A stretch of 64,000 nt of DNA from Gordonibacter massiliensis (ex Traore et al. 2017) (GTDB lineage: Bacteria > Actinomycetota > Coriobacteriia > Coriobacteriales > Eggerthellaceae), in NCBI GenBank assembly GCA_900170005.1, contig LT827128.1:2352168-2416167 (forward strand), given 5' to 3'. The notes beneath the pieces were generated by a model. The model saw nothing but the letters and a program-made list of their open reading frames with translations, was not told the origin of the DNA and did not search any database. A program made the translations under genes and the position numbers. Below are positions 1-64,000 of this stretch, piece after piece (within the stretch, counting starts at the first letter, position 1; each line of letters opens with the position of its first letter).

Positions 1-634
1 CGCGGCAGCCTTGGCGGGCGGCGGCGCTGCGGATGGCGGCGTTGTAGGCGTCGAACGGAACGCCGCGCAAGCGGTACGCGAACGTGGAGCCGGCGCGCCC
101 GACCACGCGGCCCGGGCACAGGGTGCAGCACCAGATTTCGGCGCGCGGGTAGGCGGCGCGCATCCGCGCGAGCATGGCCTCGTAGGCGGCCCCGAACCGC
201 TCGGCCGCATCGGCGGGAGCCAAACCGGGTTCGCGTTCCTCGCCCAGCGCGGCAGCGTCCAGGCACACGGGCATTGCGCTGCCCCGGCCGGCCGCCTGGG
301 CGTCCGCCCCGCCCCAGCCGTAATCGTTGATGCCGATGAACACGAGGACGACATCGGGGGTCTGCCCGTCGCGCGCGAGCGTCGCGATGCGCTCGGCGCT
401 GTTGCCGGCCGGAAAGCCCGCGCCCTCCACCATGCTGCCCGAGTACGACCCGTTCGCCAGAAGCTCGCCGTCCAGCGCATCCACCACCTGCGCCCACCAC
501 GTGTCCTGCGGCGCAAGCACGCCGGTCGCCTCCAGCCGTTCGCTTTCGTAGAACACGCGAAAACCCTCCGGGTTGCACCCCTCGAACGTGCTGATGGAAT
601 TGCCCAGAATGGAGAACAGCCGCTTTTCCGTCAT
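1..634 (-). CDS. SGNH/GDSL-family hydrolase, C-terminus beyond the window
   Basis: The frame opens at an ATG at 632-634 on the minus strand and runs off the left edge, leaving 211 residues. It shows SGNH-hydrolase blocks: GNS at residues 11-13 (the block I region with the nucleophilic Ser), NGSYSG at 61-66 (block II region) and GINDYG at 101-106 (block III, GxND). The catalytic Asp/His block V would lie outside the window. There is no signal peptide, so it is probably cytoplasmic. The family hydrolyses esters (acetyl-esterases, lysophospholipases); the substrate cannot be told. It is divergent from the LuxR gene at 841. Confidence 0.8.
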   Translation of the reverse strand, partial: MTEKRLFSILGNSISTFEGCNPEGFRVFYESERLEATGVLAPQDTWWAQVVDALDGELLANGSYSGSMVEGAGFPAGNSAERIATLARDGQTPDVVLVFIGINDYGWGGADAQAAGRGSAMPVCLDAAALGEEREPGLAPADAAERFGAAYEAMLARMRAAYPRAEIWCCTLCPGRVVGRAGSTFAYRLRGVPFDAYNAAIRSAAARQGCR

Positions 635-840
635 CGCTTGCCCTTCGTCGCCTCGTCGTATCCGGCCGCGCACGGCAGCGCGCGGCGGTTCGGCGACCAT
701 GATACTAGACCCGTCGCACACCCGCCACGGCGCTGTCCCGATCGGCGCGAATCGACAACGGCGCGCAACGGCGTTCGCGCAGCGTCACGCCTGCCGGCTG
801 CACGCGGTACGATGCCGCGATCATCCGTTATACTGGCACC

Positions 841-2232
841 ATGGAAGACGCTTCGAACATACGCAAGGCGCGGCTTTGGTGCGCCGTGGGGTTCACGAGC
901 TACTGGGCCTGGCTGTTCCTTCTGCTTATCGCACAGGTATTCGGCGCCCCGCAGCAAACGCCGATCAAGAACGTATGGCTTTGGTGCACAATCGCCCACA
1001 TCGCGGCCCTGATCGTTTTGGGCTTGCTCGCTCGAAGGCTCTCTCCGTATTGCGACAACACAGTCGTTGCCGCAGGCTCCCCTTCCATCATGGCGGCGGG
1101 AACGGGATTGCTGCTAGCAGGCATAGGCATGGATTCCGCGTTCCTGATTCTGTTCGCCCTCGTTTTCGTAGGCGTCGGCACCGCCGGCATGGTGCTGTGC
1201 TGGGGAGAGGTGCTCGCTGCGTTGAGCCCCGGCGGAGAGCAGCGAACCCTGCTGCTCTCTTGCCTGATGGCAAGCATCGCCGTCTACCTGATACTCGCCT
1301 ACCTCCCTGCAGAGGCGTTCTACGTCGTGCTGTTCGCCATGCCCGCCGTCGCCGCGGTTCCCCTTCGAATTTGCACCCGCATGCTCGGCCCCCAACTGCA
1401 CGCAAAGGAAGCCGACGAAGCAAAGCCCGAAAAGCTCACCTCGCGCTTCGGGCTCTTCTGCCTGATCTACTCGGTTCCGCTCGGGTTCTTCCAAGTGAAG
1501 TACACCATGAGCGGCGGCGGGCTGGTCGATTGGGTTCCCGTGCTCGTTCCCTCGTTCCTGATCCTCGCCGTCATCGGCGCGGCGGATTCGCAGCTCGAAC
1601 GCAGGCGCGGTTTCAATTTCATACCCGCGATCGTCATACCGGGAGCCATCGCGGGACTGCTTTTGCTGGCGACCTTCAACGACGGGGACGCGCGGCCCGC
1701 CGGCGTGCTCATCTTCTCTGCCCAGCAGCTACTCACGGTCGTGCTGTATGCGCGCTTCGCCGCCATGGCCAGCCGGGGGAAGAACAACCCCGCAGCCGTG
1801 TTCGCTTTGGGCGTGGGGGCGACGGACGCGGGATTCGTGATCGGCATGTTCGCGGGGGAATCGGCGAACAGGGGCTCGTGGCCCCTGGACCTTACCCTGG
1901 GAATCGCCTACATCGTCGTGCTGGGCGGCTTTTTGGCAACCGGCTTGTTCCAACGCAAGGCGGGCGGCTCCGAAGAGCTCGCTCAACCCGTTACCGGCAT
2001 CGACGGGCCGGACGATTTCAAGCGCGAATTGGCGGCCATTTCCGAAGAGCACGGGCTGACCGCTCGCGAGGAAGAGGTCCTGGGGCACCTGCTGCGCGGA
2101 AAGAGCGTCTCCGCCGTCGCCGCGGACCTCTTCCTATCTAAAAACACCGTGCGGTCCCACGTGGCCCACATCTACCAGAAGATGGACGTGCACACGCGCG
2201 ACGAGCTGATCGAGCTGGTTGACGCGCGCTAA
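841..2232 (+). CDS. LuxR-family regulator with polytopic membrane N-terminus
   Basis: 463 residues. Residues about 10-385 form roughly a dozen hydrophobic segments, and the C-terminal ~60 residues are a LuxR/GerE helix-turn-helix beginning LTAREEEVLGHL and ending near KMDVHTRDELIELV. This membrane-anchored LuxR architecture is characteristic of Eggerthellaceae, where such genes often sit beside Tat-exported flavin or molybdenum reductases. Here the next gene downstream on the same strand is such a flavin reductase, so it is the likely target. The hydrophobic half may sense a small molecule or a membrane signal; that is inference. The protein should bind DNA while anchored in the membrane. Confidence 0.85.
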   Translation: MEDASNIRKARLWCAVGFTSYWAWLFLLLIAQVFGAPQQTPIKNVWLWCTIAHIAALIVLGLLARRLSPYCDNTVVAAGSPSIMAAGTGLLLAGIGMDSAFLILFALVFVGVGTAGMVLCWGEVLAALSPGGEQRTLLLSCLMASIAVYLILAYLPAEAFYVVLFAMPAVAAVPLRICTRMLGPQLHAKEADEAKPEKLTSRFGLFCLIYSVPLGFFQVKYTMSGGGLVDWVPVLVPSFLILAVIGAADSQLERRRGFNFIPAIVIPGAIAGLLLLATFNDGDARPAGVLIFSAQQLLTVVLYARFAAMASRGKNNPAAVFALGVGATDAGFVIGMFAGESANRGSWPLDLTLGIAYIVVLGGFLATGLFQRKAGGSEELAQPVTGIDGPDDFKRELAAISEEHGLTAREEEVLGHLLRGKSVSAVAADLFLSKNTVRSHVAHIYQKMDVHTRDELIELVDAR

Positions 2233-2400
2233 CGGCAGCCATACGCCCAGATCAAACGTCTCATCCAGCATGCAAAGAGGAAAATCATCCAACCTGCATG
2301 AATACGGCTCGCCTGTATGACCCCTAACCTTGGAGGCACGTTGAAGGGGCGGCGGACGCGACCATCCTCGCTACCCGCCGCACGAACCAAGGAGGGCGTT

Positions 2401-3945
2401 ATGACGTACGCAATGGATCGCCGGAAGTTCATCGGAGGCGCAGGGGTGCTCGCGGCCACCGGCATGCTCGGCATGATGGCAGGCTGCGCGCCGAACAAGC
2501 AATCGGGCGACGCGAAGAAAGAGACGACCAAACAGCAGGCGGCGACCCCCGACGAGACGCGCGAATGCGACATCGTCGTCGTCGGCGCAGGTGCCGCCGG
2601 CCTGGCAGCCTGCGTGGAAGCCGCGCAGCAAGGCGCGAAGGTCGTCTGCATCGAGCAGAACCCGCAGGCGGGCGGCAACTGCACCGGCGTCGAAGGCTGC
2701 TTCGGCATCGATTCGGGCATGCAAAAGGAACAGGGCGTCACGGCCGACCCCGGCTCGACCATCCGCATGGAGCTGCAGGCGTCGCAGCTGAAGGCGAGCG
2801 GCCCGGGATACGTCGACATGGTGCACGCATCGGGAAAGAACATCGACTGGCTCGTCGAGAACGGCGTCAAGTTCGGCGGTGTGGACGCCGACAAGGGCGA
2901 CCTTATGGTGTTCCACCGCTTCGAAACCGGCTCGGGACAGGACAGCTATGTGGTGCCCATGGCGGCGAAAGCGGAGGAGCTGGGCGTGGAGTTCCTGTAC
3001 GGCGCCAAGGCCCAGAGCCTTGTGCGCGAAGAAGGCGGACCCGTCACGGGCGTTGTCGCCGATACGGGCAAATCGGTCGTGCAGGTGAACGCGAAGGCGG
3101 TCATGCTCGCAACCGGCGGCTTCGCCGACAACGAGGAGTTCATGGCTGAAGCCGGGCTCGACGAAAGCAAGCGCAAGCAGGGCGGCGTGCCCGGGCACGA
3201 CGGTTCGGGGCACATCATGGCGGTCGAAGCCGGAGCGAAAAGCTGCCGCGACCACGCCGCCTTCCTGGTCGCCGACTTCGTGCAGGGGCTCCCGGGGTAT
3301 TACGAGAACGGCAAGTGGTGCTTCATGATCGGCGTTGCGGCGCCCTACGCCCTGTGGATCAACGAGAACGGCGAGCGCTTCATCAACGAAGACTGCCCGG
3401 CCACGAACATCATGCTCATGTTCGTGCCGTGCCTTAGGAACAAGAGCACGCACGTGTGCATGGACTCCGCCATGCTGGAGCAGTACCTGGCCGGCGATGC
3501 CGAGACGCAGAAGCAGCTCGACCAGGGCATAGCGAACGGCGAGATCGTGAAGGCCGACACTCTCGAGGCGCTGGCGAACGCGGCCGGGTTCGATGCGGAC
3601 ACGTTCGCGGCAACGGTCGAGGAGTACAACGGCTTCGCCGAAACGGGGTCGGACCGCAACTATGGCAAGGATCCCTCGATGCTGATGCCCCTCGCGCAGG
3701 CTCCGTTCTACGCGGTCCGCATCGTGGGCGAGGTGAACACCTCCATCGGCTCCATAAGCACCGACCGCTCGTTCCATGCGGTGGACGCAAACGACGAGCC
3801 CATCGAGGGCCTGTACGCCATCGGCGTCGAAGGCGCCATGCTCTGGAGCGACGTGTACACCATCAACGTCTCTGGCGGCTGCAACGCCAACAACGTCAAC
3901 TCGGCGCGCACCGCCGTGCGCAACGCGGTGGAGACGCTCCTCTAG
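2401..3945 (+). CDS. Tat-exported FAD-dependent reductase (fumarate/urocanate reductase-like), putative lipoprotein
   Basis: 514 residues starting at the ATG at 2401, which follows AAGGAGG at 2390-2396; an upstream in-frame ATG at 2317 lacks such a site. The N-terminus has a twin-arginine signal (DRRKFIGG, residues 6-13) ending in MAGC, so Cys29 may be lipidated. The Rossmann dinucleotide motif VVVGAGAAGLAA lies near residues 57-68, and the C-terminus carries the FAD_binding_2 pattern GLYAIGVEGA...SGGCNANN. The family reduces an activated C=C bond (fumarate, urocanate, cinnamates) outside the membrane with electrons from the quinone pool or a cytochrome. No cytochrome is encoded in the gene or beside it, so the electron donor and acceptor are unknown. 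Preceded by the membrane LuxR regulator. Confidence 0.88.
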   Translation: MTYAMDRRKFIGGAGVLAATGMLGMMAGCAPNKQSGDAKKETTKQQAATPDETRECDIVVVGAGAAGLAACVEAAQQGAKVVCIEQNPQAGGNCTGVEGCFGIDSGMQKEQGVTADPGSTIRMELQASQLKASGPGYVDMVHASGKNIDWLVENGVKFGGVDADKGDLMVFHRFETGSGQDSYVVPMAAKAEELGVEFLYGAKAQSLVREEGGPVTGVVADTGKSVVQVNAKAVMLATGGFADNEEFMAEAGLDESKRKQGGVPGHDGSGHIMAVEAGAKSCRDHAAFLVADFVQGLPGYYENGKWCFMIGVAAPYALWINENGERFINEDCPATNIMLMFVPCLRNKSTHVCMDSAMLEQYLAGDAETQKQLDQGIANGEIVKADTLEALANAAGFDADTFAATVEEYNGFAETGSDRNYGKDPSMLMPLAQAPFYAVRIVGEVNTSIGSISTDRSFHAVDANDEPIEGLYAIGVEGAMLWSDVYTINVSGGCNANNVNSARTAVRNAVETLL

Positions 3946-3977
3946 TTCAGCGTGCCCGGCACGCTCGAACCGATCAC

Positions 3978-4019
3978 GCGAAGGCCCCTGCCGTCTCCCT
4001 CCCCGGCAGGGGCCTTCGC
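3978..4019. terminator. Bidirectional hairpin terminator
   Basis: Perfect 16-bp stem (3978-3993 with 4004-4019) and a 10-nt loop, lying between two genes that converge on it: the flavin reductase (+) and the NSS transporter (-). There is no long T-run, so its efficiency is uncertain, but position and stability fit a shared terminator. Confidence 0.75.
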
Positions 4020-4075
4020 CGTTCCGAGCGCGCAGCGGGCGGCCTCCGACGCGCTTGCGCTCCTCGACCCCGCCG

Positions 4076-5536
4076 TTACGCGAATCCCAACCAGACGGCG
4101 AACTTCGGCACGTAGCCCATCACGAATATGACCAGGATCAGCGCCGGGATGCCGAACTTCAGCCACAGGCGCGACCAGGCGGGGAAGCGCGCACCCGTGC
4201 CCGTGTCGGCCTCGGCCAGGAAGTTGTCCCAGCCCCAGCCGCCCTTCGTCACGCAGAACAGCACGTAGAACAGGCTGCCCAGCGGCAGCAGGTTGTTCGA
4301 CACGATGAAGTCCTCGATGGACTGGATGTCGCCGATGGCCGGAATCTGCACGCCCGCCAGCACGTTGAACCCGAGGGCGCACGGCAGGCTGAGCGCCGTC
4401 ACGATGACGGCCGTGCGGGCGACCGCCGCCTTGCGCGTCCAACCCCACTTGTCCATGGACCAGCTGATGAGGTTCTCGAACACCGCGATGATGGTGGACA
4501 GCGCCGCGAAGCTCATGAACACGAAGAACAGCGCGCCCCACAGCTGGCCCATCGGCATCTGGTTGAACACGCTGGGCAGCGTGACGAACACGAGACCCGG
4601 CCCGCTGCCCGGCTCCACCGCGAACGCGAAGCACGCGGGGAAGATGATGAGGCCCGCCACCAGGGCCACCGCGGTGTCCAGGCCGCAAATGCGCAGCGCC
4701 TCGCCGGTGAGCGAGCGTTCCTTGCCGATGTAGCTGCCGAAGATCTCCATGGCCGAGATGCCCAGCGACAGCGTGAAAAACGCCTGGCCCATGGCCGCGT
4801 ACACCGCGTCGCCGAACGTGGCCCATTGCTCGGCCGTCGTCGCGCCCGCGAACAGCTTTCCGAAATCGGGAATGAGGTAGAACTTGAGACCCTCGAGGCC
4901 GCCCGGCAGCGTGACCGCACGCACCACGAGCACTACCATGATGCCCAGCAGACACAGCATCATCACCTTCGTTACGCGCTCGACGCCCTTCTGCAACCCC
5001 AGGCTGCACACCAAAAAGCCCAGCACGATGACCACGAGCATCCAGCCCACCAGCTCCGTGGGGTTCACCAGCATGTCGTTGAACACGGCGCCCACGCCTG
5101 CGCTGTCCAGACCGTTGAACGCGCCCGTTCCCATCTTCACCACGAACGACAGCATCCAGCCGCCCACCGTGGTGTAGAACATCATGAGCACCATGCACCC
5201 GATGTAGCCCCACCACGAGAACCAATGCCACTTGCCCGACGGCTGCAGCGTGTCGAACGCCGCCGCCGAGCTCTTCTGGCTGGCACGGCCCACAGCGAAC
5301 TCCATCACCATGACCGGCAGGCCCAAAATGACCAGGAACACCAGGTACATGAGCACGAACGCCGCACCACCGTACTCGCCCGTGATGTAGGGGAAGCGCC
5401 ACACGTTTCCCAGCCCGATGGCGCACCCCGCCGATATCAGGATGAACCCCAGACGCGACCCGAACCGCTCACGCTTGGCGCCCGCTTGACCGGCAGCCTC
5501 GATTCCTCCGACGCTGTCCGTCCCCGCCTTCGCCAT
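4076..5536 (-). CDS. Neurotransmitter:sodium symporter (NSS/SNF) family transporter
   Basis: 486 residues from the ATG at 5534-5536, which is preceded by GGAGGG at 7 nt; an in-frame start 57 bp upstream has no better site. The first transmembrane segment has the family signature AGCAIGLGNVWRFPY, whose unwound Gly/Asn region forms the Na+ and amino-acid site in LeuT. About 11-12 hydrophobic segments follow. Family members couple uptake of amino acids (Trp, Tyr, Leu, branched-chain) to sodium entry; the substrate is not predictable here. It is a monocistronic minus-strand gene that ends at the shared terminator at 3978-4019. Confidence 0.9.
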   Translation of the reverse strand: MAKAGTDSVGGIEAAGQAGAKRERFGSRLGFILISAGCAIGLGNVWRFPYITGEYGGAAFVLMYLVFLVILGLPVMVMEFAVGRASQKSSAAAFDTLQPSGKWHWFSWWGYIGCMVLMMFYTTVGGWMLSFVVKMGTGAFNGLDSAGVGAVFNDMLVNPTELVGWMLVVIVLGFLVCSLGLQKGVERVTKVMMLCLLGIMVVLVVRAVTLPGGLEGLKFYLIPDFGKLFAGATTAEQWATFGDAVYAAMGQAFFTLSLGISAMEIFGSYIGKERSLTGEALRICGLDTAVALVAGLIIFPACFAFAVEPGSGPGLVFVTLPSVFNQMPMGQLWGALFFVFMSFAALSTIIAVFENLISWSMDKWGWTRKAAVARTAVIVTALSLPCALGFNVLAGVQIPAIGDIQSIEDFIVSNNLLPLGSLFYVLFCVTKGGWGWDNFLAEADTGTGARFPAWSRLWLKFGIPALILVIFVMGYVPKFAVWLGFA

Positions 5537-5641
5537 ACCCCATCCCTCCGCGCATGTCTTGTACGATATTGCCCCATTGGCAAAACGTTGCAATTGTACA
5601 GCAAGAACGACGTTCCGAGTGAGATTCGCCGACGCAGCGGC

Positions 5642-6880
5642 TCAGGCGCCTTCGACGAGCTCCTCTTCCACGAGGGCGAGCAGCTCTTCTTGGGAATGGA
5701 TGCCCATCTTCTTGTAAATGCGGTAGATGTGGCTTTTGACGGTGGGGACGGAAAGGTACATGCGCTCCGCGATGGCGCGGGCCGTCAGCCCTCCTACCAG
5801 ATGACCGAGCACCTCCCGCTCGCGCGAGGATATGCCGTAGCGCGCCTCGAGGTCCGCCAGGCCCTTCTCGTCGAAGCCGGCGCCCTCTTCCTCGGTCGAC
5901 TTGAACGACGTGATGTCGCTCGGCACGAGCGACAGATAGGGCGATGCCGCGAGCTTCGAATAGTAGGCGTTCAGCTTCGCAATGAGGCTCTTGATGTACG
6001 GGCTGTCCAAGACCTCCTTCTTGGCCGCGAACCCCACTTCCAAGTAATACGGCTCCTTCATCTGCACGGCCACCGTGGCGTCGTCGCTCGAGTCCACCAG
6101 CTTGTGGAAGGCCGGGACGAACGTTATGGCCTCGTCGTTGGCCACGACGCGGAACCGGAAGGCGCTGTCGCTCGTGACCATGTAGATGGCGTTCTTCCCG
6201 AACACCTTCTCGGCCACGCGCTTGATGTCGCCGTCGGACGAGACGATGGGGCGCGACAGGATGTCGGCGTGGCTGAGCGCCCGCTTCGTGGCCAATTCCG
6301 ACTTCTTGGACACGAGCACCTGGTCGTAGGAGATGAGGTACGGCTGGTATTCGAAGCCGTTCGACTGCAGCTTCTCGACGAGCGCCGCGTTCCGCTCGTC
6401 GTCGGGGCTGAACAGGCAGAGCAGGCCGAGGGCGACGCAATCGTCCCCCTCGGCCTGCTCCAGAAGGTTGTCGACCACCTCCGCGTTGTCGCACTGGAAG
6501 TAGCGCGCGTTCGCGAATATCTGGTCGAAGCTGTCTATCAGCGGGTTGAACAGCGCCACGTCGAACGCGACGTTGTTCAGGTACACCAGCACGGTTTTCT
6601 CGGAGATGCCCGATTCGCTGGAGCGGATGTCGGCCACCCGGTCGATCATGCGCTGCTGGATGCGCAGCAGCTCCTTCGCGTCGTCGAGCAGGGCCTCGCC
6701 GTACGCGCTCAGAACCACCTTGCCCTGCGTCCGTTTGAACAGCTGGCACCCCAGGCTCGATTCGAGCGCGGACAGCGAGCGGCTCATACCCTGGGGCGTG
6801 ATGAAATCCTCGTTCGACGCCGCGGCTATCGACCCGAGCTTCGCCACGTCGACGAAGTACTTCAGGTAGTTCGTCTGCAT
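5642..6880 (-). CDS. Hybrid regulator: LysR-type HTH at N-terminus, LuxR-type HTH at C-terminus
   Basis: 412 residues from the ATG at 6878-6880 (GGTGAGG just upstream). Residues 1-65 match a LysR winged helix (YFVDVAKLGSIAAAS...LESSLGCQLFKRTQGK...YGEALL). Residues ~90-325 could be a ligand-binding region in the LysR manner, though similarity there is weak to my eye. Residues ~348-405 are a full LuxR/GerE HTH (SSREREVLGHL...SVPTVKSHIYRIYKKMGI). Two different DNA-binding domains in one chain are unusual. It lies on the same strand just downstream of the Mo-enzyme/transporter operon (gap 161 bp, with a hairpin), so it probably controls that operon in response to its aromatic substrate. This is inference. 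Confidence 0.85.
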   Translation of the reverse strand: MQTNYLKYFVDVAKLGSIAAASNEDFITPQGMSRSLSALESSLGCQLFKRTQGKVVLSAYGEALLDDAKELLRIQQRMIDRVADIRSSESGISEKTVLVYLNNVAFDVALFNPLIDSFDQIFANARYFQCDNAEVVDNLLEQAEGDDCVALGLLCLFSPDDERNAALVEKLQSNGFEYQPYLISYDQVLVSKKSELATKRALSHADILSRPIVSSDGDIKRVAEKVFGKNAIYMVTSDSAFRFRVVANDEAITFVPAFHKLVDSSDDATVAVQMKEPYYLEVGFAAKKEVLDSPYIKSLIAKLNAYYSKLAASPYLSLVPSDITSFKSTEEEGAGFDEKGLADLEARYGISSREREVLGHLVGGLTARAIAERMYLSVPTVKSHIYRIYKKMGIHSQEELLALVEEELVEGA

Positions 6881-6941
6881 TGCCTCACCGCCCTCGTCAC
6901 GCGCGGTCGCCGTGCGAGCACGAGCGCCGGCCGCGATCACC

Positions 6942-6976
6942 GAGCCGTGCCGCCAAGCTCAACCTGGCGGCACGGC
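6942..6976 (-). terminator. Hairpin between the dehydroxylase-type operon and its putative regulator
   Basis: Perfect 12-bp GC-rich stem (6942-6953 with 6965-6976) and an 11-nt loop, about 65 bp beyond the stop of the permease gene. There is no T-run on the minus strand, so it may be a weak terminator or an attenuating or mRNA-stabilising hairpin before the regulator gene. Confidence 0.5.
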
Positions 6977-7041
6977 CGTGAAATCCAAATGCCTTTTCAC
7001 CATGATAGCATGCCCGCGTGCGGCGCCTCGAGTCCGTGAAC

Positions 7042-8454
7042 TTACGCCAACCCGAGCGCCCCGGCGATGAGCGGGGTGATGGAAACCGATATCACCACCA
7101 TCACCAGGCTGGGCGCCCAGCCCGTCTTCACCATGTCGCCGAACGAGAAGTACTTCCGGTTGCTCGAGTACGACAGCAGCGGCACGCCGTCCAGCGGAAG
7201 CATGAGGGCGATGGCCGACCACCATGCCACCATGACGCACGTTGCGGCGATGCTGCCGCCCATGCTCGCGATGATGCTCGCGAACGGCACCGCTATCAGG
7301 CCGGCGCACGCGGGGCCGGCGGGTATGACGTTGTGCAGCAGGCAAGCGATGACGGAGAGCGCGATCATGGTCGCGAGGAGCGGCCAGGCGGTCATCGGGG
7401 CCATGACCACGTCGACCAGCCATTGCGTGGCGCCCGTGCCCATAAGGGCGGCCACCAACACGTTCACGGCCATCATGAGCAGCATCATGCCCCACGGGCT
7501 GTCCTCCAGAAAGTCGTTGAACTGGATGGCGTCGACGCCCGGGAAGAACATGAAGCCCAGCGCGATGAGGCTGACCACGGTGATGTCGATGAAGGGGATC
7601 CACGAGCTGAGAATCCACACGACCATGGTGACGAGCATGACCGCCAGGCCGGCTATCTCGTGGCGGGGTATCTTGCCGAGCGACTGGGCGCGCGCGATGC
7701 CGGAGTCCACGGCGCTCTGGGTCAGCGGCTCGGGCTTGAATATCTTGACCAGCGCGAACCAGCCGGCGGGGATGGTGATGAGCGCCATGGGGAAGCCCAT
7801 GGCGAACCACTGGACGAAGCTGATGGAAACGCCGAAGTTCTGCTCGATGAGCGTCATGGCCAGCACGTTGATGATGCAGCCGGAGGGCGTCATGGCACCG
7901 CCGATGGCGGCGGCCCACGGAATGCCGATGGCAATGCACTTGGCGAACGCCGACTTTCCGCCCGTGGGGGTGTCGTTGGCGTCGAGCACCGTGTAGGCGA
8001 TGGGCAGCATGACGGCGCACAGCGGCAGGTTGTCCATGAGCGTGGAGATGAGCGCCGTGCCCACCATGAAGCCCAGGAGCACGCGCGGCGAGCTCGTGCC
8101 AGCCCACGACAGGATCTTCCCCGTCAGGCGCACGGCCAGCGTCGATCGCGCGATGAAGCAGGCGAACGCGAAGCAGCACAGGTAGAAGATGATGGCGTTG
8201 TTGATGGAGGCGGTCCAGGCGCTGGCCGCGTCCATGATGCCGAGCAGCGGTATGAGGCCGACCATCGCCCAGCCGGTTATGGCTATGGGCATGACCTCGG
8301 TCACCCAGAACAGGATGGCCACGACGAAGATGACCAGCGACATCTTGCCGCCGAACGTCAGGCCCTCGGGGCTCGGCGCGAGGGCGACGGCCGCCATGGC
8401 GGCGATGCCGGCCAGGATGATGACGAAACGGACGAGAGGCGTTTTCTTGCTCAT
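7042..8454 (-). CDS. SLC13/DASS-type anion permease
   Basis: 470 residues, with about 11-12 hydrophobic segments throughout and no soluble domain. The pattern VVAILFWVTEVMPIAITG near residues 44-61 is typical of divalent-anion:Na+ symporters (SLC13/DASS), which carry dicarboxylates, sulfate and related anions. It is the last gene of the minus-strand operon, 12 bp after the Fe-S subunit gene, with AAAGGAG upstream of the start. In this setting it could carry a carboxylated aromatic substrate or its reduced product. That is inference; it may equally import a dicarboxylate. Confidence 0.85.
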   Translation of the reverse strand: MSKKTPLVRFVIILAGIAAMAAVALAPSPEGLTFGGKMSLVIFVVAILFWVTEVMPIAITGWAMVGLIPLLGIMDAASAWTASINNAIIFYLCCFAFACFIARSTLAVRLTGKILSWAGTSSPRVLLGFMVGTALISTLMDNLPLCAVMLPIAYTVLDANDTPTGGKSAFAKCIAIGIPWAAAIGGAMTPSGCIINVLAMTLIEQNFGVSISFVQWFAMGFPMALITIPAGWFALVKIFKPEPLTQSAVDSGIARAQSLGKIPRHEIAGLAVMLVTMVVWILSSWIPFIDITVVSLIALGFMFFPGVDAIQFNDFLEDSPWGMMLLMMAVNVLVAALMGTGATQWLVDVVMAPMTAWPLLATMIALSVIACLLHNVIPAGPACAGLIAVPFASIIASMGGSIAATCVMVAWWSAIALMLPLDGVPLLSYSSNRKYFSFGDMVKTGWAPSLVMVVISVSITPLIAGALGLA

Positions 8455-8466
8455 GCTACAGCTCCT

Positions 8467-9285
8467 TTATCGCGGCTGGTCGACGAGCACGTCGTCGACC
8501 ACGACGTCGGCGTGCGTGCAATCCGCCTCGAGCTCGATCGGCGCGAAGCCGTCCGCCTCGATGCGCACCCGGTAGCGCCGCTTGCCGCATTCGTCGTATT
8601 TGAAATCGCCGAACTCGTCGGTCTCGAGGCTTGCCACGCACGAGCCGCCGTCGTCGAAGATGCCCACGCGCGCGCCGATGACGACCTCGTTCTCGCCGCG
8701 GTTCGCCACCGTGCCGGCGATCCAGCGCTTCGGACGGTTCAGGTAGTACACGTGCGAGCCCGCGCCCTCCAGCTCCTCGGCAACCGAGGCCGCGTCGAGC
8801 TCGCCCGCGAAGTCCTTCAAGTCGCCGTAGCGCAGGGCGCCCGTGGCGCATACGTCCACGCAGCGCGGCTCGCTCCAACCGTTGTCCATCAGGTGGGAGC
8901 AACCCGTGCACTTCTGGGGAACGTCCAGGGCCTCGTTCCAGTAGACCATCCCCAGGGGGCAGGCCTCGGCGATCTGCCGCTGCCCCTTCGCCTTCGCGGG
9001 GTCGATGATCACCACGCCGTCCTCGCGGCGGTAGACCGCGCCGTCCTCGGCCGCCTTCATGCAGGCCGCGTCGTCGCACATGCCGCAGAACGTGGGCGTG
9101 TAGGCCACGCGCACCACCGGCACGCGCCCTCGCTCTTTCTGCTCGACCTTGCACCAGAACTGGCCGGTGGTCGGCTGCGGCAGCGCGTACGGGCTCCAAT
9201 CGTTGTCGCAATGCTCGTCTTTGCAGGCCAACTGGCAATTGAAGCAGCCGTTGCACCTGTCCAAATCAACTACGAGGGCTTTCAT
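8467..9285 (-). CDS. Iron-sulfur small subunit of a transhydroxylase/catechol-dehydroxylase-type molybdoenzyme
   Basis: 272 residues. The N-terminal ~190 residues hold ferredoxin-type Cys clusters: C11/C14/C17/C21, C67/C70/C75 and later CPLG, CTGC and CVDVC motifs, enough for three [4Fe-4S] clusters. The last ~85 residues (from about IAGTVANRGENEVVIGARV) look like a transthyretin/Cna-B-type beta domain. Both the cluster number and this extra domain match the beta subunit of Pelobacter pyrogallol-phloroglucinol transhydroxylase (about 275 residues, from memory). There is no signal peptide, so it is cytoplasmic. It starts 4 nt after the large-subunit stop, with GGGGAGGAG upstream, so the two are translationally coupled. 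It presumably passes electrons to the Mo subunit. Confidence 0.88.
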   Translation of the reverse strand: MKALVVDLDRCNGCFNCQLACKDEHCDNDWSPYALPQPTTGQFWCKVEQKERGRVPVVRVAYTPTFCGMCDDAACMKAAEDGAVYRREDGVVIIDPAKAKGQRQIAEACPLGMVYWNEALDVPQKCTGCSHLMDNGWSEPRCVDVCATGALRYGDLKDFAGELDAASVAEELEGAGSHVYYLNRPKRWIAGTVANRGENEVVIGARVGIFDDGGSCVASLETDEFGDFKYDECGKRRYRVRIEADGFAPIELEADCTHADVVVDDVLVDQPR

Positions 9286-9289
9286 GTCC

Positions 9290-11899
9290 CTACTCCTCCC
9301 CTATCAGGTAGTCGCGAACGTCGGCGCCGTACTCCGGCGAGTAGTTCTTGCGACCGAATTCCTCCGGATACCGCGCGGCCAGCTCGAACACGTCGACCTT
9401 CTCAACGCCGGCCAGGTAGCCGGACGTCACCTCGCCGCTGGCGTTCTTCGAGGACGTGTGCGTGGGGCAGATGAGGTTGATGTCGCCGCCGCGGTCCAAA
9501 CCGCCGATACCCGACACGATGACGTCGCTGTTCGCCCCGTGGTCCATGTACACCACGCCGTCGCGCACGCGCTCGGTGACCCGCGCGCCGCCCAGCACGG
9601 CCCCGCGCTCGTTGAACACGCTCACCACGTCGCCGCTCTGTATGCCGAGCTTCGCCGCATCGGAGGGGTTCAGCCACACGGGCTCGTAGGCGTAGCCGTC
9701 GGGGCCGACGACCTTGCACGTCTCGATTTCGCGGAACCACTCCACGTCGTCGAACTCCGCGTGCACGCGCCAGCGCGGGTGGTTCGACTCCACGAGGAAC
9801 GGATACTTCTTCGCGCGGTCGCTGTTCAGGCGGTCGTCGTGGCCGTCGCCCGCCTCGATCCAGTGGGCCACCGGGCCGCGGACGTGATCGTCGGGAAAGT
9901 GCTCGGCAAGCGTGGGCGAGTAGTACTCGATCTTGCCGGACGGCGTTTCCAGCGGGAACATCTCGGGGTTCTGCGCGAAGCCGCTCAGGCCCACCATCTG
10001 GTCCTCCCAACCCTCCACCGTGGGGATGAGCTGGTAGCGGTTGCGCTTGAACGCCTCGAAGTCCAGCTCGTCGGCCGGGATGCCGCACGCCTCGTAGCCT
10101 TCCCTGATCTGCTGCTCGACCGTCTTGCCACCGGTCATACGATGCTTGACGTCCTCGTAGACGCCGCCGTAGCGCTCGAGCTTCTCGGCCACGGCCTGCA
10201 CGGCCTCCCAGTCGGACCGGGCCTCGCCCACGGGGTCGATGGCGGCCTGCTCGTAGATGACGGCGTTCCACTGGCCGCTGTCGCAGTCGGTGCCGAAATC
10301 GCTCGTCTCGAACTTCGTGCAGATGGGCAGCACGATGTCGGCGAAGCGCGCGTCGTCCTCGAACCAGGGAGCCTGCACCAGGTAGAACTCCAGGTTGTCG
10401 CTCTTCAGGGCGTCTTGGTACTCGTAGCCGCCGTTCAGGCTCGTGGAGAACGCGGGATTGTCCGACCAGAGCATCTTGATGCCGGCGTTGCCGTCCGTGG
10501 GGAACTCCAGCTTGACGAACTGGTCGGGGCGGTCGTTCGCCGCCGTGCCGTGGCCGTACCAGCTGAACGACTCGCCGCGCAGGGCCTTGTGCACGTGGCA
10601 CTTGGCGATCATATGGTCGGCGTTGCTGCCGATGATCCACCCGTTGTAGGCCGCGGCCGTGCTCGGCGCGAGCTTCGAGGGCGGGATGGGGCTGCACGAC
10701 GTCATGCCGAACAGCGTCCACTCGATGAACTTGATGGAGATGCGCCCCGGCATGCCCACGCCCTGCATGCCCAGCAGGTAGACCTCGAGGCGCGCCGGCT
10801 CGTGCGCGAACGCGGCGCGGATGAAGGAGCCGCCGTTGCAGTGGGCGATGGACACGTTGTGACGCGCCCAGTAACGGGCGAGCGCCTTGATGCGGTAGGC
10901 GGGTATGCCGCAGATGGGCTCGGCCCATTCGGGCGTCTTCGGCACGCCGTCCTCGTTGCCCAGCACGTAGTATTCCAACCAGTCGAAGCCGATGGCGTGC
11001 GTCTCGACGTAGTCCTTCTCGAAGGTTCCCTCGGTCAGCCACACGTACGCGATGGCCAGCTGCAGGGCCGCGTCGGTGTTGGGAAGCACGGGGAACCACT
11101 TGTCGGCGTGCACCGCCGCGGTGTAGTTGCAGTCGGGCGCGACGGCGATGTGCTTGATGCCGCAGTCGTCGAACCAGTACGCCAGCTTCGAGGCGAGCTG
11201 CCCGCCCCACGCCGACGTCGTGGTCTCCAGGTCGCACCCCCAGTACAGCATGGCGTCGCAGTTCTGGGCGATGTCCTGCGCCGTGTTCGTGGAATGGGTG
11301 TTCTGCCCGACGGGATCCATGCCCCAAGCGTGCTTGGCGCCCCAGTACCAGCCTTCCCAGCTGTCGGGGTTGCGCGCCTGCACGGTGTAGCCGCCGCACA
11401 GCTCCAACAGGCGCGTCATGCAGCCGTGGGGCGCGTGCACCGCCTTGCTCTCGCCGTGGCCGTCGGCCTGGCACAGGATGGAGTACGGGCCGTACTCGTC
11501 GTGCACGCGCTTGATCTCGGCGGCGATGATCTCGGTGGCCTCGTCCCACGAGATGCGCACGTACTTGCTCGTGCCGCGCGTCTCGGGATGACGCTCGCCT
11601 TGCGGGTCCCAGTCGACGCGCTTCATGGGATGGGCCACGCGGTTCTTGGAGTACGTGCGCCGCTTGTACACCAGCGGGAAGGGCGGCGTGTACGACTTCA
11701 TGCCCGGCTCGAACGTCGTGCCGTTGCGGCCGGTCAGCGTCCAGTAATTCAACTCGTCCTTCGTGTACTGCTCGTCGTAGTGCACCGGCCTGATGCGCAC
11801 GAGCTTCCCGTCCTTCACGTCGGCGGCGACCATGTTCGCCCCGCCTCCGCAGGCTTCCAACCCCAAATTGTGAACGACGGTCGTATCTGCTATCTTCAT
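9290..11899 (-). CDS. Molybdopterin large subunit, pyrogallol-phloroglucinol transhydroxylase / catechol dehydroxylase type
   Basis: 869 residues from the ATG at 11897-11899 (GGAAGAGG upstream). It belongs to the DMSO-reductase superfamily (bis-MGD), but the N-terminus has a single Cys (LEACGGG) instead of the usual four-Cys Fe-S motif and there is no Tat signal. Both traits fit the cytoplasmic transhydroxylase alpha subunit (about 875 residues). His148 and the triad Asp179-Ser180-Trp181 sit within 4-5 residues of the positions I recall for the catalytic His144 and for Asp174, the Mo-ligand Ser175 and Trp176 of the Pelobacter enzyme. The gut catechol dehydroxylases of Eggerthella and Gordonibacter are relatives. 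Likely role: reductive removal or transfer of an aromatic hydroxyl on a catechol- or pyrogallol-containing compound. The substrate is unknown. Operon: MFS transporter upstream, Fe-S subunit downstream. Confidence 0.85.
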   Translation of the reverse strand: MKIADTTVVHNLGLEACGGGANMVAADVKDGKLVRIRPVHYDEQYTKDELNYWTLTGRNGTTFEPGMKSYTPPFPLVYKRRTYSKNRVAHPMKRVDWDPQGERHPETRGTSKYVRISWDEATEIIAAEIKRVHDEYGPYSILCQADGHGESKAVHAPHGCMTRLLELCGGYTVQARNPDSWEGWYWGAKHAWGMDPVGQNTHSTNTAQDIAQNCDAMLYWGCDLETTTSAWGGQLASKLAYWFDDCGIKHIAVAPDCNYTAAVHADKWFPVLPNTDAALQLAIAYVWLTEGTFEKDYVETHAIGFDWLEYYVLGNEDGVPKTPEWAEPICGIPAYRIKALARYWARHNVSIAHCNGGSFIRAAFAHEPARLEVYLLGMQGVGMPGRISIKFIEWTLFGMTSCSPIPPSKLAPSTAAAYNGWIIGSNADHMIAKCHVHKALRGESFSWYGHGTAANDRPDQFVKLEFPTDGNAGIKMLWSDNPAFSTSLNGGYEYQDALKSDNLEFYLVQAPWFEDDARFADIVLPICTKFETSDFGTDCDSGQWNAVIYEQAAIDPVGEARSDWEAVQAVAEKLERYGGVYEDVKHRMTGGKTVEQQIREGYEACGIPADELDFEAFKRNRYQLIPTVEGWEDQMVGLSGFAQNPEMFPLETPSGKIEYYSPTLAEHFPDDHVRGPVAHWIEAGDGHDDRLNSDRAKKYPFLVESNHPRWRVHAEFDDVEWFREIETCKVVGPDGYAYEPVWLNPSDAAKLGIQSGDVVSVFNERGAVLGGARVTERVRDGVVYMDHGANSDVIVSGIGGLDRGGDINLICPTHTSSKNASGEVTSGYLAGVEKVDVFELAARYPEEFGRKNYSPEYGADVRDYLIGEE

Positions 11900-11940
11900 G
11901 CCTCTTCCTCTCACTCTTCGTCTCGTCTAGCAAGTCTTGG

Positions 11941-13251
11941 TTACCGAGCCTCCTCCGCGTCTTGGGCGGCGCGCTCGGCCACGCGCACCTCGTGGACTTT
12001 CTTGTCCGATTTCACGAAAACGACGACGGCGACGGCCGCCAGAACCGCAAGCGGGGCAAGGACGAACTGGCCGTTCGCCTGCCAGCCGATGGAGGAAACC
12101 GTGGGCGAGACCACGTAGCCTCCCACCACCTGGGCCACGCCCGTGGCGAACGCCATGGTGGCGAGCGCAAGATCCGTCTTCTTCGGCTCGGGCACGAGCA
12201 CCGGCGTGATGGCGCGGGTCCCCGTGGGAACGAGCGCGCCGCACAGGCCCATGACGATGCTGGCCGCCCAAGGACCGGTCATGTCCGATCCCGGCGTGAA
12301 GTAGAGAAAGCCCATGCAAACGGCCACCAGCAGGTACCCTACGGCGATCATCCACTTGCGGAAATTGAGCTTGTCGGCCGCCACGCCGAAGCCGATGCCC
12401 AGGGGAATGGAGATGAGGGCCGTCCAGTTGGGCAGCATCGACGAATCGAACACGCTCAGCCCCTTGACGTTCTGCAGGAACGTCGGGTACAGCGTGTTGA
12501 TGTTCGCCACGTAGTCGAACACCCACACGAAGAAGAACGCGCACACCACGATGCCGGCCACCATGAAGTTCTTACCGGGGCGCTTGCGCTTCGACGGGTC
12601 GCCGTCCAAAAGCTCGTTCTCCGGAACGGCCGGCATCTTGCAGCTGACCAGCAGCCAGACGATGGACACGAGCTCCATGGCTATGGATACGTACCAAACG
12701 GGGTGCCACGAGAACGGAACCGCCGCGCCGCCCGCGGCCTCGAAGATCATCGGAGCCGTGAAGAACGCGATGACCACGCCCACCGGCGTCCACTGCGACC
12801 AGATGCCCATGCAAAGCCCCTGGTTCTTCAAGGGGAACAGGCGCGGCATGATGTTCGGCCCGATAACGCAGATAAGGCCGTAGGATATGCCCTCGAGCGT
12901 GCGGCCCACCAGGAACAGCGCGGTGTCCGTCGCGAACACGCACACGAGCGATCCCACCAACTGCAGCACCGAGGTCACGACGATCGAGAACTTCACGCCC
13001 AGCCGCTGCATGACCAGCATGCCGGGAAACGCGAGCAGCATGCCGGCTATCGAGTACACGCCCATGATCTGGCTGAGCATGTCCACGGACATTCCCAGGT
13101 CGGAACCGATATACTGAATGGCCGGTGCGGCTTTGAACTGGTTGAACGTTGCGGTGAACCCCAGGAAGAACAGAGCCGCGAAGCATATCCACCGCTCTCT
13201 CGAGTTCAGCTGCCTGTCTTGAACCCCGTACTTCGCCACCGATGACGCCAT
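11941..13251 (-). CDS. MFS transporter, first gene of the dehydroxylase-type operon
   Basis: 436 residues with 12 predicted hydrophobic segments in two halves and a long central loop (about residues 195-225, rich in Lys/Arg). The best-looking homologues by pattern are MFS anion or aromatic-acid transporters, but the family cannot be fixed by eye. It lies 41 bp upstream of the large-subunit start and leads the operon, so it most likely imports the aromatic substrate. As I recall, Gordonibacter-type catechol dehydroxylases, which lack a membrane anchor, also sit beside an MFS gene. The 378 bp upstream hold the putative operon promoter. Confidence 0.85.
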   Translation of the reverse strand: MASSVAKYGVQDRQLNSRERWICFAALFFLGFTATFNQFKAAPAIQYIGSDLGMSVDMLSQIMGVYSIAGMLLAFPGMLVMQRLGVKFSIVVTSVLQLVGSLVCVFATDTALFLVGRTLEGISYGLICVIGPNIMPRLFPLKNQGLCMGIWSQWTPVGVVIAFFTAPMIFEAAGGAAVPFSWHPVWYVSIAMELVSIVWLLVSCKMPAVPENELLDGDPSKRKRPGKNFMVAGIVVCAFFFVWVFDYVANINTLYPTFLQNVKGLSVFDSSMLPNWTALISIPLGIGFGVAADKLNFRKWMIAVGYLLVAVCMGFLYFTPGSDMTGPWAASIVMGLCGALVPTGTRAITPVLVPEPKKTDLALATMAFATGVAQVVGGYVVSPTVSSIGWQANGQFVLAPLAVLAAVAVVVFVKSDKKVHEVRVAERAAQDAEEAR

Positions 13252-13629
13252 AAGCCCCCTCCTCCTTCAAACGCATTCCCCTTATCGCAGCGGGGGACGG
13301 TGGGGAGCAGGGATTGCTCCGGCAGAAGGGACGATGGTCCTTGTTCGAATCGAACCCGTCGTCCGACCGTTCGACCGCGCAAGGATATAGTGTCAAAGGA
13401 GGGCGTCCGAAACCATAAACAACGAATCCACTAGGGATTCATAATCTGTTGCGACTCATACTGCGCAGGGAAACAGGGTGCGCGAGAATATGCGCATACA
13501 TGCCTGAACGGGTGGTTCTTTAGGATTATGATCGGCTGCGAGCGTTTCGATGATAGTTTTGGTCAGGTCAAATTGATACGCCCTCTATCATCGAGCGCCG
13601 CCCGCTCGGTATGATTTTTCGCGCCGCGC
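13252..13629. promoter_or_regulatory. Putative promoter/operator region of the dehydroxylase-type operon
   Basis: This 378-bp gap has no gene. A perfect dyad GAATCC-ctagt-GGATTC (minus strand; 13424-13440) lies about 35-55 bp upstream of a minus-strand -10-like CTATAT (13385-13390), whose -35 region is poor, as expected for an activator-dependent promoter. A second palindrome, TATGCGCATA, is at 13489-13498. The assignments are by eye. The LysR/LuxR hybrid encoded downstream of the operon is the obvious candidate binder, but nothing proves it. Confidence 0.4.
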
Positions 13630-14721
13630 CTACCGCACCGCGTACTTCTCGACGGCGTCCTCGTTCAGCGTCACGCCGAGGCCCGGCCCGGCAGGCGGGT
13701 AGACGCGGCCGTCCTCCATGCGTATCTGCTCGTTGATCAGGCTGGGGCGCGTGGGGTCCTCGTAATCCATGAACTCGCAGGGGTAGCTGATGGTTTTTAG
13801 AGCGCAACCCATGTGCACGATGGCGGTCATGCCCAGATCGCTCTCGGATTGGCTGCCTATCATCATCGGGCGGTGGTACGCCTCGCACAAAGCCGCGATC
13901 TTGCGACCGTAGGTGTAGCCGCTGCGAGGTATCTTGATCATCATCACCGAGAGCGCGTCTATGTCTATCTGATGCGCGATGTCGTACAGGGTGAAGTTGC
14001 TCTCGTCCCCCGCGATGGGAATGTCGATGGCGTGCGCCAGGCGCACGCGGTCTTTCTCGTTCGTCGCGGCCATCGGCTCCTCGAAATAGTCCAGTTCGCC
14101 GCGCAGGGCATCGTGCACCCGCTTCGCCTCGAAATACGTGTAGCTCTGGTTGCCGTCGATGTAGAGCTTCGTATCGCGCGTGACAACCTGGCGCAGCGCG
14201 TGCACGCGGCGGATATCGGCGTCCGCGTCGACGCCGCCCTTCACCTTGAAGGCCCTATACCCTCTGCCGTTTAGCTCGCGCGCTTGGTCGAGCATGGCCT
14301 CATCGCTGGTCAGCCACAGAATGCGGCTCGGTTCGATGCTGTCGCGGTAGCCGCCGAGCAGCTTGTGGCACGGCTGCCCGCACGCCTTGCCCATGATGTC
14401 CCACAGCGCCACGTCGATGCCGCCCTTGGCGGCGAGGTTGCCCTTGATGAACGCCATCTTCTCGTGGGCCTTCTCAACGTCGAACGGGTCGAGGCCCGCC
14501 ACCAGCGGGGCCAACAGGTCGTTGATCACGTGCACCATACCCACTTGCGTCTCGCCGTAGATGTTCTCGCGGGGAATGGCCTCGGCAATGCCCTCGACGC
14601 CCTCGTCGGTCATGATCCGCACCAGCACATGGGCTTGGCTGGTCATGCGCCCGGTGGCCCATTCCATGGGATGGGGCAAAGGAAGGTTCACCGGAATGGC
14701 CCGCACGCTTTGGATCTTCAT
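13630..14721 (-). CDS. Mandelate racemase/muconate lactonizing enzyme-family protein
   Basis: 363 residues, a full-length enolase-superfamily enzyme: N-terminal capping domain then barrel. The expected catalytic set is present: KVK at residues 159-161, metal ligands Asp189 (IDGNQ), Glu214/Glu215 (FEEP) and Asp239/Glu240 (GDES), and Lys263 (MIKIPRSG). A KxK plus an opposite Lys marks the MLE subgroup (cycloisomerases, dipeptide epimerases, o-succinylbenzoate synthase) rather than mandelate racemase proper. It abstracts a proton alpha to a carboxylate using Mg2+. The substrate is unknown. It lies directly upstream of the aromatic operon on the same strand, but 378 bp away with its own leader, so a metabolic link is only suggestive. 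Confidence 0.85.
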   Translation of the reverse strand: MKIQSVRAIPVNLPLPHPMEWATGRMTSQAHVLVRIMTDEGVEGIAEAIPRENIYGETQVGMVHVINDLLAPLVAGLDPFDVEKAHEKMAFIKGNLAAKGGIDVALWDIMGKACGQPCHKLLGGYRDSIEPSRILWLTSDEAMLDQARELNGRGYRAFKVKGGVDADADIRRVHALRQVVTRDTKLYIDGNQSYTYFEAKRVHDALRGELDYFEEPMAATNEKDRVRLAHAIDIPIAGDESNFTLYDIAHQIDIDALSVMMIKIPRSGYTYGRKIAALCEAYHRPMMIGSQSESDLGMTAIVHMGCALKTISYPCEFMDYEDPTRPSLINEQIRMEDGRVYPPAGPGLGVTLNEDAVEKYAVR

Positions 14722-14773
14722 GCTCGATCATCGCCTTTCGTCTGCGCTGGGGATCGAATTTCCCCGGCCGCTT

Positions 14774-15754
14774 CTACATCGCTCCGTCAGCCGGAACCCG
14801 GTTGGCGACCGCCTTCTTCCTCCTGCTATTCAGGGCCGCTTCCACGCCGATGGCCGCTATGCCCAGCCAAATGAGCGCGAAGCAGATGCCGTGGGCGAAC
14901 GTGAACTGCTCGCCGTAGAACGCCACGGCCAGCACCAGCGCGATGGTGGGGCTCACGTACTGGATGAAGCCGATCACCGTGAGCGACACGCGGTTGGCCG
15001 CGGCGGAGAACAGCAGCAGCGGAACGGCCGTCAGCACACCGCATCCCGCGAGCAGCGCCATGTCCGCCACCGGCCCGGTGACAGCCATGGCATCGGGCGT
15101 GGCCGGCGCGATCTGCCAGATCCACGGAGCGACCGCCCCCACGCCCAGCGCCACGGCGCCGATAAGGCCCGTCAGCAGCGACTCGAACGCCATGCCGGGC
15201 AGGGCCGGGTAGCCGCCCTTCTTCTTCACCGCGCCGTACACGCTGAACGTGAGCGCCAGCGCGAAGGCTATCCAGATGTCGCCGCCGTTCGCAACGATGA
15301 AGTACCCCACGCCCAGCGCGGCAAGCGCCGTGGCGACCTTCTGCATGGGGGTCAGGCGCTCCTTGAAAACGATCATTCCCAGCGCGATGCTGCACAGCGG
15401 GCACAGGTAGTACCCGATGCTCGTCTGCAGCAGGTGCCCGCTGTTGGCCGCCCAGATGTACACGCCCCAATTGCACGAGACGATGAGCCCCGAGGCCAAA
15501 AACGTGCGCACCGCGCGCGGATCGCGGAACAGATACAGGAAGCGCGTCCGCTTCACCAACACGCACAGGGCGATAACCGCCGCGCACGACCACACCATGC
15601 GCCACGCCAGCACCTCGAAAGCGGGAATGGCCGAAAGCAGCTTCCAGTACACGGGCATGACGCCCCACAGCAGGTAGCATCCCAGCCCCTGCAAGAAACC
15701 CGTCCGGTCGGTACGCTGTTCGCTTTCGCCTTCCGCCACTGCCTGCTCGCTCAC
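14774..15754 (-). CDS. rarD: EamA/RarD-family permease
   Basis: 326 residues with ten hydrophobic segments in two EamA repeats. The start of the first repeat (GLGCYLLWGVMPVYWKLL) and the long pattern through FKERLTPMQKVATALAALGVGY are typical of RarD (chloramphenicol-sensitive protein family) in the drug/metabolite transporter superfamily. The physiological substrate of RarD is not known. There is a short Glu/Arg-rich N-tail and a basic C-tail (RRKK). It lies 52 bp upstream of the enolase-superfamily gene on the same strand and may be cotranscribed with it. Confidence 0.88.
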   Translation of the reverse strand: MSEQAVAEGESEQRTDRTGFLQGLGCYLLWGVMPVYWKLLSAIPAFEVLAWRMVWSCAAVIALCVLVKRTRFLYLFRDPRAVRTFLASGLIVSCNWGVYIWAANSGHLLQTSIGYYLCPLCSIALGMIVFKERLTPMQKVATALAALGVGYFIVANGGDIWIAFALALTFSVYGAVKKKGGYPALPGMAFESLLTGLIGAVALGVGAVAPWIWQIAPATPDAMAVTGPVADMALLAGCGVLTAVPLLLFSAAANRVSLTVIGFIQYVSPTIALVLAVAFYGEQFTFAHGICFALIWLGIAAIGVEAALNSRRKKAVANRVPADGAM

Positions 15755-15922
15755 AAACCCGCTCCTCGCTCTCGATATATCCGCTGCATTATACCTCTCC
15801 GCCGGCTACCCCTCGACACCGAAACGCAACGGGTCGGTAGACCGAAGGTTGCTTGACGGTGTCGGAGGCAAACGCTATTGTTGTCGCTACAACTGTTTAG
15901 CTCGACCACCGAAGGACCGCCC

Positions 15923-16348
15923 ATGTTCATGAACGACATATCCATCATCGTGCGCCACATGCGCGTGTTCGCCGAGCGGCGCATGGCCGAAGAGGGGCTC
16001 GGTTTCCCCGAGCAGCTCGTGATCATGTGCCTCGCGGCCAGCGGAACGTCGAACCAGGAGCGCATCGCGTCGTTCCTCGACATCGACAAGGGCGCCGTGG
16101 CGAAAACGGTGGCGAAGCTGGAGGCGAAGGGGCTCGTGGACGGCAGGACGAACGAGGACAACCGCCGCGAGAAGATACTGTCCCTCTCGCCCGCCGGTCG
16201 CCAAGCCATCGAGCGCATGCAGGACGCGCTGGCTTCTTGGGAGGACCACGTATTCGCAGGCGTCGACCGCGAGGACCGCCTTGCCGCCGAGCGCGCCATC
16301 GCCCGCATGGCGCAGAACTCGCACGCCATGATCAGGAACGAGGACTAG
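15923..16348 (+). CDS. MarR-family transcriptional regulator
   Basis: 141 residues from the ATG at 15923, preceded by GAAGGA at about 6 nt; an in-frame upstream start at 15878 lacks a site. It is a winged helix with the MarR core: recognition region NQERIASFLDIDKGAVAKTVAKLEAKGLV, then the wing DNRREKILSLSPAGRQAI. It ends 1 nt before the MFS gene, so the two form an operon. MarR proteins typically repress the efflux pump they are paired with and release DNA on binding a phenolic or drug ligand. That role here follows from the family and the context. Confidence 0.9.
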   Translation: MFMNDISIIVRHMRVFAERRMAEEGLGFPEQLVIMCLAASGTSNQERIASFLDIDKGAVAKTVAKLEAKGLVDGRTNEDNRREKILSLSPAGRQAIERMQDALASWEDHVFAGVDREDRLAAERAIARMAQNSHAMIRNED

Positions 16349-16349
16349 C

Positions 16350-18359
16350 ATGTCGCGATCGAACAGCAAGGGCTACGTGATCGTGGCCGTCGTGTACCTT
16401 CTGGGGCTTTTCATCGGCGCGCTCGACACCGGCATCGTCACCCCCGCCCGCACCGTCATCCAGGGAAGCCTGCACGTGGACGAGCAGCTGGGCGTGTGGA
16501 TAATCACCATCTACACGCTGGCCTACGCGGCCGCCATCCCCGTGATGGGCAAGCTGGCCGACCGCTACGGCCGCAAGCCCATCTACCTCACCAGCATCGC
16601 GCTGTTCGGCGTGGGCTCGCTGTTCTGCGGCCTGGCCCAGGACTTCGGCAGCTTCGAGCTGCTGCTGGCGGCGCGCGCGGTGCAGGCCATCGGCGGAGGC
16701 GGCATCATGCCCGTGGCCACCGCCGAGTTCGGCACGGCGTTTCCCGAGGAGAAGCGCGGCATGGCGCTGGGCCTGGTGGGCGGCGTGTACGGCATCGCGA
16801 ACGTGTTCGGCGCCTCGGCCGGCAGCTTGATACTCGACGTGTTCGGGCAGCAGAACTGGCAGTTCATATTCTACGTGAACATCCCCATCTGCCTGTTCAT
16901 TATGGTGGCGGGCGCGCTCGTGCTGTCGAACTCCAAAGAGCGCGACGTCCGGCCCATCGACGGTTGGGGGATATGCGTGCTCATCGTCATGGTGCTGAGC
17001 CTGCTGTACGGCCTGCGCAACCTCGACTTCTTCGACTTCGGGAACTCCATCGCCTCCCCCGAGGTCTACCCGTTCCTCATCGCATTCGTCGTGCTGCTTC
17101 CCGTGTTCGTGTTCGTGGAGAAACGCGCCTCCGACCCGGTGATGAACCTGGCGTATTTCAAGAACGCCAGCATCGTCATCACGCTGTTGCTCTCCATCAT
17201 CACGGGCGTGGTGATGATGGGCATGATCTTCATCCCGCAGTTTTCGGAGAACGCCCTGCGCATGCCCGCCGGGTCGGGCGGCTACTTCGTCATCATCCTC
17301 GGCGTGTTCGCCGGGGTGGGCTCGCCCGTGTCGGGCAAGCTCATCGATCGGTTCGGCGTGAAGGTGGTGCTGGGCTTCGGTCTGGCCGCGTCGGTTGCGG
17401 GCTCGCTGTTTTTGGCCCTGGTGGCCACGGCCTATCCCACCGTGGTGAACGTGGTGGCAAGCCTGGTGCTCATCGGGCTGGGCATGGGCTTCACCATGGG
17501 CACGCCGCTCAACTACATGATGCTGGCCAAGACGAAGGAGACCGAGGCGAACTCGGCGCTCGCCACCCTGTCGCTCGTGCGCTCCATCGGCACGGCCGTG
17601 GCGCCGGCCGTCATGGTGGCCTTCCTCGCCCACGCGGGGGCGACGGTGCAGGACAACCTCGCCGACGAGCTTCCCAACCAGGTGAACGTACCGCTGCTGG
17701 ACTACGAGCAGGAGGTTACGGACAAGCTGGACGAGCTCAAGGCGAACGACGCGCTTGACGACCAGCTCGGCGACATGGACCTGCCCGACCTGGCGTCCAT
17801 GCACACCGTCGACGTGAGCATGGACGCGTCCGACGGCTCGGTCGACGTGCCGGACGATGTGGTGGAGGCCATGAAGAACGCCGACGTCACCACGATCGTG
17901 GGCGACGCGAAAGCGCTTGCTTCCGCCATGTTCGACCAGATGGCGCCCACGATAACCAATGATATCGACGAAGGTCTGGACAAGGGCCTGAACGGCGTGG
18001 ACGCGGCGCTATCCGAGGTCGAAGGGAAGCGCGCCGACCTCGAGCAGGCCGTTGCGGCCATGGGGCCTGCCGCCCCGCCGGCCATGCGCTCGGGCATCGA
18101 CGCGTTGCAAAGCGCGCAAAGCGAGCTGTCCACCTTGCGCGACCAGATGCAGGCTATGGAGGACAGCGTGCCGAAGGCCCTCGAAGGCGCCAAGCAGGAT
18201 TACCTGCGCCAGATCGACGATCGCTCCGAAGCCATCGAATCCGCGTTCCAGCGAACGCTCAACGAGGGGTTCCGCGGCCTGTTTCTGCTGGTGGGAGCCT
18301 GTTCGGCGGTAGGGTTGCTGCTGCTGGCCTTCTACCGCAACGAAGGCGCGAAAGCGTAG
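16350..18359 (+). CDS. DHA2-type MFS efflux transporter with a large coiled-coil insertion before the last helix
   Basis: 669 residues, against about 500 for usual 14-helix DHA2 pumps. The MFS core covers residues ~8-430, including the motif A region GKLADRYGRKP and the antiporter-type motif near GGGGIMPVA. It is followed by about 190 hydrophilic residues (~440-635), acidic and rich in Ala, Glu, Gln and Asp with heptad-like stretches (DLEQAVAAM, SAQSELSTLRDQMQAM), and a final helix (FLLVGACSAVGLLLLAF). Its placement before the last helix puts the inserted region outside the cell if the usual topology holds. It starts 1 nt after the marR stop and is likely controlled by that regulator. Confidence 0.88.
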   Translation: MSRSNSKGYVIVAVVYLLGLFIGALDTGIVTPARTVIQGSLHVDEQLGVWIITIYTLAYAAAIPVMGKLADRYGRKPIYLTSIALFGVGSLFCGLAQDFGSFELLLAARAVQAIGGGGIMPVATAEFGTAFPEEKRGMALGLVGGVYGIANVFGASAGSLILDVFGQQNWQFIFYVNIPICLFIMVAGALVLSNSKERDVRPIDGWGICVLIVMVLSLLYGLRNLDFFDFGNSIASPEVYPFLIAFVVLLPVFVFVEKRASDPVMNLAYFKNASIVITLLLSIITGVVMMGMIFIPQFSENALRMPAGSGGYFVIILGVFAGVGSPVSGKLIDRFGVKVVLGFGLAASVAGSLFLALVATAYPTVVNVVASLVLIGLGMGFTMGTPLNYMMLAKTKETEANSALATLSLVRSIGTAVAPAVMVAFLAHAGATVQDNLADELPNQVNVPLLDYEQEVTDKLDELKANDALDDQLGDMDLPDLASMHTVDVSMDASDGSVDVPDDVVEAMKNADVTTIVGDAKALASAMFDQMAPTITNDIDEGLDKGLNGVDAALSEVEGKRADLEQAVAAMGPAAPPAMRSGIDALQSAQSELSTLRDQMQAMEDSVPKALEGAKQDYLRQIDDRSEAIESAFQRTLNEGFRGLFLLVGACSAVGLLLLAFYRNEGAKA

Positions 18360-18483
18360 GGAGCGCCGACGCAAGCTTGCATGCTTCCATGTCGATGCCG
18401 CGCCGAATACGCAGGTTGCCCGCTCTGCTACCATAGAGGGCAACCTGTTCGCCTTTACTCACCTTCGAAACGGAGCGTTTGCT

Positions 18484-19170
18484 ATGTACCGCTACGTGCT
18501 TTTCGACCTCGACGGGACTTTGACCGACCCGCAAGAAGGCATAACCGCCTGCGTCCAGCACGCGCTCGCCGCGTTCGGCATCAGCGAGCCCGCCGACCAG
18601 CTGACCCACTTCATCGGGCCGCCGCTGCATCGCTCGTTCATGGAATGCTACGGTTTCACCGACGCCGAGGCAACCGAGGCGGTGCGCGTGTACCGGGAGC
18701 GCTTCGGCATGCTGGGCATCTTCGAGAACCGCGTGTACGAAGGGGTGCCCGAGCTCTTGGAAGAGCTGGCCGATGCGGGCGTCGTCACGGGCGTGGCCAC
18801 CTCGAAGCCCGAACCTTACGCAGTGCGCATCCTCGAGCACTTCGATCTCGCCCGCCACTTCGCCGTGGTGACCGGCAGCAACATGGACGGCTCCCGAACC
18901 GACAAGGGAGACGTTATCCACGAGGCCCTGACCCGTCTCGGCCAGCCGAGCAAGCGCGAGGTGATTATGGTGGGCGACCGCAAGCACGATGTGGAGGGCG
19001 CGCGACGCGAAGGCATCGACGCGATAGCAGTGAGCTGGGGCTACGCGCCCGAAGGAGAACTGGAAGCAGCCGTGCCCGCTTTTTCAGCGTCGACGCTGTC
19101 CGACCTGCGCGACCTTCTGCTCGAAGAAGATGACTGCGTAAGCGGGAAAGGCGAAGAATCGTCGATCTAA
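18484..19170 (+). CDS. HAD-family hydrolase (phosphoglycolate phosphatase-like)
   Basis: 228 residues with all four HAD motifs: DLDGTLTD (nucleophile Asp8, acid/base Asp10), the Ser/Thr of motif II around GVATSKPEP, the motif III Lys in TDKGDV and motif IV GDRKHDVEGA. The helical cap between residues ~15 and 85 is of the C1 type seen in Gph and pyrimidine 5'-nucleotidase-like enzymes. It probably dephosphorylates a small sugar phosphate or nucleotide. It is monocistronic, with GGAG 8 nt before the start, and ends at the terminator at 19193-19225. Confidence 0.85.
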   Translation: MYRYVLFDLDGTLTDPQEGITACVQHALAAFGISEPADQLTHFIGPPLHRSFMECYGFTDAEATEAVRVYRERFGMLGIFENRVYEGVPELLEELADAGVVTGVATSKPEPYAVRILEHFDLARHFAVVTGSNMDGSRTDKGDVIHEALTRLGQPSKREVIMVGDRKHDVEGARREGIDAIAVSWGYAPEGELEAAVPAFSASTLSDLRDLLLEEDDCVSGKGEESSI

Positions 19171-19192
19171 ATTCCGCAATCAAAGCGGTAAA

Positions 19193-19225
19193 AAACGGGT
19201 GCAGATCCTAGAACTGCACCCGTTT
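19193..19225. terminator. Bidirectional terminator between the HAD gene and purB
   Basis: Perfect 12-bp stem (19193-19204 with 19214-19225), 9-nt loop. A-rich flank on the left and T/A-rich flank on the right serve both converging genes. Confidence 0.85.
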
Positions 19226-19254
19226 CGATACTCTCAGCTTATACAGTCAGCTTT

Positions 19255-20598
19255 TTAGAACTCAAGCTCCTTCAGGCGGTCGAACACAACATCCTTGCGG
19301 GTGAGGAAGTCCCAGGGGTCGAAGATCTCGTCCAGCACCTCAGGCGTCAGGTTCGCCTCGGGGTCGGCTTCGAGGTTCTCGCGATAGGTGGGGCCGTCCA
19401 CGGCGTTCTGGATGTCCTCCCACACCTTCATGGCGTTGCGCTGCACGATGACGTAGGCGTCCTCGCGGCTGATGCCGGTGTCCACCAGGGCCAGCAGCAC
19501 CTTCGAGCTGAAGATGAGGCCCTTCGTGCGCCACAGGTTGTGCTCCATCTTGGCCGGGTAGGTCTGCAGGCCGTCCAGCATCCACTGCATCTTGCCGAAC
19601 ATGTAATCGAGCGCGATGAAGCTGTCGGCCAGCGCCACGCGCTCGGCGCCGGAGTGGCTGATATCGCGCTCGTACCACAGCGCCACGTTGTCGAACGCCA
19701 CCTGCGCGTTGCTCTTGACCGTGCGGGCCAGGCCGCAAACGCGCTCGGCCGTGATGGGGTTGCGCTTGTGCGGCATGGCGCTGCTCCCCTTCTGCCCCTT
19801 CGCGAACGGCTCTTCGGCCTCGATGACGTCGGATTGCTGCAGCAGGCGCACCTGCATGGCGATGGACTCCAGCGTGGAGGCCGTCACGGCCAAGCCGGCC
19901 ATCACCTGCGCGTGGCGGTCGCGCGCCAGCACCTGCGTGGACAGCGGGTCGGCCTCGAGGCCCAGGCGCTCGCACACGTACTGCTCGACGAACGGGTCGA
20001 TGCTGGAGTACGTGCCCACCGCGCCACTGATGGCGCCCGTGGCGGCAACCTTGCGGGCCTCCTCCATGCGCGTCTGCGCGCGCTTGAGCGCCCACGCCCA
20101 GCTGCCGAACTTCATGCCGAACGTCATGGGCTCGGCGTGGATGCCGTGCGTGCGGCCCACGCACAGCGTCTCCTGGAACTCGAACGCGCGGCGCTTGCAC
20201 GTCTCGCCCAGCTGCTTGATGTCCTCAAGAATGATGTCGATCGCCTGCGTGATCTGGTAGGACAGCGCCGTGTCGCCCAGGTCGGACGACGTCATGCCGT
20301 AGTGCACCCAACGGCTCGGCGGCTCCTGGCCCTCGGGCACGTCAGCGTCGATGTACTCGGCCATGTTCGTGGTGAACGCGATGACGTCGTGGTTCGTCAC
20401 CTTCTCGATCTCGTCGATGCGCTCCACGGTGAAGTCGGCGTGCGCGCGGATCCACGCGGCCTCTTCCTTCGTGATGCCGGACTTGCCCAGCTCGGCCTGC
20501 GCCTCGCACGCCAGCACTTCGATTTCCTTCCAGATGTTGAACTTGTTTTCCAACTCCCAGATGGCGCCCATTGCGGGGCGCGTGTAACGGTTGATCAC
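19255..20598 (-). CDS. purB: Adenylosuccinate lyase
   Basis: 447 residues from a GTG at 20596-20598, with AAAGGG upstream; the frame stays open for 220 bp more, but the conserved N-terminus (INRYTRPAMGAIWELENKF) begins here. It carries the fumarase/aspartase signature GSSAMPHKRNP and the conserved TSSDLGDT and GRTHGIHAEPMTFG motifs with the catalytic His. It cleaves SAICAR and adenylosuccinate, releasing fumarate, in purine synthesis. Fumarate is also an electron acceptor for anaerobes of this group. The 350 bp upstream have no gene but hold the inverted repeat at 20730-20856. Confidence 0.96.
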   Translation of the reverse strand: MINRYTRPAMGAIWELENKFNIWKEIEVLACEAQAELGKSGITKEEAAWIRAHADFTVERIDEIEKVTNHDVIAFTTNMAEYIDADVPEGQEPPSRWVHYGMTSSDLGDTALSYQITQAIDIILEDIKQLGETCKRRAFEFQETLCVGRTHGIHAEPMTFGMKFGSWAWALKRAQTRMEEARKVAATGAISGAVGTYSSIDPFVEQYVCERLGLEADPLSTQVLARDRHAQVMAGLAVTASTLESIAMQVRLLQQSDVIEAEEPFAKGQKGSSAMPHKRNPITAERVCGLARTVKSNAQVAFDNVALWYERDISHSGAERVALADSFIALDYMFGKMQWMLDGLQTYPAKMEHNLWRTKGLIFSSKVLLALVDTGISREDAYVIVQRNAMKVWEDIQNAVDGPTYRENLEADPEANLTPEVLDEIFDPWDFLTRKDVVFDRLKELEF

Positions 20599-20729
20599 GC
20601 CGGTCCCTTTCCCACGTCGTACCTGATGGCAATCAGCATACCGCACCGCGGGCAAAGCGCGTCGTTTTCCACGGAAAGCGCCGAGGGAATGCGCGTCGAA
20701 AGACATGGGCTGTACAGCGTCCTGCAAGC

Positions 20730-20856
20730 GCCTCAGCACAAAATGACGGTTATGAACGATTTTCGCTTCTACGCGTAAAGTACGACCTGGGGTAATACCG
20801 CGATCACTTGAAAACAAGGGCCAAAATCATTCATAAGCGTCATTTTGTGCTGAGGC
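20730..20856. repeat. 127-bp element with ~36-bp terminal inverted repeats (MITE-like)
   Basis: The arms 20730-20766 and 20820-20856 are inverted copies with three mismatches; each starts GCCTCAGCACAAAATGACG from the outside. The 53-bp centre is unrelated and non-coding. It lies in the 350-bp gap between the divergent purB and MOSC genes. The size and ends suggest a miniature inverted-repeat element. The arms are AT-richer than the genome, and a regulatory dyad is the alternative. Confidence 0.65.
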
Positions 20857-20948
20857 AATCTGACGGGTGCGCTATCGCTTGACTTCTTTATCTTTGTTCG
20901 AGTAGTATATTTCCTATTATTTCACTAGGTTATTAGGAGACATCGAAC

Positions 20949-21485
20949 GTGGAACAGGTATTGAGCGAGGGGTGCGCACGCGGGCGCGTTCGTTCCGTGA
21001 ACGTGTCGAAGCGCAAGGGCGGCCGCAAGACGCCGTGCGCGGGAGGCGTGGCCGTCGAGGCCCACCGCGGCGTAGCGGGCGATGCGCATGCCGGCGACTG
21101 GCACCGGCAGGTGTCGCTGCTCGCATGGGAATCCATCGAGAAGGCGCAAGCCATGGGTCTGGACGTGGCCGAGGGCGACTTCGCGGAGAACGTCACCACC
21201 GAGGGTATCGACTTGCTGTCGCTGCCGCTGGGCAGCCGCCTGCGCATCGGGGGCGACGTGCTGTTGGAGCTGTCGCAGATCGGCAAGGTGTGCCACACGA
21301 AATGCGCGATCTACCACCTGGCCGGCGATTGCATCTTCCCTCGCGAAGGTGTGTTCTTCGTGGCGCTAGAGGATGGCGAAGTGAAGCCAGGCGATCCCGT
21401 CGAGGTGGTTGCCCTCGGCGACGGCACCTGCGCCTACACCCCGCCCGAAGCCTTGGAGGAACTGCGCGCGGCGCACGAGCGATAG
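20949..21485 (+). CDS. MOSC-domain protein
   Basis: 178 residues from a GTG at 20949, with AGGAGA 9 nt upstream. It is a single MOSC domain: GGVAVEAHRGVAGDAHAG at the N-terminus, GDFAENVTTEGIDLL in the middle, and the conserved Cys in KVCHTKCAIY, the position used for sulfur transfer to the molybdenum cofactor in MOSC proteins. Stand-alone MOSC proteins are often linked to MoaB/MogA or act in Mo-cofactor sulfuration or N-hydroxylated-base reduction. The presence of two large molybdoenzymes in this window makes a role in Mo-cofactor metabolism plausible, but no neighbour confirms it. Confidence 0.88.
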   Translation: MEQVLSEGCARGRVRSVNVSKRKGGRKTPCAGGVAVEAHRGVAGDAHAGDWHRQVSLLAWESIEKAQAMGLDVAEGDFAENVTTEGIDLLSLPLGSRLRIGGDVLLELSQIGKVCHTKCAIYHLAGDCIFPREGVFFVALEDGEVKPGDPVEVVALGDGTCAYTPPEALEELRAAHER

Positions 21486-21598
21486 GCTGAGCACACGATA
21501 GCTCGTCGTGCCGGAGGGCCGCGCAAGCTAGGCGTGCGGAAGCGAAGCAACCTGAAGAGCCGTATGGAACGCGAGGGGGAAGACGCTCCGGATAGACC

Positions 21599-21702
21599 GT
21601 AGGGGCGATCTCCTGATCGCCCGTTCCGGCGCAAGCCGGAAAACAGCCGGGGCTCGCGTCCTCGCGCTTCGCGCGAGCGGGCGCTCTGGAGAGCGCCCCT
21701 AC
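21599..21702. repeat. Interspersed palindromic element, family A, copy 1 (104 bp)
   Basis: The ends are GTAGGGGCGATCTCC and GGAGAGCGCCCCTAC. Inside are four hairpins in series, including TTCCGGC/GCCGGAA and CTCGCGC/GCGCGAG. The copy at 52124-52227 has the same length and order. The right-hand hairpin differs by a paired change (C/G here, A/T there) that keeps the stem. It lies in a 563-bp gap (21486-22048) that has no gene and also contains the family B repeat. Confidence 0.85.
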
Positions 21703-21880
21703 GGAGCCTATGGGACATGCGGCTTTCACCGCGGATGCCGTCGTTCGCGCCCGGGTTGCCCCCGACATGGCGAGCGCAGCGATGCCTGCCATGCGGCCGC
21801 AGGCCGCATAACGACCGCCCAGGTCGACCGCGCGGGAGCGAAGCGACCCGCGCTTCGCGCGCAGCGCGAAAACTGCCGCC

Positions 21881-22047
21881 CAGGTTGGCGCTAGTAAGTC
21901 AGCGAGAAGCCCCCCTCGTGCCGATAATCGGCCCGTCTCGCGGCCGAGCGTACTTCGGTACGCGAGGGCAAGCGAGAAAGGGCCGAGGATCGGCACGAGG
22001 GGGCTTCGCAGCGTCGAGTCGTTCCGCGGGCCGTAGGCCCGCGGAAC
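21881..22047. repeat. Family B stop-codon-abutting structured repeat, copy 1
   Basis: It begins with a 26-bp block (CAGGTTGGCGCTAGTAAGTC then AGCGAG) identical to 55329-55354. A large imperfect palindrome (arms from ~21907 and to ~22009, outer arms GCCCCCCTCGTGCCGAT / ATCGGCACGAGGGGGC) follows, then a shared CGCAGCGTCG, then a 12-bp stem with a 3-nt loop (22021-22032 with 22036-22047). The last hairpin lies 1 nt from the stop codon of the minus-strand gene at 22049 and could act as its terminator. Confidence 0.75.
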
Positions 22048-22048
22048 C

Positions 22049-22726
22049 CTACAGCCCCTTGAACAGCGCGCGTACCTCGTCGAGCACTTCGGTGTCGGCT
22101 ACGACGATGGCCTTGTCGCCGGGGTACAGCACGGTTTCCTCACCGGCCACTTCGACGTTGTCGTCGTCCTTGGGCGACACGGCCGCTATCAAGCTGTTCT
22201 CCGGCATGGGCACGGAGGAGGCCAAGATGCCCGCCTCGTTGGAGTGGTAGCGCATGCGCGGCACGGTGATCTCGGTCAGCAGCACGTTGCCGTGCGTGAG
22301 CGACGACGCGACGCTCACGCTGCCCAGCAGCGTTTCCTCCTCGATAAGGTTCGCGATGAGCGTGGTGGACGACACGCTCTCGATGCCCACCTCGCGGAAG
22401 ATGCGCAGGTTTTTCGGGTTGTTCACGCGCGCGATACAGCGCGGCACGTTGAACACGCGCTGGGCGATTTCGCACGACACCAGGTTGTCGTCGTCCTGGC
22501 CCGTGGTGGCCACGAACACGTCGGCCTTGCGAATGCCGGCGTCCTCCTGGTACTTCGAATCGCAGCCGTCGCCGTGGATGACCAGATAGCGCCCCTCCAG
22601 CACGATGGACAGATGGTCCGCCGTCTGCAGGTTCTCCTCGATAACGGCCACGTCGTTGCCGCTTTGCAGCAGCACCGAGGCAAGGTACTCGCCGATCTTG
22701 CCGCCTCCCGCGATAACGATGTACAT
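22049..22726 (-). CDS. TrkA-type potassium-uptake RCK protein (CeoC/TrkB-like)
   Basis: 225 residues: an RCK_N Rossmann domain with nucleotide motif GGGKIGEYLA (residues 8-17) and acidic end EEN, then an RCK_C domain (about residues 135-225). It is the second of two adjacent single-RCK proteins, and its AGGAGAA ribosome site overlaps the stop of the first. Proteins of this pair bind NAD(H)/ATP and gate a Trk/Ktr-type K+ channel at the membrane. The arrangement of two ~220-residue proteins resembles mycobacterial ceoB-ceoC. The channel subunit is not in the window. Confidence 0.88.
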   Translation of the reverse strand: MYIVIAGGGKIGEYLASVLLQSGNDVAVIEENLQTADHLSIVLEGRYLVIHGDGCDSKYQEDAGIRKADVFVATTGQDDDNLVSCEIAQRVFNVPRCIARVNNPKNLRIFREVGIESVSSTTLIANLIEEETLLGSVSVASSLTHGNVLLTEITVPRMRYHSNEAGILASSVPMPENSLIAAVSPKDDDNVEVAGEETVLYPGDKAIVVADTEVLDEVRALFKGL

Positions 22727-22735
22727 GGGTTTCTC

Positions 22736-23401
22736 CTAATCCTGAATATAGCGAGAGAACTGGGCGATGAGCTCGTGGCGCACGCAGACGAGCACGGAGT
22801 CGCCGTGGTAGAGAATCGAATCGCGCGTGGGGATGGACGATGCCGAGCCGTCGCCGCGTTCGAACGCGATGATGCGCACGTCGTGGTCGCGCTCCATCTC
22901 CGACACGCGAATGGTGCGATGATCGGTGTCGCGCCAGCTGAGGTCGAGCGAGAAGCGCAGCAGCTCGAATTCGCCGAACGTGTCGATGTGGGCGCCATGG
23001 CCCGACACGATCTTGCTGAACACGTCCTCGGCCACCAGCGACGTGCCGCACACATGGTCGATGCCCAGCTGCATGTAGGCGCGCTCGTGGTCGGGGTTGT
23101 ACAGGCGCGCGATGACGTGCGGCACGCCGAACAGGCGGCTTCCCACTTCGGCCACCATGAGGTTCGTGTTGTCGAACTGCGTGACGGCGGCGATGACGTC
23201 GCAATCCTCCACGCCCGCCTTCACGAGCGTCTCCTCGTCGAAGCCGAGGCCCTGCACCGTCGATCCGTTGAAGTTGCGGCCCAGGTTGGCGAACGCGTCG
23301 GCGTTGCGGTCGATGACGCACACGTTGCTGCCGTTGTCCGACAGCATGTTGGCCAGCTGCGAACCCACGCGGCCGCAACCGACCACGATGACATTGCTCA
23401 T
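22736..23401 (-). CDS. TrkA-type potassium-uptake RCK protein (CeoB-like)
   Basis: 221 residues, first gene of the pair. Nucleotide motif GCGRVGSQLA at residues 8-17 with the end Asp in VIDRN, then an RCK_C domain in the last ~85 residues. The two proteins share fold and length but are clearly diverged, so they may form a hetero-octameric ring equivalent to a tandem-RCK TrkA. The spacing to the second gene is 9 bp. The 265 bp upstream carry the terminator of the preceding gene and a looser inverted repeat (about 23507-23573). Confidence 0.88.
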   Translation of the reverse strand: MSNVIVVGCGRVGSQLANMLSDNGSNVCVIDRNADAFANLGRNFNGSTVQGLGFDEETLVKAGVEDCDVIAAVTQFDNTNLMVAEVGSRLFGVPHVIARLYNPDHERAYMQLGIDHVCGTSLVAEDVFSKIVSGHGAHIDTFGEFELLRFSLDLSWRDTDHRTIRVSEMERDHDVRIIAFERGDGSASSIPTRDSILYHGDSVLVCVRHELIAQFSRYIQD

Positions 23402-23612
23402 ACCGATCCTCTCATCAAGCGCATCGCATGCGCCGATTTTCTACTGAGTCCAGCATACTGCATGTGCCGCGCGCACGGCCAGCATCGCCATCGAACGGCA
23501 ACAAACAAAACGCCCACCGTTCCGCATCGTCCAACCCTGCGAGTCGATCAGGAAAATAGGAACGGGCGTTTCACGAGAAAAGCCCGACGCGCAGCAGGGC
23601 CGCGATATGAAA

Positions 23613-23638
23613 AACGCCGGCTCAAAGTGGCCGGCGTT
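23613..23638 (-). terminator. Rho-independent terminator of the secreted hydrolase gene
   Basis: Perfect 9-bp stem AACGCCGGC/GCCGGCGTT (23613-23621, 23630-23638) followed on the minus strand by a T-run (TTTTTC), 29 bp past the stop codon. Confidence 0.85.
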
Positions 23639-23666
23639 CCAAAAAACTAGGCTCGTGTGGGAGCGA

Positions 23667-24500
23667 TTAGATCATCTGCATTTGGCCCAGCGTGGCGTTG
23701 AACCAGTGGTCGGTGTTCGGCGGGCAGTACTTCGCTGCGTTCGCATACGTGATGGAGTAGCCGTAGCCTTGCGCCAAACCAGCCACATGGGCGTTGATGG
23801 CGTCTTCCCAATTCGACCAGCTTCGGTCGCCCCAGCCCCACGCGTTGTACGGAAGGAAACAATGTGCGCCCTTCGAGCTCTCGGTATTGGAAATGGCGGG
23901 CGACCAGCGCGGGTCAACGCCGTTGTCCCAAGCGGCCGTGGCGAACGTCACGCCCTGCCCCGCCAACGGCGATCCGGCCAGATAGGCGTCGATGCGCTGG
24001 GTCCATTCCGCGATGAAAGCTTCCTTGCCCACGGAGAAGTCCACGTCGGGCAAGCTGGCCAACGCCGAAGCGGCGCTGTCTTGGGCGGCCTTCGCCTGCT
24101 GTTCGGCCTTCGCGGCCTCGGCGGCGGCCACGCGGGCAGCCTCCTCGGCGCGGGCGGCTTCCTCGGCGGCACGGCGCTCGGCCTCTTCTTGCTCTTCGAT
24201 AGCCTGAATGCCCTTGGAAATGTCGCGCTTGGCGGTGCTGACGAGCACCGTCGCTTCGCGTGCGGAAGAATCGGAAGCGCTCTGCGCAAACGTCGTTGAG
24301 TCCGCATCGGACGCCGGCGCGCTCATGGCGTCGATGCCGAACGCATCGACTTCCTGCGCGCTGCCGCCTGCGGAGGCGATGCCGAAGCCGATGCATCCTG
24401 CGAGCACGATGGATGCGCACCCGACCGCCGCTACTTTCGCGACGATGCTCGACTTCCGCTGCTTGTATCGTATGTCAGCCAAACCTCGGTTACCTTTCAT
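23667..24500 (-). CDS. Secreted protein with coiled coil and C-terminal lysozyme/transglycosylase-like domain
   Basis: 277 residues if started at 24498-24500; an in-frame ATG at 24599 would add 33 residues, and neither start has a clear ribosome site. Residues ~1-40 are a basic stretch then a hydrophobic signal/anchor (AKVAAVGCASIVLAGCIGFG). Residues ~90-150 are an Ala/Glu-rich coiled coil (EEQEEAERRAAEEAARAEEA). The last ~110 residues (WTQRIDAYL...ATAAWDNGVDPRWSPAISNTESSKG...NAWGWGDRSW...) look like a lysozyme-like peptidoglycan-cleaving fold with a candidate catalytic Glu in NTESS. The long 283-bp leader may be regulatory. The catalytic call is tentative. Confidence 0.7.
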   Translation of the reverse strand: MKGNRGLADIRYKQRKSSIVAKVAAVGCASIVLAGCIGFGIASAGGSAQEVDAFGIDAMSAPASDADSTTFAQSASDSSAREATVLVSTAKRDISKGIQAIEEQEEAERRAAEEAARAEEAARVAAAEAAKAEQQAKAAQDSAASALASLPDVDFSVGKEAFIAEWTQRIDAYLAGSPLAGQGVTFATAAWDNGVDPRWSPAISNTESSKGAHCFLPYNAWGWGDRSWSNWEDAINAHVAGLAQGYGYSITYANAAKYCPPNTDHWFNATLGQMQMI

Positions 24501-24783
24501 TGACAGCGCACGACCAAGCCGCCGAAGCGGTGACAGCGTAGTAGATTGTGGTGGGTGGTTGCTGCCGAAGGGCCGATATGCTGTTTTGTCGGGGTTCATT
24601 TTAGCCTATCGAACCCCTGGGGGGCAAAAAAGTATGGAGACGGCCTCCACGTTTTGTTCGCTTGACAAACCCAGATACCCCGGAGGCGCAGGTCGCCACC
24701 CATCATCGGACCATGCGCTTTTTTCGAACATTTCAACCCGTGGTGAAACGCGGCGGGCAGCGGCGCGGGCCGCCGACGAGAAG

Positions 24784-25974
24784 CTAGCGGGCGGGCGTCA
24801 CGCTCACCTCGAAGGGGAAGGAGAACTCTCGGTCGAAAGGCAGATCCACCACGAGGTAGTCGAGCGGACCGGGAACGGAGAACCACATGAGGCCGACGAC
24901 GCAAAGCAGCACGAGGCACAGCGACCCCGCAAGCAGCAACCGTGGAGAGCGCAGGGCGCCACCTGCGATAAAAAGCCCCGCCGCCACGATCAGCAGCGGC
25001 CACAGGTTGGCGAGCACGCGGGGCACGGTAGCCCATCCCAACACGCCCAAGCTCATGCTCAGTAGGGCGGTGCCCAAGAAGAAGAACGCAAGGCCGCCCG
25101 CGATCCGCGCCATGCGGCGGCCCGGCACCGCCGGCACCGCCAGCTGTAGAATGCCGATGACGATGGGGAGAAGCGGCCAGAACTGCCACCACGACACCCC
25201 GTCGATGCTCCCGGACAACACCACGGCGACGCCGAAGGACAGTAGGAACGCGCCGAGCATCACGGCGGCCTTCACGACGTTCTCGCGCTCGGGCCGCGCG
25301 GTCCCGGCCCGAGCGCGCTGCGTTACGCAACGCGTTCGAGAAGCTCGAGACTCCGCCGGGTGCGAAGGGCCTGCGGGGCCCGGCTGCTGCGGCATCGGTC
25401 GATCGACGGCGTCGGATCCGGCAACCTGTCGCTCGGCAGAGGTCGAGTCCGGCTCTTGGGAGCGGGCGCAGGCGGGCGGAACGCTCTGCGCCGCCCGCTC
25501 TCGCTCTTCGCCTGCGGGAGCCTGCCAGCCGGGAGCGTGCCATCCTGGCGGCGCCTGCCAGCGTGCCTGCCGAGCGCGCTCGGCGGCCTCGGCCGTGGGC
25601 GGTTCGGGAGGAACGTGCCCTGTGCCGGCATAGGCGTCGTAAGGCAGATGCTGGCAAGCGGCCGCCACTTCCGATGCGGCGCGCGCGGCGTCGTCGGCCC
25701 GATCGCGCGCGGTTCCGTAGTCGATGGAGCCGTACGTGTCGGACCTCACGGAATGCGGCTCCACCTCCACGGGCCCGGACTCGTCCGGAGCAACCGGCAA
25801 AACGATCCACAGCACCACATAGGCCACGGCGAACAACCCTGCGGTGAGCAGCGTGAGCGCGACGGCGAGGATGCGCGCCACCAGCGGATCGAGGTCCAGG
25901 CACTCGGCCGCACCGGCGCACACGCCTCCGATGAGCGCGTGGCGAGAGCGATAGAGCGTCCTTTCCGACTTCAT
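24784..25974 (-). CDS. PspC-domain membrane protein
   Basis: 396 residues. Residues ~1-62 are a PspC domain (LYRSRHALIGGVCAGAAECLDLDP then a transmembrane segment). Residues ~65-230 form a long Pro/Ala/Arg-rich linker of low complexity. The C-terminal ~165 residues have four or five membrane segments and a short extracellular-type tail (VDLPFDREFSFPFEV). PspC proteins sense or respond to membrane stress. Close relatives in actinobacteria fuse PspC to a multi-helix membrane region in the same way. It lies 34 bp after the CNNM/CorC gene on the same strand, so probably cotranscribed. Confidence 0.82.
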   Translation of the reverse strand: MKSERTLYRSRHALIGGVCAGAAECLDLDPLVARILAVALTLLTAGLFAVAYVVLWIVLPVAPDESGPVEVEPHSVRSDTYGSIDYGTARDRADDAARAASEVAAACQHLPYDAYAGTGHVPPEPPTAEAAERARQARWQAPPGWHAPGWQAPAGEERERAAQSVPPACARSQEPDSTSAERQVAGSDAVDRPMPQQPGPAGPSHPAESRASRTRCVTQRARAGTARPERENVVKAAVMLGAFLLSFGVAVVLSGSIDGVSWWQFWPLLPIVIGILQLAVPAVPGRRMARIAGGLAFFFLGTALLSMSLGVLGWATVPRVLANLWPLLIVAAGLFIAGGALRSPRLLLAGSLCLVLLCVVGLMWFSVPGPLDYLVVDLPFDREFSFPFEVSVTPAR

Positions 25975-26008
25975 GCCGCCTCCTGGCCGAACCGTTTGCG
26001 CCGCAAGG

Positions 26009-27388
26009 TTAGAGCGACCCGCGGTGCGAAGCGCCTTCGGATGCGGGCTCTTCGGCGCGTGCCGCCGACGCGCCCGCTTCGCTCCCTGCGGAACCGTCCG
26101 GCTCCGCTTCGCGCGTCACCCGGATGTTCGAGATGCGCCTGCGCCGCATGGCTTGGATCTTGAACCGGTATCCCCCGAACTCGAACTCGTCTCCCACCTG
26201 GGGCACGATGTCTATCATGCCCATGAGCCATCCCGCGATCGTCTCATAGTCGTCCGACTCGGTGACGGGCCAGCCCAGCTTGAGCGCGTCCTCCACGGGG
26301 AAGCGGCCGTCCACGAGCCACGTTCCGTCCGACAGGGGCGTGATGAACTTGTTCTCGATGTCCGACTCGTCGATGATCTCGCCCACGATCTCCTCGACGA
26401 TGTCCTCGACCGTGATCAGACCGTCGGTGCCGCCGTATTCGTCGACCACGATGGCCATCTGCTGCCGGTTCGTCTGCATCTCGGAGAGCAGGGGGAACAG
26501 ATCCTTCGTCTCGGGCACGAACATGGCCTCGTAAGCGTAAGCCTCGACCGGCTCGTTTTCCTTGCCGTCCATGAGAGGCGCCAGCAAGTCCTTGTAATGC
26601 ACGATGCCCACGATGCGATCGATGTCCTCGTGGTACACGGGCAGGCGCGAGTAGCCCGTGCCGCGCATGCGCTCCACCGCCTGGCGCACGGTTTCGACGT
26701 CCTCCACCAAGATCATGTCCACACGCGGCTGCATGACCTCGTGCACCGTCATGTCGCCCAGATCGAGGATGTCGTGGATCATGCGCTTCTCGTCGTCCAG
26801 CAGCTCGTCGTTGTCCGTGACCATGTACTTGATCTCTTCCTCGGACACGGTCTGCCGCTCGTCGGCGTCCTTGATGCGCAGCAGGCGCGACAGGCCGTTC
26901 GCCGACGCCGAGGTCAGCGCCACGAGCGGGCGCGCGATCTTTTGGAACACCATGAGGGGGCCGGCCACCGTCTTGCTCACGCGTTCGGCGTCGGCCAGCG
27001 CCATGCGCTTCGGCACGAGCTCGCCCACCACGATGCTCAGGTACGACACGACCAGCGTGATGAGCACCGGAGCCAGGCCGGGCGCTATGAGCGTGATCCA
27101 ATCGACGCCGAAGCTCGAAAGCCACTGCGCCAGCGGCTCGGACAGGTTCGTGGCCGCAGCGGCGGACGCGAAGAAGCCCACCAGCGTGATGGCGACTTGG
27201 ATGGTGGCAAGGAACTGGCCCGAATCGCTGGCCAGGCCCAGTGCGCGCTGGGCCTTCTTGTCGCCCTCGTCGGCCTCTTTCTGCAGCAGCACGTGCTTGG
27301 CGTTGACCAGCGCCATCTCCGACATCGAGAAATAACCGTTTACCAATACGAGCAGGAAGGTGACTACGATGCTAATCCATATGTCCAT
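26009..27388 (-). CDS. CNNM/CorC (HlyC) family membrane protein with CBS pair
   Basis: 459 residues from the ATG at 27386-27388; a GTG 15 bp upstream would overlap the AAGGAG site and is unlikely. Domain order: DUF21/CNNM membrane domain (residues ~1-185), tandem CBS domains (~205-330), a CorC_HlyC domain (~345-430), then a Glu/Ala-rich tail. The family takes part in Mg2+/Co2+ transport or efflux, with the CBS pair binding adenine nucleotides. The old name hemolysin C does not imply a toxin. Upstream gene of the PspC pair. Confidence 0.9.
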   Translation of the reverse strand: MDIWISIVVTFLLVLVNGYFSMSEMALVNAKHVLLQKEADEGDKKAQRALGLASDSGQFLATIQVAITLVGFFASAAAATNLSEPLAQWLSSFGVDWITLIAPGLAPVLITLVVSYLSIVVGELVPKRMALADAERVSKTVAGPLMVFQKIARPLVALTSASANGLSRLLRIKDADERQTVSEEEIKYMVTDNDELLDDEKRMIHDILDLGDMTVHEVMQPRVDMILVEDVETVRQAVERMRGTGYSRLPVYHEDIDRIVGIVHYKDLLAPLMDGKENEPVEAYAYEAMFVPETKDLFPLLSEMQTNRQQMAIVVDEYGGTDGLITVEDIVEEIVGEIIDESDIENKFITPLSDGTWLVDGRFPVEDALKLGWPVTESDDYETIAGWLMGMIDIVPQVGDEFEFGGYRFKIQAMRRRRISNIRVTREAEPDGSAGSEAGASAARAEEPASEGASHRGSL

Positions 27389-27548
27389 GTAAGCGAAGCT
27401 CACTCCTTAAGCGTTGCGGATGCGTGCGGGCCCGCCCTTGCGATCCCGCTTTCGCGCTTTCGCGCCGACCGGAGGTGGCGGTACGGAGGCCGCCTCTCTC
27501 TCCGGCAACCGTGGGGCTGTCATGCCCGCGCGCTCGTGCACGCAACGG

Positions 27549-28394
27549 CTACATAATATAGAACGCGATAGCGAGGAACTGACACACGCTACCGGCAAGC
27601 ACCCAGAGATGGAAGATCGAGTGCATGTACGGGATCTTCTTCAGAACGTAGAAAACGCAGCCCACGGTGTAGCACACGCCGCCGCCCACGAGCAGCCACA
27701 GGCCCTCGGCGGGCAGCGCGGCGACAAGCGCGGGAAGGAACCACACGACGCTCCACCCCAGCAGCAGATAGAGCACGGCCGATATCCACCGCGGACGGAA
27801 CACCCAGAAAGCCTCGCAGGCCACGCCCGCGAGCGCAACGGCCCACACGAACGCGCACAGCCACAACCCGCCTGCATCGGCGAGCGAAATCAGGCAGAAC
27901 GGCGTGTAGGACCCGGCTATGAACAGGTAGATGCAGCTGTGATCCAGTATCTTGAAAATGCGCTTCGCCCGATCGTTGGTGATGGCGTGGTAGAGCGTGG
28001 ACATGGTGTACTCGAGCAGCATGGTGAACCCGTACACGAGCGCGGCGAACAGGTACACGCCGCCCCCGTCGTCCACGGCCCTGGTGACGAGCATGAAAAT
28101 GGCCGCGATGGCCAGCACGGCCCCGACGCCGTGCGTCACGGAGTTGGCGATCTCCTCGCCCACGGTGTACTCGCGCACGTTGCGGTGCTTGTTCGTGGCC
28201 GACGCGCGCGACACTTTGTTGAGACTCGTGCGATGCTCGGCAAGATCATGCGGCTTGAGCTGCGACGGCACCCACTCGGCGGCGCATTGGGGCGCGTGCG
28301 GAGGAGCGGCTTCGTCCAAAGAAGCCGCAGAGGAGGACGAGTCGGGGGTGATACTTCGACCGTCCCGAGCGTCAGATGTCGCAGGCACGTTCAT
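27549..28394 (-). CDS. Hemolysin III/PAQR-family membrane protein
   Basis: 281 residues. A hydrophilic N-tail (~70 residues, Ser/Ala-rich) precedes seven membrane segments of the hemolysin III (YqfA/TrhA) family: EEIANSVTHGVGAVLA in the first, SALYHAI-type metal motif as STLYHAITN, DHSCIYLFIAGSYTPF, and the last HSIFHLWVLAGS. The three His and Asp positions of the PAQR zinc site are present. The function in bacteria is poorly known (membrane homeostasis, lipid energetics). It lies 6 bp downstream of the PH-domain gene. Confidence 0.9.
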   Translation of the reverse strand: MNVPATSDARDGRSITPDSSSSAASLDEAAPPHAPQCAAEWVPSQLKPHDLAEHRTSLNKVSRASATNKHRNVREYTVGEEIANSVTHGVGAVLAIAAIFMLVTRAVDDGGGVYLFAALVYGFTMLLEYTMSTLYHAITNDRAKRIFKILDHSCIYLFIAGSYTPFCLISLADAGGLWLCAFVWAVALAGVACEAFWVFRPRWISAVLYLLLGWSVVWFLPALVAALPAEGLWLLVGGGVCYTVGCVFYVLKKIPYMHSIFHLWVLAGSVCQFLAIAFYIM

Positions 28395-28400
28395 AGTGCA

Positions 28401-30398
28401 TTACTCTACCACATTTCCCCTCGGCTTGAGCCAATCGAGCCAGCTGCGGGCATCTTCTTCACAGACGTCAATCAGGCGTATGGTCGTGCCGCCCACGCCG
28501 GCGGCCGTGCGGGCGTTGACCGTGGCCGTGCGGGCGCGGCGTTGGAACGGGTTCGTTTTCGCGAAGCCGAACTGGATCTTCTTGCGCGGGAAACTCACCG
28601 TCTCACGCGCGAAGCCGCCGTTGCTCACCTGCATGAAGCGCTCGTTGTACGCGAAGCCAGATCCGCGGAACCACAGCACCGCGCCCACGATGTCCAGCAC
28701 GAACAGCACGATGCACAGAGCGTAGCCAATGAAGGCGCCCGTGTTGAGGTAGAACAGCATCGTCGTCCCGCCGGCGTCCAACGGAACGAACGCGTTGGCG
28801 CACGCCTGGCCGACGGCGATGAGCACGGCCAACCAGAAGCCGCTGCCTTGAAGGATGCCGCGCCGTATGAGCGCGCGGCGCAACGCCACCGGCGCGACGG
28901 GCGTGCTCTGGGCCGGCACGTCGGCGAACTCGGGAACGAGGCCCGCCAATATCTCGGGCACGCGGTCCATCTTCACGAACGGATGCACGACCAGGCCCGG
29001 GCTCAGGCTCTTCTGCTGCTCTTCCGAGCTCTCGGCCATCGCGTCGATCTTGCCGAGCGAGAGCTCGCAGTAGCCCAGCAAACGGCGGATGAAGCTCTGC
29101 TTCACGATGACGGACTGCACGCGGTCCACGCTGACGCCCTGGAAACGATGCTGCAGCAAGCCGTGCTCCACCTCGATGCGGTTGTCGCGTCGGCAGGCGC
29201 GAAAGCCCCCGAACGAGAGGCAGGTGCCGATGATGGAGAACAGCCACACCACCGCCATCACCGCAAGCAGCAGCACGGCTCCAGCGGCTATGAGGTTGCC
29301 GCCGAACAACTGCGACCCCATCGAAACCAGCTGGCCGACAAACGGGTCGAAGCGCCCGGCAACGAGCGGAGCCACCTGGCCCGCGATCTGGGCCGCGCCT
29401 CCCAAGAGGCCGATGACGATGAGCGCGAACGCCGTGTTGTTGGACAGGCCCGTGAACACGAGCTCCTTGTTGCTCAGCCCGTACTCGTACGTCACCCGGC
29501 CCGTGTCAACGGCCGAGCCGCCGAACACGCCGCGCACGTCCGTCCAAATCTCGGCCGGCGCGTCCAGCACGTTGCGGGGGGCCTGCACACCTGCGGCGAC
29601 CGCCTGCGCGGCGGCATCGGCCTGCGGCAGCACCACGCCGCTCGCCGCTGCCACGGCCAGGGCCGCCTCTTGAGGCTCCATGCCGCCCTGCACGGCCGCG
29701 GCGTACTGCTTGCGTGCGAACAGCTCCGCACGCAGCTGCTCGGCTTGCGCTTTCTGCACGTACGGCACCGTCACGGCCTTGTTCGACGAGCCGCCCGCCG
29801 TGTCGATGCTCACCGTGCACACGCCGAACACGCGCTGAAGCAGCGAGGCGCGCTGGTCGACCGATTGGATGCGCTGGTAGGGCACGTGCACGCGCTTCTT
29901 GTTGAAGATGCCCGAGAAGAGGTTGAACTCCTCGGCGCCCAGCTCGTAGTACAAGTGCTTGTACGACAGCCATTGGATGAGGGCCACCACCCCGATGATG
30001 AGCACGAGGCTCCCCATGGCGATGGCTATCACCAGCAGCAGGATGGGCAGGTCTCCCCCGATGCGCTCGCCTTCGGCCAGAGCCCCTACGAAGCCGGAGA
30101 AACCCGAGACGAGCATCACGAAGAACATGGCGACGCCCACCTGCAGGCTGCCGAGCCAGATGTAGCTGTGGTGCACATGATAGCGGTGAGGCTCCTGGGA
30201 GGCTTGGGGCATCGGCTGGGGATACGGCTGGCCGTAAGGCGCGGGCTGCTGCCCCGGACCGGGCGCGTAAGGAGCAGGGTACGGCTGCTGCGCGGCGTAC
30301 GGGTCTTGGCCGTAGGGAGACTGGCCGTACTGCGGCTGGCCGTACGGTTGCGGCTGCGGCTGAACCGGCTGCGGAGGCTGCTGCGGGCTCTGGGTCAT
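28401..30398 (-). CDS. Bacterial PH-domain membrane protein, YdbT-like
   Basis: 665 residues from the ATG at 30396-30398, which overlaps the stop of the upstream gene by one base (TGATG) and has AGGAGG at 8 nt. The first ~75 residues are a Gln/Pro/Tyr/Gly-rich repeat tail (YGQPQYGQSPYGQDPYAAQQ type). Three bPH_2 domains follow, each next to paired membrane segments (around residues 120-215, 330-490, 545-655), the YdbT arrangement. YdbS/YdbT proteins occur as a pair, and in Bacillus they protect against some bacteriocins. The pair here fits that layout. Confidence 0.85.
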   Translation of the reverse strand: MTQSPQQPPQPVQPQPQPYGQPQYGQSPYGQDPYAAQQPYPAPYAPGPGQQPAPYGQPYPQPMPQASQEPHRYHVHHSYIWLGSLQVGVAMFFVMLVSGFSGFVGALAEGERIGGDLPILLLVIAIAMGSLVLIIGVVALIQWLSYKHLYYELGAEEFNLFSGIFNKKRVHVPYQRIQSVDQRASLLQRVFGVCTVSIDTAGGSSNKAVTVPYVQKAQAEQLRAELFARKQYAAAVQGGMEPQEAALAVAAASGVVLPQADAAAQAVAAGVQAPRNVLDAPAEIWTDVRGVFGGSAVDTGRVTYEYGLSNKELVFTGLSNNTAFALIVIGLLGGAAQIAGQVAPLVAGRFDPFVGQLVSMGSQLFGGNLIAAGAVLLLAVMAVVWLFSIIGTCLSFGGFRACRRDNRIEVEHGLLQHRFQGVSVDRVQSVIVKQSFIRRLLGYCELSLGKIDAMAESSEEQQKSLSPGLVVHPFVKMDRVPEILAGLVPEFADVPAQSTPVAPVALRRALIRRGILQGSGFWLAVLIAVGQACANAFVPLDAGGTTMLFYLNTGAFIGYALCIVLFVLDIVGAVLWFRGSGFAYNERFMQVSNGGFARETVSFPRKKIQFGFAKTNPFQRRARTATVNARTAAGVGGTTIRLIDVCEEDARSWLDWLKPRGNVVE

Positions 30399-30886
30399 CA
30401 CACGTCCTCCTGTGCGAGACGGGCCAGCTCGGCTGCCTTGTCGCGCAGCTGTTCGGCGGTTTGCACGTCCAAACCGGGGATCTCGTGCTCGCCGGCAGCC
30501 GTGGCCACCGTCACGCTCGACAGGCCGAAGGCGCGCAGGATGGGGCCTTGGCGCGTATCGGTGTTCTGCACGCGAATGAACGGGACGATGAACCGCTTGC
30601 GCCACACGATACCGCGCGCGATATCAAGATAGTCGTCCGAAAGCTCGTAGCGCCAGCGCGCGAAGCGGATGGGAGGAAGCACGACCAGCCACACGATCAG
30701 GCACAGCGCATACAGCCCGACGATGATGGCCAGCGTCGCGAACAGCCAGCCGGCGGGCTCGACCGCCGTCGCGATGGCGAACGGCACGAAGCAGACGAGG
30801 AACAGCAAGGTGAGCCATATGGCGTCGTTGATGCGCCACACGCGCTTGATCTTCGGATTGAGCTGGTTGACCGGCAAGTCTCTCAT
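30398..30886 (-). CDS. Bacterial PH-domain membrane protein, YdbS-like
   Basis: 162 residues: two membrane segments (residues ~22-72) then one bPH_2 domain (FARWRYELSDDYLDIARGIVWRKRFIVPFIRVQNTDTRQGP), with a C-terminal helix. First gene of a translationally coupled pair with the YdbT-like protein. The 200 bp upstream lie between divergent genes and hold AT-rich dyads nearer the regulator at 31089. Confidence 0.87.
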   Translation of the reverse strand: MRDLPVNQLNPKIKRVWRINDAIWLTLLFLVCFVPFAIATAVEPAGWLFATLAIIVGLYALCLIVWLVVLPPIRFARWRYELSDDYLDIARGIVWRKRFIVPFIRVQNTDTRQGPILRAFGLSSVTVATAAGEHEIPGLDVQTAEQLRDKAAELARLAQEDV

Positions 30887-31003
30887 GGATGTCCTTTGCT
30901 CGAACGATACGCGCGACCATCATATCAAAGCCTCGGGATATTCCCCTTGCGACCGGCCCACTTGTAACAATGTTTTTTCATGCAGGCACGCTCGCTTGTT
31001 TTC

Positions 31004-31050
31004 TATAAACTTGTAAAATATACTTGTAAAGTTTTGTTTATAAGTTTATA
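31004..31050. promoter_or_regulatory. AT-rich dyads upstream of the AlbA/Schlafen-type regulator
   Basis: TATAAACTTGTAAA (31004-31017) is inverted at 31037-31050 as TTTATAAGTTTATA with one difference, and between them sits the palindrome ACTTGTAAAGT (31022-31032). This stretch is strikingly AT-rich for the genome and lies 39 bp before the start codon of a putative DNA-binding protein, so an autoregulatory operator overlapping the promoter is plausible. Confidence 0.45.
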
Positions 31051-31088
31051 AGTAGGGAAAGCACTCATCACCACGCAAGGAGAACGCC

Positions 31089-32648
31089 GTGCTCCCCGAC
31101 ATGAGCGACCAAGAATTCGAATACGCTCTCCATCGCATGCGCGTGGTAGGCACCGACACCCAGGGATTCGAAGTGAAGACCTGCGGCAAAACGCTGAGCC
31201 GCGATATCGGGCGAACGATATCGGGATTCGCAAACGGTTCAGGAGGCATGATACTTTGCGGTTTGAGCGAAAGCGACTCGTTCAAACCCGTCGCAGGGTT
31301 CGACGCGGCCGCCATGCAGGATGCGATCGCCAACTTCTGCAACGAAAAGATGACGCCGCCTATCCGGCCCATCATCCAGCTGCGCCTTTACGAGAACGCC
31401 CCCATAGTCGCCGCCTACATTCCCGAGTTACGGCCCAAGCAAAAACCTTGCTATGTCACGGCTTGCGGTTGCTATGGCGGCTCGTTCATAAGGGTGGGAG
31501 ATGGGGATCGCAGGCTTTCGGGATACGAAATCGATCGGCTGCTGAACGAGCGGGAGCAACCGCGCTACGATGACGAGATCGTGGTCGAAGCCTCCTTCGA
31601 AGACTTGGACGATCAGCTGGTCGCGGACCTTCTCGAACGCGAGCGCGCCATCCACGCTTCCCATTTTAGAAAACTGGACGACGAAACGGCACTTTGCAAG
31701 CTTCACGTGCTCAAACAAGACGAGAACGGGGCGTTGCACCCAACCAAGGCCGGCCTCGTTGCCCTGGGGAGCTATCCGCAGGAGTTTTTTCCCAGCCTCA
31801 ACGTCACCTTCGCATGCTACGTTGGAAACACGAAGGGGGAATCTCTTCCCGACGGGCAGCGATTCGTCGACTCGTTCACCTGCGTCGGCCCGATCCCCAC
31901 CATGGTGTACGATGCGGTAGCGGCGGTTCGCAAGAACATGCGCATAGGAAGCCGCATCGAGGGCGCTTTTCGCCATGATGTGCCGGACTTCCCCCTCGCC
32001 GCCGTACGCGAGGCGATCACCAACGCCCTCATGCACCGGGACTATTCGGCCGATGCGTGCGGCACGCCCGTTCACGTCGACCTGTACGCCGATCGTCTGG
32101 AGGTCACGAATCCCGGAGGCCTGTTCGGCACGGTGACCATCGACACGCTCGGCGGACGCTACACGATCAGCTCCCGCCGCAACCAGTACCTTGCGAACAT
32201 CTTGGAAAGCACACCGTACGAACGCAGTGGATTTGTTGCAGAAAACCGTGGTTCTGGATACCAGGCTATCGTGTCGGAGTTGGCAAAGGCGCAGAAACCC
32301 GAGGTCGTTCCGTTCGATTCAATCTCCCTCTTCTCCCTCACGTTCCCGTTAGAAAGCAAGGGCAGCCTTGAACTCGAGGCCGCAGCAAGCAACGCCCCCG
32401 TTGCCAAGACGAGGGAAAGCATAGAATACGCGATCGTCGAAATTGCCGCCGCCCGAGAAACGGTCAGCATGAGCGAATTGCTGGAAGTGACCAAACGCTC
32501 GCGCCCCACCGTTCTCAAACGGGTGCGCGACTTGGTGGCGCGCGGCGTGCTCGTGCCCACCGAGGCTCGCACAAGCCCTAAGCAGCGCTACCGGTATGTC
32601 GGAAGCTCGCAAGGCGATGCGGGGCCGCTTGCGCAAGGTCGTCGATAA
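31089..32648 (+). CDS. ATP-binding AlbA_2/Schlafen-type transcriptional regulator
   Basis: 519 residues from a GTG at 31089 with AAGGAG 7 nt upstream; the ATG at 31101 is too far from the site. N-terminus: AlbA_2/Schlafen domain (FEVKTCGKTLSRDIGRTISGFANGSGGMILCGL). Middle: HATPase_c_4-like domain (FPLAAVREAITNALMHRDYS...VHVDLYADRLEVTNPGGLFG). C-terminus: a winged helix (TVSMSELLEVTKRSRPTVLKRVRDLVARGVL) and a short Gly/Gln tail. Such proteins are widespread as accessory regulators; the ligand and targets are unknown. It stands alone on the plus strand. Confidence 0.87.
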   Translation: MLPDMSDQEFEYALHRMRVVGTDTQGFEVKTCGKTLSRDIGRTISGFANGSGGMILCGLSESDSFKPVAGFDAAAMQDAIANFCNEKMTPPIRPIIQLRLYENAPIVAAYIPELRPKQKPCYVTACGCYGGSFIRVGDGDRRLSGYEIDRLLNEREQPRYDDEIVVEASFEDLDDQLVADLLERERAIHASHFRKLDDETALCKLHVLKQDENGALHPTKAGLVALGSYPQEFFPSLNVTFACYVGNTKGESLPDGQRFVDSFTCVGPIPTMVYDAVAAVRKNMRIGSRIEGAFRHDVPDFPLAAVREAITNALMHRDYSADACGTPVHVDLYADRLEVTNPGGLFGTVTIDTLGGRYTISSRRNQYLANILESTPYERSGFVAENRGSGYQAIVSELAKAQKPEVVPFDSISLFSLTFPLESKGSLELEAAASNAPVAKTRESIEYAIVEIAAARETVSMSELLEVTKRSRPTVLKRVRDLVARGVLVPTEARTSPKQRYRYVGSSQGDAGPLAQGRR

Positions 32649-32701
32649 GTGCGTTATACTCGGCATCATAATGAAGAGCACACGAGGAAAGCGAGGACGG
32701 C

Positions 32702-33145
32702 ATGAAGTACGACGAGCTTAAAGACGAGATCAAGGCCGCTATGAAGGCCAAGGACAAGCCCCGGCTGTCCATTTTGAGGCAGGTGCACGGGGAGATAAAG
32801 AACATCGAGGTGAACGAGCGGCGCGACATCGTCGACGCCGACGTCGACGCTATGCTCAAGCGCCTGATCAAGCAGACGAAAGAGACGCTGGACGGCTCCA
32901 TCAAGGCCGCCAACGACCAGGAGCGCACCGACACGCTGGCCGCGCAGGTGTCCATTCTGGAAAGCTACCTGCCCAAGCAGGTGTCGGGCGACGAGCTGGA
33001 CGCCCTCATCGACGAGGTGCTCGCCGAAACGGGTGCTTCGACGAAAAAGGACATGGGCCGCGTCATGGGCGCCCTCACCCAGAAGACCGCCGGCAATTTC
33101 GACAAGGCGGCCGCCGCGAAAACGCTGGGGCAGCGCCTCGCGTGA
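32702..33145 (+). CDS. yqeY: GatB/YqeY-domain protein
   Basis: 147 residues, a complete YqeY: MKYDELKDEIKAAMKAKDKPRLSILRQVHGEIKN at the start and TKKDMGRVMGALTQKTAGNFDKAAAAKTLGQRL at the end. It resembles the tail domain of GatB of the tRNA-dependent amidotransferase and may bind tRNA, but its role as a free protein is unclear. GAGGA sits before the start. A single gene with no obvious partner. Confidence 0.92.
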   Translation: MKYDELKDEIKAAMKAKDKPRLSILRQVHGEIKNIEVNERRDIVDADVDAMLKRLIKQTKETLDGSIKAANDQERTDTLAAQVSILESYLPKQVSGDELDALIDEVLAETGASTKKDMGRVMGALTQKTAGNFDKAAAAKTLGQRLA

Positions 33146-33248
33146 CCCGGCAAGCGCCCTTTCCACGCGGCGCACCAGAACCGTTGCCGGAGGTGGATCC
33201 CGTCCCGCCTCCGGACTCGAAACGCGCGAACCGCTCCGCTTGCTCGAT

Positions 33249-33518
33249 TCAGCGCAGTTCGACGGGATAGCACACGATATCCCCCTCCGTCAGATCATCC
33301 GCCGATTTGAACGACAGCAAATCACCCGGTTGACACCCCAGGCACTCGCATAACGGATCCAGCGTCGAAAACCTCACCGCTCTGATCTTTCCGACTTTCA
33401 TGTGAGACAGGTTGACGTTCGTGATGCCCACTTTCGCAGCGAGCTCGTTCAAAGACATCGTCTTTTCACGCATCACCCTATCCAAAGTAACCACTATAGG
33501 CATTTCGATAACCGCCAT
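33249..33518 (-). CDS. Cro/CI-type HTH regulator (YozG-like)
   Basis: 89 residues, or 84 if started at the in-frame ATG 15 bp on; no clear ribosome site for either. Nearly all of it is one HTH of the HTH_26/YozG type: MREKTMSLNELAAKVGITNVNLSHMKVGK with the following CECLGCQPGDLLSF. Regulators of this type often sit next to a DUF2975 membrane protein; none is present. It is divergent from the XRE gene at 33613. Confidence 0.8.
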   Translation of the reverse strand: MAVIEMPIVVTLDRVMREKTMSLNELAAKVGITNVNLSHMKVGKIRAVRFSTLDPLCECLGCQPGDLLSFKSADDLTEGDIVCYPVELR

Positions 33519-33612
33519 CGTCGTCTACCGTCAGACCCCCACGCGAGCAACACCCTGGTTATGACTGGTTATATGCCGCCAACGCCTCTTCATCATAACA
33601 TACGCTGATCCC

Positions 33613-33879
33613 ATGGAGCGCAACTCGAAAACCGATGGAACCCCCAACGTCAAGCCTGATATGGGCCGTCGGCTTCGCGCGTACCGGACACGCGAGGGCC
33701 TGTCGATTCGCAGGCTCGCGCTCATGACCGGCGTCGACCGCACCAGCATCAACGACATCGAGCTCGGCCGGCTCAACACCACCGTCGACACGCTGTCGAA
33801 GCTAGCGGACGGGCTCGGCATCGAGCTGGGCATGCTCTTCGTCGACGAGGATCGCATCATTCCCAAGAACAAAGAGTAA
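33613..33879 (+). CDS. XRE-family HTH regulator
   Basis: 88 residues with one HTH_3 domain (GRRLRAYRTREGLSIRRLALMTGVDRTSINDIELGR...DTLSKLADGLGIELGMLF). The acidic/basic C-tail is short and no sensor domain is visible. Its ribosome site is weak. It faces the divergent HTH gene at 33518 across 94 bp, so cross-regulation is possible. The targets are not known. Confidence 0.82.
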   Translation: MERNSKTDGTPNVKPDMGRRLRAYRTREGLSIRRLALMTGVDRTSINDIELGRLNTTVDTLSKLADGLGIELGMLFVDEDRIIPKNKE

Positions 33880-33974
33880 GCGACCATCCGCCCTGCGCAG
33901 CTGAACTTTGCGAACGCGGGCGGGAAAACAGCTTCCCTCCACAGGTCGCGCCCGAACGCATCCGGGTTCGCGGC

Positions 33975-34688
33975 CTACCGGCGTTCGGCGAATTTGTACC
34001 CCACGCGCCACACGGTGAGCAGGTACTGCGGCTGGGAGGGGTTGTCCTCGATCTTCTCGCGTATCTTGCGCATGAACACGGTGATGCTGCTCTCGTCCAC
34101 CTCGCTGTCCTCGCCCCAGATGTGCGCGAATATCTGCGCGCGCGTGAACACCTGGCCGGGGTTGGCCGCCAGAAGCGCCAGTATCTCGAACTCCTTGGCC
34201 GTGAGATCGACCTTCTGGCCGCGCAGGCGCACCTCGTACTGGTTGAAGAACACCTCCAAATCGCCCGTCGAGGAGCTGCCCTCGCGGTTTACGGCCTTCG
34301 CGAACGAAAGGTCGTCTTTGTGGCGGCGCAAATGCGCCTCGATGCGCAGCAGCAGCTCGTCGGGGCTGAACGGCTTCACCACGTAGTCGTCGCCGCCGGC
34401 CTTGAAGCCGATGCTCTTGTCCACGATGTCTCCCTTCGCCGACAGGAACACGATGGGGATGCGCCGTCCGTCCTCGCGCATGCGCCGGCACACGTCGAAG
34501 CCGTTCATGCCCGGCATCATCACGTCGAGCAGCAGCAGGTCGGGCTTTTCGGCAGCGAGCACCGCAAGGCCCTCCTCGCCGTCGAACGCCGCGCAGAACG
34601 CGTAGCCCGCATCCTCCACGATGCGCCTCATGAGCACGTGCAGGCTCTCGTCGTCGTCGATGAGCATCACTTTCGCCGCACTCGTCAT
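33975..34688 (-). CDS. OmpR-family response regulator of the molybdoenzyme operon
   Basis: 237 residues. Receiver domain with acidic pair DDD near residue 12, phospho-acceptor Asp in LLLLDVMMPGM (about residue 55), and Lys in FLSAKGD; C-terminal winged helix (VDLTAKEFEILALLAANPGQVFTRAQIFAHIWG...VFMRKIREKIE...VWRVGYKF). GGGGGAGGT before the start. It lies 51 bp after the kinase gene and forms the end of the operon that starts at 40410. Two GAAACAT repeats upstream of that promoter are candidate binding boxes. Confidence 0.93.
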   Translation of the reverse strand: MTSAAKVMLIDDDESLHVLMRRIVEDAGYAFCAAFDGEEGLAVLAAEKPDLLLLDVMMPGMNGFDVCRRMREDGRRIPIVFLSAKGDIVDKSIGFKAGGDDYVVKPFSPDELLLRIEAHLRRHKDDLSFAKAVNREGSSSTGDLEVFFNQYEVRLRGQKVDLTAKEFEILALLAANPGQVFTRAQIFAHIWGEDSEVDESSITVFMRKIREKIEDNPSQPQYLLTVWRVGYKFAERR

Positions 34689-34739
34689 ACCTCCCCCTTC
34701 GCCTTGTCCAACACAGCCGGTTTTCGAAGCCCGCCGCGA

Positions 34740-36404
34740 TCAGAGGTTGCCTACGCCATCCACCGGTATGCGCACCGTGAACACGCTGCCGCGCCCCGGC
34801 TCGCTTTCCACCGAGATGGTTCCCCCGTGCATCTCGGCGTACTCCTTCGCCAGCGACAGGCCCAAACCCGTGCCGTTGTAGCTGCGCGACGCCGACGAGT
34901 CCGCCTGCACGAAGCGGTCGAAGATGCGCCGCTGGTCTTTCTTCGCGATGCCGATGCCCGTGTCCGCCACGCGCAGCCACACCTGCCCGCATTCGGGATG
35001 GTGGCTGATGGCAAGGTGCACGGTGCCGCCCTCCGGTGTGAACTTCACCGCGTTGCCGCACAGGTTCTCCAGCACGTGGCGCAGCTTTTCGAAGTCGGCC
35101 GTGATCAGCGGCACGTCCGCATCGATGTCGCAGGCGAACGCGATGTCCTTCCGGTTCGCCAGCGGCTGCACCACGGCCCGGACCATGCCGACGACGTCGC
35201 CCAGGTCTACCGTTTCCATGTTCATCTCTATTCTGCCGGCATCGAGCCGGCTCATTTCCAGTATGTCGTTGATCATGAGCAGCAGCGCGCGGCTGTTCGC
35301 CTCTATCTCGCGCCGCGTTTCCGCTTCCTTCTCGTCGGCGGGGTCGCTGTTGCGGTTCAGCAGCTCCGTGAACGCGATGATGGACGTGAGGGGCGTGCGA
35401 AGCTCGTGGCTCATCATGGCCAGAAACTCCGACTTGTAGCGGTTCTCGTCGCGCAGCCGCTCGTTGGCCTCTTCCAGCTGGGCGCGCTGCCGCTCGAGCA
35501 CGGCGTTGGCCTGGGCCAGCTGCGCGGTGCGGTCCTGCACCTGGGTCTCGAGGTTGCTGTAGATGCCGGCCAGCTCGTGCGCCATCTCGTTGAACTCGGT
35601 CATAAGCGTGTTCATCTCGCGCGACGATTCGGTGTGCGCGAGCTCCACGTCCAAGTCGCCCGTTTGGATGCGCTCGACGCCCGCCTGGATCTTCTGCAAG
35701 GGGCGCGTGACGAGGTAAGTGAGGGCCAGGTAGATGATGACCAGGCACATGACCAGCATGCCGCCGAAGAAGATGACGTCTTGGACCACGGCGCTCTTCT
35801 CGCTGTCCATGTACACGTCGAGCGGAATGACGATGCTGATGGCGCCGCCCACGTCGCCGGTCTTCCATCCCTCCTTGGCGTAACCGGTCACGTCGATCTC
35901 GCCGGCCGGCTCGCCGTGGCAGTCGAGGCAGTTCTCCTCGATGCGCATAGGGGCCGAATAGCGGAACACCTCTTCGCCTTGGAATTCGGTGATCTGGTAG
36001 AACTCGCGGCATTCGGGATCGGCGTAGAACGCGTCGAGCGCGACAGCCTCGAACTCGTCGGGCTGGTCGGAGGCGTTGCGCGGGTTGAAGTTCACGAAGC
36101 GCGTGGTGTAGGAGGATTGCGAGGTGAACAGCTGGCCGATGCTGCGGCCCACGATGGCGCAGTGCAGCCCCTGGTACACGCCGTCTTCCGTATAGGATAT
36201 TTGCTCGAGGCGGTACTGGTTCGACGCCATGAACTCCCACACGGCGTCCATCTGCTGCGTGAGCACCATGCCCTTCTCGCGCAGCTCGTTCTCCATCTGG
36301 GCGCGCTTGTTCTCGGACGTCCACGCGAGGTTCGCCACCAAGGAGATGGCTATCAGCGCGATGATCAGCCCCGCGAACTTCGTCTTCAGCTTGATGTTCC
36401 CCAT
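34740..36404 (-). CDS. Sensor histidine kinase with c-type haem motif in a DUF3365-like sensor domain
   Basis: 554 residues. A first membrane segment (residues ~11-30) and a second (~205-230) enclose an extracytoplasmic domain of DUF3365 (Tll0287-like) type. It contains CLDCH at residues 159-163, a c-type haem attachment motif. A HAMP domain, a coiled coil, HisKA (SEFLAMMSHELRTPL, with the phosphorylated His) and HATPase_c (NLCGNAVKFTPEG, DTGIGI, GTGLGLSLAKEY) follow. Such sensors are thought to read redox state or small gaseous ligands through the haem. Its gene is 36 bp after the TorD-type chaperone gene and 51 bp before its response regulator. Confidence 0.9.
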   Translation of the reverse strand: MGNIKLKTKFAGLIIALIAISLVANLAWTSENKRAQMENELREKGMVLTQQMDAVWEFMASNQYRLEQISYTEDGVYQGLHCAIVGRSIGQLFTSQSSYTTRFVNFNPRNASDQPDEFEAVALDAFYADPECREFYQITEFQGEEVFRYSAPMRIEENCLDCHGEPAGEIDVTGYAKEGWKTGDVGGAISIVIPLDVYMDSEKSAVVQDVIFFGGMLVMCLVIIYLALTYLVTRPLQKIQAGVERIQTGDLDVELAHTESSREMNTLMTEFNEMAHELAGIYSNLETQVQDRTAQLAQANAVLERQRAQLEEANERLRDENRYKSEFLAMMSHELRTPLTSIIAFTELLNRNSDPADEKEAETRREIEANSRALLLMINDILEMSRLDAGRIEMNMETVDLGDVVGMVRAVVQPLANRKDIAFACDIDADVPLITADFEKLRHVLENLCGNAVKFTPEGGTVHLAISHHPECGQVWLRVADTGIGIAKKDQRRIFDRFVQADSSASRSYNGTGLGLSLAKEYAEMHGGTISVESEPGRGSVFTVRIPVDGVGNL

Positions 36405-36440
36405 GACGCTCCCCTCCCCCTCCGGCGTCGTGGCGCGTCC

Positions 36441-37115
36441 TCACTCCAGGGACAGCAGCTCCTCCAACACGTCGACGTCGCGCGCGCATACCAGCGCGGC
36501 CAACGCCGCGAACGACGGGTAGAAAGAGCTTACCTTATCATAGGCGAGCAGCCGATCAGCGAACGATCCCACCCACACGAGCAGATGGTTTCGCAGGAAA
36601 TCGAGCTGGATGCGCGCGAGCTCCTCCACGCGGGCACCGTCATCCGCGGCATAGGCCTCGCCCATGCGATCCGCCAGCGCCTCCATGAACGCAAGCTCGA
36701 TGGCAAGGTGGTCGTCGGCCTCGTGCGGATAGCCGGCCGCCTGAAATCCGGCCGCCCGGTACGCCTCGCGCACAGCCAGCGTGCTCTTCTGGAACAGGAA
36801 CGGCTCGCCCGAGACGAACACCGACTCCCACGGCGGGGCCGGCAGCTTGCCCGGGCCGATGAGCAGCTTCGTGTGTTCGCTCCGCAGCCGTTCGAGCGCA
36901 TCGGGCCCTTCGGTCGCCAGCGCGGCAAGGCCGCGCTGCAACGTCGCGCCCTCTTCTCGCTCGTCATCGAGCAAGGCGCACTCGTCTTTGGTATGGGCAT
37001 CCGCGACGACGTCGAGAAACGCCTCGTCGGGTTCGGCCGCAAAGGCGCGGCTCAGATACGCATAGAGAAAATGGCGGTTGGCCAGCAGCAGGGCAACCGC
37101 TTCGTCGATAGCCAT
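36441..37115 (-). CDS. TorD/DmsD-type molybdoenzyme chaperone
   Basis: 224 residues from the ATG at 37113-37115 (GAGGAGA 9 nt upstream); an ATG 18 bp upstream has no site. All-helical, with the TorD-family core EHTKLLIGPGKLPAPPWESVFVSGEPFLFQKSTL and a later ELAFMEALADRMGEAY...FLRNHLLVWVGSFADRL. These chaperones bind the Tat signal of a molybdenum oxidoreductase and hold it until the cofactor is inserted. The client is clearly the Tat-exported molybdoenzyme encoded three genes up in the same operon. Confidence 0.9.
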   Translation of the reverse strand: MAIDEAVALLLANRHFLYAYLSRAFAAEPDEAFLDVVADAHTKDECALLDDEREEGATLQRGLAALATEGPDALERLRSEHTKLLIGPGKLPAPPWESVFVSGEPFLFQKSTLAVREAYRAAGFQAAGYPHEADDHLAIELAFMEALADRMGEAYAADDGARVEELARIQLDFLRNHLLVWVGSFADRLLAYDKVSSFYPSFAALAALVCARDVDVLEELLSLE

Positions 37116-37194
37116 AGGGGCACGTCTCCTCATCCGGGACGCAGGGCCGCAGCAAAGGGAGGGAGGGTTTTGCTGCGGCCCCTTGTCGGGAAAC

Positions 37195-37767
37195 TCAGAA
37201 GGTCAGAGGGGTGTATTCGGTTTCAAGAGCCACCGGCCTGGCTTGGATCGCCACCGAGGGCACCGTCTTGGGTTCGGGCAGGATGGCGATCTGGTTCACC
37301 GCGTCGGGATGGGCGGCGCGCAGCTCGTCGATGGGCCCGAACTCGAGCGCCCGCATGGGGCAGGCCGCCACGCAGGCCGGATTCTCGCCGTTCTCACGCA
37401 GCGGCTTGCACGCGTCGCACTTGTGCGTGCGCTTGAGGGACGGGATGTACTTCGGAACGCCGTAGGGACAGGCTTTCACGCAGTACTCGCACCCGATGCA
37501 CTTCTCGTCGTCGTGCTGCACCGTGCCGTCTTCCTCGTCGATGTACATGGCGGCGTTGGGGCATACCGCCACGCATTCCGGCTTCTCGCAATGGTTGCAC
37601 GAACCCGAATAATGGTAGGGGTGCACGTCGGGATAGGCCCCCGCCTCGTAATCGGTCGCCTGACGGAAGAATATGCCGGCCTCAAGGTCGTTTTTGTCCT
37701 TGCACGCAACCTGGCAGGTCCTGCAGCCGATGCAGGCTTCCATGTTGAAGTAAAATCCTTGCCTCAT
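37195..37767 (-). CDS. DmsB-like four-cluster ferredoxin subunit
   Basis: 190 residues with about sixteen Cys in four [4Fe-4S] motifs: CIGCRTCQVAC (residues 12-22), CNHCEKPECVAVCP, CIGCEYCVKACP and CDACKPLRENGENPACVAACP. This is the DmsB/NrfC electron-transfer subunit. It has no Tat signal of its own and would be carried out with its partner, the large subunit encoded 15 bp upstream. No NrfD/DmsC-type membrane anchor gene is present in the operon, so its electron donor is not evident. Confidence 0.92.
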   Translation of the reverse strand: MRQGFYFNMEACIGCRTCQVACKDKNDLEAGIFFRQATDYEAGAYPDVHPYHYSGSCNHCEKPECVAVCPNAAMYIDEEDGTVQHDDEKCIGCEYCVKACPYGVPKYIPSLKRTHKCDACKPLRENGENPACVAACPMRALEFGPIDELRAAHPDAVNQIAILPEPKTVPSVAIQARPVALETEYTPLTF

Positions 37768-37782
37768 CTTCAGTCACCCTCT

Positions 37783-40410
37783 CTAGTTCTGCGCCGCGGG
37801 AATACGCGCGGGCAATTCGGCATCCGGCGTCAGGGCTTCGTTGTATTTCTCGATGTTGCAGATGCAGGTGTTCCAGCCCGAAACGCCTTGGCCCGACTGG
37901 ATCTGGCCGGTGAGGATGTTGTCCGAACCGGCTCGGTCGATACCGGTCGACTCGTCCATATCCACCCAAGCGCCATGGGGCAGGCCGACAACGCCGGGTA
38001 TGAAGCGGTTGCTGAGGCTGGCCACGCGCAGGCATTTGCCATGGGGGCTCGTCAGCAGCACGGTGTCGCCGTCGGCGATCCCCTTCGCCTTCGCGTCTTC
38101 GGCATTCAAGAACACCGGATTGTGCCAGGTTTCGCGCAGCCAGGACACGTTGTCGAACACGGTGTGGGAACGGCGGAGGTAATGGGGGTTGTAAAGCTGG
38201 AAGGGATAGTCGCCCTTGACGCCTCCGGCGAAGTCCTTGAGCGTGGCTTCATAGCCCTCTTGCGGCGGGATGTAGGTGGGAATGGCCTCGATCTTGCTGT
38301 AGCCGATGGCGTTGATGGAGTCGCGCAGGGTCTTGGAGTATATCTCCTGCTTCCCGCTTGCGGTTTCAAGCGGGTTCGCCACCGGGTCGGCCACGAACTT
38401 CTCGTAGGCGATGGATCCGTAGCCGTCGCCTTCGCTGCGGGGTATCTGGTAGATGCCCGTTTCGATGAGCTCCTTCATCGCGATGGCGCCCTCTTGCGGC
38501 TCGCCTTCGCAACCCCACTCGGCGATATCGTCTGCGGTTATCGTGACCAGCTTACCCTTCTCGCCGGCCTCGTTCACGACGTAAGCGTCCACGAACTGGT
38601 TGAACAGCCGCTGCTTCACGTCTATCGGGTACACTTCCTGCGGGTCGAGTCCCAAACGCTTCCCGATTTCCGTGGCGATCTCCTCGTCGGACAGACACTC
38701 GTACATGCGGTCGATGACCTTCGAATGGTAGATCAGGGCTTCGCGGTTGCCCTGCAGAAAGCCGCCTTCCTTCTCCCAATACGATTCGATGGGAAGCACG
38801 ATGTCCGAGTAGTTCGCGTTCGTCGTCATGAACAGCGAGTGCGTCACCACGAGGTCGACCTTGCGATGGGCCTCGATGCCCTTCGTCTGCCCCTCGATGG
38901 TTTGCAGCTTGGCGTTCATGCTGTCGTGGTAGATGAGCTTGATGTCCACGTCGCGCGCCTCGCCGGGCACCTTTTTGGTGGAAGCGCCGGCGTAGGTGTA
39001 CGATCCGTCCGCAATGGCGTTCCAGAGCTCGGTGTCGTTGATGTTCTCCGTGCCCGCAAGCGGGTTCTTGATCGAGGGAAGGCCGTCTTTGCCGGCTCCC
39101 ACCAGATAAGCGCCGCCGCTGAAGGAGCGGGAGTGGCACGAAAGGCCGCACATATGCCCCGACTTGCCGAAATGCCCGCCCATGGCGCCCAGCGTCATGA
39201 CGAGCTGGGGAAGGCAATCCGCGTTGTGCGTGCGGGCGGACGCCCATGCCAGCAAGATGCTGACCTTGTTGTCCTTGCCGACGAGCTCGGCCAAGTACCG
39301 GATGTTCTCGGGGCTGGCGCCGCATATGTTCGAAGCCCATTCCGGCGTCTTCGGGGTGCCGTCGTACGTTCCCAGCACGTAGTCTTTGAAGTTCCCTTGA
39401 GGGTCTTCGCCCTCGGGCATGTGGTCCGCGTCGAAACCGACGGTATGGGTGTTAAGGTAATCCCAGTCGATCAGCTGCTTCTCCGCGTCCATCTCGAGCA
39501 TGGCGTTGGCGATGCCCAGGAACAGCGCCATGTCGGTCGAGGGGCGGCAGGGAATCCATTCGGCGTCGACAAGGGCGTACGAGTCGTTGTAGAAGGGGTC
39601 GACGGCCACGAACTTCGCGCCCGCCTTCTTGATCTGGAGCAGGTGGTACGCCGGGTTGCCGGCGGACGACCATGCGGGGTTCGTGCCGAACATCACCACC
39701 GTGTCGCTGTTGCGCATGTCCAAACGGTCGTTGATGCCCTCGTCGGGCTGCGGGGAAATGCCCACCACGCCCGGCGTGTAGGTCCAAGCGCCGCGCGACG
39801 TGGTGCCCCAGTGACCGATGTACCCGCCGTACAGGCTCAGGAACTTGGAGACCTCGCCACCATCGGCGAACAGCGCGCGGTTGCCGTGCTGGTCGACGAT
39901 GCGCTTGACCTCGTCGGCAATGTAATCGTAAGCCTGGTCCCAGCTGATGCGCTCCCACTCGTCTTTGCCGCGCAGGTCGCCGTGGGCGTTTTCTCCGCCG
40001 CCCGGCTGCCAGCTCTTGCGCTTCATGGGGTACTTCAGACGGTCGGCCGCAAGCACGTGGTTGCGCTGCGCGCGGCCGCGCACGCACGCCCTTTGCTGCG
40101 GGTAGTCGGGAGAGTCCTCGTGCGTGTCGTCGGTCTTCTGACGAACGACGACGCCGTCTTTCACCAGCACTTTGTTGAGGCACCGACCGCCGCAGTTGTG
40201 CCAGCACGCCGCCGTCACCCATTGGCCGTCGGTGATGTTCCGTGTAACGACTTCGGGCTGGTCGTCCTTCTTCTCCGGCTTCTCCTTGGCGGCGCATCCC
40301 ACCAAGCCTCCGCCTACGGCTAGCGCGGCCGTGGCCGCGGCGCCCGCCTTGACGAATCCCCTTCGGCTCATCGTCGAAGACTGCCGAACCTTCTCCACGT
40401 AGTTCGCCAT
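37783..40410 (-). CDS. Tat-exported molybdopterin oxidoreductase, DMSO-reductase (DmsA) type, putative lipoprotein
   Basis: 875 residues from the second of two adjacent ATGs (40408-40410), 4 nt after AGGAGG; the first ATG is only 1 nt after it. Twin-arginine signal SRRGFVK at residues 15-21, then LVGC with Cys39 in a good lipobox. N-terminal Fe-S motif ACWHNCGGRC...QQRAC (four Cys), then the usual MGD-binding domains, ending with LTSPHGKCLRVASLSNRFIPGVVGLPHGAW. The substrate cannot be read from the sequence (DMSO/TMAO, sulfoxide or another). First gene of an operon with ferredoxin, TorD-type chaperone, haem-type kinase and regulator. Confidence 0.92.
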   Translation of the reverse strand: MANYVEKVRQSSTMSRRGFVKAGAAATAALAVGGGLVGCAAKEKPEKKDDQPEVVTRNITDGQWVTAACWHNCGGRCLNKVLVKDGVVVRQKTDDTHEDSPDYPQQRACVRGRAQRNHVLAADRLKYPMKRKSWQPGGGENAHGDLRGKDEWERISWDQAYDYIADEVKRIVDQHGNRALFADGGEVSKFLSLYGGYIGHWGTTSRGAWTYTPGVVGISPQPDEGINDRLDMRNSDTVVMFGTNPAWSSAGNPAYHLLQIKKAGAKFVAVDPFYNDSYALVDAEWIPCRPSTDMALFLGIANAMLEMDAEKQLIDWDYLNTHTVGFDADHMPEGEDPQGNFKDYVLGTYDGTPKTPEWASNICGASPENIRYLAELVGKDNKVSILLAWASARTHNADCLPQLVMTLGAMGGHFGKSGHMCGLSCHSRSFSGGAYLVGAGKDGLPSIKNPLAGTENINDTELWNAIADGSYTYAGASTKKVPGEARDVDIKLIYHDSMNAKLQTIEGQTKGIEAHRKVDLVVTHSLFMTTNANYSDIVLPIESYWEKEGGFLQGNREALIYHSKVIDRMYECLSDEEIATEIGKRLGLDPQEVYPIDVKQRLFNQFVDAYVVNEAGEKGKLVTITADDIAEWGCEGEPQEGAIAMKELIETGIYQIPRSEGDGYGSIAYEKFVADPVANPLETASGKQEIYSKTLRDSINAIGYSKIEAIPTYIPPQEGYEATLKDFAGGVKGDYPFQLYNPHYLRRSHTVFDNVSWLRETWHNPVFLNAEDAKAKGIADGDTVLLTSPHGKCLRVASLSNRFIPGVVGLPHGAWVDMDESTGIDRAGSDNILTGQIQSGQGVSGWNTCICNIEKYNEALTPDAELPARIPAAQN

Positions 40411-40447
40411 CATTCCTCCTCTTGCTTGAATCTCCCCCTAGAGAATC

Positions 40448-40536
40448 GACACGTTCCGTGTCTACCTGCGAGATTACAAACTTGAAACATTAATAGCAAT
40501 GCTCGCCACCTTGAATGTTTCTTAAGAAGATGTTTC
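40448..40536 (-). promoter_or_regulatory. Promoter and operator of the molybdoenzyme operon
   Basis: On the minus strand, a -35 TTGCTA (40494-40499) and a -10 TAATCT (40471-40476) are 17 bp apart. Upstream are two direct repeats of GAAACAT (40515-40521 and 40530-40536) spaced 15 bp start to start, the layout of OmpR-type activator boxes. At the expected start of the transcript is a perfect dyad GACACG-gaa-CGTGTC (40448-40462). This reading is by eye. The operon's own response regulator is the natural binder. Confidence 0.55.
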
Positions 40537-40581
40537 CCGATTATTAATGAGAAACCTGCTCGTAGTTTGCCCGAGCACGAA

Positions 40582-40606
40582 AAAGCGGGCCGTAAAGGCC
40601 CGCTTT
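40582..40606 (-). terminator. Terminator of the Pro/Gln-rich membrane protein gene
   Basis: Perfect 10-bp stem AAAGCGGGCC/GGCCCGCTTT with a 5-nt loop, followed on the minus strand by a T-run. Separates the gene ending at 40654 from the molybdoenzyme promoter. Confidence 0.85.
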
Positions 40607-40653
40607 CACCGCATGCGAGGCTGCCGGCAGGCAGCCTGCTCGAACGGACGAGG

Positions 40654-41733
40654 TTAGATCGTGCCGAACAGATACTCCACCTCGTCGGCCCACGAGTCCT
40701 CGTCGACGGTCCACGTGCCGTCCTTCTTGGTCAAGTCGAGGCTGACGTAGTTGTCGGTCATGTCCGCGGTTTTGGCCATGGCGGCGTTGAACAGCTCGCC
40801 GAGCTTGGCCTTCACGGCGGCTTCGTCCATGGAGCCGGCCTCGACGGAGTTGGCGAAAGCCTGCGCGTCGGTCATGAACGTGGACGCGAAGGCGTACGCG
40901 TCGCGCATGGTCACGTCGGCGTACACGGTTCCCGTGCCGTCGCTGTACGTGTAAGCGCCGTCGAGCTCGTAATCGAAATCGGCGAGCAGCCACTGGGCGA
41001 ACGCCGCAGGGTCGACGCCCAGCTCGGAGAGGCTGTAGCCGGAGCTGGCCGAGAACTCGGTGTCGAGGTCGGTCGCGAGCTTCTGCACGAACGCCGCATC
41101 TTTGTTCTTCAGCTTGTCGAGCTCGGTTTGCACCGCCGCTTCAGCCTGCTTCTCGTCTTCGGTCTTCTCGAAGTACGAGCTCGCATCCGAGTACGAGGAG
41201 CCGTTGTTCGTCACCGAAACCGCATCGGGGTGGGCGGCCACATAGGCGAGCGCGCCGAACCCGATGACCAGGTACAAAATGAACGCGAGCACGGACAGCA
41301 CGATGCCGATGATGCCGCACACTTTGCCGCCCGTGGCCTTGCCGTCCTTGCCGGCTTCCTTCACGGCCTTCACCGCGAGCACGATGGCGACGATACCCAG
41401 GATGATACTGGGAAGGATGGTCCCAGACAGCAAGATGGCGAAGATGCCGCACACCAGCGCGGCCGTAGCCTTGCCGCTTTTGGCCGGAGGCTGCTGGTAG
41501 TAGCCGGGCATGGGCTGGCCGTACGGGTTCACCGGCTGGCCGTTGAGGCTCACGGGCTGACCGGGCGCCGTCGGCTGCTGGGGTTGCGCGTAAGGCGATG
41601 CGGGCGGTTGCTGCCCCGGCGCAGGAGGAGGCGGCGTAGGCGACGAGTAGGGCGTGCCGGTCGGCTCGGGCTGCTGAGGCTGGGGAGCATCGGGCATGGG
41701 AGTGGGCTGGTCTTGGTTGTCTGCCACGATCAT
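40654..41733 (-). CDS. Membrane protein with Pro/Gln-rich N-terminus and DUF4190-like helices
   Basis: 359 residues from the ATG at 41731-41733; a GTG 6 bp on (41727) is 7 nt closer to ideal spacing from AGAGAGG and could be the true start. Residues ~1-80 are Pro/Gln/Tyr-rich (PQPQQPEPTGTPYSS, GQPMPGYYQQPP). Two or three hydrophobic segments follow (AALVCGIFAILLSGTILPSIILGIVAIVLA, VCGIIGIVLSVLAFILYLVIGFG), as in DUF4190 proteins. The C-terminal ~190 residues are soluble and probably extracellular, acidic, without Cys, with a DUF5105/lipoprotein-like feel. Function unknown. Single gene with its own terminator. Confidence 0.75.
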   Translation of the reverse strand: MIVADNQDQPTPMPDAPQPQQPEPTGTPYSSPTPPPPAPGQQPPASPYAQPQQPTAPGQPVSLNGQPVNPYGQPMPGYYQQPPAKSGKATAALVCGIFAILLSGTILPSIILGIVAIVLAVKAVKEAGKDGKATGGKVCGIIGIVLSVLAFILYLVIGFGALAYVAAHPDAVSVTNNGSSYSDASSYFEKTEDEKQAEAAVQTELDKLKNKDAAFVQKLATDLDTEFSASSGYSLSELGVDPAAFAQWLLADFDYELDGAYTYSDGTGTVYADVTMRDAYAFASTFMTDAQAFANSVEAGSMDEAAVKAKLGELFNAAMAKTADMTDNYVSLDLTKKDGTWTVDEDSWADEVEYLFGTI

Positions 41734-41794
41734 TCCTCTCTGGTTAGGTGCATGGTTAATCAATACCTTGCCACTATACTATAGAGAAGAAAAG

Positions 41795-41819
41795 GACCGG
41801 CTCGAAAATCGAGCCGGTC
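41795..41819 (-). terminator. Terminator of cydAB
   Basis: Perfect 11-bp stem (41795-41805 with 41809-41819) with a 3-nt loop, followed on the minus strand by CCTTTTCTTC, 115 bp after the cydB stop. Confidence 0.8.
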
Positions 41820-41933
41820 TTGGAGTTTCGCGTATTTTGTTACTTTTGCAACGATCGTACCCCAAGGCGTCGCCGCCGAGGTTCGCGGGAAACGCGGTTC
41901 GCCGACACGTCGCCGGCGAGCCGCGTCGACCGC

Positions 41934-42971
41934 CTAGTAATGGGCCAGATCGTCGTCGGTCACGCGCCCGCGGAACGTGCGGTAGATGATCACATGGTAC
42001 ACCAGCACCAACGGCAGGCCCACGCACGTGATGACGGTCATCCACATGAGCGAGAGCTCGGACGAAGCGGCGCTCATAAGCGTGATGGAAGGCCCGATGC
42101 TGTCGGCAGAGGCGACCACCAGGTTCGGGAACATGGACGCGGCCAGCAAGCCCACCAGAACGAACGCCGACACCGACTGCCCGAGGAACGCTCCCTTGTC
42201 GCAGTCCTTCTTCTTCGCCAACACGATGGACGCCACGATGCCGGCAACGAACAGGATGGCGAACAACCAGCGCGCCACGCCCAGCAACGGCTCCATGTCG
42301 GGCTGGATGACGAAGTGGCCGTACACCGACACGCACAGGAACAGCACCAGCGCCACAATCTGCAGCGGCATGCGCAGCTTGGCCGCACGCGCCTGCAAAT
42401 CGGACGGCTTCGGAGCCTTGAGCGCGATCCACGTGGTGCCCGCCGCCATGAACATGGCCAGGCCCAAAAGCCCGCACAGCAGCGTGAACGGGGTGATGAG
42501 GCCCAGCAGCGGCATACCGTTGTAGTTGCCCGCCGCGTCCATGGGAATGCCCGCGTAGATGTTGCCCACGGCCACGCCCAGCAGCAGCGCAGGCAAGAGC
42601 GATCCCACGAAGAAGCAGCCGTCCCACACCTTGCCGTACTTTTTGTCGTGCCCGCGGTACTCGAGCGAGACCGCGCGCACGATCAAGCCGAACAGCACCA
42701 GCATGACCGCCAGGTAGAACCCGGAGAACGTGGTGGCGTAGGCGGGCGCGAACGCCGCGAACAGCGCACCGCCTGCCGTGAGCAGCCACACCTCGTTGCC
42801 GTCCCACACCGGTCCGATGCTCCGGCGCACCACGGCCTTGTCATGGTCGTTTTTCGCCACGAACGGGTACAGCACGCCCGCGCCCAAGTCGAACCCGTCG
42901 AGCACGAAGTAACCGGCGATGAGCACGAAGATCAGGAAGAACCACAGCACGTTGAAGAAAGTCATATCCAC
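41934..42971 (-). CDS. cydB: Cytochrome bd ubiquinol oxidase subunit II
   Basis: 345 residues, full length, with eight or nine hydrophobic segments. Conserved family stretches: LIAGYFVLDGFDLGAGVL at the N-terminus, VRRSIGPVWDGNEVWLLTAGGALFAAFAP, and RAVSLEYRG. With CydA it reduces O2 to water using quinol and adds to the proton gradient. In a strict or aero-intolerant anaerobe it mainly removes oxygen. It lies 2 bp after cydA, and the cydCD genes are not beside it. Confidence 0.96.
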   Translation of the reverse strand: MDMTFFNVLWFFLIFVLIAGYFVLDGFDLGAGVLYPFVAKNDHDKAVVRRSIGPVWDGNEVWLLTAGGALFAAFAPAYATTFSGFYLAVMLVLFGLIVRAVSLEYRGHDKKYGKVWDGCFFVGSLLPALLLGVAVGNIYAGIPMDAAGNYNGMPLLGLITPFTLLCGLLGLAMFMAAGTTWIALKAPKPSDLQARAAKLRMPLQIVALVLFLCVSVYGHFVIQPDMEPLLGVARWLFAILFVAGIVASIVLAKKKDCDKGAFLGQSVSAFVLVGLLAASMFPNLVVASADSIGPSITLMSAASSELSLMWMTVITCVGLPLVLVYHVIIYRTFRGRVTDDDLAHY

Positions 42972-42973
42972 GG

Positions 42974-44455
42974 CTACTCACCGCCCTTCACAACAGCGAC
43001 GTCGTCCACGGGAGCGAACCCGGGCACCGCTTCCCGCCGCTTGGCCTCGTCGTCGCTGGCAGCTTCGGCATCCGTCGCCTTCACGACGGGGCCCTCCTTG
43101 ATGAAACGTCCCATGACGCGCGCCCATGCGAAGATCAGGAACACGTACACCAGGAAGAACAGCACCATGGTGATGAGCAGCTCGGGCGACGACACCGACG
43201 CGGACGCCGCGTCGTTCGTGGCCAGGGCCACGCCTTCGGGGCCGGTGGCCGACGGGTAGACCACCCACGGCTGGCGCCCCATCTCCGCCGTGAACCAACC
43301 GGTCTGGATGGCGATGAGCGGGAACACGGGCGATATGACCACGAGCCGCTGCAGCCACTTCATGTTCTTGATGGAACCGCCCTTGCGGAACGAGAACACG
43401 ATGGCCAGAATGGCCGTGATCATGATGAGGCCGTACATCATGACCATGAGGTGGTACGTCTGGAACACGAAGCCCACCGGCGCCGTCTCAGGATCGAGCG
43501 CGCCGTACTGCTCCGTTTCGGAAAGCGAGTTCAAACCCTGGAACTCGGTGTCCCACGTGCCGGTGGCCAGGAAGCTGGTGCCGCCGGGAATGGCGAACGG
43601 GGTGATGACCTTTTGGTTCTCCTCGTCGACCCAGCCGAACAGGTAGAGCGGCGGAACCTCGTCGTCGTACATGCCTTCCATCATGGCCAGCTTCGTGGGC
43701 TGCTCTTCGGACACCACCACGGCCGACGCGTGCGCCGTGAAGATCATCACGCAGCTGGTGACGATGCCCACCACGGCACCGACGCGCATCGTTTTCATGG
43801 CGAAGTCGGAATGCTTGCCCTTGAGCAGGTACCAGGCGCCCACGGCCATGGCCACGAACGCGCCCATGATGAGCAGCGCTACGACCACGTGGCCGTAGCG
43901 GGCCATGAGCGACGGGTTGAACGCCGCGCCTAGGAAGTCGGTGATGACGGCCTTCGAGCCGTCGGCGGACAGCTCGGCTCCGGCCGGCGTCTGCATCCAC
44001 GAGTTGGCAATGAGGATCCACAGCGCGCTCAGACACGAGCCGAACCACACGAGCCATGCGCTCACCAGGTAGAACTTCGGCGACACGGTCTTGCGGCCGA
44101 ATAGCAGGATTCCCAAGAACACCGATTCCAGGAAGAAGGCCAGCAGGGCCTCGGCCGCCAGCGGCGCTCCGAAGATGTCGCCCACGAAGCGGGAATAGTC
44201 GGCCCAGTTCGTCCCGAAGGAGAACTCCATCGTGATGCCCGTGGCCACGCCGATCACGAACGTCGCGGTGAAGATCTTCACCCAGAATTTGGTGGCCGCC
44301 GCGTCCTTCTCGTTGCGCGAGCGGTAGTACCTGGTTTCGTTGATGGCTAGGATCAGTCCCAAACCGATGGTCAGCGGCACGAAGAAGAAGTGATAAGCCG
44401 CCGTCAAGGCGAACTGAATTCGCGCCAGCATCACTGGATCGGAAAAGACATCCAT
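42974..44455 (-). CDS. cydA: Cytochrome bd ubiquinol oxidase subunit I
   Basis: 493 residues. Features of subunit I are visible: ARIQFALTAAYHFFFVPLTIGLG with the b595-ligand His, EFSFGTNWADYSRFVGDIFGAPLAAEALLAFFLESVFLG with the conserved Glu residues, and IQTGWFTAEMGRQPWVVYP near the C-terminus. At this length it belongs to the short-Q-loop type. First gene of cydAB. The 377-bp gap upstream holds a dyad at 44518-44542. Confidence 0.96.
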   Translation of the reverse strand: MDVFSDPVMLARIQFALTAAYHFFFVPLTIGLGLILAINETRYYRSRNEKDAAATKFWVKIFTATFVIGVATGITMEFSFGTNWADYSRFVGDIFGAPLAAEALLAFFLESVFLGILLFGRKTVSPKFYLVSAWLVWFGSCLSALWILIANSWMQTPAGAELSADGSKAVITDFLGAAFNPSLMARYGHVVVALLIMGAFVAMAVGAWYLLKGKHSDFAMKTMRVGAVVGIVTSCVMIFTAHASAVVVSEEQPTKLAMMEGMYDDEVPPLYLFGWVDEENQKVITPFAIPGGTSFLATGTWDTEFQGLNSLSETEQYGALDPETAPVGFVFQTYHLMVMMYGLIMITAILAIVFSFRKGGSIKNMKWLQRLVVISPVFPLIAIQTGWFTAEMGRQPWVVYPSATGPEGVALATNDAASASVSSPELLITMVLFFLVYVFLIFAWARVMGRFIKEGPVVKATDAEAASDDEAKRREAVPGFAPVDDVAVVKGGE

Positions 44456-44832
44456 GGCACACCCCCTTACATCTCTCGCCTTGCCCTCCGCGCCGCACGT
44501 TTCATGCGACGCGCTATAATTGCTACCATTTTAGCACCAATTAAACAGAAATGCTACGAGCGAGCGCTATATTTTCCCCTTCGCCTTCTTCGGCCGTTTT
44601 TCGGCTGTCTCGAAGCCCGTTACCCCATGGTAAGCGGCCTGAGCAAAACGCGCCGATTTCGATACAAAAACGTTGACCGTCAAGCCTCGTGTTTCAACGA
44701 AACGCCGCCGCGGCGGCCCTTTCGCCCCGCGTTGGTGTCGCGAGATCGGGCGTCCACGTCGCTCGCCCAAAATCTAGCAGATGAGAGCGCGGTACCGGCT
44801 ATACTTCACGAAGATCGACATTGGAGGTTCCC
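44456..44832. promoter_or_regulatory. Divergent gap between cydA and the surface protease gene
   Basis: 377 bp with no gene. Within it, AATTGCTA...TAGCACCAATT (44518-44542) is an imperfect dyad just upstream of cydA that overlaps minus-strand promoter-like elements (TTGGTG, 44535-44540; TATAGC, 44514-44519). A redox or oxygen regulator is possible, but the site matches neither the Rex nor the FNR consensus. I see no clear plus-strand promoter. Confidence 0.35.
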
Positions 44833-47800
44833 ATGATCATGCGCCGTGCGTTCTCGCTGCTCCTGTCCTTCTCATTGGCAGTGGGCCTCGCTCCCCTTGC
44901 GCCCCTTCAAGCGCATGCGGCGGAGCCGGACGACCCAGACGAGCTACGCGACAGCCTCGTACTTTCCGCGTCCGATGTCAACCCCGACTACCTGGCCTAC
45001 CTCAACGGAGAAGCCGAGGTCGGGGCGTCGACGCTCGACCTTTCCTACCTCAACGACTCCATCGCAAGCGGCGCCGGCGCGGCGATGTACGCCAACGACC
45101 TTCTGCCGACGGCCTTCGACCTGCGCGACGAGGGGGTCGTGGGGCCGGTGCTCGACCAAGCAACCACCAGCAACTGCTGGGCATTCGCCAATTTGGGCGC
45201 GGCCGAGAGCAGCGTGCTGCCCTACTATCCCACCGCTCAGTTTTCTCGGGCTCATCTGGCCTGGTTCACCTACAACGGCAACGAGGAGCAGGAGGTGGAC
45301 GGAGCGAAGCTCTACCCCCAGCAAGCCTACGAGACGGGAGCTTGGGACCAGCAGGCCATCGGCACCCTGGCCGCCTGGAAAGGGCCGGTGTTCTCCTCAA
45401 CCGTACCGTTCCAAGCCGAATACGTGGACGAGAGCCTGCGCTATGCCTCCAACTTCCATCTGCAAGACGCCTACTACCTCCCCACTTCGCTGAACGGCAT
45501 CTCGGGCGCCGCGCTCGAGCCCAGCATCGACGCCGTCAAGCGCATCATCCACGACGAGGGGGCCGTCACGGTGTCCATCGCCACGAAGGGCGATCACTTT
45601 TACTCCACCGACGCGGTGGGCGATACTGGTCGCCAGACCATGTACACGAGCCAGAAAACCAATATCGACCACGCCGTGCTCATCGTAGGCTGGGACGACG
45701 CGTTCGACCGGACGAAGTTCAGCGCTCCGGAAAACGAGCTGCCCACCCGCGACGGCGCCTGGCTCGTCAAGAACAGCTGGGGGGCCGACTGGGGCGAGAG
45801 CGGCTACTTCTGGCTCTCCTACGAGGATCGGTCGGCCGTGTACGGGGCCACCCTCAAGCTGGAATCGAAGGACAACTACACGGGCAACTACCAGTTCGAC
45901 ACCATGGGCTGGCGCACGAGCCTCGCCGTTTCCGCAGGCTCGGATATCGAAAACCCCGACGCGCCCTCCACCGGCAGCAGGGGCACGGCGTACATGGCCA
46001 ACGTATTCACGGCGAAGGGCGACGAGACGTTGGAAGCCGCCTCGTTCTACACCACCGACGAGGGCACGGAGTACGCCATCGACGTCTACCTGAACCCCGA
46101 GGAGGGCAACCCCGCATCGGGCACCAAGGTGGGGGGAACCCAGGAAGGCGCCGAGGCCTACCCCGGCTACCACACCATCGAGCTCGGCCTCGACCTGCGC
46201 GCGTCCCTGCATGCCGGCGACACGTTCTCGCTGGTCGTGCGACTGGAGAACCCCCAGTACGCCAACGCCGTTCCCGCCGAGGCGGTCATCGGACGCGGCG
46301 ACGCGTTCCAGCCGACGTACGTGGGCAAGGACGCGAACGGCAACGACGAGGTCAGTTACGTGTCGGCCGACGGAACCACGTGGACCACGCTGGGGAAGTC
46401 GCTGAGGGACCCCGGCGGCGCGTCCGTGTACGCCACGAACGTCTGCCTCAAGGCGTTCACGCAGGAAGCGGGCGGCACCGGCGCGACGTGGCCGCCCGAT
46501 GAGCCGACGTCGTCGCAGGTGAACGGCATCACCGTCAAAAAGACCGTCACGCAGACGTTCGAAGAGGGGCCCTTTAACATCGACTCCATCGAATACCTTG
46601 ATCTGGGAAGCGCGCTCGAAGAAGGCGGGGCGCGCACGAGCTTCGACGTGTTCATGCCGGAAACCTCCTCCTTCGCAGAAGGCCACTCTTACTCGTTCGC
46701 CATCCTGCCGACTTCGAACCAGGCGGTCACGGCGTCGCTCGACGGAGGCGAAGCGGTGACGCTAGAGAACGGGAAGTTCGGGCCGTCGCTCGCTTTGGGA
46801 AACCTTGCCACCGGACCGCAAACCGTCAAGTTGGTCAGCAGCGACCCGAGCGGATCGAAGGCTCCGACCACGTACGAACTGCGCTTCCACGCTTCCGAAG
46901 TCACGTTCGACGTTGCGGCGGAAACCGTCAAGTTCGACAGCGAGCGCTTAAGCGTGCTGGCCCCCGACGGCGTCACCTGGCTCGCCCCCGGCGACCGCGT
47001 ATCGGAGTGGTCGGTGGTGAGCGGCCTGCCCCAGCAACAGATGGCCGTGTACCCCCGCGACCGGCAGGAAGGCGAGCCGCTGTACCGCGTTGCGGTGCCC
47101 TGCCGCGAGCCCGACCTGGTCGAAGGACGGGTGACGGTGAACTGCCCCACCGAAACGCTCATCATCAACGCCGACAACAAAGTGCTCACGGCTTCGTATC
47201 GGGCGGACATGAGCGAGCCTTTCTACCTCGACGAGAGAACCGTTTTGGAGCCGGGGCGGAGCCTGTACCTGAAAAGCGGCGGGCCGGCAGGACGGTTCTC
47301 CTCGCTGAACGCGCTCCACGTTGACGTGCCGGAACGCGCACCGGCACCCGCCGCGCCGACCGTGGCGGAGGCGACCGCGACCTCGGTGACGTTCGCCTAT
47401 CGCCCCGACGGGCGCGCACTCGAGTACCGCTTGGCGGACGCTGCTTCGCAAGGCTGGCAGAGCTCACCGACGTTCAGGGATCTGAAACCTGGAACCAGCT
47501 ACCCGTTCCAGGTTCGCGCGGCCGCATCGACGTCCGCCGCAGGCGGAGGAGGCGGTTTGGGGTCGGACGGCCCGGGGTCTGCCGACGGCGCGAGCGCGGA
47601 TGCCGTCGCAGGCGCGGACGAGGCGACGGGCTCGTTCGCCTCCGAGCCCGTGGAGGTCGTCGCGAGCACGGCGACGCTGCCGAGCAGCTACGACCTGCGC
47701 TCGGAGAGCGAGCTTCCCGCCGTGCGCGACCAAGGACTCTACAGCACGTGCTGGGCGTTCGCGGCGTTGGCGTCGCTCGAGTCGAACCGCATCGCGCAGG

Positions 47801-49461
47801 GACGCGCCGACAGCTCCATCGACCTTTCGGAGGCGTCGCTCGTGATGCTCACCTACCAGCACCGCGCGCTGCACGACGGCGATGCGTCGGCGCTGGACCG
47901 CTACGCGGTCTCCTCGAAGGACGAGGGGCTCGGGGCGCTCGGCCTGCTGACGGGCGGCACGTGGGGCCATGCGGTGAGCACGCTCGCGCGCTGGCAGGGA
48001 GCGGCGAGCGAGGAGGCGTGCCCCTACGTGGTAGGCGAACCCGGCGAGTTCGAAGATGCCGCGAACGCCATGAACGCGGCGGCCGGGGCCGCCGTGGGAG
48101 GCGACGGCGTGCGCTTGGACTACGCCCTGGAGCTGCCCAGCCCCTTCACGACAAGCACCGGATCGGGAGCTGCCGGCGGCGATCTGGGCGACGACGGGCA
48201 GAGCGCGGACCTGTCTGCAAGCGACGCCGCACGCGAACCTGCGAGCCGCTACTCCGCCCAAAGCGTGTCGGCCATCGGGAGCGCGGGCGCCGTCGACCCG
48301 CTCGCCTACGAGAAGATCAAAGCCGCGCTGCTGCGCAACGGCGCGCTCGACTTCGGCATGCACGAGCCGTACGAAGACGACGGCTACTGGGCGAGCGCCG
48401 ACGTGGCCCAGGGGGTTCGCAAGAACCACTGGTTCTACGACGCCGCCGATCAGGACTATACGGTGAACCACTCCCTCTCGCTCGTGGGCTGGGACGACGG
48501 CTACGCCAAGGAGAACTTCACCATCGAGGACAAGGACGGCGCGAAACACACGCCGTCGACCGACGGCGCCTGGATCCTCCGCAACAACCGCGGCGAGGAC
48601 TTCGGAGACGGCGGCTACCTGTACGTTCCCTACGAGGAGCGGGCCGTGCGCGCACCCGTCGCGCTCGTCGCCGAAAGCGGAGAGACGGGCACGTTCGACT
48701 ATGAGAACAACTACCAGTACGACTCGCTGCACGCCGTGGGCCTGCAGGCCCCGGCGGACGACTCCACTCGGGCCGCCAACGTGTTCACGGCGCAGGGAGC
48801 CGAACGCCTCGAAGGCGTGGGCGTGTGGGTCACGTCCCCGAACACGCGCGTGAGCATCGACGTGTACACCGACCTCGCCGACCCCTCAAACCCCGAAAGC
48901 GGCACGAAGGCGGAGGGCGCCCACACCGAATTCGACACGCTGTACGCCGGGTACTTCACGCCCCAGCTGGCCGGCGCGGTCGATCTGGAAGCGGGCGAGG
49001 CGTTCGCCGTCGTGGTGACGGAGACGCAGCTCTACGACGCAAACGGATGGGCCCTCATGAGCACCACCGTGCCGCTGGAAGGCGCCCAGAAACTCGGCGA
49101 GGACGCGCACGGCTCGCCCCGCTACGACAGCGTGCCGCACGTCGATGCCGGCCAAAGCTTCGTGTTCGAGAAAGGAACCTGGAGCGACGTGGCCGCCGTG
49201 GCCGACACGCTCGCAGAGCGAACCGGCGCTCCCGTGGGCAACGTTGCGGTGAAGGCGTTCACGAACCCGGCCGACAGCCCCGTCCCCGTCGAACCGGGTA
49301 CGCCCAACAACCCCGGCGATCCCGGCGACGGATCCACCCCGAAGGAGCTCGTCTCGACCGGCGATCCGCTGCTTGCGAGCGCGGCCGTCGGTGCTGCAGC
49401 AGTCGCGCTCGCAGCGCTGGCGCTGGCTGCAGCCCGCCGGAGGCGCACGCGCTTGGGATAG
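44833..49461 (+). CDS. Surface protein with two papain-like (C1) protease domains and a sortase signal
   Basis: 1542 residues from the ATG at 44833 (GGAGG 5 nt upstream). Signal peptide ends near QAHAA (residue 30). Protease domain 1 (~90-380): Gln109, Cys115 (NCWAFAN), His280 (DHAVLIVGW), Asn314 (KNSWG). A beta-rich part, an Ig/FN3-like module (~835-900) and an Ala/Gly linker follow. Protease domain 2 (~945-1300): Gln967, Cys973 (TCWAFAA), His1213 (NHSLSLVGW), Asn1251 (RNNRG in place of KNSWG). Both triads look intact. After each protease comes a beta domain of the lectin-like type found with such C1 enzymes. The end is a LVSTG signal (1506-1510), a hydrophobic helix and RRRR, for attachment to the cell wall by a sortase. 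Confidence 0.9.
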   Translation: MIMRRAFSLLLSFSLAVGLAPLAPLQAHAAEPDDPDELRDSLVLSASDVNPDYLAYLNGEAEVGASTLDLSYLNDSIASGAGAAMYANDLLPTAFDLRDEGVVGPVLDQATTSNCWAFANLGAAESSVLPYYPTAQFSRAHLAWFTYNGNEEQEVDGAKLYPQQAYETGAWDQQAIGTLAAWKGPVFSSTVPFQAEYVDESLRYASNFHLQDAYYLPTSLNGISGAALEPSIDAVKRIIHDEGAVTVSIATKGDHFYSTDAVGDTGRQTMYTSQKTNIDHAVLIVGWDDAFDRTKFSAPENELPTRDGAWLVKNSWGADWGESGYFWLSYEDRSAVYGATLKLESKDNYTGNYQFDTMGWRTSLAVSAGSDIENPDAPSTGSRGTAYMANVFTAKGDETLEAASFYTTDEGTEYAIDVYLNPEEGNPASGTKVGGTQEGAEAYPGYHTIELGLDLRASLHAGDTFSLVVRLENPQYANAVPAEAVIGRGDAFQPTYVGKDANGNDEVSYVSADGTTWTTLGKSLRDPGGASVYATNVCLKAFTQEAGGTGATWPPDEPTSSQVNGITVKKTVTQTFEEGPFNIDSIEYLDLGSALEEGGARTSFDVFMPETSSFAEGHSYSFAILPTSNQAVTASLDGGEAVTLENGKFGPSLALGNLATGPQTVKLVSSDPSGSKAPTTYELRFHASEVTFDVAAETVKFDSERLSVLAPDGVTWLAPGDRVSEWSVVSGLPQQQMAVYPRDRQEGEPLYRVAVPCREPDLVEGRVTVNCPTETLIINADNKVLTASYRADMSEPFYLDERTVLEPGRSLYLKSGGPAGRFSSLNALHVDVPERAPAPAAPTVAEATATSVTFAYRPDGRALEYRLADAASQGWQSSPTFRDLKPGTSYPFQVRAAASTSAAGGGGGLGSDGPGSADGASADAVAGADEATGSFASEPVEVVASTATLPSSYDLRSESELPAVRDQGLYSTCWAFAALASLESNRIAQGRADSSIDLSEASLVMLTYQHRALHDGDASALDRYAVSSKDEGLGALGLLTGGTWGHAVSTLARWQGAASEEACPYVVGEPGEFEDAANAMNAAAGAAVGGDGVRLDYALELPSPFTTSTGSGAAGGDLGDDGQSADLSASDAAREPASRYSAQSVSAIGSAGAVDPLAYEKIKAALLRNGALDFGMHEPYEDDGYWASADVAQGVRKNHWFYDAADQDYTVNHSLSLVGWDDGYAKENFTIEDKDGAKHTPSTDGAWILRNNRGEDFGDGGYLYVPYEERAVRAPVALVAESGETGTFDYENNYQYDSLHAVGLQAPADDSTRAANVFTAQGAERLEGVGVWVTSPNTRVSIDVYTDLADPSNPESGTKAEGAHTEFDTLYAGYFTPQLAGAVDLEAGEAFAVVVTETQLYDANGWALMSTTVPLEGAQKLGEDAHGSPRYDSVPHVDAGQSFVFEKGTWSDVAAVADTLAERTGAPVGNVAVKAFTNPADSPVPVEPGTPNNPGDPGDGSTPKELVSTGDPLLASAAVGAAAVALAALALAAARRRRTRLG

Positions 49462-49520
49462 TTGGGATAGGCGTGTGCCGCGACGGCCGGGCTCGCACCG
49501 CGGCTGGGGCCAGGCAGCGG

Positions 49521-50870
49521 CTACTTCACCGGGGACTTCTCCTTCGCGGTGCGCTTGGCGGCGTACATGCTCGCGTCGGCCACGCGGATGAGCTCGTCGT
49601 AGTCGCTGCCGTCTGCCGGGTAGGCGGCTAGGCCAACGCTCGCGCCGATGGTCCACCGGCAGTCCTCGAGGGCAAACGGCTCTTCGAGCGCCCGCTGCAA
49701 ACGGTTGGCGAACTCCCGGGCATCATCGCCGACGAGCCCGCTCACCGCGGCGACGAACTCGTCGCCGCCCACGCGGGCCAAGATACCCGCCTCGCCGCAG
49801 ACGGAGCGGAAGCGATCGGCCACCTGCACCAGAAGCTCGTCGCCCTGCTTGTGGCCCAACGTGTCGTTCACAGCCTTGAAGCCGTCCAGATCCAGGTAGA
49901 ACAGGCTGAACGGCACCTCGCGCGGCCCGGCGCACCAACGCCCGACCTCCTCGGCGAACCAGCGCCGGTTGTGCAGGTTCGTCAGCTCGTCGGTGGTGGC
50001 AAGCTCGTGCAGGAAGCGCCGCTTGACCTGCATCTGCCACACCACCACGCCCAGCAGCAGGCTAACAAGAAGCCCCACCGCGCCCGTGGCCACCACCTTG
50101 CCCCAATCCACCCATCCGGCATCCGGCGCCACGCTGAGAGTCCAGTCGTGGTTGGGCACCGGCACGGTGTAGGTGACGGGATCGTTTTCCGGAAGCGCGC
50201 CGGACGAGGCTATCGTCAGATGCGCGCCGTCCTCCCCCTTCGTGTAAAGTTCGAAGCGATAACCCTTCTCCTCGAGGTCCGAGAACAAGATGGGGTCGAG
50301 GGCGGCCGGCAGGTCGAGGACGATCACCGTGAAGCCCCAGAACGTTTCCTGCCCGTTCGCGTCGGTGAGGAAGATGGGGTTGCGCGCCACCAAGCCGAAG
50401 CCGCCTTGGTTCAGCACGTAGGGGCCCGAGAGCGTGATCTGCTTCGTCTCGAGCGCCAGCAGGGCGTCGTCGCGCCGCGCGGGATTCTCGAAGATGTTGC
50501 TTCCCAGCGTGGGCTCGTTGCCCTCGAAGGGGTACACGTAGCGCACGATGCCGTCCGGCAGGTACTGGATGGCACGGACGCCCGACCCCTCGGAAAGCGA
50601 ACGGGCCAGGTCGGTGAACGTTTTCTCCGTCAGCTCGCCGCCGTCCGCTATTATCATGGCCTCCATGATGTCGGTTTTGTGGAACAGGCTGTCGAGCAGC
50701 GAGGTGATGCGCGTGCTGTACACCTGGTTGGTGCGCATGGCCTCGTTCCGGTCGGTGCGCACGTCGTCCCAGGCGAAGTACGTCACCAGCACAGCCACCA
50801 CCAGCGCGCTGACGACGAACGCCACCACGGGCAGCGGCATCTTCCCCCCGCTTCGTTTTCCCCTTGTCAC
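49521..50870 (-). CDS. Diguanylate cyclase with extracytoplasmic CHASE-type sensor
   Basis: 449 residues from a GTG at 50868-50870 (GAGGGGGG upstream). Membrane segment 1 at residues ~14-33, a CHASE-like sensor (~45-250; EGSGVRAIQYLPDG...NPARRDDALLAL...SGPYVLNQGG), membrane segment 2 (~260-280), then a GGDEF domain with the intact RVGGDEF active site and LDLDGFKAVNDTLGHKQGD. No RxxD inhibitory site or EAL domain is evident. It should make c-di-GMP in response to an external signal. No c-di-GMP effector is nearby. Confidence 0.92.
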   Translation of the reverse strand: MTRGKRSGGKMPLPVVAFVVSALVVAVLVTYFAWDDVRTDRNEAMRTNQVYSTRITSLLDSLFHKTDIMEAMIIADGGELTEKTFTDLARSLSEGSGVRAIQYLPDGIVRYVYPFEGNEPTLGSNIFENPARRDDALLALETKQITLSGPYVLNQGGFGLVARNPIFLTDANGQETFWGFTVIVLDLPAALDPILFSDLEEKGYRFELYTKGEDGAHLTIASSGALPENDPVTYTVPVPNHDWTLSVAPDAGWVDWGKVVATGAVGLLVSLLLGVVVWQMQVKRRFLHELATTDELTNLHNRRWFAEEVGRWCAGPREVPFSLFYLDLDGFKAVNDTLGHKQGDELLVQVADRFRSVCGEAGILARVGGDEFVAAVSGLVGDDAREFANRLQRALEEPFALEDCRWTIGASVGLAAYPADGSDYDELIRVADASMYAAKRTAKEKSPVK

Positions 50871-50893
50871 GCGCCCCCCTCTTCCCTATCAGC

Positions 50894-51991
50894 CTAGTAG
50901 TAGCGGAAGTACGCGGCGCAGCTTCCCTCGCTCGACACCATGCAGGGGCCCACCGGGTTCTCGGGGGTGCACACCTTGCGGAACAGGGGGCACTCGTTCG
51001 GGGCCATGATGCCGCGCAGCACGTCGCCGCACCGGCAGCCTTTCGGATCCTGCGTGGGCTCGACGGGCGGGTCGAAACGGCGCACGGCGTCGAACTCGGC
51101 GAACTCCTCGCGGATGCGGTAGCCCGAGCCGGGTATCTCTCCCAAACCGCGCCACAGCGCCGGGCACGTCTCGAACACCTCGTCGATGGCCGCCAGCGCC
51201 ACGGGGTTGCCCTCGGGCATGACGCCGCGCGCGTAGGCGATCTCGATCTCGGCGCGGCCCTCGTGCAGCTGGCGCATGATCATGGCGATGCCCTGCAGCA
51301 CGTCCACCGGCTCGAAGCCGGTGATGACGCCGGGGATGCCGTACTTCTCGGCCAGGAACTGGTACGGCGCGGCGCCGATGATGGTGCTCACATGGCCGGG
51401 CAGGATGAGCGCATCCAGCTTGAGCTGCGGGTCGTTGATGATGGCTTCCAGCGCGCCGGGCATGTTCTTATGCGCGCCGAACACGGTGAAGTTCTTGAGG
51501 CCCGCGTCACGCGCCCGCTTGATGGCCATGGCCACGAGCGGCGTGGTGGTTTCGAAGCCCACGCCCACGAACACGATCTCGCGCTCGGGATGCTCCTGCG
51601 CCAGGCGCAGCGCGTCGAGCGGCGAGTACACGATCTCCACCGAGCGGCCGGCCGCCTGTTCCTTGAGCAGGCTCGACGTGGATCCGGGCACGCGCGTCAT
51701 GTCGCCGAACGTGGCGATGGTCACGTTCTCCACCCGCGCGAGCGCGATGACGGTGTCGATGTCGCGGTTTGACGTCACGCACACCGGGCAGCCGGGACCG
51801 GACGCCAGACGGATGCCCACGGGCATGAGGTTGCGGATGCCGTTGCGCGCGATGGCCACGGTGTGCGTGCCGCACACCTCCATGAGCGTGGCGCTCTCCG
51901 GGGCCAGCTTCCCGATTGAGTCGATAAGCCCACGAGCAAGCGTCGGGTCCTTGAACGCCGCGAGTTCGGCTTCCATGTTATGAGCGGTCAT
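50894..51991 (-). CDS. hypD: Hydrogenase maturation protein HypD
   Basis: 365 residues, full length. Conserved Cys motifs: CGTHT (near residue 40), GPGCPVCVT (near 70), and the [4Fe-4S] cluster-binding CRCGDVLRG...C...C at the C-terminus. With HypC it forms the platform on which Fe(CN)2CO is built for [NiFe]-hydrogenases. GGAGGATGT precedes the start. HypE, HypA and HypB and any hydrogenase genes are not in the window. Confidence 0.96.
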   Translation of the reverse strand: MTAHNMEAELAAFKDPTLARGLIDSIGKLAPESATLMEVCGTHTVAIARNGIRNLMPVGIRLASGPGCPVCVTSNRDIDTVIALARVENVTIATFGDMTRVPGSTSSLLKEQAAGRSVEIVYSPLDALRLAQEHPEREIVFVGVGFETTTPLVAMAIKRARDAGLKNFTVFGAHKNMPGALEAIINDPQLKLDALILPGHVSTIIGAAPYQFLAEKYGIPGVITGFEPVDVLQGIAMIMRQLHEGRAEIEIAYARGVMPEGNPVALAAIDEVFETCPALWRGLGEIPGSGYRIREEFAEFDAVRRFDPPVEPTQDPKGCRCGDVLRGIMAPNECPLFRKVCTPENPVGPCMVSSEGSCAAYFRYY

Positions 51992-52038
51992 ACATCCTCC
52001 AACGAAAGGTTATGGATCGAAACGCGTTCCTTCGAGTA

Positions 52039-52107
52039 CGTCGCGGGCCATCCCCGAACGGGCTTTTCCGATACGCCGCGACCGTCCCCGAACGTGCCTT
52101 CCTGATA
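52039..52107. repeat. Two imperfect 34-35-bp tandem units upstream of hypD
   Basis: The unit 52039-52073 and the unit 52074-52107 share the spine CG(T/C)CGCG..C..TCCCCGAACG.GC.TT.C.GATA, and the first 8-10 bp of a third unit follow. They lead into the family A element at 52124. The stretch is non-coding and lies in the 295-bp gap between hypC and hypD. Confidence 0.6.
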
Positions 52108-52123
52108 CACCGCGGCCTTCTCC

Positions 52124-52227
52124 GTAGGGGCGATCTCCTGATCGCCCGTTCCGGCGAAGCCGGAAAAGCAACCGAGGGCCGCGTTCTCGCGCTCCGCGCG
52201 AGCGGGCGATCTGGAGATCGCCCCTAC
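52124..52227. repeat. Interspersed palindromic element, family A, copy 2 (104 bp)
   Basis: Same length and hairpin order as 21599-21702. The terminal repeats GTAGGGGCGATCTCC and GGAGATCGCCCCTAC are exact, with a 25-bp inverted arm that has one mismatch. Located between hypC and hypD, so it splits the hyp operon. Confidence 0.85.
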
Positions 52228-52286
52228 GAGGACGGCTCCCGGTCGAATCGACGTTCCCGGTGCGGCTTGGCGGGAACAGCACCCCG

Positions 52287-52526
52287 TCAAGCAGGAATAT
52301 CCTCGCCTGCCAGTTCGGGGAACTGCTTGATGAGGTCGATGGTCTCCTGTGCGTAGTCGGCGTCCACCACCTCGATGGCGAAGCCAGCGTGCACAAGCAC
52401 GAAGTCGCCGACGCCGGCCTGCGGCGTGAGGTCGACGGCGATGTCTCGCGTCACGCCGAGGATGTCCACCGTCGCCAAGCGGTTGTCCTTCAGTTCGGTG
52501 ATTTTAGCGGGTATGGCCAAGCACAT
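52287..52526 (-). CDS. hypC: Hydrogenase maturation chaperone HypC
   Basis: 79 residues, full length, beginning MCLAIPAKI with the essential Cys2 right after the initiator Met. The C-terminal DLIKQFPELAG tail is typical. It carries the Fe(CN)2CO group with HypD and then docks on the hydrogenase large subunit. Translation is 50 bp after hypF and 295 bp before hypD. Confidence 0.95.
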   Translation of the reverse strand: MCLAIPAKITELKDNRLATVDILGVTRDIAVDLTPQAGVGDFVLVHAGFAIEVVDADYAQETIDLIKQFPELAGEDIPA

Positions 52527-52576
52527 GGTTCATGCCTTCTTTCAAATTGACGGCGCCCCTTGCAGCGGTCGCGCCC

Positions 52577-55261
52577 CTACGCGCCGCCCTCGGCAGCGCC
52601 CTCTTCGTTCGAGGCCCATGCTACCACAGCTTGGCCGAACGAGATGCACCCGTCGTTGGGCGGTAGATCGCGGTTGACGGCCACCGTGAAACCCGCACGC
52701 TCGAGCGCGGCCAGCGCGTGCTCCACGAGGTAGCGGTTCATGAACACGCCACCCGACAGCGCCACGACCTCGATGCCGTACACGGTGCGCGCCAGTTCCG
52801 CCGCCATGACGACGGCCTGAACGAACGCATTATGGAAGCGGCGCGCGATGACGGGAACGGGCACCCCGGCCGCCTTGTCGTCCAGCAGTGCCTTGAACGT
52901 GGGCGCCGCGTCGAACAGCACGACGGACGTGTCCTGCGCGGTGCTTTCGGCCGTAGCGGTGTTCTTGACCACCTCCATGGCATAACGCGAAGAGTCGTCA
53001 TCTTGGGTGGAGGCGCAGGATTGGTCTCTGTCATCCTGAACGGAGGCGCGAAGCGCCGTAGTCAAAGGATCTGCCGGCGCCGAAGATCCTTCGACTCCCT
53101 TCGGTCGCTCGGGATGACAAGAGGGCTGCTCCGCTCGCTCAGGATGGCAACAGGCATCGGATGTCATCGCGGCTTCCAAGAGGATGGCGGGCTCGCCTTC
53201 GTACGTGGGCTCGGCGCACACGCCCAGAAGCGCGCTGGCCGCGTCGAACAGGCGGCCGACCGACGAGGTCATGGGCGTGTTCAGCCCCCGATCGATCATC
53301 TGCTCGCACACGTCGGCCTGCTCGCCCAGCGCCATCAGCACATCGGCAGCTCCCGGATGCTCCAGTAAGTCGAACGCCCACAGCGCGCCGTAGGCCATGC
53401 GCAGGGGATGCTTCACGCACGCGGCGCCGCCCGGCATGGGCACGTAGGCGAAGTTCGCGAAGCGCTCGAACGCGCGCAGGTTGCTGATGAGCACTTCGCC
53501 GCCCCAGATGGCGCCGTCCACGCCGAAGCCCGTGCCGTCGAAGGCGATGCCGCACACCGGGCCGGACAAACCGTGCTCGCCCATAACCGAGACGACGTGC
53601 GCGTGGTGGTGCTGCACCTCCACAAGCGGCAGGCCACGCGTGCGGCTTTCCTCGTGCGCCCACTTCGACGTGAGGTACTCGGGGTGCAGGTCGCACGCCA
53701 AAAGGTCGGGCTTGATCTCGAACAACGTCTCGTAGCGGTTCTTCGCGTCGAGCCATGCGTCGTAGGTCTCGGCGTTCTCCATGTCGCCGATGTGCTGCGA
53801 CACGAACGCCTCGACGTCGCGCGTGAGCGCGAACGTGTTCTTCTGCTCGGGCCCGGTGGCGAAGATGGACACCTTGTCATCCTGAGCGGAGGCACGGGGC
53901 CGGTCTCTGTCATCCTGAGCGGAGGCGCGAAGCGCCGTAGTCGAAGGATCTGCCGGTGTTGAAGATCCTTCGACTCCCTTCGGTCGCTCAGGATGACAAA
54001 GGGACGGCATCGCCAACGGCAAAGGGGCGTAGCCGCGGGCGCGGCGGACGAACTGCACGGCCTCGCCCGCGCTGCCGGCGGCGATGACGCGCACCACCGA
54101 GTCGTCGTAGCGCGCGCGGATGGCGCGGTCGTGGCCGATGAACGCGTCGGCAACGCCCGCCAGCTTCCCGTAAGCGTCCTCGTCGTCGATGACGATGGGT
54201 TCGTCGTGGATGTTGCCCGAGGTCATCACCAACATGCCGCCGCCCCCGGCTTCGAGGAAGTCGTGCAGCAGCAAATGTTGCAGCGGGGTATAGGGCAGCA
54301 TGACGCCCAGCTCGGGCAGGCGGTCGGCCAGACCGGGGGCGAACTCCGCGTCAGAGCGCTTCTTCAGCAGCACGATGGGGCGTTGCGAGCCTTCCAAGAC
54401 CGCGGCCTCGGCGTCGTTCACCGCGCACACGCGACGCACGTCATCCGTGCTGGCGGCCATCACGGCGAACGCCTTGCCCTCGCGTCGCTTGCGGGCGCGC
54501 AGCTTCGCCATCGCCTCGGGGTTGTCCGCGTCGCACACCAAGTGGAAGCCGCCGAGGCCCTTCACGGCCACAATGCCGCCCGCCAGCAGCAGCTCCACGG
54601 CGCGCGCGAGGATGGCGTCGCTCTCCTCGCGCGTCGTGCCCCAGCTCACCGGGCCGAGAGGCGCTTCGATGTCGCCGCCCTCGTGCTCGCGCCAGCTGAT
54701 ATGGGGGCCGCACTCGAAGCAGGCGTCGGGCTGCGCGTGAAAGCGGCGATCGAGCGGGTCGCCGTACTCGCGGGCGCAGCGCTCGCACATGGGGAAGTCC
54801 TTCATCGACGTGCTCTTGCGATCGTAGGGCAGCTTCTCGATGATGGTGAAGCGCGGGCCGCAGTTCGTGCAGTTGATGAACGGATAGCGGTAGCGCCGGT
54901 CGTTGGGATTGAACAGCTCGCGCGCGCAGTCGTCGCACGTGGCCAAGTCGGGCGACACGAGGGTGGTCTTCTCCACGGCTCCGGCGTCGGAGAAGCGTAT
55001 CTCGAAGGTGTCGAAGTCCTCCAGCGGCACCTCTTTAAGCGTGATCTCCTCCACATGCGAGGCGGCCGGCGGGTTCTCGGACAGCTCGATGACGAACTCG
55101 TCGAGCAGCTTCGCCTCGGCCTCCGCATGGATGAACACGCCGTCGGTGGCGTTCAGGACCCATCCGTTGACCAGGTACTTCTTCGCCAAACGATAGACGA
55201 AGGGGCGGAAACCCACCCCTTGCACGATGCCTTTGACCTGTATGTCCATCGCTTCGATCAT
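52577..55261 (-). CDS. hypF: Hydrogenase maturation carbamoyltransferase HypF with two repeat-derived in-frame insertions
   Basis: 894 residues, against about 750-780 for ordinary HypF. Start at ATG 55259-55261 (GAGGTG upstream). Domains: acylphosphatase (GIVQGVGFRPFVYRLA), four CxxC zinc pairs (CDDC, CTNC, CERC, CFEC; residues ~105-190), YrdC-like domain (~205-410) and a Kae1-like domain (HHHAHVVSVMGEHGL; ~465-890). Two stretches are not HypF: residues ~422-462 and ~704-755, each starting CHPERPKGVEGSS-type and encoded by palindromic repeats found elsewhere in the window. They sit at the domain boundary and in a loop of the Kae1 domain and keep the frame open. HypF makes the thiocyanate precursor from carbamoyl phosphate for [NiFe]-hydrogenase. 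Confidence 0.95.
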   Translation of the reverse strand: MIEAMDIQVKGIVQGVGFRPFVYRLAKKYLVNGWVLNATDGVFIHAEAEAKLLDEFVIELSENPPAASHVEEITLKEVPLEDFDTFEIRFSDAGAVEKTTLVSPDLATCDDCARELFNPNDRRYRYPFINCTNCGPRFTIIEKLPYDRKSTSMKDFPMCERCAREYGDPLDRRFHAQPDACFECGPHISWREHEGGDIEAPLGPVSWGTTREESDAILARAVELLLAGGIVAVKGLGGFHLVCDADNPEAMAKLRARKRREGKAFAVMAASTDDVRRVCAVNDAEAAVLEGSQRPIVLLKKRSDAEFAPGLADRLPELGVMLPYTPLQHLLLHDFLEAGGGGMLVMTSGNIHDEPIVIDDEDAYGKLAGVADAFIGHDRAIRARYDDSVVRVIAAGSAGEAVQFVRRARGYAPLPLAMPSLCHPERPKGVEGSSTPADPSTTALRASAQDDRDRPRASAQDDKVSIFATGPEQKNTFALTRDVEAFVSQHIGDMENAETYDAWLDAKNRYETLFEIKPDLLACDLHPEYLTSKWAHEESRTRGLPLVEVQHHHAHVVSVMGEHGLSGPVCGIAFDGTGFGVDGAIWGGEVLISNLRAFERFANFAYVPMPGGAACVKHPLRMAYGALWAFDLLEHPGAADVLMALGEQADVCEQMIDRGLNTPMTSSVGRLFDAASALLGVCAEPTYEGEPAILLEAAMTSDACCHPERAEQPSCHPERPKGVEGSSAPADPLTTALRASVQDDRDQSCASTQDDDSSRYAMEVVKNTATAESTAQDTSVVLFDAAPTFKALLDDKAAGVPVPVIARRFHNAFVQAVVMAAELARTVYGIEVVALSGGVFMNRYLVEHALAALERAGFTVAVNRDLPPNDGCISFGQAVVAWASNEEGAAEGGA
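52996..53150. repeat. Family C palindromic repeat inside hypF, copy 2
   Basis: About 155 bp. Repeated module GTCATCCTGA(G/A)CGGAGGCGC with a palindromic partner GATCCTTCGACTCCCTTCGG...CTC(A/G)GGATGAC. Read in the hypF frame it gives a run starting CHPER and ending with QDD repeats. The left end has a degenerate extra module (GTCATCTTGGGTGGAGGCGC). Confidence 0.9.
53876..53998. repeat. Family C palindromic repeat inside hypF, copy 1
   Basis: About 123 bp (41 codons). Arms GTCATCCTGAGCGGAGGCGC and GCTCAGGATGAC flank a GATC-centred stem; the first 33-bp module is doubled. Located exactly between the YrdC and Kae1-like domains of hypF, in the sequence around PLPLAMP and FATGPEQKNTF. Confidence 0.9.
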
Positions 55262-55328
55262 CTGTCACCTCGTCGTCCATTCGCGCAAAGCGCGAACTAT
55301 GCCGCACCGGTTTCGTTGCCAATCCCCG

Positions 55329-55495
55329 CAGGTTGGCGCTAGTAAGTCAGCGAGGGCGTCCGTGGCACCCGAGATCATGGGGATGGCGAGGACGAAGCGC
55401 ACAACGGGTACGCGTGTCCCCAGCATCGCCGCGAGGTCGGGCATCACGGACGGCCGCAGCGTCGGCAAGTTCCGCCGTTCGGAGAACGGCGGAAC
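55329..55495. repeat. Family B stop-codon-abutting structured repeat, copy 2
   Basis: It shares the 26-bp block 55329-55354 with 21881-21906 and the CGCAGCGTCG block, and also ends in a 12-bp stem with a 3-nt loop (55469-55480, 55484-55495), 2 nt before the pgi stop codon at 55498. The middle palindrome (outer arms near GTCCGTG / CACGGAC) has a different sequence from copy 1 but the same place and size. It fills the 236-bp gap between hypF and pgi. Confidence 0.75.
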
Positions 55496-55497
55496 CC

Positions 55498-57204
55498 CTA
55501 GTCCAGCGTTGCCAAGATATTCGTGATGACCTCGGACAGCGCGCGCAGCGTCACCCCCGAGTTGTCCGGCAGATGCAGGTGCACGCAGCGGCGCCCGCGC
55601 TCGGCCAGCGTCACCAGGTCGCCGGAGGCCTGCGCCTTCGCAAGCGTGCCCAGGCTCTCGGCCTCTTGCGAAAGCGGGATGTCCTTCAACTCGTCGGCGG
55701 ACAGGATAAGGAACACGCCGTTGTTCTGGCCGCCCTTCTGCAGCTGGCCTGTGGAATGCAGGTAGCGGGGCCCGACCTCCAGGCACGACACGGTGCGCCG
55801 ACTGGCCGCCACGCCATGGCGGATAAGCTCGAGCGCTTCGCGCCGACCCTCGCCCGTGAACGGAAGGAACGCGTTGAGCGCGAAGTAATCGCCCGGCTGG
55901 ATGCTGGTCAGAAGGGCACGCAAGGCGCTGTGCACGTCGGTGCAGTCCTTGAAGCAGGGTGCGAGGCGCACTTCCACCTCGCCCATGTGCACGTCTCCGA
56001 TGAAATCTTGCACGAAGTCGGGCTCGGGCTGGCCCTCTTCCAGAATATTGAGCACCACGGCCTTCGCCGAGGCCACGTCGGGCTGGTCGAACGGGCACAC
56101 CTTCATCAGGTAGCCGCACATGGCCACGGCGTACTCCCACATGATGAAATGCTCGGCCAACTCCTCCACCGAGTCGATTTTGAAGTTCGCCCGCGGAATG
56201 GTGGGGTCGATATAGGACAGGCTCATCTCGAAGTTCTTGCGCTCGTCCCACAGGTCGGTCTTCGTCTGGTACATGATGACGCTGCGGTCGCCCGGGTCGT
56301 TCGTGAGCAGCAGCGAGTCTATCTCGATGTTCGGCAGGATGCCCTGGCCGTCCTTGCCCAGGCTCTCGGCCACCAGCTGCTCTATCCACAGGCCGAGCAC
56401 GCGGCCGCGCTTCGGCGTGAGGAACGAGAACTTGTTGCGTCCCTGCAGGTAGTTGTCGTACAGGAACGCCGCGAGCCCGATGGCCGGGTTGTCGATGGCG
56501 TCCTCGCTGCACCGCTGCTCGGCCTCGACGGCATGCTCCATGACCTCTTCGAGGTCGATGCCCACCAGTGCGGCGGGAAGCAAACCGAACACGGACAACG
56601 CGGAGAAGCGGCCGCCCACGGACGGCTCTCCGGGCAGCACGGCCGCCCAGCCCTCCTCATGCGCCTGCCGTTCCAAATCGGAACCGGGGTCGGTGATGGC
56701 CACCAGATGCTGGGCGAGTTCTTCCTCGGTCATGGTGTCGCCCACCGCGTCGCGCACCGCGCGCAAGGCGAGGCGCGGCTCGATGGTGCCGCCGCTCTTC
56801 GACGAGATGACGAACAGCGTGTTCTCGGGCTTCGCTTCGGCCAAGATGGCGCGCACGCGCACGGGCGAGTCGGAGTCGAGCGTCTTGAACGTTATCTTCG
56901 ACGAGTCGGGCTTGTTGTACTTCGTGATGGTCATGGGTGCCTGCGTCGAACCGCCCTGCCCGATGAGCACGACGGTGTTGAGGCCTTGGGCGATGATCGA
57001 GTCGGCGAACGCCTGGATGTCGCGCAGCGGATACGGCGGATTGCTGGCGAGGTCCGTCCATCCCATATAGCGCTCGGCACACGACTGCGCTTGCTCTGAG
57101 AAATCGTACAAGCTCGCGTCCTTGGCGTGAACGCGACTGGCAACGCACTCCTTCACGAGCGTTTTCGCGGAGGGATACAGTTTTTCCATATCACCGGAAA
57201 TCAT
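55498..57204 (-). CDS. pgi: Glucose-6-phosphate isomerase
   Basis: 568 residues from the ATG at 57202-57204 (AAGAAGG 4-5 nt upstream); an ATG 30 bp upstream has no site. Family motifs: LIGQGGSTQAPM, SSKSGGTIE (sugar-phosphate loop) and PSVGGRFSALSVFGLLPAA. It has the catalytic Glu/His region FVQDFIGDVHMGE. It interconverts glucose-6-P and fructose-6-P in the cytoplasm. The longer, atypical type (about 570 residues, with an insertion in the middle) is common in actinobacterial anaerobes. Single gene. Confidence 0.93.
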   Translation of the reverse strand: MISGDMEKLYPSAKTLVKECVASRVHAKDASLYDFSEQAQSCAERYMGWTDLASNPPYPLRDIQAFADSIIAQGLNTVVLIGQGGSTQAPMTITKYNKPDSSKITFKTLDSDSPVRVRAILAEAKPENTLFVISSKSGGTIEPRLALRAVRDAVGDTMTEEELAQHLVAITDPGSDLERQAHEEGWAAVLPGEPSVGGRFSALSVFGLLPAALVGIDLEEVMEHAVEAEQRCSEDAIDNPAIGLAAFLYDNYLQGRNKFSFLTPKRGRVLGLWIEQLVAESLGKDGQGILPNIEIDSLLLTNDPGDRSVIMYQTKTDLWDERKNFEMSLSYIDPTIPRANFKIDSVEELAEHFIMWEYAVAMCGYLMKVCPFDQPDVASAKAVVLNILEEGQPEPDFVQDFIGDVHMGEVEVRLAPCFKDCTDVHSALRALLTSIQPGDYFALNAFLPFTGEGRREALELIRHGVAASRRTVSCLEVGPRYLHSTGQLQKGGQNNGVFLILSADELKDIPLSQEAESLGTLAKAQASGDLVTLAERGRRCVHLHLPDNSGVTLRALSEVITNILATLD

Positions 57205-57469
57205 GGAACCTTCTTTCAGCGTAGTTCCGCTCATTCTAGCAAACGGCGAAAAGAAGTGCCCGCGATCCCCCCAGCTTGTGATGGAGTTGTGTACGTTCGG
57301 TCGTTAAACGGCCCTTCCAAAATAATATCATTTTGCTGGTATTTCTTATTGATTTTTATTACTAATTAATATATTGTATCGAAATGTAATCGAGCGCATG
57401 AGAGGGCCGCTCGAACGGATTGCCGATGCGCGCGTCGAAACGCGCGTCGCAGGAACAGGAGGGGTTTCC

Positions 57470-58234
57470 ATGTCCGACATCTCCAGGCGAAATTTCGTGA
57501 AGAACGCTGCCGTTGGCGCCGCCACCGTCGGAGCGCTCGGCCTGCTGGCCGGCTGCTCGCCCAAACAGGAGGAGCCGGCGCCTCAAGCGAACGCCGACAC
57601 CGCCACCGACAGCGCCTCGCCGACCGTGCTCGACCCGAAAACGATGCCCGACGCCGCCACGGCCAGCAACTTCAACGTGGTGGAGGAAAGCGCCACCGCC
57701 GTGGGCACCACGCTCGACAACCTCAAAACGGCCATCACGGGCGAGACGGGCGCCACCACGAAGTACGCCGCCTGGGCGAAAGTCGCCGAGAAGGCGGGCT
57801 ACGACCACATAGCGCGCCTGTTCACCTGCACGTCGGACGCCGAGAAGATCCACATCGAGCTGGAGTACAAGCTGGCCCAGAAGCTGGAGCCCGGATACCA
57901 GAAACCCGAGCCGCCCGAGGTGCCCGAGCATACGGTCGATCTCAACCTCATCGCCGGCGCGAACGGCGAAATCTACGAAACCTCGGATATGTACCCTTCG
58001 TTCATCAAGGTGGCCCAAGAGGAGCAGAACAACGAGGCCGTGCAAGTGTTCACCCGCGCCAAGCTGGCCGAGGCTTACCATGCCGAGCGCTACCTGGACG
58101 CATACAACACCATCGACACGCCCACCGACGAGAAGTACTACCTCTGCCCCGTCTGCGGCTACATCCACAAGGGAGAGAACTTCACCGCCTGCCCCATCTG
58201 CCTGGCTCCGAAGTCCTCCTTCAAGGAGTACTAG
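57470..58234 (+). CDS. Tat-exported rubrerythrin-like lipoprotein
   Basis: 254 residues from the ATG at 57470 (AGGAGGGG 5 nt upstream); open frame upstream is not translated with any good site. Twin-arginine signal SRRNFVK (residues 5-11) and lipobox LAGC with Cys29. A four-helix ferritin-like domain follows (GETGATTKYAAWAKVAEKAGY...AEKIHIE and later EEQNNEAVQVFTRAKLAEAYHAERY, with the iron-binding Glu and His residues). A C-terminal rubredoxin-type knot has CPVC and CPIC pairs near the end. Rubrerythrins reduce peroxide in the cytoplasm of anaerobes; export outside the membrane is uncommon. The electron donor is unknown. Confidence 0.9.
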   Translation: MSDISRRNFVKNAAVGAATVGALGLLAGCSPKQEEPAPQANADTATDSASPTVLDPKTMPDAATASNFNVVEESATAVGTTLDNLKTAITGETGATTKYAAWAKVAEKAGYDHIARLFTCTSDAEKIHIELEYKLAQKLEPGYQKPEPPEVPEHTVDLNLIAGANGEIYETSDMYPSFIKVAQEEQNNEAVQVFTRAKLAEAYHAERYLDAYNTIDTPTDEKYYLCPVCGYIHKGENFTACPICLAPKSSFKEY

Positions 58235-58404
58235 GCGTTTCTCCGCCCCCGTGGGACGTCCTTTCTCAAAGGAGCTTGCAGGCTGCTGAAATGCACGTTT
58301 GCGACGACTGTTCCATAGGAGATCGTATCGGAAGCGGCCGCGGCGCACTCGCCTCGCGGCCGCTTCGTAGGAAGCCGCATCAAAGGGACCGATTCTCCGT
58401 TCTT

Positions 58405-58484
58405 GTAGGGCAAGGGCTCTGCCCTTGTCGCTCCATAGGCAGCGTTTCGGCAGGTCGACGGCAAGGGCAGAGCCCTTGCCCTAC
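58405..58484. repeat. 80-bp element with perfect 23-bp terminal inverted repeats
   Basis: The arms start GTAGGGCAAGGGCTCTGCCC and end CTTG; the 34-bp centre is unrelated. Each arm is itself a hairpin (CAAGGGC-tct-GCCCTTG). The same GTAGGG/CCCTAC ends and nested hairpins appear in family A, but the sequence is different. Located in a 451-bp gap (58235-58685) that has no gene. Confidence 0.8.
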
Positions 58485-58601
58485 CGAGCGGCCACCGGAA
58501 ACGCGCGGTTTGACGGCTTTCGATACGGCCTCTCACACGAACAGATGTTTCACGTGAAACACTCGGAAACTCAAATTCGTTCATCACATATTTCGTTCCA
58601 A

Positions 58602-58642
58602 AAAAAACGACTCGCCCCATGCTTCGAGGCGAGTCGTTTTTT
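58602..58642. terminator. Strong terminator of the LytTR regulator gene
   Basis: Perfect 15-bp stem AAAAAACGACTCGCC / GGCGAGTCGTTTTTT (58602-58616, 58628-58642) with an 11-nt loop. A-run and T-run on both sides make it bidirectional for the rubrerythrin gene (+) and the LytTR gene (-). Confidence 0.9.
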
Positions 58643-58685
58643 AGTCGTTTGCTCCAGGTCGACCGAACGGGCAAGACCTCGTTCG

Positions 58686-59399
58686 CTACAACCCCAGCGC
58701 CTTCTTCAGCGCGGACACGCGGCGGCGGGAGACGGGGATCTTCTCGTCCACGGCGTTCAGGGTGAGCAGCAGAGTGCCGCCGGACACCGATTCGATCTCC
58801 TCCACCATGGACAGGTTCACCAAGTATCCGCGGTGCACGCGGAAGAACCCGTGACCGTCCAGGCGCTTCTCCAGCTGGGCCAGGCTCACCGTGGAGAAGT
58901 AGCGGTCCGTGTCGGTCTGCAGGTACGCGTAGTCGTCGCGCGCCATGACGAAGCGGATCTTGTCGATGCCGATAAGGATCTTCTTCCCGCCCTTCTCGAC
59001 GGGGATGCGCTCGGACTTCTGAGCGGCCACGTGCAGCGACACGTGCTCGCGCACACGGGAGATGGCCTGCGACAGGCGCTCCGTCTCCACCGGCTTCACC
59101 AGGTAGTCGATGGCGCTGACCTTGAACGCCTCGAGCGCGAACTCGCTGTACGCCGTCACGAACACCACGGCGGGAGGGAACTTCAGGTGCTGCAGGGCCT
59201 CGGCGAGCTGCAAGCCGGTGGCCTCGGGCATGTTCACATCGAGGAACATGACGTCGACTGGATATTCCTTCAGCTTCTCGATGGCCTCGCGCACGCTAGC
59301 GGCCTCGGCAACCACCTCGGTTTGCCCCAGCTCGTCCAGCAAGAACTTGAGTTCAGAGCGCGCAGGAGCCTCATCATCGACGATCATGGCCTTCAACAC
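58686..59399 (-). CDS. LytTR-family response regulator
   Basis: 237 residues from a GTG at 59397-59399, with AGGAGG 5 nt upstream. Receiver domain (IVDDEAPARSELKFLL, phospho-acceptor Asp in MFLDVNMPEATG, FVTAYSEFALEAF, Lys in YLVKPVE) and a C-terminal LytTR DNA-binding domain (FFRVHRGYLVNLSMVEEIES). This is the AgrA/LytR type that binds direct repeats with a 12-13-bp spacing. No partner kinase is adjacent, so it is an orphan in this window. A -10-like TATAAT lies upstream on the minus strand (59453-59458). Confidence 0.9.
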   Translation of the reverse strand: MLKAMIVDDEAPARSELKFLLDELGQTEVVAEAASVREAIEKLKEYPVDVMFLDVNMPEATGLQLAEALQHLKFPPAVVFVTAYSEFALEAFKVSAIDYLVKPVETERLSQAISRVREHVSLHVAAQKSERIPVEKGGKKILIGIDKIRFVMARDDYAYLQTDTDRYFSTVSLAQLEKRLDGHGFFRVHRGYLVNLSMVEEIESVSGGTLLLTLNAVDEKIPVSRRRVSALKKALGL

Positions 59400-59737
59400 G
59401 TGAACCTCCTCGTTTTTCCGAACCCCTTGTTGCTTGAGTCTCTTTCGCCATCATTATAAATCATGAGAAGCGGAAACAGCGGAGAAGCCCGAATCTACGA
59501 AGTAACCAAACCGTTTTCGAGTGCGAACGCGACGATATTCGAAAATGCGCCGGCATGCGGCGCCTCGAAGCGGGCGGACGGCACATGGGCGAGGACGAGG
59601 ACGAGGGTGAGGGCGGAAGGGACGAGGATGGCAGCTCGAAGCGGCACCGCAAAGGCCCTCGTCATAGCTCGCAAGCACCATGCAGGCTTTGCTCTCTTCG
59701 CACCCGTAATCCTCCGCCCTCCAGAAAGTGAGCCCTC
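59400..59737. other. 338-bp stretch without a recognised gene
   Basis: Between the LytTR gene and the phosphatase gene. I see the TATAAT near 59453-59458 that may be the -10 of the regulator. Open frames on both strands here have no family resemblance. Confidence 0.5.
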
Positions 59738-60619
59738 CTACCCTTGCGGGTCGTCGGTCAGGTACCGCTCTCGCAACGCCGCCCTCTTCTCGTCGGTCAC
59801 GCCGATAGCCCGTTCGACATAGGCGTCCAGCCCGCCGAACTCCTTCTCGATCGCATCGAGCGCCGCTTGCATGAAACGCGGATCGGCGGAATTTATCACG
59901 TGGATGCTGGCGTCCAGCTTGTCGGCCAGATGGTAGGTGGCAAGCGCCTTGGCGATATCCTCGGTTCGCGACGCCACGTAGCGGTTCGTGGCCTGATAGT
60001 CTTTCATGATACGGTCGCGCGAAGCTCCCAGCACATGCAGCATCAGCATCGTGGCCAAGCCCGCACGGTCCTTCCCGATGGTGCAGTGCCACAGCACCGA
60101 TCCCTCTTCGGTGGCCAGCACATCGTCGAAGAACGAGGCGAAACCGCGCTGGCTGGCCTCGTCGAGCACCATGCGCTCGTAGATATCCATCATGATCTGA
60201 GCGGGGTTGTCTTGCACGGCGCGCAGCATCTTGAGCGCGCCCTTGATACCGCCTTCGCGCGTGACGCCCAGCGTGGAGGTGTTGAGCACCGGCGCGTTCT
60301 CGAAGCGAACGCCCATGAGCTCGTCTTCAGGATCGGGCTTCTCGCGCCGCTCCTCTTCGGTGCGCAGGTCGACCACCGTGCGCAGGTCGTAATCGTCCGC
60401 GAGCACGGCCAGATCGCGCGTCGTGGCGCCGTCCAGCGCGCCCGAACGCAGCAGGCGGGCATGCTTCACGTAGCGGCCGTCGGCCGCGGGTATGCCGCCG
60501 ATGTCGCGCGTGTTCGGCAGCCCCTCGAGTTCGATGCGGCCGTCGGGCGCGTCCTCGAGCCCTTCGGCGTCGGCGATACCGAGGACGGGCGAGAAATCGT
60601 CGGGCACGGTGTCCACCAT
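59738..60619 (-). CDS. Tyrosine-phosphatase-family protein (Y_phosphatase3/IphP type)
   Basis: 293 residues from the ATG at 60617-60619 (AAAGGAAGG 5 nt upstream). P-loop HCTIGKDRAG with the nucleophilic Cys and the Arg, fitting HCxxGKDRxG, preceded by LRTVVDLRTEEERREKPDP, the usual N-terminal strand with the acidic loop. Family members act on phosphotyrosine or phosphoinositides and may be secreted or cytoplasmic; no signal is seen here. The frame stays open upstream through family C repeat units, but that part is not counted as the gene. Confidence 0.88.
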   Translation of the reverse strand: MVDTVPDDFSPVLGIADAEGLEDAPDGRIELEGLPNTRDIGGIPAADGRYVKHARLLRSGALDGATTRDLAVLADDYDLRTVVDLRTEEERREKPDPEDELMGVRFENAPVLNTSTLGVTREGGIKGALKMLRAVQDNPAQIMMDIYERMVLDEASQRGFASFFDDVLATEEGSVLWHCTIGKDRAGLATMLMLHVLGASRDRIMKDYQATNRYVASRTEDIAKALATYHLADKLDASIHVINSADPRFMQAALDAIEKEFGGLDAYVERAIGVTDEKRAALRERYLTDDPQG

Positions 60620-60670
60620 GGTGGCCTTCCTTTCAACAGGGAAAAACGAATGCGAGTCACCGCGGGAAGC

Positions 60671-60900
60671 GGATCCTTCGACTTCGCGTCTTGCGACGCT
60701 CCGCTCAGGATGACACAGGGGACGTCTTGCGGCGTTCCGTTCGGGATGACGTAAAGCGAGTCCCTCGGCGCGCACTCGGGATGGCGCAAGGGAGGTCTTC
60801 GGCCACGCCCAAGATGACGCAGGACAAAGCCTCCCGAGCGCTCAGGATGACTGAGCAGGCTGTCATCCTGAGCGACCGAAGGGAGTCGAAGGATCTTCGA
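60671..60900. repeat. Intergenic array of degenerate family C palindromic repeats
   Basis: About 230 bp. The short motif CTCAGGATGAC or its variants occurs about five times at 30-38-bp spacing (near 60703, 60738, 60776, 60811, 60841), and the array closes with an inverted unit (GTCATCCTGAGCGACCG...GGATCTTCG). It fills most of the 304-bp gap (60620-60923) between the phosphatase and dipeptidase genes. Similar modules lie inside hypF. Confidence 0.85.
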
Positions 60901-60923
60901 GCAACGAATCCGCCGCACATCCT

Positions 60924-62336
60924 CTACTTCAGATCGAGTCCCATGAGCTTATCGATGGTGAGCGCGTAGATCTTGAAGGACTGCTTCAGCAGATCCTCGC
61001 TCACGCCCTCGTCCGGACCGTGCATCATGCCCACCCATTCGGGATCCTTGATCCACGGCTTCTCGGGACCGAAGCTCGCGCCGCTCTTGAACTCACGGGC
61101 GTAGGTGCCGCCGCCCATGGTGAAGGGCTCAGCCTGCTCGCCGGTGGCCTCGTTGTAGGCGTTCAGCAGCGCCTGGATGACCGGGCTGTCCGGTTTCACC
61201 AAGAACGGCTCCATGAGCAGCGTGTTCTCGAACGAACCGCCTATGGCCGCAGCCTGCTCGCGCACGCGCTCCGTGATCTCGTCGGCCGTGATGGATGTGG
61301 GGAAGCGGCTGTCGAGCGTCTGGACGAAGCGGTCGTCCTCCAGCTTGATGGTGCCGCCCACCACGGTGAGGGGCCCGAAGTACTCGTCGGCGCTCTTGAT
61401 GCCGAGGCCGCTGCCGTCCGTGTGGTTCAGCAGCTTCTGGTCGAGCTCGAAGAACGCGCGCTCGTCGGCACCGCACAGGCTGTGCTCAAGCAGATAGTCC
61501 ACGATGAGGCCGATAGCGTTCACGCCCTCGTCGGGCGTGGAGGCATGCGCGCTCTTGCCGGTGGCGTCGAGACGCGCGCGACCGGGACCGGCCTCGGTCA
61601 CCACGATCCGGTCGGTGTTCGGCAGTTCCTTCGCATCGGCGTTGACGATGGCGTGGGCCAGGCCCGGAACCGCGTTCGTTGCCATGCCGCCTTCGAACTC
61701 GACCACCACGCGGGCGCAAGGCTCGATGGGCTTGCTCATGAGCATGCCATCGTAGCCGCCCTTCTCGCCGTAGCACACGGGGAACTCGGCGTCGGGCGTG
61801 AACAGGAAGGCCGGGTCATCGTAGTGTTCGTGGTAGTACGCCACGTCGGCCATGCCCGACTCCTCGTTCGCGCCGAACAGGAAGCGGATGGTGTAGGGGA
61901 ATTCGACGCCCTGGTCTTTCCAGAACTTCATGGCGTGCAGCGCCATGACGCTGGGCCCCTTGTCGTCCAGCGTGCCGCGGCCCACAAGGTAACCGTCCTT
62001 GCGCGTGACATCGTAGGGTTTGAAGTTCCAGCCGGGGCCGGCCGGCACGACGTCCATGTGACCGATGATGCCGATCTGGGTGTCGCTCTTGCCGGGGAAG
62101 TCGGCGAAGCCGATGTAGCCTTCGGCGTCGTGCGTCGAGAATCCCATGTCCTCGGCCATCTTGAGTGCGGCCGTGAGCGCGGCCTTGGGACCGGGGCCGA
62201 ACGGGGCACCGTCGGCCTTCTTGTCGTCTTCCTGGAAGCTGGGGATGCGCACGAGCGTGGCGATGTCCTCCACCATGGCGTCCCAGTTGTCGTCGAGGTA
62301 CGCGTCAATTTTCTTAGTCAGTTCTTCGTGCTCCAT
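60924..62336 (-). CDS. pepV: M20-family dipeptidase, PepV-like
   Basis: 470 residues from the ATG at 62334-62336; upstream open frame lacks a clear ribosome site. Metal-site motifs: GIIGHMDVVPAGPGW (His and Asp), GRGTLDDKGP (bridging Asp), NEESGMADV (general-base Glu and the next Glu), DAEFPVCYGEKG, and a late MHGPDEGV (metal His). It hydrolyses N-terminal amino acids from dipeptides with two Zn2+ in the cytoplasm. The substrate range is not predictable from sequence. Single gene on the minus strand. Confidence 0.92.
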   Translation of the reverse strand: MEHEELTKKIDAYLDDNWDAMVEDIATLVRIPSFQEDDKKADGAPFGPGPKAALTAALKMAEDMGFSTHDAEGYIGFADFPGKSDTQIGIIGHMDVVPAGPGWNFKPYDVTRKDGYLVGRGTLDDKGPSVMALHAMKFWKDQGVEFPYTIRFLFGANEESGMADVAYYHEHYDDPAFLFTPDAEFPVCYGEKGGYDGMLMSKPIEPCARVVVEFEGGMATNAVPGLAHAIVNADAKELPNTDRIVVTEAGPGRARLDATGKSAHASTPDEGVNAIGLIVDYLLEHSLCGADERAFFELDQKLLNHTDGSGLGIKSADEYFGPLTVVGGTIKLEDDRFVQTLDSRFPTSITADEITERVREQAAAIGGSFENTLLMEPFLVKPDSPVIQALLNAYNEATGEQAEPFTMGGGTYAREFKSGASFGPEKPWIKDPEWVGMMHGPDEGVSEDLLKQSFKIYALTIDKLMGLDLK

Positions 62337-62536
62337 ACCGTTTCCGCCTCTCTGTCGAGTGGGTACGTCGTTGGCGCCAACGCGGCCTAAGGGGGCGTCG
62401 GCGAAGATCATTCCATTATGCCCCTTGTCGAAACGCCGCGCCAGAACATCATGCATATGTTGAGGTGCCGTAGGTGCGAATGTCCCGAATGGGGACGCTA
62501 GCGAGGATATCGGCGAACGTCGTGCCCCCATGTGCC

Positions 62537-62686
62537 GTCATTCTGAGCCGAGCGCCGGAAGCCACCCATCTTGCCATCCTGAGCGGAGGCCGCAGGCCGC
62601 AGTCGAAGGATCTTCGATGACGTGGGGCTTACCGCGCCGAAGATCCTTCGACTGCGCTCCCTGCAGTCGCTCCGCTCAGGATGACA
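62537..62686. repeat. Intergenic family C palindromic repeat
   Basis: About 150 bp: an outer module (GTCATTCTGAGC) followed by an inverted pair, with arms CCATCCTGAGCGGAGGCCGC and GCTCCGCTCAGGATGAC around a GAAGGATCTTCG / CGAAGATCCTTC core. In the 444-bp gap (62337-62780) between pepV and the tRNA gene. Confidence 0.85.
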
Positions 62687-62780
62687 ACGGAGAACGGCCT
62701 GGCGGCTTGCCGATCAAGATGACAGGAGGGGCGATTTTCCCTCGACGTGGTCGGCGGGTTCCGGTATACTTTCTTTTTGC

Positions 62781-62863
62781 GCCCGAGTGGCGGAATGGCA
62801 GACGCGGCGGTCTCAAAAACCGTTGTCCTAGACGTGCGAGTTCGACTCTCGCCTCGGGCACCA
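62781..62863 (+). tRNA. tRNA-Leu (CAA)
   Basis: Acceptor stem GCCCGAG pairs with CTCGGGC; the anticodon loop CTCAAAA gives anticodon CAA (codon UUG). A T-loop GTTCGACTC is present, and the 3' CCA is encoded (62861-62863). Length 83 with a long variable arm fits a class II leucine tRNA. Confidence 0.95.
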
Positions 62864-63018
62864 TCCGCAAACAGGCCGAGCTCGTCGAGGGAGATCTTCG
62901 TCTTGGCGAGCTCGCTGCTTTTCTCAGGAAATTCATCTTTTCCTGTCGGACGTTTCCCGTTCGATATCAGGGTGCAATATAAACTAGCGCCGCACCAGCC
63001 ACATCATCCAGCGACGAT

Positions 63019-63306
63019 CTACGTCGTGATCGGCAGTTCCAAGTCCTTCACGGCCGCGTCGCTCAAGGTGAACTTGAGGGGCCGTTTCGAAACGACAGCA
63101 ACAAGGCCCCTCTCTTCCAGATCTTTCAGATACTTTCGAGCCGTCTGCGTGCTCACTTCCGCATGCGCCGACGCATCGCAGTACGACAGTGGAAATCCGC
63201 CGAAACGCACGAAAATGCGAGCAAAGTTGCGTTTCGAAACCTGCATTCGCAGCCACGCCTTCAAGCAATTCTTGAATTGCCTGTTCAGAGACTTAGTGCG
63301 TTGCAC
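63019..63306 (-). CDS. Short winged-helix protein, possibly truncated
   Basis: 95 residues. Residues ~38-90 look like a winged helix (YCDASAHAEVSTQTARKYLKDLEERGLVAVVSKRPLKFTLSDAA), as in the C-terminal DNA-binding part of larger ATP-binding or Fic-type regulators. Residues ~23-35 are encoded by one arm of an inverted repeat (63201-63236), whose partner is at 63338-63372, beyond the start. This suggests that the N-terminal part of a longer gene was lost and replaced by repeat DNA. Expression and function are uncertain. Confidence 0.5.
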   Translation of the reverse strand: MQRTKSLNRQFKNCLKAWLRMQVSKRNFARIFVRFGGFPLSYCDASAHAEVSTQTARKYLKDLEERGLVAVVSKRPLKFTLSDAAVKDLELPITT

Positions 63307-63372
63307 GACGAACGAGGCAGGGCATCTTCACCGCCCTGAAACGCAACATTGCTCGCATTTTCGTGCGTTTCG
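63201..63372. repeat. 35-36-bp inverted repeats across the start of the short winged-helix frame
   Basis: Arm CGAAACGCACGAAAATGCGA (with AGCAAAGTTGCGTTTCG after it) at 63201-63236 and its inverse at 63338-63372, one or two mismatches, 101 bp apart. The internal arm is translated in the frame 63019-63306; the outer arm is non-coding. Confidence 0.75.
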
Positions 63373-63447
63373 GGCATCCTCCACTGCCAAACCACCGTTG
63401 GCATGCACCCGGCCAGGATGGCAATGCGTTGGCTTGCGGAATGCCAC

Positions 63448-63507
63448 GCATTGTCGCCCGAAAGCCGCGGTTTTGAAACTGAAAACGCGGCTTTCGGGCG
63501 ACAATGC
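63448..63507. repeat. Long near-perfect palindrome upstream of the purL terminator
   Basis: Left arm 63448-63474 and right arm 63482-63507 pair over 26 bp with one bulge, starting GCATTGTCGCCCGAAAGCCG from the outside, loop 7 nt. It lies between the short winged-helix frame and purL and is not coding. Confidence 0.75.
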
Positions 63508-63530
63508 TCTCGCGCCGCGCCATGAAAAAC

Positions 63531-63554
63531 GCGGCGCACCCAGAGGTGCGCCGC
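63531..63554 (-). terminator. Rho-independent terminator of purL
   Basis: Perfect 10-bp stem GCGGCGCACC/GGTGCGCCGC with a 4-nt loop, followed on the minus strand by GTTTTTC, 27 bp after the purL stop. Confidence 0.85.
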
Positions 63555-63581
63555 GCGGAGGCTACGTGCTGTGGAGTTCGC

Positions 63582-64000
63582 CTAGTCCGTGAAGTACCCC
63601 ACGCCGCCTTCGAACAGCGGCTGGAACAGGTCGCCGGGGACGTTTTGGTACAGGCCCAAGCCGCGGCGCTCGCTGTGGCCCATCTTGCCTAAGATGCGGC
63701 CGTCGGGGCTCGTGATGCTCTCGACAGCCCACGCGGAGCCGTTGGGGTTCACGTCCAGGTCCAGGGACGGCACGCCCTGCGCGTCGACGTACTGGGTGGC
63801 GATCTGGCCTCTCTCCTTCAGCTCGGCCAGCAATTCGGGGCTGGCCACGAAGCGGCCCTCGCCGTGGCTCACGGGCACCGTATGGACGTCGCCCACCTCG
63901 CAGCGGCTGAACCACGGCGATAGGCTGGACGCCACGCGCGTGCGCACGAGACGGCTCTGGTGGCGGCCGATGTTGTTGAACGTGAGCGTGGGACAGCTCT
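63582..64000 (-). CDS. purL: Phosphoribosylformylglycinamidine synthase, C-terminal glutaminase part (partial)
   Basis: The last 139 residues of the gene, which runs off the right edge. They match the end of the glutamine amidotransferase domain: LTFNNIGRHQSRLVRTRVASS, VPVSHGEGRFV (catalytic His), GQIATQYVD, NPNGS and SPDGRILGKMGHSERR (catalytic Glu). The enzyme adds an amide nitrogen to FGAR in purine synthesis. The rest lies outside the window. Fused large-type PurL versus separate PurQ cannot be settled from this part; I favour the fused form from the pattern of NNIGRHQS. Confidence 0.9.
   Translation of the reverse strand, partial: SCPTLTFNNIGRHQSRLVRTRVASSLSPWFSRCEVGDVHTVPVSHGEGRFVASPELLAELKERGQIATQYVDAQGVPSLDLDVNPNGSAWAVESITSPDGRILGKMGHSERRGLGLYQNVPGDLFQPLFEGGVGYFTD

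Follow-up and report, generated by a model that had tools for sequence, protein, structure and literature searches.

The Rickettsia palindromic elements RPE-1, RPE-4 and RPE-6 and their Wolbachia equivalents are palindromes of about 100–150 bp which occur between genes as well as in frame within conserved genes, the host proteins remaining functional (PMC2229807, PMC3733652). In-frame palindromic repeats were found first in Rickettsia and then in Wolbachia, and a survey of 2013 reported intragenic REPs in several other species, its text making no mention of Actinobacteria (PMC3733652). REPINs are inverted doublets of REP sequences with preferred spacer classes and predicted long hairpins (Bertels and Rainey 2011, PMC3116915). 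The CGTC-tagged REP superfamily has no known transposase, and some of its copies lie in genes (Di Nocera 2013, PMC3733652). Enterobacterial RU/ERIC are small repeats that can be read in frame within protein genes (Delihas 2007, PMC2759123).

A repeat family of Gordonibacter massiliensis resembles each of these in part. As the earlier note had suggested, it works like the RPEs in having intergenic and in-frame copies in conserved host genes, and its doublets of roughly 90–135 bp are close to the roughly 105–146 bp of RPEs. It differs from them in its host, a free-living gut actinobacterium of high GC content, in the fixed spacers of the doublets and in their reiterated heads. Its sequence is presumably different, and it is likened to RPEs by description rather than counted among them. 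With REPINs it shares over-represented inverted doublets, preferred spacer classes and single units alongside; REPINs, however, are extragenic and tied to a RAYT transposase, whereas here 17% of the repeat clusters lie in genes and no RAYT accompanies them. Its units start with TGTC, occasionally CGTC, and the stem starts with AT (ATCCT/AGGAT), which recalls the CGTC-tagged REPs, and no dedicated transposase was found for it either. Those REPs have an 8–9-bp stem, a 4–5-nt loop and a CCA tail, whereas the Gordonibacter unit is longer and composite, with an interrupted stem, a variable inner hairpin and a tail other than CCA. The likeness to RU/ERIC is again one of description, in-frame reading being common to both, while host group and element class differ (PMC2759123).

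The reading that is favoured here, with a probability of about 0.84, is that of a REPIN/RPE-like non-autonomous repeat family in Actinomycetota which is tolerated by proteins as a hydrophilic linker, HypF being predicted to keep working with two copies inside it. By analogy, this group of Eggerthellaceae would show the protein-tolerated behaviour of a putatively mobile repeat that is best known from Rickettsia. A search of the open-licence literature gave no description of this repeat from Gordonibacter or Eggerthellaceae, and the motif string gave unrelated papers only.

The repeat unit and its doublets

The unit consists of the head TGTCATCCTGAGCG, a small hairpin, and the tail GTCGAAGGATC. 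Its 12-mer core GTCATCCTGAGC occurs in 215 exact copies (117 + 98) in the 3.95-Mb genome, where the reversed pattern is found 0 times. The inner hairpin is variable, 81 distinct inner sequences being present among 134 exact units. The larger length classes that comprise several variants show longer stems for real copies than for chimeras made from two copies, for example 4.33 versus 3.06 bp at an inner length of 22, so pairing tends to persist while the stem sequence changes. Where units are adjacent, 48 of the 52 pairs are inverted doublets with the tags pointing outward. The spacers within doublets measure mostly 29–31 or 42–45 bp, and in many cases the outer head is repeated at a distance of about 30 or 36 bp. 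Full or single units are usually open in four of the six reading frames.

The window, that is the whole stretch of 64,000 nucleotides that was analysed, contains the repeat both within hypF and between genes. The intergenic occurrence had been noted earlier and was found again at 60672–60895, with a full unit at each end and a half-unit between them, and at 62572–62685, which is a doublet of the 29-bp spacer class. Three doublets were folded and yielded z scores from -6.7 to -11.2, the lowest value belonging to the intergenic doublet at 62572–62685. Rfam listed only a tRNA nearby.

The hypF gene and its two inserts

The hypF gene occupies 52577–55261 on the minus strand and encodes, in an open reading frame of 894 amino acids, the carbamoyltransferase of NiFe-hydrogenase maturation, as identified by TIGR00143, Pfam and Foldseek. 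The HypF equivalog model TIGR00143 (741 positions) matches the product at 732 bits, and five Pfam HypF domains are found in it; both kinds of match are interrupted where the surplus residues sit. A phmmer alignment to 3vth, the nearest solved HypF structure, breaks at residues 418/461 and 701/788 of the query, the 3vth side being nearly continuous at these places (394/397 and 630/652). That the surplus of this long HypF is made of an interspersed palindromic repeat, as had been claimed from the letters of the DNA, is borne out by the copy number of the core against its reversed control. This accounts for a part of the excess; what remains over an E. coli-type HypF is linker typical of the family.

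Insert 1 (53875–53998, minus strand) is an inverted doublet with one extra head half-repeat, read in frame. Motif positions place its first unit, from head to tail, at 53964–53998 on the minus strand, its second unit in the opposite orientation at 53908–53950 on the plus strand, with the tails facing each other across a 13-bp spacer, and the extra head at 53875–53888 on the plus strand, 33 bp (11 codons) from the outer head of the doublet. The encoded peptide is CHPERPKGVEGSSTPADPSTTALRASAQDDRDRPRASAQDD, and the site lies between the YrdC-like and the Kae1-like domain. Insert 2 (53029–53149, minus strand) is likewise an in-frame inverted doublet with an extra head half-repeat, its first unit being at 53085–53119 on the minus strand and its second at 53029–53071 on the plus strand, again with a 13-bp spacer; it is located in a loop of the second Kae1-like subdomain. 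The limits first given for the inserts, residues about 422–462 and 704–755, had the location right, the repeat DNA being slightly wider at residues about 420–463 and 704–755. RNA folding against dinucleotide shuffles gives z scores of -9.8 for insert 1 and -6.7 for insert 2.

The predicted structure of HypF has a pLDDT of about 90 across most of the core, and Foldseek ranks solved HypF structures highest among its matches, namely 3vti/3vth, 4g9i (T. kodakarensis) and 3tsp (E. coli). In the inserts the pLDDT falls to about 30 (residues 423–462) and about 32 (residues 702–754). The model thus predicts a normal HypF fold apart from two loops that are disordered, and the earlier placement of the inserts, in frame at a domain boundary and in a loop, agrees with these values and with the breaks in the 3vth alignment. 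All features of HypF are present, namely the acylphosphatase domain, the zinc fingers, the YrdC-like and Kae1-like domains and the invariant motifs. Many positions of the acylphosphatase, zinc-finger, YrdC and Kae1 parts do not vary among 24 aligned homologues, and the motifs are intact.

Both inserts are found in frame in the separately assembled Gordonibacter sp. 28C, with which genome G068 is equated here on the basis of a 100-base hypF match and equal length of the reading frame. HypF of another genus (G021) contains only insert 2, and that of a further Gordonibacter (G066) neither. This agreement across separate assemblies rules out an assembly artefact. The number of heads differs between G. 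massiliensis and 28C. Alignment with relatives that lack the inserts, as had been proposed, showed the sites to be empty (G066) or occupied by sequence unrelated to the repeat (G069 and others). Across the family both sites are linkers that differ in length, and long fillers rich in Ala, Ser, Pro and Glu occupy both of them in Rubneribacter, Gordonibacter An230, Enteroscipio and G069. At the place of insert 2 the Rubneribacter protein carries about 100 extra residues of a different peptide repeat (QEESAGQEEFA-like), and a third variable site is seen near residue 196 in G069 and Enteroscipio. In G. pamelaeae 7-10-1-b, hypF is split into two open reading frames of 318 and 598 amino acids in different frames, which is either a broken gene or a sequence error.

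The unrelated fillers give some substance to the notion that the two HypF sites are ordinary fast-evolving low-complexity linkers whose likeness to intergenic repeats is incidental. For the sites this description holds. Variable linkers explain why the sites tolerate extra sequence, not where the inserts came from, and for the origin of the G. massiliensis inserts the notion is refuted at the sequence level: their DNA matches the genome-wide repeat in heads, tails and inverted layout and folds strongly, so that of all readings considered it has the least credit. Scarcely better placed is the idea that the inserts have altered or inactivated HypF and that the gene is heading to a pseudogene, which the earlier note had set beside tolerance. 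An enzyme with two insertions of about 40–50 residues might well be affected, and an RPE-bearing guanylate kinase of Rickettsia is described in a passage of PMC2229807, which cites Abergel 2006, as having a changed substrate affinity. Against this, the HypF body shows a dN/dS of 0.113 (787 codons) since the split from 28C, which has both inserts, the motifs are invariant in the alignment, and the predicted fold is normal. Tolerance is therefore the half of the alternative that stood, no sign of inactivation having been seen in dN/dS, motifs or predicted fold, and HypF is inferred to be a working enzyme with two disordered loops, its activity being a prediction from sequence and model.

Unlikely, if a little less so, is retention of the inserts for a function of their own, either as mRNA hairpins that slow the ribosome at domain boundaries or as peptides that modulate the contact between HypE and HypF. 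Both inserts are kept in G. massiliensis and 28C, the nearest intergenic copies being present in one of the two only; stem pairing tends to be preserved while the stem sequence varies, and many inserts in this genome occupy positions between Pfam domains or beyond the last of them. Neutral inserts, however, would likewise survive in linkers, relatives devoid of any insert keep HypF, and the number of heads is not constant between the two species. The dN/dS of the inserts, 0.337 over 92 codons (a rough value in view of the palindrome and the alignment), suggests weak constraint on the peptide.

It had also been assumed that the two inserts arrived independently, and this is doubtful. Their DNA can be aligned over 138 nt and is 88% alike over 125 bp, and genome-wide each is the best match of the other (E = 9e-41, the next best being 1e-23). 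In addition, insert 1 of G. massiliensis is 95% identical over 96 bp to insert 2 of 28C. Local copying or exchange is thus likelier to relate the two inserts than two unrelated arrivals, as judged from these comparisons.

Copies in other genes and in related genomes

To list copies in coding frames, which went beyond what the earlier note could view, 131 stretches around repeat copies were sampled, amounting to 673 kb including the window and covering 203 of the 215 exact cores. A simple codon model, trained on 15 chosen open reading frames, served to call the genes; under it a gene-destroying copy would count as intergenic. Twenty-two of the 127 repeat clusters (17%) are in frame in 20 predicted genes, i.e., about 19 besides hypF, which has two. 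This is far below the coding density of about 82% (binomial p ~2e-55). The 105 intergenic clusters lie between two plus-strand genes in 41 cases, between two minus-strand genes in 33, between convergent genes in 20 and between divergent genes in 9, with 2 left unassigned.

Most of the carriers besides hypF can be recognised as conserved enzymes. By Pfam the carriers are an Lhr helicase, TatD, PcrA/UvrD, a ferredoxin-type protein, cytidylate kinase, CarA, IspF, a NarJ/TorD-type chaperone, MetH, Dxr, FolC, a molybdopterin oxidoreductase, an ABC ATPase, a POR/ferredoxin protein with two copies, CcmF and an AAA ATPase; two BcrAD-type activases (one judged by eye only) and PurL, named from its sequence, carry the repeat as well. 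Most of the copies within genes are found either between two Pfam domains or in a terminal tail; PcrA, Dxr and insert 2 of HypF are among the cases in which a copy falls within a domain model. In IspF and TatD the copy is close to the N-terminus and may lie ahead of the actual start. The reading frames used are CHPER in 12 cases, VILSG in 7, SAQDD in 3 and PLRMT in 0; the last figure has a chance of 0.002 if the four frames are equally likely, and a bias of the codon model towards certain frames may contribute to it. Doublets with 12–14-bp spacers lie in genes in 3 of 4 cases, as compared with 2 of 44 for longer spacers, three of those four sites being closely related copies.

When 140 genomes of the family were searched with a stricter two-ended pattern, 27 contained it, the reversed controls being all 0. 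Within Gordonibacter this pattern finds 139 units in G. massiliensis, 115 in 28C, 54 in G066 and 0 in two others, and counts are patchy within other single genera too (113 versus 7; 184 versus 0 and 0). The most repeat-rich genome seen is G021, with 237 units. Many repeat peptides are observed there within open frames of 300–1600 codons, and in-frame copies are probably common in that genome too.

28C and G069 both lack the Dxr copy at the corresponding position, their flanking Dxr sequence being 94% identical. None of the relatives aligned, 28C included, has the FolC copy. In PurL the copy is absent from 28C and G069, and G066 and G021 have it in the corresponding linker. Between genes, the 28C spacer orthologous to 60672–60895 has no repeat half-site and is about 130 bp shorter. 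These differences suggest that copies turn over between close species; they may also reflect recombination, horizontal transfer or loss instead of movement. The same linkers have either been filled repeatedly or retained their copies patchily. When insert boundaries in Dxr, FolC and PurL were checked against the empty sites for target-site duplications, they were blurred by divergence of the linkers.

Since about 20 genes, several of them for enzymes of core metabolism, are affected in a free-living gut actinobacterium whose close relatives lack some of the insertions, neutrality of the copies, their mobiliser and the building of linkers by selfish repeats become testable. For annotators, recurring CHPERS, VILSGG and SAQDD peptides in these genomes should be taken as repeat-derived.

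Mobilisation and other repeats of the window

A RAYT transposase was the obvious candidate for a mobiliser and was rejected as a demonstrated cause. No PF01797 gene is present in the G. massiliensis genome, its presence across the family shows no association with repeat number (4 of 8 repeat-rich versus 68 of 132 other genomes, p = 1), and the repeat does not flank Y1 genes in the sampled genomes G021, G068, G079, G066 and G056. A past loss from G. massiliensis is possible. Similar Y1 transposase-like genes (MARSARAVSESGYYHVVLRGNG, 260–316 amino acids) exist as single copies in G021, G068 and G056, with no repeat within about 3 kb.

For the favoured reading of a tolerated non-autonomous family, the course of events might be as follows. 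The repeat would be mobilised by an activity acting in trans, and a copy of suitable length could land in frame as single units are open in four of the six frames. Copies landing in structured protein would presumably be removed by selection, and those in disordered linkers and tails would survive and be read as hydrophilic filler. The two variable-length linkers of HypF would by this route each have come to hold a doublet, the inserts being putatively translated and neutral. A more far-reaching proposal is that an Eggerthellaceae lineage harbours a coding-competent repeat population, with four open frames and with 12–14-bp-spacer doublets mainly in genes, which repeatedly enters the same tolerant linkers of conserved enzymes in several species and acts as a linker-length generator mobilised by a non-RAYT enzyme. 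This is conceivable and at present rather doubtful.

Other repeats were also encountered. Long imperfect inverted repeats lie between genes at 20730–20856 (37-nt arms, 92%) and 63187–63386 (49-nt arms, 86%), both apparently not multicopy in the stretches fetched. Two other palindromic repeat families with GTAG tags (GTAGGGGCGATC and GTAGGGCAAGGGC) have 14 tags each in the 673 kb, and all 28 are intergenic. In the window GTAG-tagged repeats are located at 21597–21706, 52115–52236 and 58405–58484, with one copy in the spacer upstream of hypD.
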